Program-made: the position numbers and the translations under genes
The notes under the pieces: model-generated
Told to the model about the DNA's origin: nothing
The model's input: the letters and a program-made list of their open reading frames with translations, nothing else
Database searches by the model: none
Shown: positions 1 to 39,361 of the stretch, in pieces
Layout: every line of letters starts with the position of its first letter
Numbering within the stretch: the first letter of the stretch is position 1
Assembly: GCA_937958695.1 (NCBI GenBank)
Contig: CALGNK010000050.1
Location: 1 to 39,361, forward strand
Length of the DNA stretch: 39,361 nt
Direction of reading: 5' to 3'
From: an uncultured bacterium
GTDB taxonomy: Bacteria > DUMJ01

Positions 1-481
1 GTTCTACTTCTTCCTCAGGAGTAAGTAGCGGAATTTTACCTATTTCTCTAAGATAGAGCCTTACTGCATCATCTAGTGGTACTGCTTCCTCTACCTCTAA
101 CTCCTCTTCTAACTTCTCAACTTCTACGGGTAGTTTCTTTAATTCTTCACCATCTTCTATCTCTATACCTAGATTTAAGAGAATTTTATAGAGATAATCC
201 AAATGGTCAATATCTAAGTCCTCCCCTGGAATAGCTTTTAATATATCCCCATGGGTAACAGATCCCTGATTTCTAACCTTATCTACAAGATATTCTATAT
301 TAGAATCAAACTCTTCTAACTCTTCTTTACCTGGTCTATTTACTTCGTATCTCTTTTCTTCAATTTCTTCTCTTTTTGTCGAGTTGGTTTTTACCTTATC
401 TTCTGATAAAATCCCTTTTTCTTTTAGAAATTGTTCTATCTCTAATAAGAGTTCTTCTCCGGATAGGTCGAACTCTTCCAT
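1..481 (-). CDS. rpoD: RNA polymerase sigma-70 factor RpoD, N-terminal part (cut by left edge)
   Basis: Reverse translation of this stretch gives an open frame of 160 codons starting with ATG at 481 and running off the window. Residues about 58-112 look like sigma region 1.1 (three-helix domain with a LDYLYKILLNLGIEIED-type end). Residues 137-154 (DDAVRLYLREIGKIPLLTP) are the strongly conserved start of region 1.2 of primary sigma factors. Region 1.1 is normally found only in group 1 sigma factors, so this is probably the housekeeping sigma or a close paralogue. There is no good ribosome site; the ATG lies 4 nt after the stop codon of the upstream winged-helix gene, so translation may be coupled to it. 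Regions 2-4 are outside the window. It is unusual to find it directly at the tail of a defence operon. Confidence 0.9.
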   Translation of the reverse strand, partial: MEEFDLSGEELLLEIEQFLKEKGILSEDKVKTNSTKREEIEEKRYEVNRPGKEELEEFDSNIEYLVDKVRNQGSVTHGDILKAIPGEDLDIDHLDYLYKILLNLGIEIEDGEELKKLPVEVEKLEEELEVEEAVPLDDAVRLYLREIGKIPLLTPEEEVE

Positions 482-485
482 AGTT

Positions 486-1118
486 TTATTTTCTTTTCTT
501 GACCTCTAATACATATTTATAGCCATCTTCGGAAAGTTCCCAAATTCCGCGAGGAGAACCCCTTTTTAATAAGCCTTTCTGCACAAGGTGTAATCTTGCC
601 CATTGAGCTTTATTCTCCCATCTAATCTCCTTACCGCTTTTTAAATATTCGTAATCGTAAGGAGTTAAAATATCTTTCATTTTTATACCTACTTTTTGTA
701 TAACTTCTTGAATAGTTCCTTTTCCACCTAGTTCATAGAGGGTTTCAAGAATAGGAAGATAAAATTCCTCTATCGGTGTAAGTTTTTTGTCTAAAGTTGT
801 TTTTTCTACCTGTTTTTTATCTTTCTGAGTATTAGAAGAATATCTTACTGATAAATTTTCTAAGAGCTTGTCCTTTATTTTTCCCAACCTTTTGACTATA
901 GAAATAAATCTCTCTGCTCGATTATAATCTCTTTTGGCAATAAGGTCTTGTATCTCTTTGTTTATATTTAGTATTATTTCCTCGAAATCATTAATAATAG
1001 TGTTATTAACTTCAAGAGTTTCTTCTCTATCTTTATGCTTAGGATCTTTGTCTTTATACTGCTTTAAGTAATCTTCTATTTTACTTATTATTTCTTCTTC
1101 AAATAAATCCTCAAACAT
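486..1118 (-). CDS. Mrr-N-like winged-helix protein at the end of the BREX operon
   Basis: A 210-residue protein. Residues 1-90 are charged and mostly helical; residues 91-115 are a polar linker. Residues about 118-205 resemble the winged-helix domain found at the N terminus of Mrr-type restriction endonucleases (LPILETLYELGGKGT, later WENKAQWARLHLVQKGLL and GIWELSEDG). No Mrr catalytic domain with its D-QxK motif follows, so it is unlikely to be a nuclease itself. The start ATG comes 3 nt after the BrxL stop and has no Shine-Dalgarno site, which indicates translational coupling. It may be a DNA-binding regulator or DNA-recognition subunit of the defence system; this role is inferred from domain and position only. 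Confidence 0.75.
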   Translation of the reverse strand: MFEDLFEEEIISKIEDYLKQYKDKDPKHKDREETLEVNNTIINDFEEIILNINKEIQDLIAKRDYNRAERFISIVKRLGKIKDKLLENLSVRYSSNTQKDKKQVEKTTLDKKLTPIEEFYLPILETLYELGGKGTIQEVIQKVGIKMKDILTPYDYEYLKSGKEIRWENKAQWARLHLVQKGLLKRGSPRGIWELSEDGYKYVLEVKKRK

Positions 1119-1121
1119 TTT

Positions 1122-2558
1122 TTACTTTATCTTTATATCTGGCATCTCTTCTTTATACTCTGGGTCAATTATATGTAATTGTCTTCTTATTATTCCCCTT
1201 TTTTCTATGGCTGGCTTTAAGCAGAATATTTCAAAATCTCTCCTGTCTATATCTTCAACCTTTCTTATATGCGGGAAAAGTAATTTTAAATAACCAGTAG
1301 CGATTCTCTTTACTGCTGTTGTATCTCTCGTATCAGCTCTTGGTGGGGTTTCTATCAAGTCATCTACTATGGCAGAGTATTCTGAGCATTCTCTTAAGGA
1401 ATGAAGCACTTCAGAAAAATATTCAACGTTTAAGGTATAACCGCTTACTTTCATATCCTCGTTTATTCTGGGTAATCTCCAACCTTCTAGAAAGCCATGG
1501 AATCTATCAAATAGTGCTGATTCTTGAAAGATATCTGGAAGTTCTATAAAATAATTTCTATTTATAGGTTGTAGATCTTCAGTTAAGGAGATGTTTCCAA
1601 GAAGAATTATTCCAGCATTTGACATTCCTATAACATTAGCTATGGTAAATTTCCCATATTCCAGATAATTTTTTAAAGCCCCCTTCATTTCGTCATCATT
1701 TGAAAATTCTATTGTCTGCACCTCGTCTAAAACGACAAAATCATACTTAGTGATAAAACCAAACATATTCTTAGACATATCATAGAACATCTTAGCCCTT
1801 GTAACCTTACCGCCACTTACACACCAACTGTACTTACTTATATTGTTAAAGATATAAGATTTACCAGTCCCCTTTGGTGCAAGTTCTATCATATTAAGTC
1901 TTGGTTCTACAAAGATAAGAAGTCTTGATATAAACAATAGTTTTTGCTCTAGACTATAAAAGCCAGAAGGATTATACTCCATAGATCTTATTAGCAAGTC
2001 TATCCATTCTTTGAGTGTAAATTCTTTTCTTCCCTCTCTAAAATAGTCTAAATCAATGTCGTAAGGCTTAAAAGGTTTATAATCAACTAATTCTATAAAT
2101 GCCTCTCCTCTCACATCATTCGGAAGATAAGAAAGTGTGAAGATACCCCAGATCTCTCCACCCTTTAACTCATTGTATTTTTCTATCAAATATTCATCTA
2201 CTATCCCTTCTTTAGGACTGATGCCTAGATCAGGGATAGAGAATCTAAAGATGCCTTTCTTTATATCTGGCTCAATAATAACTCTAGTGAGAATCTTTTT
2301 TGGTTTTTTGTCGTACATTATGTCACCTTTAAATCGTTTTTCTGCTCCTTTTTGAGGGATAAACTTATCAATAAATTCCAATAATGAGTCCCGATCAAGT
2401 CTATCTTCCTCGTCAACAAATCTCTTTATAAGCCAATCTTTGATAAATGAAGGCAGATTTTTACCTTCAAATACACTATAATTTTCTTTTATCTTTAAGA
2501 CTGATTCTTCTGGAAAGACCTTTTTAATTTTTTGGTCTAAACAAGTTAATTTATTCAT
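1122..2558 (-). CDS. brxL: BrxL-type AAA+ protein of the BREX system (short form)
   Basis: 478 residues. The AAA+ core is clear: Walker A APKGTGKS at 227-234, the family block YSWCVSGGKVTRAKMFYD after it, and Walker B FVVLDEV at 274-280. The N-terminal 170 residues match the BrxL substrate- and DNA-binding region in outline. Type 1 BrxL proteins are near 680-700 residues and carry a C-terminal Lon-protease-like domain; this one ends soon after the ATPase lid, as in short type 4 forms, so no protease site is expected. Type 1 BrxL forms a ring-shaped DNA-binding ATPase; a similar role is inferred here. The start ATG overlaps the PglZ stop by 4 nt (ATGA), so the two are cotranslated. Confidence 0.88.
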   Translation of the reverse strand: MNKLTCLDQKIKKVFPEESVLKIKENYSVFEGKNLPSFIKDWLIKRFVDEEDRLDRDSLLEFIDKFIPQKGAEKRFKGDIMYDKKPKKILTRVIIEPDIKKGIFRFSIPDLGISPKEGIVDEYLIEKYNELKGGEIWGIFTLSYLPNDVRGEAFIELVDYKPFKPYDIDLDYFREGRKEFTLKEWIDLLIRSMEYNPSGFYSLEQKLLFISRLLIFVEPRLNMIELAPKGTGKSYIFNNISKYSWCVSGGKVTRAKMFYDMSKNMFGFITKYDFVVLDEVQTIEFSNDDEMKGALKNYLEYGKFTIANVIGMSNAGIILLGNISLTEDLQPINRNYFIELPDIFQESALFDRFHGFLEGWRLPRINEDMKVSGYTLNVEYFSEVLHSLRECSEYSAIVDDLIETPPRADTRDTTAVKRIATGYLKLLFPHIRKVEDIDRRDFEIFCLKPAIEKRGIIRRQLHIIDPEYKEEMPDIKIK

Positions 2559-4894
2559 AGCAAATCCCTTTCTATAGATCCTCCCTTTATAATTATATTC
2601 TTGTCTATTTTAAAATTACCAATTGTAAAAGTAATGATATATTCTCCCGGTTTAAGTTTTGAAAGATTTAGCTTGTAGATATCTTCTATAGAACTAAAAA
2701 CAGCTAATTCTTTATTTTCGCTTTTGACCATAATACTAGTCTTAGGTCGTGGATAGACAGAAAAATTCAATACAGGATCCCTAACTGTTAATACATCATT
2801 TAATAATTTAACTTCATAGAAGACTTCTTCAAGGGGAATCTTTGATGCGTATATTATAGGGACAAGAGTTTCCTCAGGTGTAGCTCCTCCATGTGTTTCA
2901 GGAGAAGATAGGTAAGAAAATGAATCATATCTTAAGGCAATCAAATATCTTTCATTTTTCTCCAGTTCTTCTCTTTGATAGATAATATAATCTTCATCTG
3001 AATCTGAAAATATAGAGATGTCTCCATCTAAAACTCCATATCTTCCCTCTCTTTCGGAAACTTTTATTAATGGAAGTCTTCCTTCTTGAAATTTTCTATT
3101 TGCAAATGAAGTAAATCCATGGTCCGAAAAGATTAAGAATCTATCCTTTAAGCTTATTATCTTTTTTATTATTTTCTCTATTATCTCTAATTCTCTAATT
3201 AAATCCTCTGGATACTTGTAAATTGATTGGCTGTGAATAAAATCATCTAACTCTGATAGCCTGTCTACATCCTCTAATTTATTAAATTCTGTAGATGTGG
3301 GAAGTTTTGCTACCGCAATATTAAAATCGACATAAAAGCCTTTAGCAGTTAAAAGGTTTACTATAAAAGGTAAAAATTCTAATGAAAGGGCATCAATCCA
3401 AATTCTTTCGAATCCCTCTTTCAAGAAATCTTCAACTTTCCCAAAAGAGTAATACCATTTATAAAAGGTACTTGAACTAGCATTTTTCTCATTTAGGATA
3501 TTTAAAAGTCTTTCTGTGGGACTATTTTTTATTCTAGAAGTCCTGTACTCTTTAAAATATTCCTTGATCCATAGTTGATCTGTTTTTAAGTTTGAGTAGC
3601 TAATATCTCTAAGATAGTAGTTTAGTTCTGGATATAACTCTTCTAGGTTTTTAATGATATCAATATTTTTAATAGTCCATTCTTTCTCGTATAATGTGGT
3701 GCAAGTGATATAATGTAAAGCCTCTTTTGGTTCAAGGCTTTCAATTTTATTCTTTAAATATTCGTCTATAAAGCTTAAATCTAGACTTCTTTCTCTAACG
3801 AACTCTTTTATTACTCTTCTTCTTTCTTCTATTAATTTTGGATTAGGTTTCTCCTCAAATATTTTTAGATAGTAATTTTTGAGAATATCTATATTATCAT
3901 AGGTATTAGTAGAGGATAGAACTTTGTTTATATATGTATTTCTCTTAGCTAATTTACAATCAAAATAGTTTTTTATGAGCCAGCGATGAAATTCTGTATC
4001 GTATCTGAACCACAAAGATAAAATATTTTCTTCGTCTAATTTCTTAATGTTAAAATAGTCTTCTGTAAATTCAAAAAAATTACTTGCTTTACTATTTGTA
4101 ATCTCATTTATTAGACATTTCCAAAATCTTTCTTCTTGCACGTTATAAGAAAACGGAACTTTAAATTTATAAATCTCTGACAGATAGTCTCTAATATTAT
4201 CTACTCTAACTATATTAAATAATTCATCACCTACAATCTTGTTGGAATAATAATTTAAAATATTAGAAGTGCAGATAATCCTCTCACTTAAATCCTCTTC
4301 TTTCCAGAGGTTAAGAAAATCTTTTGAGCTCGAAATTATAGTGAGAAAACTTGGATGAGATTCTAAATTAAAGTTGACAAAGTATAATGAGTATTTTTCT
4401 GTATTCCCAATCACTTTCCATATTGGAATAAATTCAGACCTTCGATGATATCTATCCCAGAAAGTAAGCATAAACTTTTGATTAATTCCGACTAGTGGAA
4501 TATAGATTCTCCTATAGAAATATTGTTCAGGATTTTCAATATCCATAAAACTGCTAAATAATGAAAGGAATTCATCGTTTGCAAGGAACCTAGCAAATTC
4601 TGAAATAGAAGGTATTATAAAACTCCTTTTTTGGTCTAAGTTCTTTATGTTATTAATAATAGAAGTGACAGTTAACCAACTATCCGAATTGTTTTTGAAA
4701 ACATTTGACTCTGTTAATTCGAATATATCAGCTTTTTTTATTAACAATTTTACAATTTCCCTTAGATCTTTGAAACTACTTAAAAGTATAAATCTAATAG
4801 GATATCTATTATAGGATGGTAGATTTGTATATCTATCTTCCTCTATTAGAGGGAAAAACTCTTTCTTATTAACCTCAGTTGGATAAGGATTCAT
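2555..4894 (-). CDS. pglZ: PglZ-domain protein (alkaline phosphatase fold), BREX core
   Basis: 779 residues. The PglZ domain occupies about residues 490-700: WIDALSLEFLP from W499 with D501 as a likely metal ligand, SDHG at 590-593 (D591, H592), and the family signature HGGATPEETLVP from H668. These positions match the metal site of the alkaline phosphatase superfamily. The N-terminal 480 residues are helix-rich and divergent, with no recognisable domain; the last 80 residues form a beta-rich tail. PglZ is the one protein common to all BREX types and binds other BREX components; its enzymatic role is not well defined. It overlaps the BrxC stop by 4 nt (ATGA) and BrxL by 4 nt. Confidence 0.9.
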   Translation of the reverse strand: MNPYPTEVNKKEFFPLIEEDRYTNLPSYNRYPIRFILLSSFKDLREIVKLLIKKADIFELTESNVFKNNSDSWLTVTSIINNIKNLDQKRSFIIPSISEFARFLANDEFLSLFSSFMDIENPEQYFYRRIYIPLVGINQKFMLTFWDRYHRRSEFIPIWKVIGNTEKYSLYFVNFNLESHPSFLTIISSSKDFLNLWKEEDLSERIICTSNILNYYSNKIVGDELFNIVRVDNIRDYLSEIYKFKVPFSYNVQEERFWKCLINEITNSKASNFFEFTEDYFNIKKLDEENILSLWFRYDTEFHRWLIKNYFDCKLAKRNTYINKVLSSTNTYDNIDILKNYYLKIFEEKPNPKLIEERRRVIKEFVRERSLDLSFIDEYLKNKIESLEPKEALHYITCTTLYEKEWTIKNIDIIKNLEELYPELNYYLRDISYSNLKTDQLWIKEYFKEYRTSRIKNSPTERLLNILNEKNASSSTFYKWYYSFGKVEDFLKEGFERIWIDALSLEFLPFIVNLLTAKGFYVDFNIAVAKLPTSTEFNKLEDVDRLSELDDFIHSQSIYKYPEDLIRELEIIEKIIKKIISLKDRFLIFSDHGFTSFANRKFQEGRLPLIKVSEREGRYGVLDGDISIFSDSDEDYIIYQREELEKNERYLIALRYDSFSYLSSPETHGGATPEETLVPIIYASKIPLEEVFYEVKLLNDVLTVRDPVLNFSVYPRPKTSIMVKSENKELAVFSSIEDIYKLNLSKLKPGEYIITFTIGNFKIDKNIIIKGGSIERDLL

Positions 4895-7800
4895 AGGAGA
4901 TTCTCCAAATCTGAAATAATTTGAGGATGTTTGTCTACAATATTTAATAGTATCTCTCTTAAATCTTTATTTGTAGACCTGACCTTCTCTTTAATTCTTT
5001 CTTTCTTTTTCTCAGATATCAAACTCCACAAATTACTACGTATCCAATTTTCTACCCTGTCTTTATTCCAGTAGTAGTCTTCGGCTTTCATCTTTCGCCT
5101 TATTTCACTAGCAATACTCTGCAGATCCTCTTCGAAGCCAAGTAAGTCTCTTAGCCAGCCAATGAAGAATTCCTCAGCAGATTTTTTGTTAATAAGATCC
5201 TCCAATGATACAAGATTTTCTTTAATCATATCCAATAGCTCTTTTATCAATTCAGTTGGATATTGCACATCGGAAGTAATGAATTTTCTGATTCTCTCGA
5301 AAATTAGGCTTAATTTAGAGTCTTTTACCAATTCGAAGCTCCAAAAGGGATAAAGAGTACTATATATCTTACTCTTTATCTTATCCCTTAAGTCTCTTAT
5401 ATTAATATTATCTTCAATTTTAAATACATTCATCATATTTTTGGTAAAGCTAAACTGTATTATATGTTCTTCTAAATCACTTTCTCTCCAAAGGTGAGGA
5501 TTTTTGTCAATGTTATTTCGGATAAAACCTAAACACATTGGTATATCTTCTTCTGGAATCCCTTTTTCTCTCAACCATTGCTTCATCCCTTGTTCTAAAA
5601 TATTCCTTTGTAGGTTTGCGAATAGTATCGATTTGCAAGTTTTTAAATCATCTAAAAATTTAGATATATGTTCACGAGAAAATTCGTAGTCCAACCTAAT
5701 AAATTCTTCGATGAATTTAATTAGTTTGCTGTCAATATTTATGACCTTGTTAATTATCCATAAAGGATAACATAAGTTTTTATCTATATATGTCTTTATA
5801 GCCTCTTTCAGTTCCCTCTGATCTTTAGCATTTTCTATTCTGAATATTTCTCTTAATATCTTTATAAACTCGATTTTATCCCTAGACTCTTCTTTTTCCT
5901 TCTCCCAATCTTTTAATTTTAACTTTATTTTATCTTCGTTCCAGAGAGCTACTTCTTCTTGCATATTCTTATGAAGATAGTCTATAACTTCTTTGACCTC
6001 CTCATCATCTACCTTTATATCTTCTAGATTTTTGAGCCATCTCATAAAGCCTTCTCTGATTTTCTCAGCACTTAGGAGTAGTCTTAAATCAGTTTTAGTA
6101 TACTTCAGTATTTCTAATATACTTTTCACTTTATCTTCTAGCAACTCTCTATCAATGGTCCTAACAAGGTAATCTATTGCTTCTATAGCTAAGCATAATC
6201 CTTTATTTCCCTGAACTAGAGTTTTAATACTCCATATAGGTAGTCCATTTAACTTTATCCACTTCCAAATATTCCACCTTACATTATTTAAGTTTCCTCC
6301 TTCTTCTATATTAAATAAGTAGGTTAATGTATCTGTTAGCTCTTTCTCTTCATTAGTACCAAGTCTTACCTCTAAGCTATCTCTATCTTTATTACTGGTC
6401 CAATATTTGAATAGAGACGTTACTTTTTCTTTTAAAATCTCCTTAGTCAGTCTCCTTCCAGTACCTGTCTCAGAAAGTTTTCCTACGAAGGGCTTTAAAG
6501 CAAGAGATAATACAGCGTAATTAACCTTATTAGGATATAAACCATAAGGTGGTTTCTTTAGAAACCCCAAAACATCTCCTAAGTTAAAATTTTTACCTTC
6601 TTCCATTTCTAATGTCCTTTCAACCTCTTTACATATTCTGACCGTAGGGTGGTCTGGATCAGTGTCGTCATAGATTCTAAGCGTTTTATCTACAATATAC
6701 TCTCCCCTGTCTGATTGTAGTATTCCGAGTAAATACTTATATGGAGCATTCTTTAGTTTATCCTCTAGAAAATCCCTCCTATCTTCATAAAGGAAAATCT
6801 CTGCAACTTTTTCTGGAAATGAGGTTTTCCACACGTTTCTATTCTCAGTTAATCGTTCCAGCTGTTCTAAACCAAATCTGAATATCTGTGGAGATAGAGA
6901 TTTATTTATCTCGTCGTAAAGTAAATTGAAAGGTTTTTTATATGCCTTATCCTGAAAAATTATTTCTACATAATCTGTTTCGATCTTATTTAACCATTGC
7001 TCTATAATCTTATCAATATAATTGGTATTAATCTTAGCCTCTTCTGCATACATGTGTTTTTCTGCTACCTTCCTTCTTGCATTATACTCTATCAGTTTAT
7101 CGTAATTATCATCTTTTAGGACGCTATCAGAGATAATAAATATTATATCTTTTGCTTCTTCCACTTCGTTAATAATCTCTTTAAGTTTATCTTCAAGTTC
7201 TCGTATTTCCGATTTATTTTTAGATAAAAATAATGCAATGTTTAAGGTGTACGAGTTAATAAAATTATTTTTTATTATTCTTCTTAGCTCTTGTATACTT
7301 ATTCCTGCCCAATAGACCTGTACATTAGCTTCCCTTAAAATATTACTTTTAATCTTCTCTCCTAAGAGATCTTTCTTTTCTATACTGAAAAATCTTGTAA
7401 TGTCTTTATATTCTCTTTTAGCTAATTCTTTTTCTTGAGAGACTTCATAGGTAGGTAGAGGAGTTTGAGAGATAAGATAAAACCTATTAGGATCCATTTG
7501 AATGCACTTCTGATCTATATATTCTAATACTTCATCTAATGACCTTTCATAGCTTGTCCCTAGAAACATATCGCGGATATTATCTTCAGAAGGAGCATAA
7601 ATGGAACCTTCAGAGGGGGTTAAGGCAACATAAGACTGAATCAAATTAAGAAGAAGTATCCCTTTAAAAATGGCTAGATATTGAGGCCCTTTATTCTTTA
7701 GAATTTCATAGTACATATTATATTTTGCAACTATGGTATTAATCTTTTCTTCTTGCCTTCTCTTAAAGTCATCTAGAAAATAATCCCACAATACATCAGC

Positions 7801-9042
7801 AGTAAGAAAATATTCTTTTGTATCTTCCTTAGGATACTCCTTTATAAATCTAAAGAATCCTTTTTTATCATCATATAAGAAGTTGAATATGCTTCTTTCG
7901 GTAGAACCTATATAACGAGATAAAGCTGTAGCCAGCTGAGCAGTATATGGATGAATAGGAAAAAGATCTTTAACCACATTAATTAGAGACAAATCATTTT
8001 CTGCGATTTTAAGAAGTACTCTAACAAGTTCTGAATTTTTGTCGTAACTATCATCCCTTAATAGCTTCCATTTATTGTAGTCTTTTTTCTTGATAGTGTT
8101 AGAAATAATGTGGAAGGTAGTTATATTTTCCATAGAATAGGTTTTAAATTCAAACCGTCCTAGAATCTTTTCTTGATCCATCCTAGACACTTGACTTTGT
8201 TCTGGTAATCTATGGGAAATTACAAACAAAAATATATTTTCGTTGAAGCTCTTTTCTGCAATATTTTGTAGAATAGTAAGAATAGCAGAGCTTGTGGAAA
8301 GTTCTATTATCGGGGTAAACTCATCCCAATAGATAGCAATATGGGAAATACCTCTATTCTGAAGTTCTAATAGAACTTCGGAGAGCCATTGTTCTATACT
8401 TGGGTGAGGAATATGAAAAGCTGTAGATTCTTCTAAAATACTTAAAATCTTAACGTTATTATTCGCCAATTCTTTCAAAAGACCATCTATATCCCCTACT
8501 ACTGACTTTAATTCTATATTATTATCTACTATATAGCGCCAATCTATAGATTTATCATTTTGAATGTTCTCTATATATTTTTCGAATTCACTTTTAGTTT
8601 TTATTTCAATGTTTTCAGCTTTTAAGGCATTTTTAACCGCTTCTTCTATGATAAGACTAAAGCTTTTTGTATTGTCTATTCCAGAAATGCCTTTTAAAAT
8701 TACGGGAAAAACTCTATTTTCCTTTCTAAAGTTTCTAAGCTTTTCCTTTATTTGATTGTCGGGGATTTTTTCTATAAAATCCTCTATATGATTTACTTCG
8801 TCCCATAATAGATGTTTTATTACTCCAGTAGCATGACTTTTACCTGTTCCATAAGTACCTTGAAGCCACATTGATTTTCTGGTTTTACTATCTCTTGAAC
8901 TCAAAGAGTTTAAAAACGTTCCTAAAGAGTCTATAAAGTCCCTCGTAGGAATAAATTGTTTCCAGTAGTCTTTTCTCTCTTGTTTAATATCATACACAGG
9001 TTGAAAGTACTCATAAAGTCCTAATATCTGTTCATAATTCAT
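4891..9042 (-). CDS. brxC: BrxC-type giant P-loop ATPase, BREX core
   Basis: About 1383 residues, the size expected for BrxC/PglY proteins. The ATPase domain is N-terminal: Walker A GTYGTGKS at 62-69 and Walker B HIAIYWDEF near 234-242, followed by SHRLPE near 275-280 (sensor-like region). The middle (450-860) contains winged-helix-like and coiled segments. The C-terminal third (about 920-1340) is made of three repeats of roughly 140-155 residues, each with tryptophans at equivalent places (W936/W1094/W1233, W1001/W1155/W1295, W1033/W1184/W1324). It has a good ribosome site (GGGAGG, 9 nt before ATG) lying inside the end of the preceding DUF4007 gene. BrxC ATPases are essential in characterised BREX systems; they are thought to act with PglZ on DNA. 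Confidence 0.88.
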   Translation of the reverse strand: MNYEQILGLYEYFQPVYDIKQERKDYWKQFIPTRDFIDSLGTFLNSLSSRDSKTRKSMWLQGTYGTGKSHATGVIKHLLWDEVNHIEDFIEKIPDNQIKEKLRNFRKENRVFPVILKGISGIDNTKSFSLIIEEAVKNALKAENIEIKTKSEFEKYIENIQNDKSIDWRYIVDNNIELKSVVGDIDGLLKELANNNVKILSILEESTAFHIPHPSIEQWLSEVLLELQNRGISHIAIYWDEFTPIIELSTSSAILTILQNIAEKSFNENIFLFVISHRLPEQSQVSRMDQEKILGRFEFKTYSMENITTFHIISNTIKKKDYNKWKLLRDDSYDKNSELVRVLLKIAENDLSLINVVKDLFPIHPYTAQLATALSRYIGSTERSIFNFLYDDKKGFFRFIKEYPKEDTKEYFLTADVLWDYFLDDFKRRQEEKINTIVAKYNMYYEILKNKGPQYLAIFKGILLLNLIQSYVALTPSEGSIYAPSEDNIRDMFLGTSYERSLDEVLEYIDQKCIQMDPNRFYLISQTPLPTYEVSQEKELAKREYKDITRFFSIEKKDLLGEKIKSNILREANVQVYWAGISIQELRRIIKNNFINSYTLNIALFLSKNKSEIRELEDKLKEIINEVEEAKDIIFIISDSVLKDDNYDKLIEYNARRKVAEKHMYAEEAKINTNYIDKIIEQWLNKIETDYVEIIFQDKAYKKPFNLLYDEINKSLSPQIFRFGLEQLERLTENRNVWKTSFPEKVAEIFLYEDRRDFLEDKLKNAPYKYLLGILQSDRGEYIVDKTLRIYDDTDPDHPTVRICKEVERTLEMEEGKNFNLGDVLGFLKKPPYGLYPNKVNYAVLSLALKPFVGKLSETGTGRRLTKEILKEKVTSLFKYWTSNKDRDSLEVRLGTNEEKELTDTLTYLFNIEEGGNLNNVRWNIWKWIKLNGLPIWSIKTLVQGNKGLCLAIEAIDYLVRTIDRELLEDKVKSILEILKYTKTDLRLLLSAEKIREGFMRWLKNLEDIKVDDEEVKEVIDYLHKNMQEEVALWNEDKIKLKLKDWEKEKEESRDKIEFIKILREIFRIENAKDQRELKEAIKTYIDKNLCYPLWIINKVINIDSKLIKFIEEFIRLDYEFSREHISKFLDDLKTCKSILFANLQRNILEQGMKQWLREKGIPEEDIPMCLGFIRNNIDKNPHLWRESDLEEHIIQFSFTKNMMNVFKIEDNINIRDLRDKIKSKIYSTLYPFWSFELVKDSKLSLIFERIRKFITSDVQYPTELIKELLDMIKENLVSLEDLINKKSAEEFFIGWLRDLLGFEEDLQSIASEIRRKMKAEDYYWNKDRVENWIRSNLWSLISEKKKERIKEKVRSTNKDLREILLNIVDKHPQIISDLENLL

Positions 9043-9826
9043 TATCTCTTCCTCCCAAATATTTTCTTAACATATCAATACTATTTATTTCTCTAAAAAG
9101 ATAAATATAACTTTTACTTTCATCTATTGAAAACTTATAGAAAGAACTAAGTTTTGAACTTCCCAAAAGAGACCTTTCTAAGTTTTGAAAAGAAATAGAA
9201 AATATTTTCTGTGGTGAAAGTAAAATGTGTTCTATCTCTTGAAGTTTGAGTTTATAAATGCTTTCCTCCTCTGCAATTTTATATAGATTGTATAAAATTA
9301 ATACTGGAGATAAATTTTTACAGCCTGTCTTTGTAATCTCTCTTATAATTCTCCCTTTTCTACCAGGTATTCCCTGTCCAAATAATTTTCCAATCTGACT
9401 TTCAGTTAAAGTTTCTATTATGCTACTAAATCCACTTTTGATACATTTATTACTCTTGCCATAAGAAACAATAAGATTATTTAATAATTCTTCTCTAGAA
9501 TAATTATCAGCTTCTAGAGTTGTCCACCATCTGTATAAACAGGAATTGAAACATAAATTTATCCAAATTATTCCCCATAAAATTTGAGATTCTGATCCTT
9601 CTTTAAAGTAGACATCTCTAAGTATGTGAAAAAGATGGGTAAGACTTTTCTTTTTGTCTATTAATTCTGAATTCCTAAGATAGTAGACAAAGGCTTCAAT
9701 TTGCTTGGGCCCTAAAGAGTTGTCCTCAAAGAAGTTAGACCCCTTATTTAGAAAGTTATACAACCATTCTTGCCTCAATCCAAAAGATTGATATTTGAAA
9801 CCTTTAACACTTACCATACATTCCAT
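9032..9826 (-). CDS. Stand-alone DUF4007 protein of the BREX operon
   Basis: 264 residues from the first ATG; a second ATG three codons later (9817) is an equally good start, since it lies 10 nt after a GGAG and overlaps the BrxP stop as ATGGTAA. The whole chain resembles DUF4007, a helical DNA-binding-like family that often neighbours PAPS-reductase-type DNA modification proteins. It also aligns along its full length with residues 532-790 of the upstream BrxP protein (LGPKQIEAFVYYLRNSEL versus LGNKQLESMIQWLKDSEL; IIWINLCFNS versus IIWINLFYNS; KTGCKNLSPVLILYNLY versus KTGSDNIHPIAVLYTLY). It therefore arose by duplication or fission of the same domain. It overlaps BrxP by up to 16 nt and BrxC by 11 nt. 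Function unknown; a target-recognition or adaptor role is a guess. Confidence 0.82.
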   Translation of the reverse strand: MECMVSVKGFKYQSFGLRQEWLYNFLNKGSNFFEDNSLGPKQIEAFVYYLRNSELIDKKKSLTHLFHILRDVYFKEGSESQILWGIIWINLCFNSCLYRWWTTLEADNYSREELLNNLIVSYGKSNKCIKSGFSSIIETLTESQIGKLFGQGIPGRKGRIIREITKTGCKNLSPVLILYNLYKIAEEESIYKLKLQEIEHILLSPQKIFSISFQNLERSLLGSSKLSSFYKFSIDESKSYIYLFREINSIDMLRKYLGGRDNEL

Positions 9827-12183
9827 ACTCCATACTCTAAAATTTGAGAATAGTCAGTTACTGAATTAGAAAGATAGATGTTATCTAAATCAGCTGATAG
9901 ATCAACTTTAATTAGCTCACTTCTATTTTCTTGTAGCCATCTTAAAATGTTTTCTAGCGCTGGTCTTGAGATACCAAAGATTAGGTACGGTCCTCCATCT
10001 TTATTATCTTTCTTGTAAAATTCTGAGACTGTTAAGTTGTATTTACCCTTAGATATAGCATATCTATAAAGCGTATAAAGAACCGCTATCGGATGTATAT
10101 TATCAGAACCTGTCTTACTAAGATATCTATTTTCACCCATCTTTTCAATGTTACCTAAACGCATCTTTTTAAATTGTGGAACATTTTCTAGCATATTTAT
10201 TAATGAATATATACCACTTGAAGCTGTTCTTTTATTCATCCCTTCTTTACTTACTAAAGTTTCAATCAAATTAACAGAAGATAACACTGAATTCCAATCC
10301 AAATTCTGAAGATACCATTTTACGACCGAAGAATTATAAAATAAATTAATCCAAATTATCTGATAAAAAAGGTCTTTATCTTTATCATATATTCTCTTTA
10401 ATTTAAGACTTAAGTCCGTTGGAATTTTTTCTTTAGCTTTTAATAATTCTGAATCTTTCAACCACTGGATCATACTTTCTAACTGTTTATTACCTAAATT
10501 ATTTGTCGAAAACCAATTTTCCATGTTAGAAATATACCCTTCTAACCATATAGCTCTCATTCCAAACGTTAAATATCTCCCAAATCCTTTTAGATTCTCG
10601 TCCCCTTTCATAGTTCCTCCTATTCTATCAACAGACTTTGCTAAAAGACATCCGTTTTCGACGAAATCTAAACATCTAAAGCAGTGAATACACTTATTTG
10701 TATCTATTTTTAAATTAGGTAATGTTGCTATAGCTAAAGAAGGACACTCAGCTTCGCAGTTCCCACAGAGTATGCAGTATGTTGTCTTATAAAGGATTTT
10801 TTTAACTTTACCTAATTCTGAAGAATTTAAATTACACCAAATATCAACAATTGCCCTTTGATTATCTATTTCATAAAGGAAAGACAAACTTTTAGAGCCT
10901 AGAAATATTTCTCCGCTAAATTTCTTCTCATCTCTTTTTCTTATATCGGCAGGTCCTAATATCTTTAGCCATTCAAAAAAATTTTCCCTGGGATTTCTAA
11001 TAATTACTTTTAATCTATCATTTAGTTCTATAAAGTCTATTCTAGTAGTATCTCTTTCTACACCTTCTCCTCCTCCCCTTTTTTTCCAATTTCCTTGAAT
11101 AATATATTTTTTTATTTCTTTCTCATCTGTAATGCCTAAATTTTTAATGTGCTCTGTTATTATCTTTATATATTCGTCAACATAAGTGTTATATTTCTGA
11201 TTCAATATGAACTCTGACCAAGAAGAACCAAAAGGACAAATACTACATCCTATTCTACTAAGTCCAATTCTGTATCCTTTGTTCATTAAGATATTCCTAA
11301 AATAGATGTATAAGAAAACCTCAGCAGTATTCCAATATCTAATAACCTCTGCATTAATCTGTATGTAGTGTTTTACTTCTTCAGCAATTCTTTCGTATCC
11401 GCTTCTTCTCAAGCTCTCCTCTGCTCTTACTCCGTCAAAGACTAAAATTTTTAGTTTATCTTTCTCTGGATTTAAAGATCTTAGTAGTCTTATCTGCGGA
11501 GATGTCTTATACACAGAACAGCACCATCTTATTATCCTGCTAGGAGGCCCAAAGATTTTCCAGAGATCATAAGAATGTTTCTCATTTCTTGCTACATAAA
11601 ACTTTAAATTGGGATATAAGTTTGTATAATATTCCTTTGTCTTTTCATATACTTCATAAGTCGGAGGTATTTCCATAGTAGTATCGGTAAAGATAACAAT
11701 GTAATCGTCTGGAGATAAGGCTCTTGAAACTAAATCTAGCACTACTTGTGAATCTTTCCCTCCACTAAATGATACTATAAAGAAGTCAACTTTATCTTTA
11801 TACTTTTTGTGGGTATCATTTATAAAGTCTATAGCCTCCCCTTCTATAACTTTGAGATTATTCTTGTTTTTTCTTATTAACTCCTTAATGTTGATAGGTT
11901 CTAATTCTAGATGATTTCCATTATCAGCAAGAATTACTTTAGGATCCTCAAATATATTACCACCCTTTACTTCAGCCACTAGCTCCCCTCTGTAATAGTA
12001 TCGCCTCCCTATATTCCAGAGTAATGGCTCTTCACACTTGGGATAATGCCAGTAATTATTTAATCCTAAAAGGTCTAATTCTTCGTAAAATACTGGTCTT
12101 GGGGGAACAATTTCTTGAGAAGACTCTAAACCATCAACTAAGAGCACTCCATTTGAATCTTTATCCCAGACAACCTTATACAA
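9811..12183 (-). CDS. brxP: BrxP: PAPS reductase-like, ferredoxin and DUF4007 fusion protein
   Basis: 790 residues, first gene of the operon. The start is TTG at 12183, supported by AGGAGGAGG just upstream and no in-frame ATG nearby. Domains in order: an N-terminal region (1-115) with a GRRYYYRGELVAEV strand block; a PAPS reductase/ATP-pyrophosphatase domain (115-330) with the PP-loop SFSGGKDS at 138-145 and four cysteines C221, C222, C313, C316 placed to hold an Fe-S cluster, as in DndC-like proteins; a 2[4Fe-4S] ferredoxin (C470, C473, C476, C480 and C498, C501, C504, C512); and a DUF4007 domain (532-790). PP-loop enzymes adenylate a substrate; together with Fe-S clusters this points to a sulfur or other redox modification, plausibly of DNA. 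That chemistry is inferred. It defines the operon as type 4 BREX. Confidence 0.88.
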   Translation of the reverse strand: MYKVVWDKDSNGVLLVDGLESSQEIVPPRPVFYEELDLLGLNNYWHYPKCEEPLLWNIGRRYYYRGELVAEVKGGNIFEDPKVILADNGNHLELEPINIKELIRKNKNNLKVIEGEAIDFINDTHKKYKDKVDFFIVSFSGGKDSQVVLDLVSRALSPDDYIVIFTDTTMEIPPTYEVYEKTKEYYTNLYPNLKFYVARNEKHSYDLWKIFGPPSRIIRWCCSVYKTSPQIRLLRSLNPEKDKLKILVFDGVRAEESLRRSGYERIAEEVKHYIQINAEVIRYWNTAEVFLYIYFRNILMNKGYRIGLSRIGCSICPFGSSWSEFILNQKYNTYVDEYIKIITEHIKNLGITDEKEIKKYIIQGNWKKRGGGEGVERDTTRIDFIELNDRLKVIIRNPRENFFEWLKILGPADIRKRDEKKFSGEIFLGSKSLSFLYEIDNQRAIVDIWCNLNSSELGKVKKILYKTTYCILCGNCEAECPSLAIATLPNLKIDTNKCIHCFRCLDFVENGCLLAKSVDRIGGTMKGDENLKGFGRYLTFGMRAIWLEGYISNMENWFSTNNLGNKQLESMIQWLKDSELLKAKEKIPTDLSLKLKRIYDKDKDLFYQIIWINLFYNSSVVKWYLQNLDWNSVLSSVNLIETLVSKEGMNKRTASSGIYSLINMLENVPQFKKMRLGNIEKMGENRYLSKTGSDNIHPIAVLYTLYRYAISKGKYNLTVSEFYKKDNKDGGPYLIFGISRPALENILRWLQENRSELIKVDLSADLDNIYLSNSVTDYSQILEYGVWNVW

Positions 12184-12203
12184 TACCTCCTCCTAAAACT
12201 AAC

Positions 12204-12229
12204 AGTATAATTCTATATAGAATTATACT
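12204..12229. promoter_or_regulatory. Perfect 26-bp palindrome overlapping the BREX operon promoter
   Basis: One half is AGTATAATTCTAT and the second half is its exact reverse complement. It lies 21 nt upstream of the brxP TTG start. It contains TATAAT on both strands; for the minus strand, a weak -35 (TTGTAT) lies 18 nt further upstream. No T-run follows, so it is not a terminator. It fits an operator for a dimeric repressor placed on the -10 element, perhaps bound by a protein of the operon itself. Confidence 0.7.
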
Positions 12230-12250
12230 ATACCAACACTTTAAAATACA

Positions 12251-12263
12251 ACAACTTAGTTGT
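12251..12263. repeat. Short inverted repeat between protease gene and BREX operon
   Basis: ACAACT-T-AGTTGT, a 6-bp perfect inverted repeat downstream of the protease stop. On the minus strand it is followed by TGTATTTT, so it could be a weak terminator of the protease gene or a second operator half-site pair. Confidence 0.3.
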
Positions 12264-12295
12264 CTAACTTTATAAATGTTTCATTTATTCCACCC

Positions 12296-13783
12296 TTAAT
12301 CTGCAGGTGCTGTTAGCTCTTCATATAGGAATAAAAGCCACTGGTAGCCTTGATTAGATTGAGCAAAATCTAAAGCATTATATTTAGTGTATCCATCATT
12401 ATAATAATAAAGACTGGAAGGAAACCATATGGAGTATCCCTTTGCGCTGGAGTATCCTGAGTAATTGAAGTAGGGTGTAGATAAAGTAATATCATCTATA
12501 AGTTTTAGTGCGGTATTCCGAAGATTGTTATGACTTGTATAGTTTGCTATAAGATTTGCAAATTGGTAGAGGTCTATATAGACATCTGGATAATTCGAGT
12601 AAGGAGAAAAACCTTGCGTTTGATTCCTCAAATTCATAATATCACTAGCAGAGTTACCAATACATTCTCTTAAATAATTGGCAAAATGATAGATGTCATC
12701 AACAATAGCATCTACTTTAGATAGGTCCTTTACCGCTATGGTTCTTTCTATTCTGGGGTAACTATTGAAGTATGTCTGAGCTATTAATATACCTAGACTT
12801 TCAGAAGGCATAGTAGAATTTAATACAAGCTGATTAAACATAATATCCCATCTAGTTATACCTACCCAACCAATAGCCTCAGATGAGACAAGATAGCTTA
12901 CCAAATCCTTTATCTCATAGTCAACCTCTATATTCCCCATAACGCAGGCATCAAAAAATAAAAGGTCAATCTTTCTTCTAAGAAGATTTTTTACAGATTG
13001 CAATACTGATTTTATTTCTGTTATAGAGATAGAATCTCCCCCATATATGTCGTCCCAGCATATATCTCTAACCAAATTTTCTCCTAATACTCTTTTCCTC
13101 CATCCACTTCCATGATCTCCAATAATTATTAAATACTTTTTGGCTGGGAAGTTTTGTATTCCGTAATTTAGAAAATTCTGTAAAGTATTTGGATCCCCAA
13201 AGTTATAATTCCCTTGAGCTAAAGTCTCAAAAGCTCCATTGTGAAAGTAGTATAGATACGAAAGTGGGTTTGTCCCGCTAAGCCCAGCAAGAATTAGTAT
13301 ATTTATACCTGCAGTCGAAGTAACATTTGAAAGACGACTCAATTCATTCTGAAAATATGGACCTAAATTGTTATGTCCATCTATGTACCACAAAACACTC
13401 CATTCTACATTGATTGTTACAGATTTTGATGCCTCACTAATATTCCCTAATTTGTCTATAGCTTTTACTGTAATTGTATGTATCGTATTATGTCTAAGCC
13501 CGCTTGTATCCCAATTGCACTGATATGGGTTTGTTTGATCTTCTCCTATCTTGTTACCATCTACATAAAATTCCACCCTTTGAATTCCATTTGAAGTTTT
13601 TAAAAATTTATTCTTACTTATGGCTTGAGCTTCAATTTGAACTATTGCAGAGCCAGGAACTATATTATCTGGACTAGTGATAGTAACAAGAGGATTTTCC
13701 CAGCATCCGCTACATCCAGATTGTCCTATTATAAATAGACCAAGTATTATATAAAGCACTAAAAAACTCAGGCGTTTTTTCAT
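12296..13783 (-). CDS. Clostripain-family (C11) lipoprotein protease with Ig-like domain
   Basis: 495 residues. An N-terminal hydrophobic segment (4-20) ends in QSGC with C24 as the likely lipid-bearing cysteine, so the protein is probably an exported lipoprotein; the lipobox is not fully canonical. Residues about 30-125 look like a bacterial Ig-like domain (VEFYVDGNKIGED, then VKAIDKLGN). Residues 128-495 are a caspase-fold peptidase of the clostripain family, with the catalytic pair H224 in GDHGSGW and C280 in FDACVMG. It has no Shine-Dalgarno site; an extended -10 element ends 8 nt before the ATG, so the mRNA may be leaderless. It lies 112 bp upstream of the BREX operon on the same strand, but nothing else ties it to that system. 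Confidence 0.85.
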   Translation of the reverse strand: MKKRLSFLVLYIILGLFIIGQSGCSGCWENPLVTITSPDNIVPGSAIVQIEAQAISKNKFLKTSNGIQRVEFYVDGNKIGEDQTNPYQCNWDTSGLRHNTIHTITVKAIDKLGNISEASKSVTINVEWSVLWYIDGHNNLGPYFQNELSRLSNVTSTAGINILILAGLSGTNPLSYLYYFHNGAFETLAQGNYNFGDPNTLQNFLNYGIQNFPAKKYLIIIGDHGSGWRKRVLGENLVRDICWDDIYGGDSISITEIKSVLQSVKNLLRRKIDLLFFDACVMGNIEVDYEIKDLVSYLVSSEAIGWVGITRWDIMFNQLVLNSTMPSESLGILIAQTYFNSYPRIERTIAVKDLSKVDAIVDDIYHFANYLRECIGNSASDIMNLRNQTQGFSPYSNYPDVYIDLYQFANLIANYTSHNNLRNTALKLIDDITLSTPYFNYSGYSSAKGYSIWFPSSLYYYNDGYTKYNALDFAQSNQGYQWLLFLYEELTAPAD

Positions 13784-13791
13784 CTATAGTC

Positions 13792-13800
13792 ATTATAACA
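13792..13800 (-). promoter_or_regulatory. Extended -10 promoter of the clostripain-family gene
   Basis: Reads TGTTATAAT on the minus strand, an extended -10. A poor -35 (TTTAAA) is 16 nt upstream. Only 8 nt separate it from the ATG, so transcription should begin at or next to the start codon. Confidence 0.5.
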
Positions 13801-13827
13801 TTTAATTTATATTTTTAAACTGTTTTC

Positions 13828-13856
13828 TTTACTCCTTCATATCTCTATGTTATATT
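13828..13856 (+). promoter_or_regulatory. Sigma-70 promoter of the GH127 gene
   Basis: TTTACT, 17-nt spacer, TATATT. It is about 30 nt upstream of a small leader frame and 95 nt upstream of the GH127 start. It runs divergently from the protease promoter at 13792-13800. Confidence 0.5.
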
Positions 13857-13887
13857 AATCATAATCTCAGATAAGTTGGAGGTAGTT

Positions 13888-13968
13888 ATGATTGTAAGAG
13901 TTATATATAAAGAAACTGTGCTAGGAAATCCTAATAAGGAGATGACTAATAATGCTTCCAAACCGTGA
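13888..13968 (+). CDS. Possible 26-residue leader peptide overlapping the GH127 start
   Basis: ATG at 13888 is preceded by a good ribosome site (GGAGG, 6 nt before). The frame codes for MIVRVIYKETVLGNPNKEM and a few more residues, and ends with TGA at 13966, inside the GH127 gene in another frame. The GH127 ATG (13952) has its own AAGGAG within the small frame. The arrangement suggests translational coupling or a leader peptide, but the peptide resembles nothing known and could be chance. Confidence 0.35.
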   Translation: MIVRVIYKETVLGNPNKEMTNNASKP

Positions 13969-15862
13969 ACCCCTTATAGAGATACCATTCATTGAATTGC
14001 CAATTGGTTCAGTAAAACCAGAGGGATGGTTACTTAATCAGTTGATTATTCAGGCTAATGGACTAACTGGACATTTAGAGGAGATTTGGGAGTCAGTAGG
14101 ACCAAATAGTGGGTGGTTAGGGGGGAGTGGAGAAAACTGGGAGAGAGGACCGTATTACTGTGATGGACTTATCCCTTTAGCCTACCTAATTAATGATGAA
14201 AGACTTATAGAAAAGGCTAAGAAGTGGATAAGCTGGAGCTTAAATAGCCAGACAGAAGATGGTAATTTTGGCCCTAAAGATAATCTTGACTGGTGGCCTA
14301 GAATGGTAATGCTTAAGGCTCTTATACAGTACTATGAAGCAACAAAAGATGATAGAGTTATAGAATTTATGAGAAGATACTTTTTGTATCAGAGAAACCA
14401 TATAGAGAAGAGGCCTCTTGAAAGCTGGGCTATGGCAAGAGGAGCAGAGAATATTTATTCTATATACTGGTTATATAATATTACAGGTGACGAGTTCCTC
14501 TTAGACCTTGCAGAGATCATTTTTAAACAGACATTAGATTGGACAGACATATTTACCAATTTCCCATATACAAGACCTATAAAGTTTTACTACGATTGGA
14601 AAAAATTTAAGGATTTAAGGTTTCTTGAGCTTATAAATTACCATACTCACCATGTTGTTAATGTGGCGATGGGGATAAAGTATCCTGCATTGTACTACCA
14701 GTTAACTGGAGAAGAAAGGCATAAAAAAGCTATAGAATTGGCAATAGATAACTTGACTAGATACCATGGGGTTGCTAACGGAATGTTTACTGGTGATGAA
14801 CATTTAAGTGGAAGAAGTCCTTCACAGGGAACAGAATTATGTGCAGTTGTAGAGTATATGTTCTCATTGCAAAATGTTATAAAGGGTGTCCAAAATAACA
14901 TAAAATATGCAGACCTGTTAGAAAAGGTTGCCTATAACGCCTTACCAGCTACATTTACTGAAGATATGTGTGCACATCAATACGACCAACAGGTAAATCA
15001 GGTCCTTGTATCAATAGCAAAGAGGGATTGGTATAACAATAATGATGACTCAAATATCTTTGGTTTAGAACCAAATTTTGGTTGTTGCACTGCAAATATG
15101 CATCAGGGATGGCCTAAATTTGTGAAGAACTTATGGTTTACTACTCTAGATGGTGGGCTTATCGCTGTTGTCTATGCTCCAAATACAGTTAATACAAAGA
15201 TAGATGGAATAGATGTATCTATTAAAGAAGAGACAGACTATCCTTTTAATGAAAATATCAGATTCACCATCAGTTGTAAGGAGAAGGTCTTATTCCCTCT
15301 AAGGCTAAGGATACCTCTTTGGTGTGATTTTCCAGAAATTAGAGTCAATGGGAAACAATCTTCTAATGCCACCCAAGGAACGTATTACAAGATTATTAGG
15401 GAATGGGAGGATGGAGATAAGGTAGAGCTTAGACTGCCAATGAGGATAAGAAAGAATTCTTGGTTTAACAATTCTGTAAGCATTGAGAGAGGGCCATTGG
15501 TATTTGCCCTAAAGATAGAAGAGGAACGTAGAAAGATAGGAGGAAAAGACCCATTTAATGATTGGGAGATATATCCCAAGAGCCCTTGGAATTATGCACT
15601 TTTATTAGATGAAAAAGATCTGGACGAGTCATTCTCCATTGAGGTAAGCGATATTCCATTCCAGCCATTTAATTCTAAAAATCCTCCAGTCTTATTAAAG
15701 GGAAGGGCAAAAAGGATAGAAGAATGGAAGCTAGAGAATAACTCTGCAGGTAGACTACCTGTTAGTCCAGTAGATATAGATGGTGAAATAGAAGAGGTAA
15801 TTTTAGTCCCTTATGGTGGGGCAAAGCTTAGAATAACTCAGTTTCCATACACTTTAAGATAA
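13952..15862 (+). CDS. GH127 (DUF1680) beta-L-arabinofuranosidase
   Basis: 636 residues, the usual length. It has the (alpha/alpha)6 barrel sequence style followed by beta-rich C-terminal domains. The zinc and catalytic set known from GH127 HypBA1 is kept with its spacing: E295-x-C297 (GTELCAVVEY) and the pair C378-C379 (FGCCTANMHQGW), where the first Cys of the pair corresponds to the nucleophile. The enzyme removes beta-L-arabinofuranose from oligosaccharides or glycopeptides; the exact substrate here is not known, since the family also holds other activities. No signal peptide is seen, so it should act in the cytoplasm on imported sugars. It is followed after 22 nt by a small ribbon-helix-helix gene and a terminator. 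Confidence 0.88.
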   Translation: MLPNREPLIEIPFIELPIGSVKPEGWLLNQLIIQANGLTGHLEEIWESVGPNSGWLGGSGENWERGPYYCDGLIPLAYLINDERLIEKAKKWISWSLNSQTEDGNFGPKDNLDWWPRMVMLKALIQYYEATKDDRVIEFMRRYFLYQRNHIEKRPLESWAMARGAENIYSIYWLYNITGDEFLLDLAEIIFKQTLDWTDIFTNFPYTRPIKFYYDWKKFKDLRFLELINYHTHHVVNVAMGIKYPALYYQLTGEERHKKAIELAIDNLTRYHGVANGMFTGDEHLSGRSPSQGTELCAVVEYMFSLQNVIKGVQNNIKYADLLEKVAYNALPATFTEDMCAHQYDQQVNQVLVSIAKRDWYNNNDDSNIFGLEPNFGCCTANMHQGWPKFVKNLWFTTLDGGLIAVVYAPNTVNTKIDGIDVSIKEETDYPFNENIRFTISCKEKVLFPLRLRIPLWCDFPEIRVNGKQSSNATQGTYYKIIREWEDGDKVELRLPMRIRKNSWFNNSVSIERGPLVFALKIEEERRKIGGKDPFNDWEIYPKSPWNYALLLDEKDLDESFSIEVSDIPFQPFNSKNPPVLLKGRAKRIEEWKLENNSAGRLPVSPVDIDGEIEEVILVPYGGAKLRITQFPYTLR

Positions 15863-15884
15863 GATATTTAGGAGGGAATATAGA

Positions 15885-16103
15885 ATGATGGAAGATCAGG
15901 AGATAATGAAACTAGAACAGGAGCAGGAAAAGAATAAGAGAATAAGATACTCTATGGATATTAGAGAGGACCTGAAACGGAGATTTTTCTCTGTGGCATA
16001 TCTCTTAGGGAAACGTCCTAATAGACTTTTAGAAGAAATCATAGAGGAGAATCTTCCTAAGCTAGAAGAAGAGGCAAGAAAAAAGTTGGGACAGCTCTCC
16101 TAA
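15885..16103 (+). CDS. Small ribbon-helix-helix-like protein
   Basis: 72 residues: a charged N terminus (EQEQEKNKR), a short strand RIRYSMDI, then two helices (REDLKRRFFSVAYLLGKRPNRLLEEIIEENL). This is the CopG/Arc ribbon-helix-helix pattern, so a DNA-binding dimer is likely. It follows GH127 by 22 nt with its own GGAGG and probably shares its mRNA. It may regulate this locus, or be an antitoxin-like orphan; no toxin gene is adjacent. The terminator begins inside its last codons. Confidence 0.6.
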   Translation: MMEDQEIMKLEQEQEKNKRIRYSMDIREDLKRRFFSVAYLLGKRPNRLLEEIIEENLPKLEEEARKKLGQLS

Positions 16104-16124
16104 GAGCTGTCCCTGAATGTAAAA
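16088..16124. terminator. Strong hairpin terminator between convergent genes
   Basis: GGGACAGCTCT and its exact complement AGAGCTGTCCC form an 11-bp stem with a 4-nt loop (16088-16113). The sequence beyond is A/T-rich on both sides, and the hairpin lies between the ends of the RHH gene and the GH35 gene, so it may serve both. Confidence 0.75.
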
Positions 16125-16127
16125 TTT

Positions 16128-18182
16128 TTATATTTTTCTAATTATCCACTCTAATGGTGGAATCTCTATTTTAATATCTTCCCCTAGAACCTGAATATTC
16201 TCCTTTATCGACTGATGCCAATAGTTTATTATACAGAGTCTACGTTCTTTGGTATTCCTATTATGTAGTATGAAAGCTCTCAACCTGTCAGTTTTGACTA
16301 AGGGTTCAATCTCTATAGATTTAAGCATAAGTAATAATAATGACTTATGTTCCTCTACCAAATATTCTGGCATAAATGTTCCAAAGACAATCTTCCCCGA
16401 GTTTTTCTTATAAACTCCTATAACAGTCTGCCCAGCTTCATTTATTGCTAGAGAAATGTCAGCCCCCTTTAGGGCATATAGCGTTTTCTTACGTCCAAAT
16501 GTTTTGCCGGCAAACCCCGTCAGTCTTACATACTGATTTCCGCTAAATTGGACAAGAGAAAAAGAAGAATTAGGAGTTTCTAGCTCTATTTCTAATCTCT
16601 CTAGAAGATTAGAAGGTAATCCTTTATCGTTATAAAGAGGAGGCTCTCCAGTAAGTATTAATTTCCCACCATTATAGACATATTCTATAAGTCTATCTAT
16701 AACGGTCTGTGGCATAATTTTAGACATATTAACCCATAAGCAAGAACACCTAGGAGAATTCTTTATAAGATCTATAATGCCAAATGTTATATTTCCTCTA
16801 AATAGGAGATGAGCTAGATTAATATCTGAGGATAGATTATCATAGATTCCTATAAATAAGTCGTATTCTTTTTCTGCATCTAGAAACCACGGCTCGCCAT
16901 TAAAATAATGGATTATCTTCTGAATACTATAGTAATGAGGTCTTAGGTCTTTTCCGTTTACATCTACTGGGGCATGATAATTATAATTTCCACCAACATC
17001 AGCCTCCCAGGGTGCATGTAGGCCGTCTACTGCCTGGAATAAACTAATGAGTCTCAATCCATTTAAAACCCCTGAAGCTACCCATAATCCCTGCTCTTTA
17101 GAGTCAATCGCATGTATATCTGTAAATATCCCTGATTCATATTCTAATGCCCCAGGAGGCCCCTGTATAAAAGCCTTACAGAGTTCTGTTCCATATTCTA
17201 GATCATAGCTTATGGTTATAGAATCTAGTCTGCCTGAGATATGTAGGTCGTAGTACAGATCTATCGCCTGATAAATCTCTGGAAGTTTAGAAGAACATTC
17301 AGAAAATAGTGGCACATCAGAAGGTCCTGCTATATTGATGCTTAAGGGGATATCCGTTGAACCATATTTTCTAGCTATCTGACTCAGAATCTCTATATAT
17401 TCTGGGATATATCTCTTGTAATAGAAGCATTTTTCATCATATCCTACCATAATACTGTTTTGGGCCTCAACCATTTCTTTGGGGGATATAGACTCAAAAG
17501 ATTCAAAATTAGTCCCCCAAACAGAATTTAAGAGTTTTATGTCTCGATACTTATCTTTTAAAAATCTAACAAATCTTCCATCTGGATTCCCATATTCGCA
17601 TACATCTGGATTTTGGTCGATGCCTCCAAACCAGATATGAATTCCGCTTATCTCGTTACATAATTGGATAGAGACAACGCATCCCCCCTTAGATAGGCTA
17701 TGACTAGCAATAATAGGAATCACCTTACTATACCACCTATCTACATACTGTAAAAAGATAGGATGTAAATATGATATTGACATACCTTCATCTAAAGGCT
17801 CAAATTTATCCTCTTTCCACCTACAGGCAAGAATTTCTGGATGTTCTAATGCCAACCAAGGAGGGATTCCGGCAAAGCGTAACTCAGCATAGACATAAGG
17901 TCCGGGGCGTAACCAAGCTAACATTCCTTTTTCTTCTATTAGTGTTAAGAAGGCATCTAGGTCTAGATTACCTGTAAAATCTATATCGCCAGGTTTACGT
18001 TCGTGAGATATCCAGGCTACATAGATACTTACCCCATCTAGCCCCATTGCCTTCAAATGGTCTAGACATTTACTCCAATTTTCTCTTGGGATTCGAAAAT
18101 AATCCATCTCCCCAAACCACAGTTGCTTTGGCTTTCCATCAACTAAAAAATAATACCTATCCATCTTCAATGATTTAGACAT
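16128..18182 (-). CDS. GH35 beta-galactosidase-like glycosidase
   Basis: 684 residues. The N-terminal TIM barrel is typical of GH35/GH42-type enzymes: the FGEMDYFRIPRENW opening, WLRPGPYVYAELRFAGIPPWL at about 90-110, the acid/base in SIQLCNEISG (E177), and a likely nucleophile E347 in GALEYESGIFTD, aligned with the TEF.GWF motif. The C-terminal 250 residues hold a GATase-like fold region and a beta domain. There is no signal peptide, so it acts inside the cell. Expected activity is removal of terminal beta-galactose (or a related sugar) from imported oligosaccharides. It is the last gene of the transporter operon, 17 nt after the permease, with GGAGG before the ATG. Confidence 0.78.
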   Translation of the reverse strand: MSKSLKMDRYYFLVDGKPKQLWFGEMDYFRIPRENWSKCLDHLKAMGLDGVSIYVAWISHERKPGDIDFTGNLDLDAFLTLIEEKGMLAWLRPGPYVYAELRFAGIPPWLALEHPEILACRWKEDKFEPLDEGMSISYLHPIFLQYVDRWYSKVIPIIASHSLSKGGCVVSIQLCNEISGIHIWFGGIDQNPDVCEYGNPDGRFVRFLKDKYRDIKLLNSVWGTNFESFESISPKEMVEAQNSIMVGYDEKCFYYKRYIPEYIEILSQIARKYGSTDIPLSINIAGPSDVPLFSECSSKLPEIYQAIDLYYDLHISGRLDSITISYDLEYGTELCKAFIQGPPGALEYESGIFTDIHAIDSKEQGLWVASGVLNGLRLISLFQAVDGLHAPWEADVGGNYNYHAPVDVNGKDLRPHYYSIQKIIHYFNGEPWFLDAEKEYDLFIGIYDNLSSDINLAHLLFRGNITFGIIDLIKNSPRCSCLWVNMSKIMPQTVIDRLIEYVYNGGKLILTGEPPLYNDKGLPSNLLERLEIELETPNSSFSLVQFSGNQYVRLTGFAGKTFGRKKTLYALKGADISLAINEAGQTVIGVYKKNSGKIVFGTFMPEYLVEEHKSLLLLMLKSIEIEPLVKTDRLRAFILHNRNTKERRLCIINYWHQSIKENIQVLGEDIKIEIPPLEWIIRKI

Positions 18183-18199
18183 TTCATTAACCTCCTATA

Positions 18200-19336
18200 C
18201 TATCTCGAATAGGGGTCAGCTGCATCGCGTAAGCCGTCGCCTAAGAAATTAAACATTAATACTGTCAAAGCTACAAATATACAGGGTATAAGTTTCCAAG
18301 GATGGGTAGCTATAGATACTAGATTTTGGGTCTCTCTAAGTAGAACTCCCCAACTTACTGCAGGGGGCTGCATTCCTAAGCCCAAGAAGCTGAGAGAAGT
18401 TTCTCCTAAAATCATACCAGGAATAGATAGAGTAATTGACACTATTAGATGACTAGTAAAGGATGGCAATAAGTGTCTCATTATTATTCTCCACTCGCTT
18501 GCTCCTGCCAATCTTGCTGCTATAACAAAATCTTCTTCTCTAAGGGATAGTAATTTACCCCTTACTACTCTAGCTAAGCCACACCATCCAACTAAAGAAA
18601 GTATTATAGTAATTGCAAAGTAGGTTTTTACTATGGGCCAATCTCTGGGTAAAGCTGCCGAAAGAGTCATCCAAAGAGGAATAGATGGAATAGAAATGAG
18701 AAAATCAATACTACGCTGAATAATCTCATCTACTGTTCCACCTAAATAACCAGAGATACCCCCTATTATTATTCCGAGCATAAAACTAATAAATATTCCT
18801 ACTAGACCTATAGAAAGTGATACTCGAGAACCATATAGAGTTCTAGTAAATAAACACCTTCCTAAACTATCTGTACCAAACAGAAATATAGGAAATCCAT
18901 CTGTTCCAAATAAATGTATATTAGTAGAAAATATGCCTAATAACTTATAAGGTTCTCCTCTAACAAAGAGTTTTAGGTGATATTTTTCATTTTTATCCTC
19001 TACAAATATTGCATTAAAAGTATTTAAATCGATTTTCCTTTCTAATTTATAAATGAAAGGAGAAGTTAATTTACCTTTATCATCAATTATGTGTATTTTA
19101 GAAGGAGGGGCATTTTGATATCCTTCAAATCTAGTATCTAATGTATATGGAGCTATAAATTGAGCAAATATTGCTAGTAAGTACAGAAAGGCTAGAACAA
19201 ATAGAGCCACCATTGCAAGTCTATGTTTCTTAAATTTCCACCATATTAACTGCCATTGGGAAGCTAGGTATATTTTTTCTTTTTGGATTTCTTCCCTATC
19301 CTCTTGTGGATTCTGAACATCATTTTGATTTTTCAT
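18200..19336 (-). CDS. ABC transporter permease, OppC/DppC type
   Basis: 378 residues. A long hydrophilic N terminus (1-35), one transmembrane segment, an extracytoplasmic insert of about 100 residues (60-165), then five more membrane segments. The inner-membrane coupling motif is present (ARLAGASEWRIIMRHLLPS), and the end GDGLRDAADPYSR is typical for OppC. It pairs with the OppB-type permease directly upstream (4-nt ATGA overlap). With a family 5 binding protein and glycosidases around it, oligosaccharide import is more likely than peptide import. No ATPase subunit is encoded in the window. Confidence 0.88.
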   Translation of the reverse strand: MKNQNDVQNPQEDREEIQKEKIYLASQWQLIWWKFKKHRLAMVALFVLAFLYLLAIFAQFIAPYTLDTRFEGYQNAPPSKIHIIDDKGKLTSPFIYKLERKIDLNTFNAIFVEDKNEKYHLKLFVRGEPYKLLGIFSTNIHLFGTDGFPIFLFGTDSLGRCLFTRTLYGSRVSLSIGLVGIFISFMLGIIIGGISGYLGGTVDEIIQRSIDFLISIPSIPLWMTLSAALPRDWPIVKTYFAITIILSLVGWCGLARVVRGKLLSLREEDFVIAARLAGASEWRIIMRHLLPSFTSHLIVSITLSIPGMILGETSLSFLGLGMQPPAVSWGVLLRETQNLVSIATHPWKLIPCIFVALTVLMFNFLGDGLRDAADPYSR

Positions 19337-20328
19337 CCTTCAGCCCTCCCATATCTAATCCTAGGGTCTACCCAGGCAAGCAATATGTCTGAAATTAATG
19401 TTCCAATCATAGTTAGAAAAGAAAGAAGCATAGTAATACTTCCAGCTAGGTACATATCTTGAGACATAACTGCCCCTAATAAGATAGGACCAACTGTTTG
19501 TACATTTAAAACTATCGACACTAAAGTTTCTCCAGAGACTATGCTAGGTAACATCCATCCAATCGTACTTATCAGAGGATTTATAGCTAATCTAACAGGA
19601 TATTTAAATATGAGTATCCTTTCAGGAACCCCTTTAGCCCTAGCAGTAATGACATACTGTTTTCTAAGTTCATCAAGAAGATTACCTCTCATAGTACGGA
19701 TAAGACCTGCTGTACCTGACATACCAATAATTATAACTGGGAACCAGAGGTGTTTAAACATATCTATTACTTTGGCTATACTCCAAGGTGCATTAATAAA
19801 CTCTGGTGAAAACAGACCAACCATAGCTATACCGAAACGAGAAAAAAAGAACCATAAGAAGATGAGGGCTAGAAGAAATCCAGGGATAGAAAGTCCTATA
19901 AAGCCTAGAAATGTAAATATATAGTCGAAGATAGAATACTGGTGAATTGCTGAATAGATTCCTATTGGAATACTTACTATCCATACAAAAAGTGTAGTCA
20001 AAAGAGAAATTAGAATGGTTAACGGAAGACGTTCTTTAAGTATATCATTTACTGGTTTACCCCACTGAAGAGACCTACCTAAGTTACCACTTAATAAATT
20101 TCTCATCCAGATGAAATACTGAACATACATAGGTTTATCTAAGCCATATAGACGTTTCAGATTAGCAATCTCCTCTTCTCGTATTTCAATTCCTTGTCTT
20201 TCTAGACCCATTATATAAGTAGTTAAAAAGTCTCCTGGAGGTAGCTGAATAATAACAAAAGATACTATTGAAAGGACAAACAGAAGAGGAATTAACAAAA
20301 TGATACGACGAATGATATATGATAACAT
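19333..20328 (-). CDS. ABC transporter permease, OppB/DppB type
   Basis: 331 residues with six predicted membrane segments. It begins MLSYIIRRIILLIPLLFVLS and ends with LAWVDPRIRYG, both typical of OppB. The coupling loop reads ITARAKGVPERILIFKYPVR. Good ribosome site (AAGGAGG). It forms the membrane channel together with the downstream OppC-type protein and follows the binding-protein gene after a hairpin. Confidence 0.9.
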   Translation of the reverse strand: MLSYIIRRIILLIPLLFVLSIVSFVIIQLPPGDFLTTYIMGLERQGIEIREEEIANLKRLYGLDKPMYVQYFIWMRNLLSGNLGRSLQWGKPVNDILKERLPLTILISLLTTLFVWIVSIPIGIYSAIHQYSIFDYIFTFLGFIGLSIPGFLLALIFLWFFFSRFGIAMVGLFSPEFINAPWSIAKVIDMFKHLWFPVIIIGMSGTAGLIRTMRGNLLDELRKQYVITARAKGVPERILIFKYPVRLAINPLISTIGWMLPSIVSGETLVSIVLNVQTVGPILLGAVMSQDMYLAGSITMLLSFLTMIGTLISDILLAWVDPRIRYGRAEG

Positions 20329-20356
20329 TCCTTAGCCTCCTTAATAATCTAAAAAT

Positions 20357-20398
20357 AACGATAGAGGACTAGCTTCTAAAAGCTAATCCCCTATCGTT
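20357..20398 (-). terminator. Stem-loop between binding protein 1 and the permease genes
   Basis: A long imperfect hairpin: AACGATAG pairs with CTATCGTT and AGCTT with AAGCT. On the minus strand it is followed by ATTTTTAG. It lies between a highly needed binding-protein gene and the permeases, the usual site of a partial terminator or mRNA-stabilising hairpin. Confidence 0.6.
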
Positions 20399-20406
20399 AA
20401 AGTGGT

Positions 20407-22299
20407 TTACTTTCTGAAGAAGAATTGTTCTACTGAAAAGTTAGCAGCTATAGCATAACCAGAAGTTGGAACATTACCTAACTTTGCCGAAGCTATAAGC
20501 GGATATTTAACCTTCTCTGTTATATAGATCGCAGGAATGTATTTATACTCTAATTCTTTAATCTTTCTGGTTACCTCTTTATATTCTGGCGAGCCAGGCA
20601 GAGCAGCTCTCTTTGATTTTATAGCTAAGTCTTTTAGGGTTTTGTACCATAATGGTGGTTCTTCTCCTTGTTTGCCTCCTGTATTATACCACTGATCCCA
20701 GAGTACAGTTGCAAAGTCTAATCCGTACCAGAGTTGCCATCCCATATCATGAGCTCCCCAAAGCACAGATGCTTGAAGTTGATTTGCTTCCCTGCCTCTC
20801 TGCTGCCATAGAGTAGGATCTATCTGCTTTAATGTTGTTCTGATTCCAATCTTCTTCCAGTATTCTACTACTAGTTCGTTAACTGGAATCATATCTGGCT
20901 CCCAAATTCCAATTGTCTCAAAGTTTATAGTAAATGGTTTTCCATCCGGACCCAAACGCCATCCTTCTGGACTACGTTTCTTCAGACCCATTTCATCCAA
21001 AAGCCTGTTAGCTTCAGCTACATTGTATTCACTTGGTATCCATGAAGTAGGTTCAGCTAGACCATGGTATATAGTATCTATGATCTCTTTACGGTTTATA
21101 GCTAGACTTAAAGCCTTTCTAAACCTTACATCCCATACTACTTTACGCCATACAGGGTCTTTGTAATTTAGACTAATATAAGCAGGTGCACCATCGGTAT
21201 GTTTATCTAAAAGATATACCTTATAACCACCCTTTTGTTCATTGGCTTTCAAAAGAGGAAGTTGAGTTATATTAGATTGCCTTGTAAAATCTATCTCACC
21301 TGCTAATACCTTTAGTAGGGCAGTTTCTTGATCTTGTACTCGATAGCCTACAATCTTATCAATGTAAGGGAGCTGATTCCCTTCTACATCAACTTTAAAG
21401 TAGTAAGGATTTCTCTCATATACAAGGACGTCTGAAGTTGTAGATGGAGAAAGTACCCATGGGGCAAGTACTGGGAATCCCACACTATCAGGCCTAGATT
21501 GCTTCCAGTGAGAGGAAAAGTCTTTTGCAGTAAATAACCTCCACCACTCACCTGGGCCAAATCCCTCTTTCTTTATTAGAGGTTCTAATTTTTCTAACGG
21601 TGTATATTTAGGATGGAACTGTTTTAAATAATGAGCTGGCTTGAGTAGATCTCCATGCCCTGCCCAGGCTTCAATGGTTAATACTCTTAGAAATGCTCCA
21701 TATCTAGTCTTTGAAGTAAGTCTAAAGGTATACTTGTCTACAATCTCCAACTTCATTGGTTCTCCGGTTGGAGATCCACCACTTCTGTAGGCAGAAGGAA
21801 ATACAGGAGTTAATTTATCGTTGAGTAGAACATCCTCATAGGCAAACCTTACATCTTCGGTTGTCACTGGAGTTCCATCTGACCATTTTAGTCCTTCTCT
21901 CAGTTTAAAGGTAAATACCCTGTTACCCCCAGTAACTTTGAAATCCTCAACTATATTTCCTCTTATGGGAGAGTCACTGATACCAGGGGCTGATAAAAGT
22001 GGTTCACACAAAATAATGATATAATCTCCTCCTCCCTCAGTACCAGTCCAGAACATTCTTAAAGTTCCCCCATACTCTCCTACTTCCCACTTTAAGTCCT
22101 TTTCAGGGATTAACACTCCAGGACCAACTACGAATGGATTTTTAGGTAATCTTTGTTCTACCGGTGGTAGTTTGCCAGCTTTCACAAGTTCAGCTAACAT
22201 AGGAGATTCTTTGTACTTCTTTTGAGCAAAAGAGATGTTGCTTCCAAACACTGAAAGCAATAAACTTAATACTATTAAAACTACTAAAAACTTTTTCAT
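20407..22299 (-). CDS. Extracellular solute-binding protein, family 5 (number 1)
   Basis: 630 residues from the ATG at 22299, chosen because MKKFLVVLIVLSLLLSVFG begins a clear signal peptide (likely cut after SFA) and an AAGGAGG lies 11 nt before it; an open frame extends upstream to 22344, but that start has no such support. Mature part: family 5 (OppA/DppA/XloE) fold with FTFKLREGLKWSDGTPVTTEDV, YERNPYYFKVD, VRFRKALSLAINRKEI and LLDEMGLKKR. In thermophiles such proteins bind oligosaccharides as often as peptides. It shares a common layout with the second binding protein at 24610-26598 (ESPMLAELVKAGKLPPVEQRLP versus EAPTLAELVKQGKLPPVEKRLP). Confidence 0.9.
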   Translation of the reverse strand: MKKFLVVLIVLSLLLSVFGSNISFAQKKYKESPMLAELVKAGKLPPVEQRLPKNPFVVGPGVLIPEKDLKWEVGEYGGTLRMFWTGTEGGGDYIIILCEPLLSAPGISDSPIRGNIVEDFKVTGGNRVFTFKLREGLKWSDGTPVTTEDVRFAYEDVLLNDKLTPVFPSAYRSGGSPTGEPMKLEIVDKYTFRLTSKTRYGAFLRVLTIEAWAGHGDLLKPAHYLKQFHPKYTPLEKLEPLIKKEGFGPGEWWRLFTAKDFSSHWKQSRPDSVGFPVLAPWVLSPSTTSDVLVYERNPYYFKVDVEGNQLPYIDKIVGYRVQDQETALLKVLAGEIDFTRQSNITQLPLLKANEQKGGYKVYLLDKHTDGAPAYISLNYKDPVWRKVVWDVRFRKALSLAINRKEIIDTIYHGLAEPTSWIPSEYNVAEANRLLDEMGLKKRSPEGWRLGPDGKPFTINFETIGIWEPDMIPVNELVVEYWKKIGIRTTLKQIDPTLWQQRGREANQLQASVLWGAHDMGWQLWYGLDFATVLWDQWYNTGGKQGEEPPLWYKTLKDLAIKSKRAALPGSPEYKEVTRKIKELEYKYIPAIYITEKVKYPLIASAKLGNVPTSGYAIAANFSVEQFFFRK

Positions 22300-22354
22300 A
22301 CCTTCTACAACCTCCTTATATAATTTTGTAAAATATCTAGTCATATTACCTACC

Positions 22355-22377
22355 CTTAAGCTTTCTTAAGCCTTAAG
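22355..22377 (-). repeat. Triple CTTAAG in the leader of binding protein 1
   Basis: Three copies of the palindrome CTTAAG within 23 nt (22355, 22365, 22372), in the mRNA leader. The outer copies can pair as CCTTAAG/CTTAAGG, or neighbouring copies can pair instead, so alternative hairpins are possible. Confidence 0.4.
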
Positions 22378-22476
22378 GTAACTTAACAGAGGATATCAAT
22401 TAACTATTTATAGAACCTCTACTATACTTTTGCTATCATCCCTCCTTTCTATAGATTTCTATATATTGTAACATAT

Positions 22477-22505
22477 ATTATAACTCTTAGTTATATATTA
22501 TGCAA
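22477..22505 (-). promoter_or_regulatory. Sigma-70 promoter of the binding protein 1 operon
   Basis: On the minus strand: TTGCAT, 17-nt spacer, TATAAT. It gives a leader of about 170 nt before the binding-protein ATG, including the CTTAAG repeats. It allows the transporter to be expressed separately from the GH31 gene upstream. Confidence 0.55.
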
Positions 22506-22550
22506 CTTCTGCATTCTCTAAGTCTACTCAGCACTCCTCTAATCTTATGT

Positions 22551-24557
22551 TTAAACTTCTAACTTTATGTCTCTTATATCTGCTATTACTTTATTTAAAA
22601 CGTTGGAGTGTGACTCTGAGGATATAAATACAGGTATAATTTCTAATGGGGCTGGATAATCAATTAATTCGCATGGTCCTATAAATTCTTTATTACTCCA
22701 TAATTCTCTCCAAATCCCCTTTGGTAAGTAGATATCACGTTTATCGGAATCCTCGAGGACAGGTGCAACAAGAAGTCCATCACCAAGCATATATTCATCT
22801 TCAATGCTATAGACCCTTTTATCTTCTGGAAATTCTATATAGAGATGTCTTACAAGAGGAACACCGGTATTACAAGAAATTAGAGCTTGTTCTACTAGAT
22901 ATGGAATTAATGCATAATGAACCTTTGAGTAGAATCTATAGATATTTACTATCTCTTTGGGATAGTCATAAGGTCTTGGTACTGTTCCATGTGTCTCCAT
23001 ATTTGTAGTAAAACAGGCTAACTCTGTACCTCTTATAAATACCTTTTGCTCATCATTCTCTGCTGGATTTCTAGTAGGCATATAGCCTGCTAGGTCATGG
23101 CACATAAATGGGATACCAGATAGGCCTGAACTTAATGTGGCTGACAGTATAGCCTTTAGGAACCGAAATTCTCTTAATTGGTCTCCACACCAGATATATG
23201 GATACCTCTGTGCTCCAATTCCTCCTCCTCTAGCCCAGCAGATTCCACCTTCAGGACGCATCTTCTGATAAAGTTTATACATCATTGTGCTGTATTTTAC
23301 AGGATGATAGTGGTGCATTCCTTTAACAGATCTCCCTGAAAAGAGTCTGAGATCTTCATTTTCTGGAAATTCCTCTCCAAAATCAATCTTTGCTCCATCT
23401 ATTCCTATATCTACTAGAAGTCTCTTCCAGACATAATTTTGCCACCAATCTAAGGTTTTAGGATTGGTAAGATCTAAGAAACAACTTAATTTTTTATTTG
23501 GTGCATCTACAGGGTTAAAAAGAGGAGCCTCCTCTATAAGGGTATTCCCATCTTTGTCTTTTACAAAATATTCTTCCTTAGCATTATGCTCTTCCCAGTA
23601 TTTTTTATCTAGTCTTCCGCATCTTTCATAGACAAGGACCTTTTTACCTTTCTGATGTAATTCATCGACAATCTTTTTTAAATCTTCATATGTAGATGTA
23701 TCATAGGTTTCCCATCCTTCAATAATTGCAACTGTCCAAGGTAGATCATTCTCTTCCATCTTTTTTACCATCTCTTTGATCCCTTCAACTGTGGCAAATT
23801 CTTTAAGCCTTAAATGTCTAGAGACAAAGATTCCAAAACTCCACTCTGGAGGCATAGGAGCAAATCCAGATAGTTCAGCATAATCTTTCAGAATGTCTTT
23901 TGGAGAATCAGCAGTAAAAATATAAAGATCTAATGGGGCATCTTTGAGGGTAATTAACCATTTATCAGTGCTTTCTTTACCTAAATCAAAGAACGAATAT
24001 TCATAGCGATTTATAAATATTCCATACTTTTCTGAACTTAAAAAGAATGGAATTGGGACATAACTGTTACCTTCTGTTTGGCACCACCTGTCTTCAGACC
24101 AGATGTTTACAGCCTTACCTCTTTGATTAACACCATTAAACCTTTGACCTAGACCATAGGTGAACTCTTCCTCCCTTAGTGCACCTGTTAAAGTAATTGA
24201 ATTCTTGTCAAAAGAGATATCTTCTATTATCCATTTGACCTTTCCTTCTTTACTTAAGAGAGAGAATTTAAAGGGCGTTAGATTAAATTCGATAACAGAG
24301 TTTCCTATTTTTGGAATAATAGATTGGTTTTCTATATATATAGGTAACAGTTCTTCTTTTAATGGTTCGTCAAAATCCATTTTCAAAAGCTGTACTGCAC
24401 CACACCCATCAAATTCTCCCTCAAGATATGAACTTTGCAGGCGCCATACATTGGCTTTAGGAGATGTTAGTTTAAAGTAGAGAGTTTCTCCATTTTCTTT
24501 AGAGATTTTCCATTCGATAAAATAAGAGTCTCTTTTAACAATACTTGTTTTTACCAT
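22551..24557 (-). CDS. GH31 alpha-xylosidase-like glycosidase
   Basis: 668 residues from ATG 24557, which has AGGAGG 7 nt upstream; the longer frame from 24584 would start with GTG inside the hairpin and is rejected. The GH31 core is clear: beta-domain with FTYGLGQRFNGVNQRGK, the barrel, nucleophile D in GIDGAKIDFGEEFP, and acid/base D in WCGDQ after RGGGIGAQRYPYI. The K-x-DFGE form resembles YicI-type alpha-xylosidases rather than alpha-glucosidases with WNDM. It would remove alpha-xylose from xyloglucan-type or related oligosaccharides in the cytoplasm (no signal peptide). It lies between two binding-protein genes. Confidence 0.85.
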   Translation of the reverse strand: MVKTSIVKRDSYFIEWKISKENGETLYFKLTSPKANVWRLQSSYLEGEFDGCGAVQLLKMDFDEPLKEELLPIYIENQSIIPKIGNSVIEFNLTPFKFSLLSKEGKVKWIIEDISFDKNSITLTGALREEEFTYGLGQRFNGVNQRGKAVNIWSEDRWCQTEGNSYVPIPFFLSSEKYGIFINRYEYSFFDLGKESTDKWLITLKDAPLDLYIFTADSPKDILKDYAELSGFAPMPPEWSFGIFVSRHLRLKEFATVEGIKEMVKKMEENDLPWTVAIIEGWETYDTSTYEDLKKIVDELHQKGKKVLVYERCGRLDKKYWEEHNAKEEYFVKDKDGNTLIEEAPLFNPVDAPNKKLSCFLDLTNPKTLDWWQNYVWKRLLVDIGIDGAKIDFGEEFPENEDLRLFSGRSVKGMHHYHPVKYSTMMYKLYQKMRPEGGICWARGGGIGAQRYPYIWCGDQLREFRFLKAILSATLSSGLSGIPFMCHDLAGYMPTRNPAENDEQKVFIRGTELACFTTNMETHGTVPRPYDYPKEIVNIYRFYSKVHYALIPYLVEQALISCNTGVPLVRHLYIEFPEDKRVYSIEDEYMLGDGLLVAPVLEDSDKRDIYLPKGIWRELWSNKEFIGPCELIDYPAPLEIIPVFISSESHSNVLNKVIADIRDIKLEV

Positions 24558-24576
24558 ATATTTTCCTCCTTCAGAG

Positions 24577-24599
24577 AGGGGCACCTTAAAGGTGCCCCT
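24577..24599 (-). terminator. Hairpin between binding protein 2 and GH31 genes
   Basis: AGGGGCACCTT and its exact complement form a GC-rich stem of 9-11 bp with a minimal loop, just after the binding-protein stop and before the GH31 ribosome site. No T-run follows on the minus strand, so it is more likely an mRNA-stabilising or attenuating hairpin than a full terminator. Confidence 0.6.
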
Positions 24600-24609
24600 T
24601 ATGTAGACT

Positions 24610-26598
24610 TTACTCTTTTATAAAGAATTGACAGGGATTTACTGGACCGTGAGTTGGATACTGACCGCTTTCATAGGCTTCGGGAACGTTTCTAAAGTTA
24701 TTCCTTGCAATTATAAATTGTGGAGGAATTGTACAGATACCCATTATGTAGAGATTTTTAGCCTGAACCTCAAGTATCTGCTTAAAAAGCTGTCTCTGCT
24801 TATTAACATCTGTAGTAGTAGTAATCTGAGTATATAGAGCCATTTGATGCCTTATCTCTGGAGGAGGAGCCTCACCAGATTTGCCTCCCGTCTGATACCA
24901 TAGAGCCCATTGAGGTGCTTGCCTTGAAGCAGGATGAGACCATGGGAAGTACCAGAATGGCATTATGAGAGGCTCGTATCCAGTTCCAGAATCTCCCCAC
25001 CAGACCACAATGTCGTGTTCTCCTGCAGCTGTTCTTGTTTCCCAGAGGGACCTGTCTATTACTTTAGTTGCTACTTTAATACCAACAGTCTGCCAGTATT
25101 TCTTTATCATCTCACAAGAGTCTATCCAATCACTCTTTTCTACCCCAATCTCTATGGTAATTTCTATAGGTTTTCCATCTGGACGTAATCTAAAACCATC
25201 TTTGTCTCTCTTCGTAAGTCCCATTTCATCTAGTAGTTGATTGGCCTTTTTAGGGTCATACTCTGTATAGTTTTTAGCTGCCGGCTCGTAAAAGAGTGGG
25301 GTACCTCTTCTTGGAGACACCTGCCAGGGTTCAACCATCCCCATATATACGAGGTCTATAATCTCCTGTCTATTGATAGCATGAGATAGAGCAATTCTAA
25401 AGCGTTTATCGTTGAATAATTTCCTTAAGACAGGATCTTTATGATTTAGATTAAATATTACAAGCATACTGTTCATAGAGGTGTGAGTCTGTTTTATAAG
25501 TCTATATCCACCTTTAGCCTTATTCTCTGCATATAAAGGATAATCAGCTATAATCTGTCCTATGTGTCTACTTTGCATATCTATTTCGCCATTAAGGGCT
25601 TTCATCTTCATAACTTCTATATTGTCAACTATATCTATAACTAATCTATCTATATATGGAAGCTGATTACCTTCAGTGTCTATTTTCCAGTAGTAAGGAT
25701 TCCTCTCAAAGATAACTCTAGTCCCAACTCCAACTGGGGTGGTAACCTTCCATGCATATACTACAGGAAGTTCAGGATTCATCCAGAAATTATTCTTATT
25801 GTTAAATAGATCGACCCAAGTATTAAGACCTTCTTTCTTTACAAGCTCGTTTAGTTTATCCTTAGCTACATAATTGGCATGAAATTGCTTAAGGTAATGA
25901 GCCGGAGTAAGTAGTCCTCTACCAGCGCCGGTAGCAAAATAAGGTAAGAAGAGTCCATTGGGCTTCTTAAAGGTAAATCTGATAGTATAATCATCAATCT
26001 TTTCTACCTTTACCACTTCTCCTTCACTAGTTAGCCAGCTTGGTATAACTGGAGTAAGTTCTTTGTTCAGTATAATGTCTTTATACCAAAACATAATGTC
26101 GTTAGTTGTGAAAGGCTGTCCATCAGACCACTTTATCCCTTTACGTATGTAGAAGGTAAATGTTCGTCCATTCCCTCCTATCTTCCAACTTTCTGCTATT
26201 CCAGGAAGGACATTAGCTAAGTCAGGGTCTATTATGACAAGACCCTCATATCCGACCTGCCTAACTAAAAGCATAGTATCTGCTCTACCTCTCATAGCCA
26301 TTCTCCAAGATCCACCATACTTTCCTACCTCTTCTACTGGAACTATAACCAAAGGTTTTTCCGGAAGTCTTTTTTCAACTGGAGGTAACTTACCCTGTTT
26401 TACCAATTCTGCTAATGTAGGAGCTTCTTTGAAGTGAGTTATTTTCTTACCCACCGCCTTTTCATAATCTGCAGGGCTGTTATACTGTGATGGTGATGGT
26501 GCTTTGGGTGCAGGATCAAATAACGGTTCTTTGGCAAAAACCAATGAACTAAAAATAAACATAAATAAAATCAGTAAAACCCCAAAATGCCTTTTCAT
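24610..26598 (-). CDS. Extracellular solute-binding protein, family 5 (number 2)
   Basis: 662 residues from ATG 26598, which follows GGAGGTGA by 5 nt; an upstream TTG (26613) overlaps that ribosome site and is rejected. Signal peptide MKRHFGVLLILFMFIFSSLVFA. Mature family 5 fold: FTFYIRKGIKWSDGQPFTTNDI, FERNPYYWKID, KRFRIALSHAINRQEI, LLDEMGLTKRDKDG. It is a paralogue of binding protein 1 with the same mature N-terminal layout. It has no permease pair of its own here and may share the permeases at 18200-20328. Two binding proteins for one channel would widen the range of sugars taken up; this is an inference. Confidence 0.9.
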   Translation of the reverse strand: MKRHFGVLLILFMFIFSSLVFAKEPLFDPAPKAPSPSQYNSPADYEKAVGKKITHFKEAPTLAELVKQGKLPPVEKRLPEKPLVIVPVEEVGKYGGSWRMAMRGRADTMLLVRQVGYEGLVIIDPDLANVLPGIAESWKIGGNGRTFTFYIRKGIKWSDGQPFTTNDIMFWYKDIILNKELTPVIPSWLTSEGEVVKVEKIDDYTIRFTFKKPNGLFLPYFATGAGRGLLTPAHYLKQFHANYVAKDKLNELVKKEGLNTWVDLFNNKNNFWMNPELPVVYAWKVTTPVGVGTRVIFERNPYYWKIDTEGNQLPYIDRLVIDIVDNIEVMKMKALNGEIDMQSRHIGQIIADYPLYAENKAKGGYRLIKQTHTSMNSMLVIFNLNHKDPVLRKLFNDKRFRIALSHAINRQEIIDLVYMGMVEPWQVSPRRGTPLFYEPAAKNYTEYDPKKANQLLDEMGLTKRDKDGFRLRPDGKPIEITIEIGVEKSDWIDSCEMIKKYWQTVGIKVATKVIDRSLWETRTAAGEHDIVVWWGDSGTGYEPLIMPFWYFPWSHPASRQAPQWALWYQTGGKSGEAPPPEIRHQMALYTQITTTTDVNKQRQLFKQILEVQAKNLYIMGICTIPPQFIIARNNFRNVPEAYESGQYPTHGPVNPCQFFIKE

Positions 26599-26916
26599 CT
26601 CTTTCACCTCCAAATTTTGAGAATAAATTTAATATCTTACTTTGCCTTTTATAGGCTAACTGGACTGGATAATTAATGTATTTATTTTTTAAAATACTTC
26701 TATTCCTTTGCCCTCACCCCTTTCTATAAGACCATGTTAGTAGTTTTAAAATTTTTCTTTTCTCTATATCATTATACCACAGAGATGCTTTTTACATCTC
26801 TTTATCAATCTATCAATCGCTAGTGGGACAATTACATATCTCTAAAGTTTGCTTAGAATATTCTTTATATATTCTAAACTTCCAATTTTCTTCTTTTCTA
26901 TATCCTCCCAACTTAA
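26599..26916. other. Intergenic region upstream of binding protein 2
   Basis: 318 bp without a gene. It holds an extended -10 promoter for the minus strand (26771-26779) and an inverted repeat upstream of it (AGAGATG at 26781-26787, CATCTCT at 26795-26801). No RNA gene or credible small frame is seen in the rest, which is A/T-rich. Confidence 0.5.
26771..26779 (-). promoter_or_regulatory. Extended -10 promoter of binding protein 2
   Basis: TGGTATAAT on the minus strand, with no good -35. The 7-bp inverted repeat at 26781-26801 sits where the -35 would be, so it may be an operator or activator site. Confidence 0.45.
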
Positions 26917-27957
26917 TTATAAATTACACATCTTATGACACTTATCTAGCACTGCTATACGTTTTCTTACACTTTCAGGTTTTATAGCTAGAGGGGATCC
27001 TTTCCTTATAGTGTTAAATAAGTCTATATAAAAGTTAGTTTCTGGTGTAATCGATTCCTCTTCCGTTTTCCAAGATTCTTCATACCAGTGTAAATCTTCT
27101 CTATTGTAGCTCCTATCTGGGGTAGGATTAGCATCTAACTCTCTTGGTGGCAGTTCTTCTGGTTTTATATATCTCCACTTCAATTCATTTGTTGAACCTA
27201 TAAGTGTTCCTTGCGTTCCCATAACGAGCCATCTTTCTACAGGATAGGCACAAGTGCTAGTATGTTCGATGTCTATTAATGGCTCTCCTGGAGCTCTTAA
27301 TAGGAGTTTTACGTGGTCATCAGCATCTCCGAGGGTTAATGCTCTGTCTAAGTGGCAAAATACTTCAGGCTCTTTTTCGGATAAAAGTTCAAGAGCCATA
27401 TCAATAAGGTGTATTCCATTGTTGTTTAAACTTCCTCCTCCATATTCTCTTAAAGTCTGCCAGTCCCATCTTCTCCCAAAACTATTTAATGTTATACGAA
27501 TTTGAACAATCCTTCCTAATTTCCCAGAGGCTATCACTTCTTTTACCTTAAGGAAGTCTTTAGAATAACGACGATTTTGAAATACAGTAAGAAGCATACC
27601 TGTCTCTTTAGATGCATTGATCATTTCATCCGCGTCTTTGATATTTGTAGCCATAGGCTTTTCACAGACTACCATCTTTCCAGCCTTAAGACTATCAATA
27701 GTGAAAGTCGGATGGAGATATGTAGGAGTAGCAATTATAACTAGCTCTACGTCATTGTCTTTTAGGAGTTCTTTGTAATCAGAATAGACATTGCAACCAA
27801 ACGTATCTTTTGCTTCTTTTAGTCTTTCATCTATAAGATCACTTACCGCAACAATCTTGTACTTATCCTTCATCTCTTTGAGTGTTCTAGCATGAATATT
27901 CCAACCACTACGACCAAGCCCAATAATGCCTACACGAATAGGATCTTCCATTTTCAT
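26917..27957 (-). CDS. Gfo/Idh/MocA-family NAD(P)-dependent oxidoreductase
   Basis: 346 residues. The N-terminal Rossmann domain has VGIIGLGRSGWNIHA; the family signature VCEKPMATN carries the conserved Lys near residue 98. The C-terminal alpha/beta domain has GGGSLNNNGIHLIDMALELL with the usual His. Such enzymes oxidise or reduce sugars, inositols or sugar acids. Placed just upstream of the oligosaccharide transporter and glycosidases, it probably works on a released monosaccharide; the substrate cannot be named. GAGGAGG lies 3 nt before the ATG. A -10 TATAAT is found on the minus strand at 27995-28000 with no clear -35. Confidence 0.88.
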   Translation of the reverse strand: MKMEDPIRVGIIGLGRSGWNIHARTLKEMKDKYKIVAVSDLIDERLKEAKDTFGCNVYSDYKELLKDNDVELVIIATPTYLHPTFTIDSLKAGKMVVCEKPMATNIKDADEMINASKETGMLLTVFQNRRYSKDFLKVKEVIASGKLGRIVQIRITLNSFGRRWDWQTLREYGGGSLNNNGIHLIDMALELLSEKEPEVFCHLDRALTLGDADDHVKLLLRAPGEPLIDIEHTSTCAYPVERWLVMGTQGTLIGSTNELKWRYIKPEELPPRELDANPTPDRSYNREDLHWYEESWKTEEESITPETNFYIDLFNTIRKGSPLAIKPESVRKRIAVLDKCHKMCNL

Positions 27958-28096
27958 CGCCTCCTCATTTATTTTTGAAAGTATTTCTCTGTATATTATA
28001 CTAAAGATAGATGCAAGTTTATGCGGGTGATAAGGGGATAAGAGACTTTAATAGTGATATACTAATATAGGAATAAATTGGAGGTAGTAGGGACTT

Positions 28097-28390
28097 TTGA
28101 AGCATCGGGCTGGTTCTTCTAAGATAAAATATGAACATACTATGATACAAGGGCTAAGGACTTTTTTAGAGAAAGAGTTAGAGCCCCTAGAATACGTTGA
28201 AGCTATATTTCCAGGGGAGATAAAGAGAACCAAAGGGATTAGTTCTGGTTTTAAGATCCGTTTTAAATATGCTACAAAGACAGGTGTAAAACTCTTAGCC
28301 TACGCTCCTTCTGTTGTTCAGGAGGTTTTTGTAGTTACAAAAGACCCAGAGGCATTGAAAAGATTTATAGAAGAAAGGGAGGATTTATAA
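28097..28390 (+). CDS. DUF2103 family protein
   Basis: 97 residues from a TTG start at 28097, with GGAGG 12 nt upstream. The pattern KHRAGSSKIKYEH, FPGEIKRTKG, then TGVKLLAYAPSVVQEVFVVT matches the small DUF2103 family, described only as possible metal-binding proteins. Its stop is 1 nt before the ATG of the glycerophosphodiesterase gene, so the two form an operon. Function unknown; no metal-binding cysteines are seen. Confidence 0.65.
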   Translation: MKHRAGSSKIKYEHTMIQGLRTFLEKELEPLEYVEAIFPGEIKRTKGISSGFKIRFKYATKTGVKLLAYAPSVVQEVFVVTKDPEALKRFIEEREDL

Positions 28391-28391
28391 T

Positions 28392-29114
28392 ATGAAGAAG
28401 ATTTTTGTAATTGCTCATAGAGGTGCTTCCGCTTATGCTCCAGAGAATACATTTCCAGCATTTGAATTAGCACTTAAGATGGGTTCTTGTGGGATAGAGA
28501 CTGATATACATATTACAAAAGACGATATTCCTGTCCTTATACATGATGCTACAGTTGACCGTACTACTAATGGAGCTGGAAGGGTTAATGACCTTACCCT
28601 AGAAGAGCTAAAGAGACTAGATGCAGGTAGCTGGTTTTCTCCAGAGTTTGCCGGAACTCAGATCCCAACATTAGAAGAATTTCTTAAGGCTTTTGGACAT
28701 AAAGCCCATCTTGTTTTAGAGATAAAAGACGGAAAGTCTACTGAAAAGACATTTACTTTAGTAAGAGATCTAGGTCTTTTAAATGAATCGACTTTTATAT
28801 CGTTTAATATGGAAGTTCTAAAAGAGATAATGAGACTTGAACCAAATGCTAACGTTGGATTTCTAACTAACTATGTAGACGAAAAGCTTATCAGGACGAT
28901 GAAGGATAATAACATAAAGCAGGTATGTCCATATGCCCCTTCTCTAACAGAACCTATAGTAGAAATGATAAGAAATTATGGGTTAGATATAAGGGTATGG
29001 GGAGTAGATAAAGAAGATGTTATAGAAAAAATGATATCCCTTGGTATATATACTATGACAGTAAACTTTCCAGATAAACTAATAGAAGCTCTTAAAAGGC
29101 ATAATATTGTGTAG
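28392..29114 (+). CDS. Glycerophosphodiester phosphodiesterase
   Basis: 240 residues, the usual length of the cytoplasmic UgpQ type. It has the GDPD motif IAHRGASAYAPENT with the catalytic His, then ETDIHITKDDIPVLIHDATVDRTTNG with the metal-binding Glu/Asp and the second His, and LEIKDG. It hydrolyses glycerophosphodiesters to glycerol-3-phosphate and an alcohol. No signal peptide. GGAGG precedes it within the end of the DUF2103 gene. Confidence 0.92.
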   Translation: MKKIFVIAHRGASAYAPENTFPAFELALKMGSCGIETDIHITKDDIPVLIHDATVDRTTNGAGRVNDLTLEELKRLDAGSWFSPEFAGTQIPTLEEFLKAFGHKAHLVLEIKDGKSTEKTFTLVRDLGLLNESTFISFNMEVLKEIMRLEPNANVGFLTNYVDEKLIRTMKDNNIKQVCPYAPSLTEPIVEMIRNYGLDIRVWGVDKEDVIEKMISLGIYTMTVNFPDKLIEALKRHNIV

Positions 29115-29130
29115 CCAGCAAGTTCCTTTT

Positions 29131-29646
29131 TTATTCTAGCTTAAGTGGGTCTACAAATAGGTCTATCCAAGGTGATTTGTACGTAAATCGGACAAATAAG
29201 AATGCAGATACGATAAATAGGATGATTATAACTATTTTAAATTCTGTGGATACTTTAAATTTCTCTACTCCTTTCTCTATTATTCCGGCAAATATTCCAG
29301 ATAGATAACTTACTATAAAAGCCCAAGAGAGTTCTATGGCAACCGAATTAATCTTACCCCAAGTAGCAGGAACAAGATACCAGATTAAAAAGATCATCCA
29401 AGGGACTAAGATAGTAGCTAATGCCCTAGAACACCAGAAGTTATTACCTTTAAATCTTCCCTTAACAATTCTGTATTCGATTAGAGAAGCGAAGAAATAT
29501 GCAAAAAAGCCCATCTTCAGATGCTGGAATACGGATTCATTTGTTCCACATATAGGTTTTAGGAATTCAAGCCCAGTAGATTCGTAGCCAAAGTGGAGTA
29601 GACCGAAAATAAGTAAGTAGATTAGTGCTTTTAGATATATGTTCAT
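29131..29646 (-). CDS. DUF6512-like membrane protein
   Basis: 171 residues with about five hydrophobic segments. The N-terminal pattern LIFGLLHFGYE, then CGTNESVFQHLKMGFF, resembles the DUF6512 family (NES..EHLK). Function unknown. It is the last gene of a four-gene minus-strand operon, 2 nt after the DJ-1/PfpI gene, and converges on the glycerophosphodiesterase gene. Confidence 0.65.
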   Translation of the reverse strand: MNIYLKALIYLLIFGLLHFGYESTGLEFLKPICGTNESVFQHLKMGFFAYFFASLIEYRIVKGRFKGNNFWCSRALATILVPWMIFLIWYLVPATWGKINSVAIELSWAFIVSYLSGIFAGIIEKGVEKFKVSTEFKIVIIILFIVSAFLFVRFTYKSPWIDLFVDPLKLE

Positions 29647-29648
29647 CT

Positions 29649-30260
29649 TTAGGCTCCGCTTAATGCCTCAACTATCTCGCCACAGAACTCTGGTAGATCA
29701 TCTGGAACTCTGCCAGTAATTACATTTCCGACCCTAACCACTGGTTCATCTACCCATTCTGCTCCAGCGTTCTTGAGATCATCTCTAACTGCAATCCAGC
29801 TACATACCTTTTTCCCTCTTACTATGTCGGTTCCTTCTACTGCATCTACTGATATAAATACCTGAGGCCCATGGCATATGGCAGCTACTACCTTATTCTT
29901 TCTATACATCTCTGCAACAAAAGAGAGTACCTTTCTATTACATCTAAGATAATCAGGGGCAAAACCTCCAGGGATTAAGACTGCATCGAAATCATCCGCC
30001 TTTAAATCATCTGTAGAGCATCTAACCCACCTTCTTCCTTCCCCTAATATAACTAGGGGGACAGTAGATCCAAATCTTCCAGTTATTGGTTTTTCTCTCC
30101 AGTAGGGACGAGTACTAAAGTGTCCTGGAGACTCTGGAGGTAAAGTAGCAACAGTAATCTTTGCCCCTTCTTCGGATAATCTTAAAATAAGATAAAGTAC
30201 CTCTATGTCTTCAAACTCATGAGCAGTAAGTATAACTATTCTCTTCCCTTCAATCCTCAT
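29649..30260 (-). CDS. DJ-1/PfpI family protein
   Basis: 203 residues. The flavodoxin-like fold has VILTAHEFEDIEV at the start, AVLIPGGFAPDYLR at 93-105 and the nucleophile elbow AAICHGPQVF with C129 and H130. It may be a glyoxalase/deglycase or a chaperone or protease relative; the family cannot be resolved further from sequence. It lies in an operon with a hydroxyacid dehydrogenase and a LarA-like enzyme, which fits a role in handling reactive sugar-derived carbonyls, but this is inference. Confidence 0.85.
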   Translation of the reverse strand: MRIEGKRIVILTAHEFEDIEVLYLILRLSEEGAKITVATLPPESPGHFSTRPYWREKPITGRFGSTVPLVILGEGRRWVRCSTDDLKADDFDAVLIPGGFAPDYLRCNRKVLSFVAEMYRKNKVVAAICHGPQVFISVDAVEGTDIVRGKKVCSWIAVRDDLKNAGAEWVDEPVVRVGNVITGRVPDDLPEFCGEIVEALSGA

Positions 30261-30272
30261 AAAGACACCTCC

Positions 30273-31556
30273 TTATCCAAAGTTTTCTTTAGATATCCAT
30301 AATCCTAAGGCAGGATTTTTTATAAAATAAAACTCTTCACCATCCTCTGTTATATGAAATCCCTCTTCAAGCTTTTCTGGTTTATATCTTTTGTAAGCCT
30401 CTTCCAATGGCATATACTTATAATTTACACTCTCTATCTCATCTCTACTAAGTTTACTAACTGCATATGTAATTGTAAATCTTCCATCTGAAGATCCATG
30501 GATAAGATGAGCAGTTACAGACTGATTCTCTTGAAGGTCTCTATTTTCTCTGAACAGTTCTATGATCTTTTCTCTTCCTAAATACCCATACTTTCTTATA
30601 ATAGCATCGTTTCCTTTGTCTTCTCCAAACTGTCTTACCCCAGGAGCAATTATAACAAGCTCCCCTCCTTCTTTTATGGCTAGTTTTGTTCTATATATAG
30701 CTTTATTACCTAGCCAAGTACTCTTAAATTCCTGCTCCTCTAGAAAAACTACTATCTTATCTATAGATCTATCTAGAAACGATACATTCTTTTCTAGACT
30801 AAGTTTTACTGCCTCTTCAAAGATCTTTCTCTCTCTTCCTATAAAGATTCCCCAAAGATTACTAGAATTACCCACTTGTGTAGTAACAGTAAGAACGTAT
30901 AAAATTGGTATCTCTTTTAAGAGATTCTCTTCTGCATAGTCGAATACTTTTCTTACAGGATTATCTATTCTTCCAAGTATCTTTTCCATTCCGTAAAAGG
31001 CGCCTAACAGGTGCGTCTTGTCTATCGTCCTCTTTCCACCACAACCAACAAGGATATTCTTTGTATAGTTGGCTATACCACTTACCTCATGTGGAACAAC
31101 TTGGCCTATTGAGATTATAAGGTCGTAGCTTTTATCTAAAAGTCTCCTATTTATATCCACCTCTATTGGCTGATCAAATATACCTTCTGAGACCTCCTTA
31201 ACAAAGTCTTTTGGAACTTCTCCTATGTTTGCTACATCTTCCCTCCAGTTGTGAACTATGAATCTATCTTCTGGGATGAGAGTACTGAACATTAGTTGTC
31301 TTTCTTCTTTTGTCATTGGCATATGGGTCCCAAGAGTAGGCATAATATCTATCTTGCAGCTATTCCTAAGAAGTTCATATAGTACTGAGGTTATATTACC
31401 TGCAAGTGAATATCTTCTCGTTATATCTGGAGGCAATAAGAGAATCTTCTTAAGAGGCCTATGCTCTTCTATAACAGTTTCTAAAATTTCTCTCAATTCT
31501 TTCTCTTCTATTCCCCTATCTCTATTACTCCAACATATCTCTACCATTCTCATCAC
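30273..31556 (-). CDS. LarA-like nickel-pincer-dependent epimerase/racemase
   Basis: 427 residues, the size of the lactate racemase (LarA) family. The catalytic set is conserved with exact LarA spacing: H156 (VPHEVSG), K166 (NYTKNIL) and H182 (DKTHLLG) match H174, K184 and H200 of LarA, and PPDITR with THMP supply the substrate region. The K binds the nickel-pincer nucleotide cofactor in LarA. The cofactor genes larB, larC and larE are not in the window. Homologues act on various 2-hydroxyacids including sugar acids; the dehydrogenase next to it suggests a 2-hydroxyacid pathway. The substrate cannot be named. It abuts the dehydrogenase gene with no gap. Confidence 0.82.
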   Translation of the reverse strand: MMRMVEICWSNRDRGIEEKELREILETVIEEHRPLKKILLLPPDITRRYSLAGNITSVLYELLRNSCKIDIMPTLGTHMPMTKEERQLMFSTLIPEDRFIVHNWREDVANIGEVPKDFVKEVSEGIFDQPIEVDINRRLLDKSYDLIISIGQVVPHEVSGIANYTKNILVGCGGKRTIDKTHLLGAFYGMEKILGRIDNPVRKVFDYAEENLLKEIPILYVLTVTTQVGNSSNLWGIFIGRERKIFEEAVKLSLEKNVSFLDRSIDKIVVFLEEQEFKSTWLGNKAIYRTKLAIKEGGELVIIAPGVRQFGEDKGNDAIIRKYGYLGREKIIELFRENRDLQENQSVTAHLIHGSSDGRFTITYAVSKLSRDEIESVNYKYMPLEEAYKRYKPEKLEEGFHITEDGEEFYFIKNPALGLWISKENFG

Positions 31557-32501
31557 CTAAACGATAATGTTATCAGGCATTTCTCCTCGAAATGCCTTTA
31601 CAATATTTTTAGCGCACACCATACTCACTAAATTTATAGTTTCTCTCGAATACATACCTACATGTGGAAGTATTATGACATTCTCTAAAGAAAGAAGAAG
31701 ATCTTTTATAGAAGAATTCTTATCTATAACATCTAGACCTGCACCACCTAGATGTCCATCCTTTAGATACTTATACAATGCAGACTCATCAATTATTCCT
31801 TCTCTGGCGGTATTTATAATAAAGCTACCTCTTTTCATTATAGATATTTCTCTTTCTCCTATTAGTCCTCTTGTTTTGTCTGTAAGTGGGGTATGAATAG
31901 TTAAAAAGTCTGCGTTTCTTAAGACTTCTTCTAGTGATGATAACCTCACAAAGGAAAATTCCTCTGGAAGATATTCTATGTAAGGGTCATAGGCTAATAC
32001 AGTCATATCAAAACCTCTAGCCCTCTTAGCGACTCTCTTACCTATAGCACCGAGGCCAATTATCCCTAAGGTCTTATGATGAACATCTACCCCAATCAGA
32101 GGTTCCCAATTACCATTTTTGGCCCTTTGAGATATTATAGATATCTTCCTAGCTAGGTCTATGATCAAACCAAAGGCTAAGTCAGCAACAGCATCGGAAT
32201 TTGTAGAAGGGACGTTTGTAACAGTTATTCCAAACTCTCTAGCACTTTCTAGATCAATATTGTCTACTCCTACCCCGTGTTTGCATATGATCTTTAAATT
32301 CTTTGCCCTTTCTAAGATTTTTCTAGTGATCTTATCATTACCAACCACTATAGCATTGTATCTTTCTATAGTATCTAATACACTCTCCTCTTTTGGCTCT
32401 GTAAGGAAGTCCACCTCTATTCCATTTTCTTTAAGTAAATTAACTGGTTCTTCACTTATTCTACCAAAAGACCTTGATGTTACTAAGACCTTCCAAGACA
32501 T
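31557..32501 (-). CDS. D-isomer-specific 2-hydroxyacid dehydrogenase
   Basis: 314 residues. NAD-binding motif GLGAIG at 149-154 followed by YDPY, R233 in INTAREGIID and H280 in LPHVGMYS, matching two of the three catalytic residues. The Glu normally found in the segment after LDV (an EP motif) is not obvious here: the sequence reads LDVIDKNSS. The enzyme interconverts 2-hydroxy and 2-oxo acids with NAD(H); the closest families are 3-phosphoglycerate and glyoxylate/hydroxypyruvate dehydrogenases. It is the first gene of the operon with LarA-like, PfpI and DUF6512 proteins and is divergent from YjbQ. Confidence 0.85.
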   Translation of the reverse strand: MSWKVLVTSRSFGRISEEPVNLLKENGIEVDFLTEPKEESVLDTIERYNAIVVGNDKITRKILERAKNLKIICKHGVGVDNIDLESAREFGITVTNVPSTNSDAVADLAFGLIIDLARKISIISQRAKNGNWEPLIGVDVHHKTLGIIGLGAIGKRVAKRARGFDMTVLAYDPYIEYLPEEFSFVRLSSLEEVLRNADFLTIHTPLTDKTRGLIGEREISIMKRGSFIINTAREGIIDESALYKYLKDGHLGGAGLDVIDKNSSIKDLLLSLENVIILPHVGMYSRETINLVSMVCAKNIVKAFRGEMPDNIIV

Positions 32502-32552
32502 TTAAGGATGCCTCCAAAGGGTATAATTTTGAATTAATTATAACCTAAATCT

Positions 32553-32561
32553 TGCTATAAT
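32553..32561 (+). promoter_or_regulatory. Extended -10 promoter of the yjbQ-kinase operon
   Basis: TGCTATAAT on the plus strand, about 40 nt before yjbQ, without a clear -35. The 7-bp inverted repeat TATAATT/AATTATA at 32522-32542, just upstream and between the divergent operons, may be a shared operator. Confidence 0.45.
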
Positions 32562-32601
32562 AAAACTTGAACCTAAATAATCCCTAAAGGAGCTGATATT
32601 T

Positions 32602-33003
32602 ATGGTAGAGTATATTAACATCAAAAGCTTATCTAAGGAGCAGTTTATAGATATTACAAGATTGGTCCAAGGTGTTATAGAGAGGGTAGGTTTGAAAGAT
32701 GGTTTGTGTGTAGTCTATGTTCCTCATACTACTGCGGGCATAATCATAAATGAAGATGCAGATCCTGATGTTATAGGAGATATTGAAAGACATCTAGATA
32801 AATTAGTTCCAAAGTTTGGAGATTATAGACATATAGAGGGTAATTCTCAAGCCCATATAAAGAGTTCTCTTGTGGGACATTCAGTTGCTATCCCTGTAGA
32901 AAGTGGGAAACTTCTCCTTGGTAGATGGCAGGGTATATTCTTCTGCGAATTTGATGGTCCAAGGTCTAGACAAGTTATAGTAAAACTTATAAAAGAGGTA
33001 TAG
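32602..33003 (+). CDS. yjbQ: YjbQ/UPF0047 family protein
   Basis: 133 residues, the standard length. Conserved blocks VYVPHTTAGIIINEDAD, YRHIEGNSQAHIKSSLVGHS and LLLGRWQGIFFCEFDGPRSR are diagnostic. Family members show thiamine-phosphate synthase activity in vitro, but their main physiological role is unsettled. AAAGGAG precedes the ATG. The kinase gene begins 2 nt after its stop, so it is the first gene of that operon. Confidence 0.93.
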   Translation: MVEYINIKSLSKEQFIDITRLVQGVIERVGLKDGLCVVYVPHTTAGIIINEDADPDVIGDIERHLDKLVPKFGDYRHIEGNSQAHIKSSLVGHSVAIPVESGKLLLGRWQGIFFCEFDGPRSRQVIVKLIKEV

Positions 33004-33005
33004 GT

Positions 33006-34529
33006 ATGGAAGATCTCATTCTTACCATCGATGCAGGAACTGGTAGTGTAAGAGCTATGGCATTTAATCTAAAGGGTGAGGTTGTGGCTAGGAGTTATAG
33101 GAAAAACAATCTATACCAAGAACATTTTAATTGGGCTGTTCAGAAGCCAGAAGAGATAATAGAGAATATCGTGCAGGTATGTAATTCTGTCTTAAAGGAT
33201 ATAAGAAATGGTAAGATTATTGGCTGGACGATTTCTACATATTATCATTCTTTACTTCTACTTGATAAGAATAATAGACCTATTACCGATATCCTTACTT
33301 GGGCGGATCTTAGGGCTAATAGGCAGGCTGAGACTATAAAAGAAAGGTATAAGGGATTTAATATATATGCAAAGACTGGTTGTCCTGTTCACCCTATGTA
33401 TCCATTATCAAAGGTATTATGGTTTTTGGAGAATGAGCCAGAGTTAAAAGACTTTAAAGTTGCAAGTGCTAAAGATTATCTTGTCTATAATCTTTTTGGA
33501 GAATGGATTATAGATGAGACTACTGCATCTACACTAGGATTTTTAAATATACACTCTTTAAAGTGGGACGAAGACGTTATTAACATCGTTAGCCTAAAAC
33601 CAGAACAACTTCCAGAGATTTTCCCTACAACACATATTATCGATGGTAGTAAGCTAAAGTTAGATATACCTCAACTAAAAGATGTTCCATTTATCTTAGG
33701 AGCAGGAGATGGAGCTTTGTCAAGTCTTGGTATGGGGGCTATAGAAGAGAAGGATGTTGGTATTATGGTTGGGACAAGTGGAGCGGTTAGGACATTCTCC
33801 ACAAAGCCCATTTTAGATGAAGAGCAGAGGATATGGAGTTATTATTTTACTAAGGGATTATGGCTTGTAGGTGGAGCTATCAATAATGGAGGGATAACCC
33901 TTAGGTGGGTTAGGGACACGATCTTTCAGGACCTAGTTAGAGAATCTGATAAGTTAGGAATAGATCCGTATGACCTAATCACCAAACTAGCAGAAAAATC
34001 TCCTGTGGGAGCAAAAGGGCTGATTATACTTCCATTTTTAACAGGGGAAAGAAACCCTTACTGGAATGACAAGGCTCAGGGGACACTTATTGGACTTGGA
34101 CTTAGCCACAAAAGAGAAGACATTGCTAGGGCGTTTATGGAAAGTGTATGTTATAGGTTATACAGCGTATATTCTGCACTAAAAGATCTATTTGACGTAG
34201 AGAATTTTAATGAGATAAGAGCAGGAGGAGGATTTTCAAGATCTAAGCTATGGCTCCAGATTATGTCAGATATATTTGGTAAAGAGATTATTGTCCCTAC
34301 CTTAGAAGAGAATACATCTTTTGGTGCTATGGTCTTAGTTGGCGTAGCTCTTAATATATTTGACTCATTTAAGAAAGCTAAAGAACTAGTAAATATAAGA
34401 GAACGGATAGAGCCAGATATAAAGAATAACTTATTATATGAAAGATTGTATAGTCTGTATATGGATGCTTACTGGACACTGAGTCCTATCTTCGAGAGAC
34501 TGTATGATATTAAGAATGACTTGATGTGA
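33006..34529 (+). CDS. FGGY carbohydrate kinase, gluconokinase-like
   Basis: 507 residues, with both FGGY halves. The N terminus has LTIDAGTGSVRAMAFNLKGEV (phosphate-binding), with WADLRANRQAE in the substrate domain, then GAGDGALSSLGMGAI with the likely catalytic Asp, VGTSGAVR, and GGAINNGGITLRWVRD. The order and wording of these blocks resemble bacterial gluconokinases (GntK of the XylB family) more than xylulokinases or glycerol kinases; an AI-2 kinase-type function is an alternative. A gluconate or related sugar-acid kinase fits the nearby hydroxyacid dehydrogenase and LarA-like genes. Confidence 0.85.
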   Translation: MEDLILTIDAGTGSVRAMAFNLKGEVVARSYRKNNLYQEHFNWAVQKPEEIIENIVQVCNSVLKDIRNGKIIGWTISTYYHSLLLLDKNNRPITDILTWADLRANRQAETIKERYKGFNIYAKTGCPVHPMYPLSKVLWFLENEPELKDFKVASAKDYLVYNLFGEWIIDETTASTLGFLNIHSLKWDEDVINIVSLKPEQLPEIFPTTHIIDGSKLKLDIPQLKDVPFILGAGDGALSSLGMGAIEEKDVGIMVGTSGAVRTFSTKPILDEEQRIWSYYFTKGLWLVGGAINNGGITLRWVRDTIFQDLVRESDKLGIDPYDLITKLAEKSPVGAKGLIILPFLTGERNPYWNDKAQGTLIGLGLSHKREDIARAFMESVCYRLYSVYSALKDLFDVENFNEIRAGGGFSRSKLWLQIMSDIFGKEIIVPTLEENTSFGAMVLVGVALNIFDSFKKAKELVNIRERIEPDIKNNLLYERLYSLYMDAYWTLSPIFERLYDIKNDLM

Positions 34530-34533
34530 ATTG

Positions 34534-34563
34534 TTGACAGTATCTGTATATGGTAACTATAAT
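34534..34563 (+). promoter_or_regulatory. Consensus promoter of the GAF-ANTAR gene
   Basis: TTGACA, 18-nt spacer, TATAAT, right after the kinase stop. It starts a short leader of about 20 nt before the GTG at 34589. It gives the regulator its own strong transcription within the operon. Confidence 0.65.
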
Positions 34564-34588
34564 ATGTCTTAAATAGGTGGTCAAATTT

Positions 34589-35359
34589 GTGGCAAAGTTA
34601 AGTATTAAGGAACTTAAAAGGATAATAGAAGAGAAAGATAAGGAGATATCCCTTTTAAAGGCTGAGTTAGAGAAGAAAGAAGCTGAGTTAACTAGGATAG
34701 TTGAGATTTCTTCTCTTGTGGCTTTACATCTTAGCTCTGTTGATGATATTTTAAACCTTATAGTGACAGTAACCGCAGAGCTCTTGAATACCAAAATCTG
34801 TTCTATAATGATTATAGATGAGGAAAAGAAGGAGTTTATAATGAAAGCTACTCAGAGTTTAGACGAAGAATATAAAAATAAGCCAAATCTGAAGCTAGAT
34901 CAAGGTATAAGCGGATTAACGGTAAAAGAGGGGCGTCCTATTATAGTTCCAGATGTCAGAGAGGATTCAAGATTTTTCTACAGGGATATTGCTAAGAGAT
35001 TGGGTCTGGTTTCTATGCTTTCAGTCCCTATGTATTTTAGGGATAAGATTATCGGTGTAGTAAATGTCTATACATCAGAGGATCATAATTTTACAAAAGA
35101 AGAGGTAAATATTGTCCAGACATTGGCTAATTATGCAGCTATAGCTGTTGGAAGTAGCCAGCTCATAGAAGAGGTAACAAAGCTAAAAGAGACGTTAGAG
35201 ACTAGGAAACTTATAGAAAGGGCAAAAGGAGTTCTTATGAAACAAAGAGGGATGAGTGAAGAAGATGCATATAGATTTTTACAGAAGAAGAGTATGGATT
35301 TGGGGAAACCTATGAAAGAAATAGCATCTGCTATATGCCTCTTTTATGAATTAGACTGA
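34589..35359 (+). CDS. GAF-ANTAR RNA-binding antiterminator
   Basis: 256 residues from GTG 34589, which has AGGTGG 8 nt upstream; a GTG at 34577 overlaps that ribosome site and is rejected. Residues about 5-40 form a coiled coil, about 45-190 a GAF domain (LNTKICSIMIIDEEKKEF, GISGLTVKEGRPIIVPDV, SMLSVPM), and the last 55 an ANTAR domain (LIERAKGVLMKQRGMSEEDAYRFLQKKSM). ANTAR proteins bind paired hairpins in nascent mRNA and prevent termination; the GAF domain is expected to sense a ligand or redox state. No paired ANTAR target was recognised in the window. Confidence 0.88.
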   Translation: MAKLSIKELKRIIEEKDKEISLLKAELEKKEAELTRIVEISSLVALHLSSVDDILNLIVTVTAELLNTKICSIMIIDEEKKEFIMKATQSLDEEYKNKPNLKLDQGISGLTVKEGRPIIVPDVREDSRFFYRDIAKRLGLVSMLSVPMYFRDKIIGVVNVYTSEDHNFTKEEVNIVQTLANYAAIAVGSSQLIEEVTKLKETLETRKLIERAKGVLMKQRGMSEEDAYRFLQKKSMDLGKPMKEIASAICLFYELD

Positions 35360-35372
35360 TATAGGAGATAAT

Positions 35373-36491
35373 ATGACTTCCAGAGAACGTCTATTAAGAA
35401 CTTTTAACGGAGAGAAGACTGATAGAGTTCCCATCTCGCTATATGAATTTGATGGGCATTATGATTCTTGGATATATTCTTACCCTGAGTATGTAGAGAT
35501 TTTAGAATACGCTAAGGGGAAAACAGATAAGATGTCTCCTTGGTACCCAGAAGTAGATAGGCCTGTATTATTTTATGGAGAACTCTCCCCTAGTGACATT
35601 GAAAATTATACCTGGCAGGAGAAGAACTCCATATATACAAGAACTGTGATAAAGACACCAAAGGGTGAACTTACGACATTAAAAAGACATGACGAAGGCG
35701 TACATACTACTTGGACAATAGAATATTTGTGTAAAGATGAAAAGGATGTAGATAAGGTACTTTCATTAGATTATATCCCATGGAAGCCTTCTACAGATTC
35801 TTTTTATGAAAAGATAAAGGTTGTAGGTGATTCAGGTATAGTGATAGGTGATATTCCAGATGCGTTATGCCGTACTGTGGAGCTTTTTGGCTTTTATAAA
35901 TTCCTAATGCTATATACAGAGAATCCTAATCTTATCTTTCGTCTTATGGATTTCTTCCAGGAGAGGTTATACAATTATCTAGAGCACATTCTAATGAATG
36001 GATTAGCCACAGTATATAGGATAGTTGGACCAGAATACGCAACTCCACCATATCTCTCACCTAAAGAATTTGAAAAGTTAGTGGTTAGATACGACAAAGA
36101 GATAGTAAGGCTCTTACATAGATATGGGGGTAAGGCTAGACTCCATTCCCATGGAAAGGTAAAGAATGTCTTAGATCTTATACTTAAGATGGATATAGAT
36201 GCTATAGATCCATTGGAGCCTCCCCCAGACGGAGATATTACTCTAAAACAGGCTAGAGACATCTTGGGAGAAAGAGTTGTCTTAGTAGGAAATATAGAAG
36301 AGCGATTATTTGAGATTGGGACAAAAGATGAAATAGAAATAGCGGTTAGGACAGCTATAGAAGAAGGCGCAAATAAAGGCCCATTTATACTCTGCCCAAC
36401 CGCTATGCCACTTACTACTCCTTTAGACAAGAGGATTCAGGAAAATATAATACACTACATAGATTGCGGAATTAAATACGGCAGGTTATAG
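35373..36491 (+). CDS. Uroporphyrinogen decarboxylase-family protein
   Basis: 372 residues starting SRERLLRTFNGEKTDRVPI, the usual start of this superfamily. The barrel ends include GGKARLHSHGKVKNVLDLILKMDIDAIDPLEP and LVGNIEERL. The His in HSHG and the Asp in DAIDPLEP sit at positions used for zinc and substrate binding in methyltransferase-type (MtaA/CmuA-like) members. Real HemE motifs are lacking, so heme synthesis is unlikely; methyl-transfer or unknown chemistry is more probable. It follows the GAF-ANTAR gene by 13 nt and converges with OsmC. Confidence 0.85.
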   Translation: MTSRERLLRTFNGEKTDRVPISLYEFDGHYDSWIYSYPEYVEILEYAKGKTDKMSPWYPEVDRPVLFYGELSPSDIENYTWQEKNSIYTRTVIKTPKGELTTLKRHDEGVHTTWTIEYLCKDEKDVDKVLSLDYIPWKPSTDSFYEKIKVVGDSGIVIGDIPDALCRTVELFGFYKFLMLYTENPNLIFRLMDFFQERLYNYLEHILMNGLATVYRIVGPEYATPPYLSPKEFEKLVVRYDKEIVRLLHRYGGKARLHSHGKVKNVLDLILKMDIDAIDPLEPPPDGDITLKQARDILGERVVLVGNIEERLFEIGTKDEIEIAVRTAIEEGANKGPFILCPTAMPLTTPLDKRIQENIIHYIDCGIKYGRL

Positions 36492-36929
36492 CTATTCTAA
36501 AACTACTTCTATTGGAGTATGATTTAATAGATTATCCGCTATTGGACAGCGAGACTCAACTTCTTTTATAAACTCTTCCTTCTCTTGCTGAGTCAGTTCG
36601 CCATCAACTTTTACTAGAACTTTTATTCTATAGAAACCAGCTCTTGGTTCTTTAGATTTTCCTAAGAGGACGTCATAGTCTATATCTCCTTCTACATCTG
36701 CAGATAATCCATTGATCTTTAACTGCTTTTGTCTAGCAACTATCAATCCAATAGTTATAAGACAAGATGCTAATGATACAAAGAGGTATTCTAATGGTGT
36801 CGGACCTTTATTTGTTCCTCCAGATGCCTCAGGTTGGTCTACATATACAGTGTGCTCTCGAGCCTTAACTTCTATTAAACTCTTTTCTAACCACTTGCTG
36901 TTTATTTTTACTGTCTTTACAGTTGCCAT
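36492..36929 (-). CDS. OsmC/Ohr family peroxiredoxin-like protein
   Basis: 145 residues. It has the two reactive cysteines of the family, one in SLASCLITIG and one in ESRCPIADNL, and the PEASGGTNKGPTPLEYL loop. These proteins reduce organic hydroperoxides with dithiols; the YhfA-like layout leaves the exact substrate open. Its start has GGAGGGC 5 nt upstream. Confidence 0.9.
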   Translation of the reverse strand: MATVKTVKINSKWLEKSLIEVKAREHTVYVDQPEASGGTNKGPTPLEYLFVSLASCLITIGLIVARQKQLKINGLSADVEGDIDYDVLLGKSKEPRAGFYRIKVLVKVDGELTQQEKEEFIKEVESRCPIADNLLNHTPIEVVLE

Positions 36930-36965
36930 TTTTGCCCTCCTTGTGAAATAATTTACAATAGATTT

Positions 36966-36994
36966 TATATAATAAATTTTAGCATAGTTGACAA
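36966..36994 (-). promoter_or_regulatory. Promoter of the osmC gene
   Basis: On the minus strand: TTGTCA, 17-nt spacer, TATATA, ending about 37 nt before the ATG. Confidence 0.5.
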
Positions 36995-37016
36995 TAGAAA
37001 TTACTCAATTAAATTA

Positions 37017-37056
37017 CCCCTCTAGAGGGAGTCTTTTTATTACCCTCTAAGAGGGG
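37017..37056. repeat. Imperfect 13-14-bp inverted repeat
   Basis: CCCCTCTAGAGGG and CCCTCTAAGAGGGG can pair over their whole length with a single-base bulge, with a 13-nt loop containing TTTTT. Each arm is itself nearly palindromic. It may be an old terminator, an operator pair or the end of a mobile element. Confidence 0.5.
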
Positions 37057-37324
37057 ATATAACTTTTATATACAAAAACACCAAAATTAGTATGTAAAAT
37101 TTAATAATACAGATTATTCTGATTTTAAAGAGCCCAACCTAAAATTCGGACAGGAGTTTGTACATAGTATGGCTTTATAGTTAGTCTCATCTATCTTATC
37201 TACAGAAAAGGGGTATTTTTATCTGAATCCAAATATCTGAGCCTCAGCGTAGTAAAAAATATATCTTTACTTCTCATAAATATATGATATAATATAAATA
37301 TAAAAATGTGAAAAGAAGGTAAAT

Positions 37325-37544
37325 ATGTATAGATTGATTGATGTCGAGTTAACTCAGGATGACTGGTATCTTTCCCTTGATCCAATTGATAAGTGCATAT
37401 ATCTTAATATGATTATCTCTAATATGACAAATCCCTTAGGAGTAATAAAGAATGGTCTTAGGCTTTTGAGTTTTACCGTAGGCGGATAACCCCATGTTTG
37501 AGACTAAAGTATCTAAGCTTTTACAAAACCTAGAATCTAGGTAA
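37325..37544 (+). pseudogene. Truncated, frameshifted phage/plasmid replication-protein fragment
   Basis: A 54-codon frame (37325-37489) has AGAAGGT before its ATG and codes for MYRLIDVELTQDDWYLSLDP, then YLNMIISNMTNPLGVIKNGL and RLLSFTVGG. This resembles the N terminus of DnaD-like replication proteins of phages (DDW...L.P..K..YL.L..N..TN..GVY.L.LR.I.FETG). A second frame (37494-37544, FETKVSKLLQNLESR) continues the expected family pattern (T...V...L..LE..GKI) in a different phase, so a frameshift separates them. The rest of the gene is gone. Recognition rests on pattern memory only. Confidence 0.5.
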
Positions 37545-37592
37545 AGTATGCTAAAATTATTTTTATCAAAACTTTGATTGGAGGGATGAGAA

Positions 37593-38981
37593 TTGAGTAT
37601 CGATGTAGAAAGAGAAATTAATATTGCCTACATAGGTGGAGGTTCAAGAGGTTGGGCTTGGAGGTTAATGACAGATTTAGCGTTAGAAAAGGATTTAAGA
37701 GGAACAGTCAAACTTTATGATATAGATTACGAGGCAGCCAAAACTAATGAGATTATAGGGAATAAGATCTCAAGTAAACCAGACATCCCCGGAAAATGGC
37801 GTTATGTAGCAGTAAAAACCTTAGATGAGGCATTATACGGTGCTGATTTTGTAGTGATTTCAATACTGCCAGCAACGTTTACCGAGATGTATTCTGATGT
37901 TCATGCCCCAGAAAAATATGGGATATACCAGTCAGTAGGTGATACTACAGGTCCTGGTGGGCTTATAAGAGGTTTAAGAACGGTTCCTATGTACATAGAA
38001 TTTGCAGAAGGTATAAGGAGAAACTGTCCAGATGCATGGGTGATTAACTATACCAATCCGATGGCTATATGTCTTAAGACCTTATATGAAGTCTTCCATA
38101 AAATAAAGGCTTTTGGATGTTGCCATGAAGTATTTGGAACACAAGAGCTCCTTATAGACGTTGTAAAACATTTCCTAGATGTAAAAGATGTTATATCTAG
38201 GATGGATATTAAGGTTAATGTACTAGGAATTAATCATTTTACCTGGTTTGATAAGGCATCTTATAAGACGGTAGATATATTCCCTCTTTATGAGAAGTTC
38301 ATAGATAAATACTATGAAGAAGGTTACGAGAGAGAAAAAGGCCTTTGGGAGAGAAATTACTTTGCTTCTGCAAATAGGGTTAAGTTTGACTTATTTAAAA
38401 GATTTGGGCTTATAGCAACAGCTGGAGATAGACATTTAGCAGAGTTTATGCCGTATATATATCTTACTGATAGAGAAACAGTAAAGATGTGGAAGTTTAC
38501 TCTGACTCCTGTTGAATGGAGGATAAAAAATAGAGAGATGTTAATAGCGTTGAGTAAAGAGTTTGCCTCCGGTCAAAGAGATATCCCATTGAATCCATCT
38601 GGAGAAGAAGGAGTTATGCAGATGAGGGCTATCTTTGGTTTGGATACTTTTGTAACAAACGTCAATCTACCAAACAGGGGACAGATCTCTAATCTGCCTT
38701 TAGGTGCAATTGTAGAGACTAATGCTGTTTTTGCTAGAGACGATGTTCGACCTGTGTACGCAGGAGAGTTGCCACAAGACTTGGCCAGTATAATGATAAG
38801 GCATATAAGTAATCAAGATTTGATTGTAAGGTCAGTCCTTGAAAAGGACCTTAATCTTGCTAAGAGAGCATTTTTAAATGACCCTGCAATAGAGAAATTA
38901 AGTATAGATAAAGCTAAGGAATTGTTTAGTGAGATGGTAGATAATACTAAAGAATATCTAAAAACAACATTTGATCTGTAG
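37593..38981 (+). CDS. GH4 family alpha-glucuronidase-like hydrolase
   Basis: 462 residues from a TTG start at 37593, with GGAGGG 8 nt upstream; a nearby ATG (37586) is out of frame. It has the GH4 Rossmann motif IAYIGGGSRGW, the NYTNPMA block and the metal-binding motif GCCHEVFG with C177 and H178. Within GH4 the residues after this Cys-His predict the substrate: CHEV is the alpha-glucuronidase type (Thermotoga), CHSV alpha-galactosidase and CHG alpha-glucosidase. Activity needs NAD, Mn(II) and reducing conditions. It would release glucuronic acid from imported oligosaccharides and fits the hemicellulose genes in the window. Confidence 0.85.
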   Translation: MSIDVEREINIAYIGGGSRGWAWRLMTDLALEKDLRGTVKLYDIDYEAAKTNEIIGNKISSKPDIPGKWRYVAVKTLDEALYGADFVVISILPATFTEMYSDVHAPEKYGIYQSVGDTTGPGGLIRGLRTVPMYIEFAEGIRRNCPDAWVINYTNPMAICLKTLYEVFHKIKAFGCCHEVFGTQELLIDVVKHFLDVKDVISRMDIKVNVLGINHFTWFDKASYKTVDIFPLYEKFIDKYYEEGYEREKGLWERNYFASANRVKFDLFKRFGLIATAGDRHLAEFMPYIYLTDRETVKMWKFTLTPVEWRIKNREMLIALSKEFASGQRDIPLNPSGEEGVMQMRAIFGLDTFVTNVNLPNRGQISNLPLGAIVETNAVFARDDVRPVYAGELPQDLASIMIRHISNQDLIVRSVLEKDLNLAKRAFLNDPAIEKLSIDKAKELFSEMVDNTKEYLKTTFDL

Positions 38982-39011
38982 TCTCAAATATATGCGACGT
39001 CTACACCCGTC

Positions 39012-39039
39012 TTGACAAATGTGTGGGGGGGGATAAAAT
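39012..39039 (+). promoter_or_regulatory. Orphan consensus promoter downstream of the GH4 gene
   Basis: TTGACA, 16-nt spacer containing a run of nine G, TAAAAT. No plus-strand gene follows within the window. The transcript would start near 39046, run through the structured segment at 39057-39088 and then antisense through the transposase relic. Confidence 0.55.
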
Positions 39040-39056
39040 ATAGGTAAAAGTATATG

Positions 39057-39088
39057 ACCCCAGGGATAAGATCCCATAAATAAGGGGT
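39057..39088 (+). ncRNA. Nested hairpin in a possible leader or small RNA
   Basis: ACCCC (39057) pairs with GGGGT (39084-39088), enclosing GGGAT-AAG-ATCCC (39063-39075). It lies just after the orphan promoter and is followed by ACCTTGAAAATTGAATA, which resembles sequences seen in leaders of rRNA operons of low-GC bacteria. It could be the leader of a lost gene. Confidence 0.3.
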
Positions 39089-39128
39089 ACGCACCTTGAA
39101 AATTGAATATTGGAGTAAAAAAGAGTAG

Positions 39129-39361
39129 TTAGCTACTAGCGAAACTTCCAACTATATTAAGCCTAGCAAAGTCTATCCAAGCGTCTAGATGGATGTTGAT
39201 ACATACAAGAGCAATTCTCTATATCCACTGTTTTCTGCTGTAGACTCTGGCTTTCTCTACCTCATAATCAACCAAGATTCGCTTTATACATCTCTCTACT
39301 GAGGATCTATTCATAGTATAAAGTTCGTTCCATAAATTAGATCCTCTTGGTGGATTAGTAA
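39129..39361 (-). pseudogene. C-terminal relic of a DDE transposase with in-frame stop (cut by right edge)
   Basis: Reading from the right edge in one frame gives NPPRGSNLWNELYTMNRSSV, ERCIKRILVDYEVEKARVY and SRKQW, then a TAG at 39219-39221, then IALVCINIHLDAWIDF in the same frame, to a stop at 39129. The pattern RGS..W..LY..R.SVER...R......E..R..S...W...A...I..HL.A is typical of the C terminus of IS4/IS1182-like DDE transposases, and the ER pair includes the catalytic Glu. The internal stop shows it is broken. The N-terminal part lies outside the window. Confidence 0.65.

What the first reader, a model, noticed from the sequence alone, without database searches (positions are those of the whole stretch)
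486..12183. Type 4 BREX-like operon without a methyltransferase, with extra components
BrxP, BrxC, PglZ and BrxL are recognised from motifs and order, matching the published type 4 BREX gene set, one of the least studied types. Added to it are a second DUF4007 gene and a winged-helix gene, all overlapping or abutting. No PglX-type methyltransferase lies in the run; self/non-self marking would then depend on the PAPS-reductase-like protein. That last step is inference.
Basis: partly seen in the sequence, partly recalled or inferred. Interest (0 to 1): 0.82.

Follow-up and report, generated by a model that had tools for sequence, protein, structure and literature searches.

The report
BREX type 4 with tagged sigma factor
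This is a bacterial anti-phage (BREX type 4) gene cluster whose missing methyltransferase is normal for its type; unexpectedly, its operon runs on into a winged-helix DNA-binding gene and a second copy of the cell's main transcription-initiation (sigma) factor, both carrying the same short N-terminal tag, which suggests a link between this immune system and transcription.

Summary
Window 486-12183 (minus strand) is a compact type 4 BREX operon: BrxP, a stand-alone DUF4007 protein, BrxC, PglZ (BREX_PglZ_4, E 2.8e-168), BrxL (TIGR02688) and an Mrr_N winged-helix gene. Lacking a methyltransferase is the defining, published state of type 4 BREX, which uses phosphorothioation, so that headline is already known. 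The stand-alone DUF4007 folds like SspB and forms one ancient clade in several phyla.

The operon continues 4 bases on into a sigma-70 factor gene (481 to the contig end at 1). The genome keeps its normal dnaG-rpoD elsewhere. A tagged BREX sigma follows brxL in three Dictyoglomota genomes, and a sigma remnant decays with the operon in a fourth. The sigma and winged-helix proteins share a ~25-residue acidic N-terminal helix absent from their ordinary homologues: the three winged-helix N-termini rank top among about 1,050 ORFs. In this genome the sigma body has been overwritten by host rpoD. I found no report of a sigma factor in BREX; the only precedent found is MzaA in MzaABCDE.

Most likely the tag docks both proteins to the BREX complex; that step is inferred. 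A new variant of a known kind.

The parts
9811..12183 (-). BrxP, 790 aa (TTG start): PP-loop ATP-pyrophosphatase/PAPS-reductase domain, Cys-rich 4Fe-4S domain, C-terminal SspB-like DUF4007 domain
   Evidence: PADLOC PDLC02510 E 5e-288; PF01507 8e-23; PF13237 5.5e-06; DUF4007 3.7e-05. SGGKDS loop and Cys residues invariant or near-invariant in 8 homologues
9032..9826 (-). Second, stand-alone DUF4007 protein, 264 aa, SspB-like tandem winged-helix fold
   Evidence: PDLC02511 E 2.7e-44; AF2 model pLDDT 89, pTM 0.89; only PDB matches with E<=0.001 are SspB 6juf/6lb9, E 1.4e-06; separate clade from BrxP-fused DUF4007, support 99/98
4891..9042 (-). BrxC, 1383 aa AAA+ ATPase, weaker match to SspC
   Evidence: PDLC02472 E 1.3e-273, SspC 5.9e-24; QGxYGTGKS (Walker A) and WDEF (Walker B) present across 6 homologues, most positions invariant
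2555..4894 (-). PglZ type 4, 779 aa (alkaline-phosphatase superfamily nuclease/hydrolase)
   Evidence: NF033445 BREX_PglZ_4 E 2.8e-168; invariant D501, D550; near-invariant D591 H592 H668 in 11 sequences
1122..2558 (-). BrxL, 478 aa AAA+ without the long C-terminal Lon-like domain
   Evidence: TIGR02688 E 2.1e-154; BrxL_ATPase 1.2e-116; BrxL_N 4.8e-22
486..1118 (-). MrrN: 210 aa, N-terminal tag helix (1-25), predicted coiled coil, Mrr_N winged helix (118-201); no Mrr nuclease domain
   Evidence: PF14338 E 5.5e-15; orthologues after brxL in G222 and G388; ordinary relatives start after the tag
1056..1118 (-). N-terminal tag of MrrN: MFEDLFEEEIISKIEDYLKQY
   Evidence: Scores 46.8 against sigma tags; best non-tag ORF N-terminus 31.8 among 1,057 ORFs; 0/500 shuffles
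1..481 (-). BREX-linked sigma-70 factor, 5' part (160 codons, cut by the contig end): tag, region 1.1, start of region 1.2. The 3' end lies at the end of contig C44 of the same genome
   Evidence: PF03979 7.9e-08, PF00140 7.8e-12; second rpoD on C57 next to dnaG; 3' end on C44; linkage by synteny in G001
413..481 (-). N-terminal tag of the sigma: MEEFDLSGEELLLEIEQFLKEKG (absent from the housekeeping RpoD)
   Evidence: Alignment; matches to the G079, G222, G388 sigma tags 58, 52, 41 points

Best explanation
A type 4 (phosphorothioation) BREX operon of a thermophile sub-lineage that has gained a second SspB-like subunit and two tagged accessory proteins. Core (follows from the family): BrxP activates DNA backbone phosphates with ATP and inserts sulfur supplied by a housekeeping cysteine desulfurase; the DUF4007 (SspB-like) subunits find and nick the target DNA; BrxC is the AAA+ engine; PglZ (nuclease/hydrolase) and BrxL (DNA-translocating AAA+) block DNA without the mark. 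Accessory part (operon membership and shared tag shown, function inferred): a winged-helix protein (MrrN) and a primary-type sigma-70 factor carry the same ~25-residue acidic amphipathic N-terminal helix. I propose that this tag docks both on the same BREX subunit, so that sigma connects the complex to RNA polymerase or promoter DNA and MrrN to other DNA. Either BREX is recruited to transcribed incoming DNA, or the sigma is held by the complex and released on infection to keep transcription running. My estimate: tag = docking site on BREX 0.5; sigma acts at ordinary RpoD-type promoters as part of defence 0.4.
For: Families and intact operon. Second DUF4007 = SspB fold and own clade; SspB is a nicking nuclease needed for phosphorothioation (PMC8092258). 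SufS-like desulfurase elsewhere in the genome; no PglX. Sigma after brxL in G000, G079, G222 and (truncated, tag + region 4) G388; sigma remnant decaying beside brxP and pglZ remnants in G389. Housekeeping dnaG-rpoD is separate in each genome where checked: G000, G079, G222. BREX sigmas of G079 and G222 are 52% identical to each other but about 45% to their own RpoD, while those RpoDs are 90% identical, so the BREX sigma is an old paralogue that travels with BREX. Tag shared by sigma and MrrN: the three MrrN N-termini outrank all other ORFs, and about nine ordinary MrrN relatives lack it. BREX DNA is 31% GC; the sigma body is 35.8%, like host rpoD at 35.2%, and differs from it by 9 bases in 317, all in the 5' part, so it has been overwritten by, or copied from, host rpoD and presumably reads RpoD promoters.
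Against: No experiment. The window's sigma is cut by the contig end; its middle is collapsed in the assembly and its end is placed by synteny and homology. G079 keeps the sigma but lacks MrrN and the second DUF4007, so the accessories are not obligatory. In G388 the sigma has lost regions 1.2-3, and brxP and the second DUF4007 gene are broken there. The tagged sigma was found only in Dictyoglomota and the window's genus. The tag's partner is unknown. Several of the nine differences from host rpoD change amino acids, so some decay of the sigma body cannot be excluded.
Confidence: 0.72

Rival explanations
1. Autoregulation: the tagged sigma is simply the operon's own sigma factor. It transcribes the BREX genes when the host sigma is inhibited or scarce, and the tag is a regulatory element (for example an anti-sigma binding site or a degradation signal).
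For: Sigma factors as last gene of the operon they control are common (general knowledge). Region 2 and region 4.2 contact residues (TRERIRQIE, WWI[RK]Q) are kept.
Against: Does not explain why a non-sigma winged-helix protein of the same operon carries the same tag. A body overwritten by host rpoD gives it the host's promoter choice, not a private one. Only one weak promoter-like match upstream of brxP, about chance level.
Confidence: 0.25
2. Decoy or backup sigma: phages often inactivate or hijack the host primary sigma; the operon carries a spare RpoD so that anti-sigma proteins are titrated, or transcription continues, or attack is sensed.
For: In the window genome the sigma body is kept almost identical to host RpoD (97.2% DNA over 317 bases, the last ~140 bases identical), as a decoy would need.
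Against: In Dictyoglomota the BREX sigmas are only about 45% identical to host RpoD, poor for a decoy. No direct evidence.
Confidence: 0.15
3. Chance neighbours: the sigma and MrrN genes only happen to lie behind brxL; the system is a plain type 4 BREX and nothing else.
For: Most type 4 loci have a Zn-finger gene and cysteine desulfurase there, and no sigma.
Against: Same order and tight spacing in two phyla (G000, G222), sigma also in G079 and G388, co-decay in G389; shared tag; a BrxC remnant at the same flank in G001 with loss of everything up to the flanking gene.
Confidence: 0.08
4. Assembly artefact or strain mixture: the second rpoD start is a misjoin in a metagenome bin.
For: Contig ends C50 and C57 share an exact 141-base overlap with C4, a typical assembly-graph break; the sigma's middle part is not separately assembled.
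Against: The window's copy has a 53-residue extension and 9 base differences from the housekeeping copy; a distinct 3' end exists on C44; C44's flanking gene is next to a BrxC remnant in G001; complete tagged sigmas follow brxL in G079 and G222.
Confidence: 0.07

Closest known systems
BREX type 4 (brxPCZL)
   Same: BrxP, BrxC, PglZ type 4, BrxL in canonical order; no methyltransferase
   Different: Adds a stand-alone SspB-like DUF4007 beside the fused one, and tagged MrrN and tagged sigma-70 after brxL; lacks the cysteine desulfurase and Zn-finger genes found at many type 4 loci
Ssp phosphorothioation systems (SspABCD with SspE or SspFGH)
   Same: The DUF4007 protein folds like SspB (6juf, 6lb9); BrxC matches SspC; BrxP PP-loop domain matches SspD
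   Different: PglZ and BrxL instead of SspE/SspFGH; SspD- and SspB-like domains fused in BrxP; no SspA
MzaABCDE
   Same: A defence operon with a primary-type sigma-70 factor (MzaA called a sigma factor in PMC9523054; the BREX sigma matches PADLOC MzaA, E 2.5e-60)
   Different: No MzaB-E homologues in the operon; the MzaA model also matches ordinary RpoD equally well, so this is no special kinship; no shared tag reported
Small coiled-coil plus Mrr_N winged-helix proteins of restriction and Dnd/Pbe loci
   Same: Same family as MrrN; two examples sit directly before DndD/PbeC-like genes
   Different: They lack the N-terminal tag

Membership tests
BREX type 4 | PglZ of the type 4 class | tested here: met
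   NF033445 E 2.8e-168, 561.8 bits against cut-off 140
BREX type 4 | BrxP (PAPS-reductase-like, with 4Fe-4S and DUF4007) in place of a PglX methyltransferase | tested here: met
   PDLC02510 E 5e-288; no PF07669 match in the genome
BREX type 4 | BrxC and BrxL in the same operon, order P-C-Z-L | tested here: met
BREX type 4 | Cysteine desulfurase in the operon (56% of type 4 taxa per PMC12839542; not obligatory) | tested here: not met
   None in the operon; SufS-like enzyme elsewhere, C25 E 4.5e-159
BREX type 4 | Makes phosphorothioate in host DNA and restricts phage | not testable with these tools
   Needs LC-MS/MS or PT-seq and plaque assays; literature only for relatives (PMC11931770)
Ssp system | SspB-fold subunit | tested here: met
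   Foldseek 6juf_B E 1.4e-06, prob 1.00, TM 0.68
Ssp system | SspE or SspFGH effector next to sspBCD | tested here: not met
   None in the operon by PADLOC, Pfam or NCBIfam; effectors are PglZ and BrxL
MzaABCDE | MzaB-E (MutL, Z1, DUF, AIPR) beside the sigma | tested here: not met
   No such families in the operon
Mrr / type IV restriction enzyme | Mrr catalytic nuclease domain | tested here: not met
   Only Mrr_N PF14338 in 210 aa, no Mrr_cat
Primary-type sigma-70 factor | Regions 1.2, 2 and 4 with RNAP and promoter contacts | tested here: met
   G222: r1.2 1.2e-09, r2 2.2e-22, r4 8.7e-18; G079 r1.2, r2, r4; window only r1.1 and r1.2, cut by the contig end

The most novel reading that the evidence does not exclude
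A BREX system with its own sigma factor: the tagged sigma and tagged winged-helix protein are docked to the BREX complex through a common helix, coupling phosphorothioate-based DNA surveillance to RNA polymerase or promoter DNA (transcription-coupled immunity).
Probability: 0.3. Interest if true: 0.8.

Novelty: new variant of a known kind. Interest (0 to 1): 0.58.

Why it matters
How BREX finds incoming DNA early and is kept from attacking its own cell is unsettled. An operon that encodes a copy of the cell's main sigma factor with a putative docking tag shared by a DNA-binding partner points to a physical link between BREX and transcription, testable by pull-down and deletion. It also shows a defence operon whose sigma body has been replaced by the host's own rpoD.

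Tried and rejected
PF08665 as a PglZ test: no match in the genome although PglZ is clearly present. Sequence search of the DUF4007 alignment against PDB chains: none at E<=1; fold comparison was needed. Viral contigs as a source of more tagged loci: only canonical or distant hits. The 180-aa Coprothermobacter protein after brxL looked tagged, but the similarity is weak (12-24 of 500 shuffles reach it): not claimed. PglZ N-termini as tag relatives: next-best scores but far lower (31.8 against 46-52): not pursued. Single-sequence fold of MrrN: pLDDT 52, not used beyond helix prediction. First idea that the sigma was simply the housekeeping rpoD next door: rejected, because dnaG-rpoD is on C57. 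First script of the tag test timed out and was rewritten. Yuan et al. on phosphorothioation by BREX type 4 (PMC12914056) is not held; cited only through papers that quote it.
Full report
WHAT IS THERE. Seven genes lie head to tail on the minus strand from 12183 to the contig end at 1. BrxP 12183-9811 (PADLOC E 5e-288; PAPS-reductase, 4Fe-4S and DUF4007 domains), a stand-alone DUF4007 protein 9826-9032, BrxC 9042-4891 (E 1.3e-273), PglZ 4894-2555 (NF033445 BREX_PglZ_4, 561.8 bits against a cut-off of 140), BrxL 2558-1122 (TIGR02688, E 2.1e-154) and an Mrr_N winged-helix protein 1118-486. Neighbouring genes overlap by 4-16 bases or are 3-4 bases apart. The seventh starts at 481, four bases behind the Mrr_N gene, and is a sigma-70 factor with regions 1.1 and 1.2; it runs off the window. 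The BREX stretch is 31% G+C, the rest of the window 36%.

THE METHYLTRANSFERASE. Type 4 BREX has none by definition: it is replaced by a phosphorothioation apparatus (PMC12839542), and brxPCZL is listed as one of three known phosphorothioate-making gene families (PMC11931770). A whole-genome search for the PglX-type Eco57I family finds none here, while it rings in 11 of 14 control genomes. The operon has no cysteine desulfurase, but a full SufS-like enzyme is encoded elsewhere; published type 4 loci carry one in 56% of taxa, the rest presumably using a housekeeping enzyme.

ACTIVE SITES. The PP-loop SGGKDS and the cysteines of BrxP, the Walker motifs of BrxC and the acidic and histidine metal-site candidates of PglZ are invariant or nearly so among homologues. 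Nothing in the window's six complete genes looks broken.

THE SECOND DUF4007. Of 8 genomes among 386 that ring for the DUF4007 profile, 5 have both a fused and a stand-alone copy; more occur in named genomes (Coprothermobacter platensis, Cryosericum hinesii, a Syntrophaceae MAG). In a tree the stand-alone copies form one clade apart from the fused ones (99/98), except one long-branched row. The AlphaFold2 model (pLDDT 89) has only SspB structures as PDB matches below 0.001 (6juf, 6lb9). SspB is reported as a nicking nuclease needed for phosphorothioation (PMC8092258). So this is an old, separate subunit, not a recent duplicate.

THE SIGMA FACTOR. Same-genus genomes G001 and G002 have an RpoD of 369 residues behind dnaG. 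The window's genome has that gene on C57, cut by the contig end, and the window's sigma as a second copy: a 53-residue extension, then 317 bases 97.2% identical to the C57 copy. Both contig ends share exactly 141 bases with the start of C4, a graph break caused by the repeat. What I read as the second copy's own 3' end is at the end of C44: the last 70 codons, with a different C-terminus. C44 continues into a UroD-like gene. In G001 the orthologue of that gene is preceded by a remnant of BrxC (68-86% identical), which links C44 to the BREX operon independently of the assembly and shows that BREX was once present in G001. G002 has the gene without BREX remnants.

THE SAME IN DICTYOGLOMOTA. G222: brxL, Mrr_N gene, sigma of 332 residues. 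The G222 operon is split over two contigs inside brxL. G079: brxL, sigma of 307 residues. G388: brxL, Mrr_N gene, then a 171-residue sigma that kept only the tag and region 4, with brxP and the second DUF4007 broken. G389: only remnants of brxP, pglZ and sigma side by side. Sigma therefore moves and decays with BREX. The G079 and G222 BREX sigmas are 52% identical to each other and about 45% to their own RpoD, whereas those RpoDs are 90% identical: an old paralogue, not repeated capture. In the window's genome its body was replaced by host rpoD (identity and G+C content).

THE SHARED TAG. The first ~25 residues of the BREX sigmas read like MPDYDLYEEELFRRIEEFLKE. I scored the N-termini of about 1,050 ORFs from the fetched loci against the four sigma tags: after the sigmas themselves the best three are the three Mrr_N proteins of these operons (51.5, 46.8, 45.8; next 31.8); no shuffle of 500 reached any of them. 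Ordinary small Mrr_N proteins from other genomes align only from model position ~31-42 on and lack the tag; housekeeping RpoDs lack it too. Two unrelated DNA-binding proteins of one operon thus share one added helix.

HOW IT MAY WORK. Shown: operon membership by gene order and spacing, homology, shared tag. From family knowledge: sulfur transfer by BrxP, nicking by SspB-like subunits, restriction by PglZ and BrxL. Inferred: the tag docks sigma and MrrN on the same BREX subunit. Because the sigma keeps the RpoD reading head, and in this genome nearly equals the host's, it would bring the complex to ordinary promoters or RNA polymerase, or be released to keep transcription going. Autoregulation and decoy are the main rivals.

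WHAT IS KNOWN. The 2026 survey of BREX (PMC12839542) mentions sigma only as a fold resemblance inside BrxL. A search for Dictyoglomus with BREX finds no paper. MzaA of MzaABCDE is called a sigma factor (PMC9523054), so a sigma factor in a defence operon has a precedent; none was found for BREX. The PADLOC MzaA model also rings for ordinary RpoD.

LIMITS. Literature search covers open-access PMC only. The window's sigma is incomplete. The tagged sigma is confirmed as a full gene in two genomes (G079, G222), and in part in three more. No activity was tested.

Noticed in passing
L140:2222-12922 (G388): In the genome whose size matches Dictyoglomus thermophilum, brxP and the second DUF4007 gene are broken, while brxC, pglZ, brxL and mrrN are open; sigma is reduced to tag + region 4. 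The genome matching D. turgidum (L141:7711-9102) has only remnants of brxP, pglZ and sigma.
   Followed up: partly
L231:1-484 (G001): BrxC remnant directly upstream of the UroD-like gene in a same-genus genome that otherwise lacks BREX: loss at the same site.
   Followed up: yes
L245:805-3554, L246:2-2130: Small coiled-coil plus winged-helix proteins of the MrrN family (Mrr_N by Pfam in L245; L246 by the MrrN profile only) lie directly before DndD/PbeC-like genes; possible readers or partners in phosphorothioation systems.
   Followed up: partly
L124:4923-8577 (G183): Three MrrN-like winged helices in a row on the main contig: one fused to a protein that looks like a DUF262/GmrS type, two stand-alone.
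   Followed up: no
L123:1147-2145, L129:5292-6335: PADLOC's MzaA model (PDLC02203) scores ordinary housekeeping RpoD as high as the BREX sigma (E 1e-71), so MzaA calls by that model alone would be unsafe.
   Followed up: yes
L018:4701-5243 and L052:21194-21733: Coprothermobacter type 4 loci have, after brxL, a ~180-residue acidic protein without a Pfam family; its N-terminus only faintly resembles the tag.
   Followed up: partly
L038:5515-8835, L040:6503-9730: In two Firmicutes type 4 loci the large variable gene upstream of brxP gives weak matches to a sigma profile (E 5.5e-09 and 2.5e-04).
   Followed up: no
window 12296-13783: Clostripain-family (C11) protease with an Ig-like domain directly upstream of the operon, same strand; looks unrelated to BREX.
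   Followed up: no
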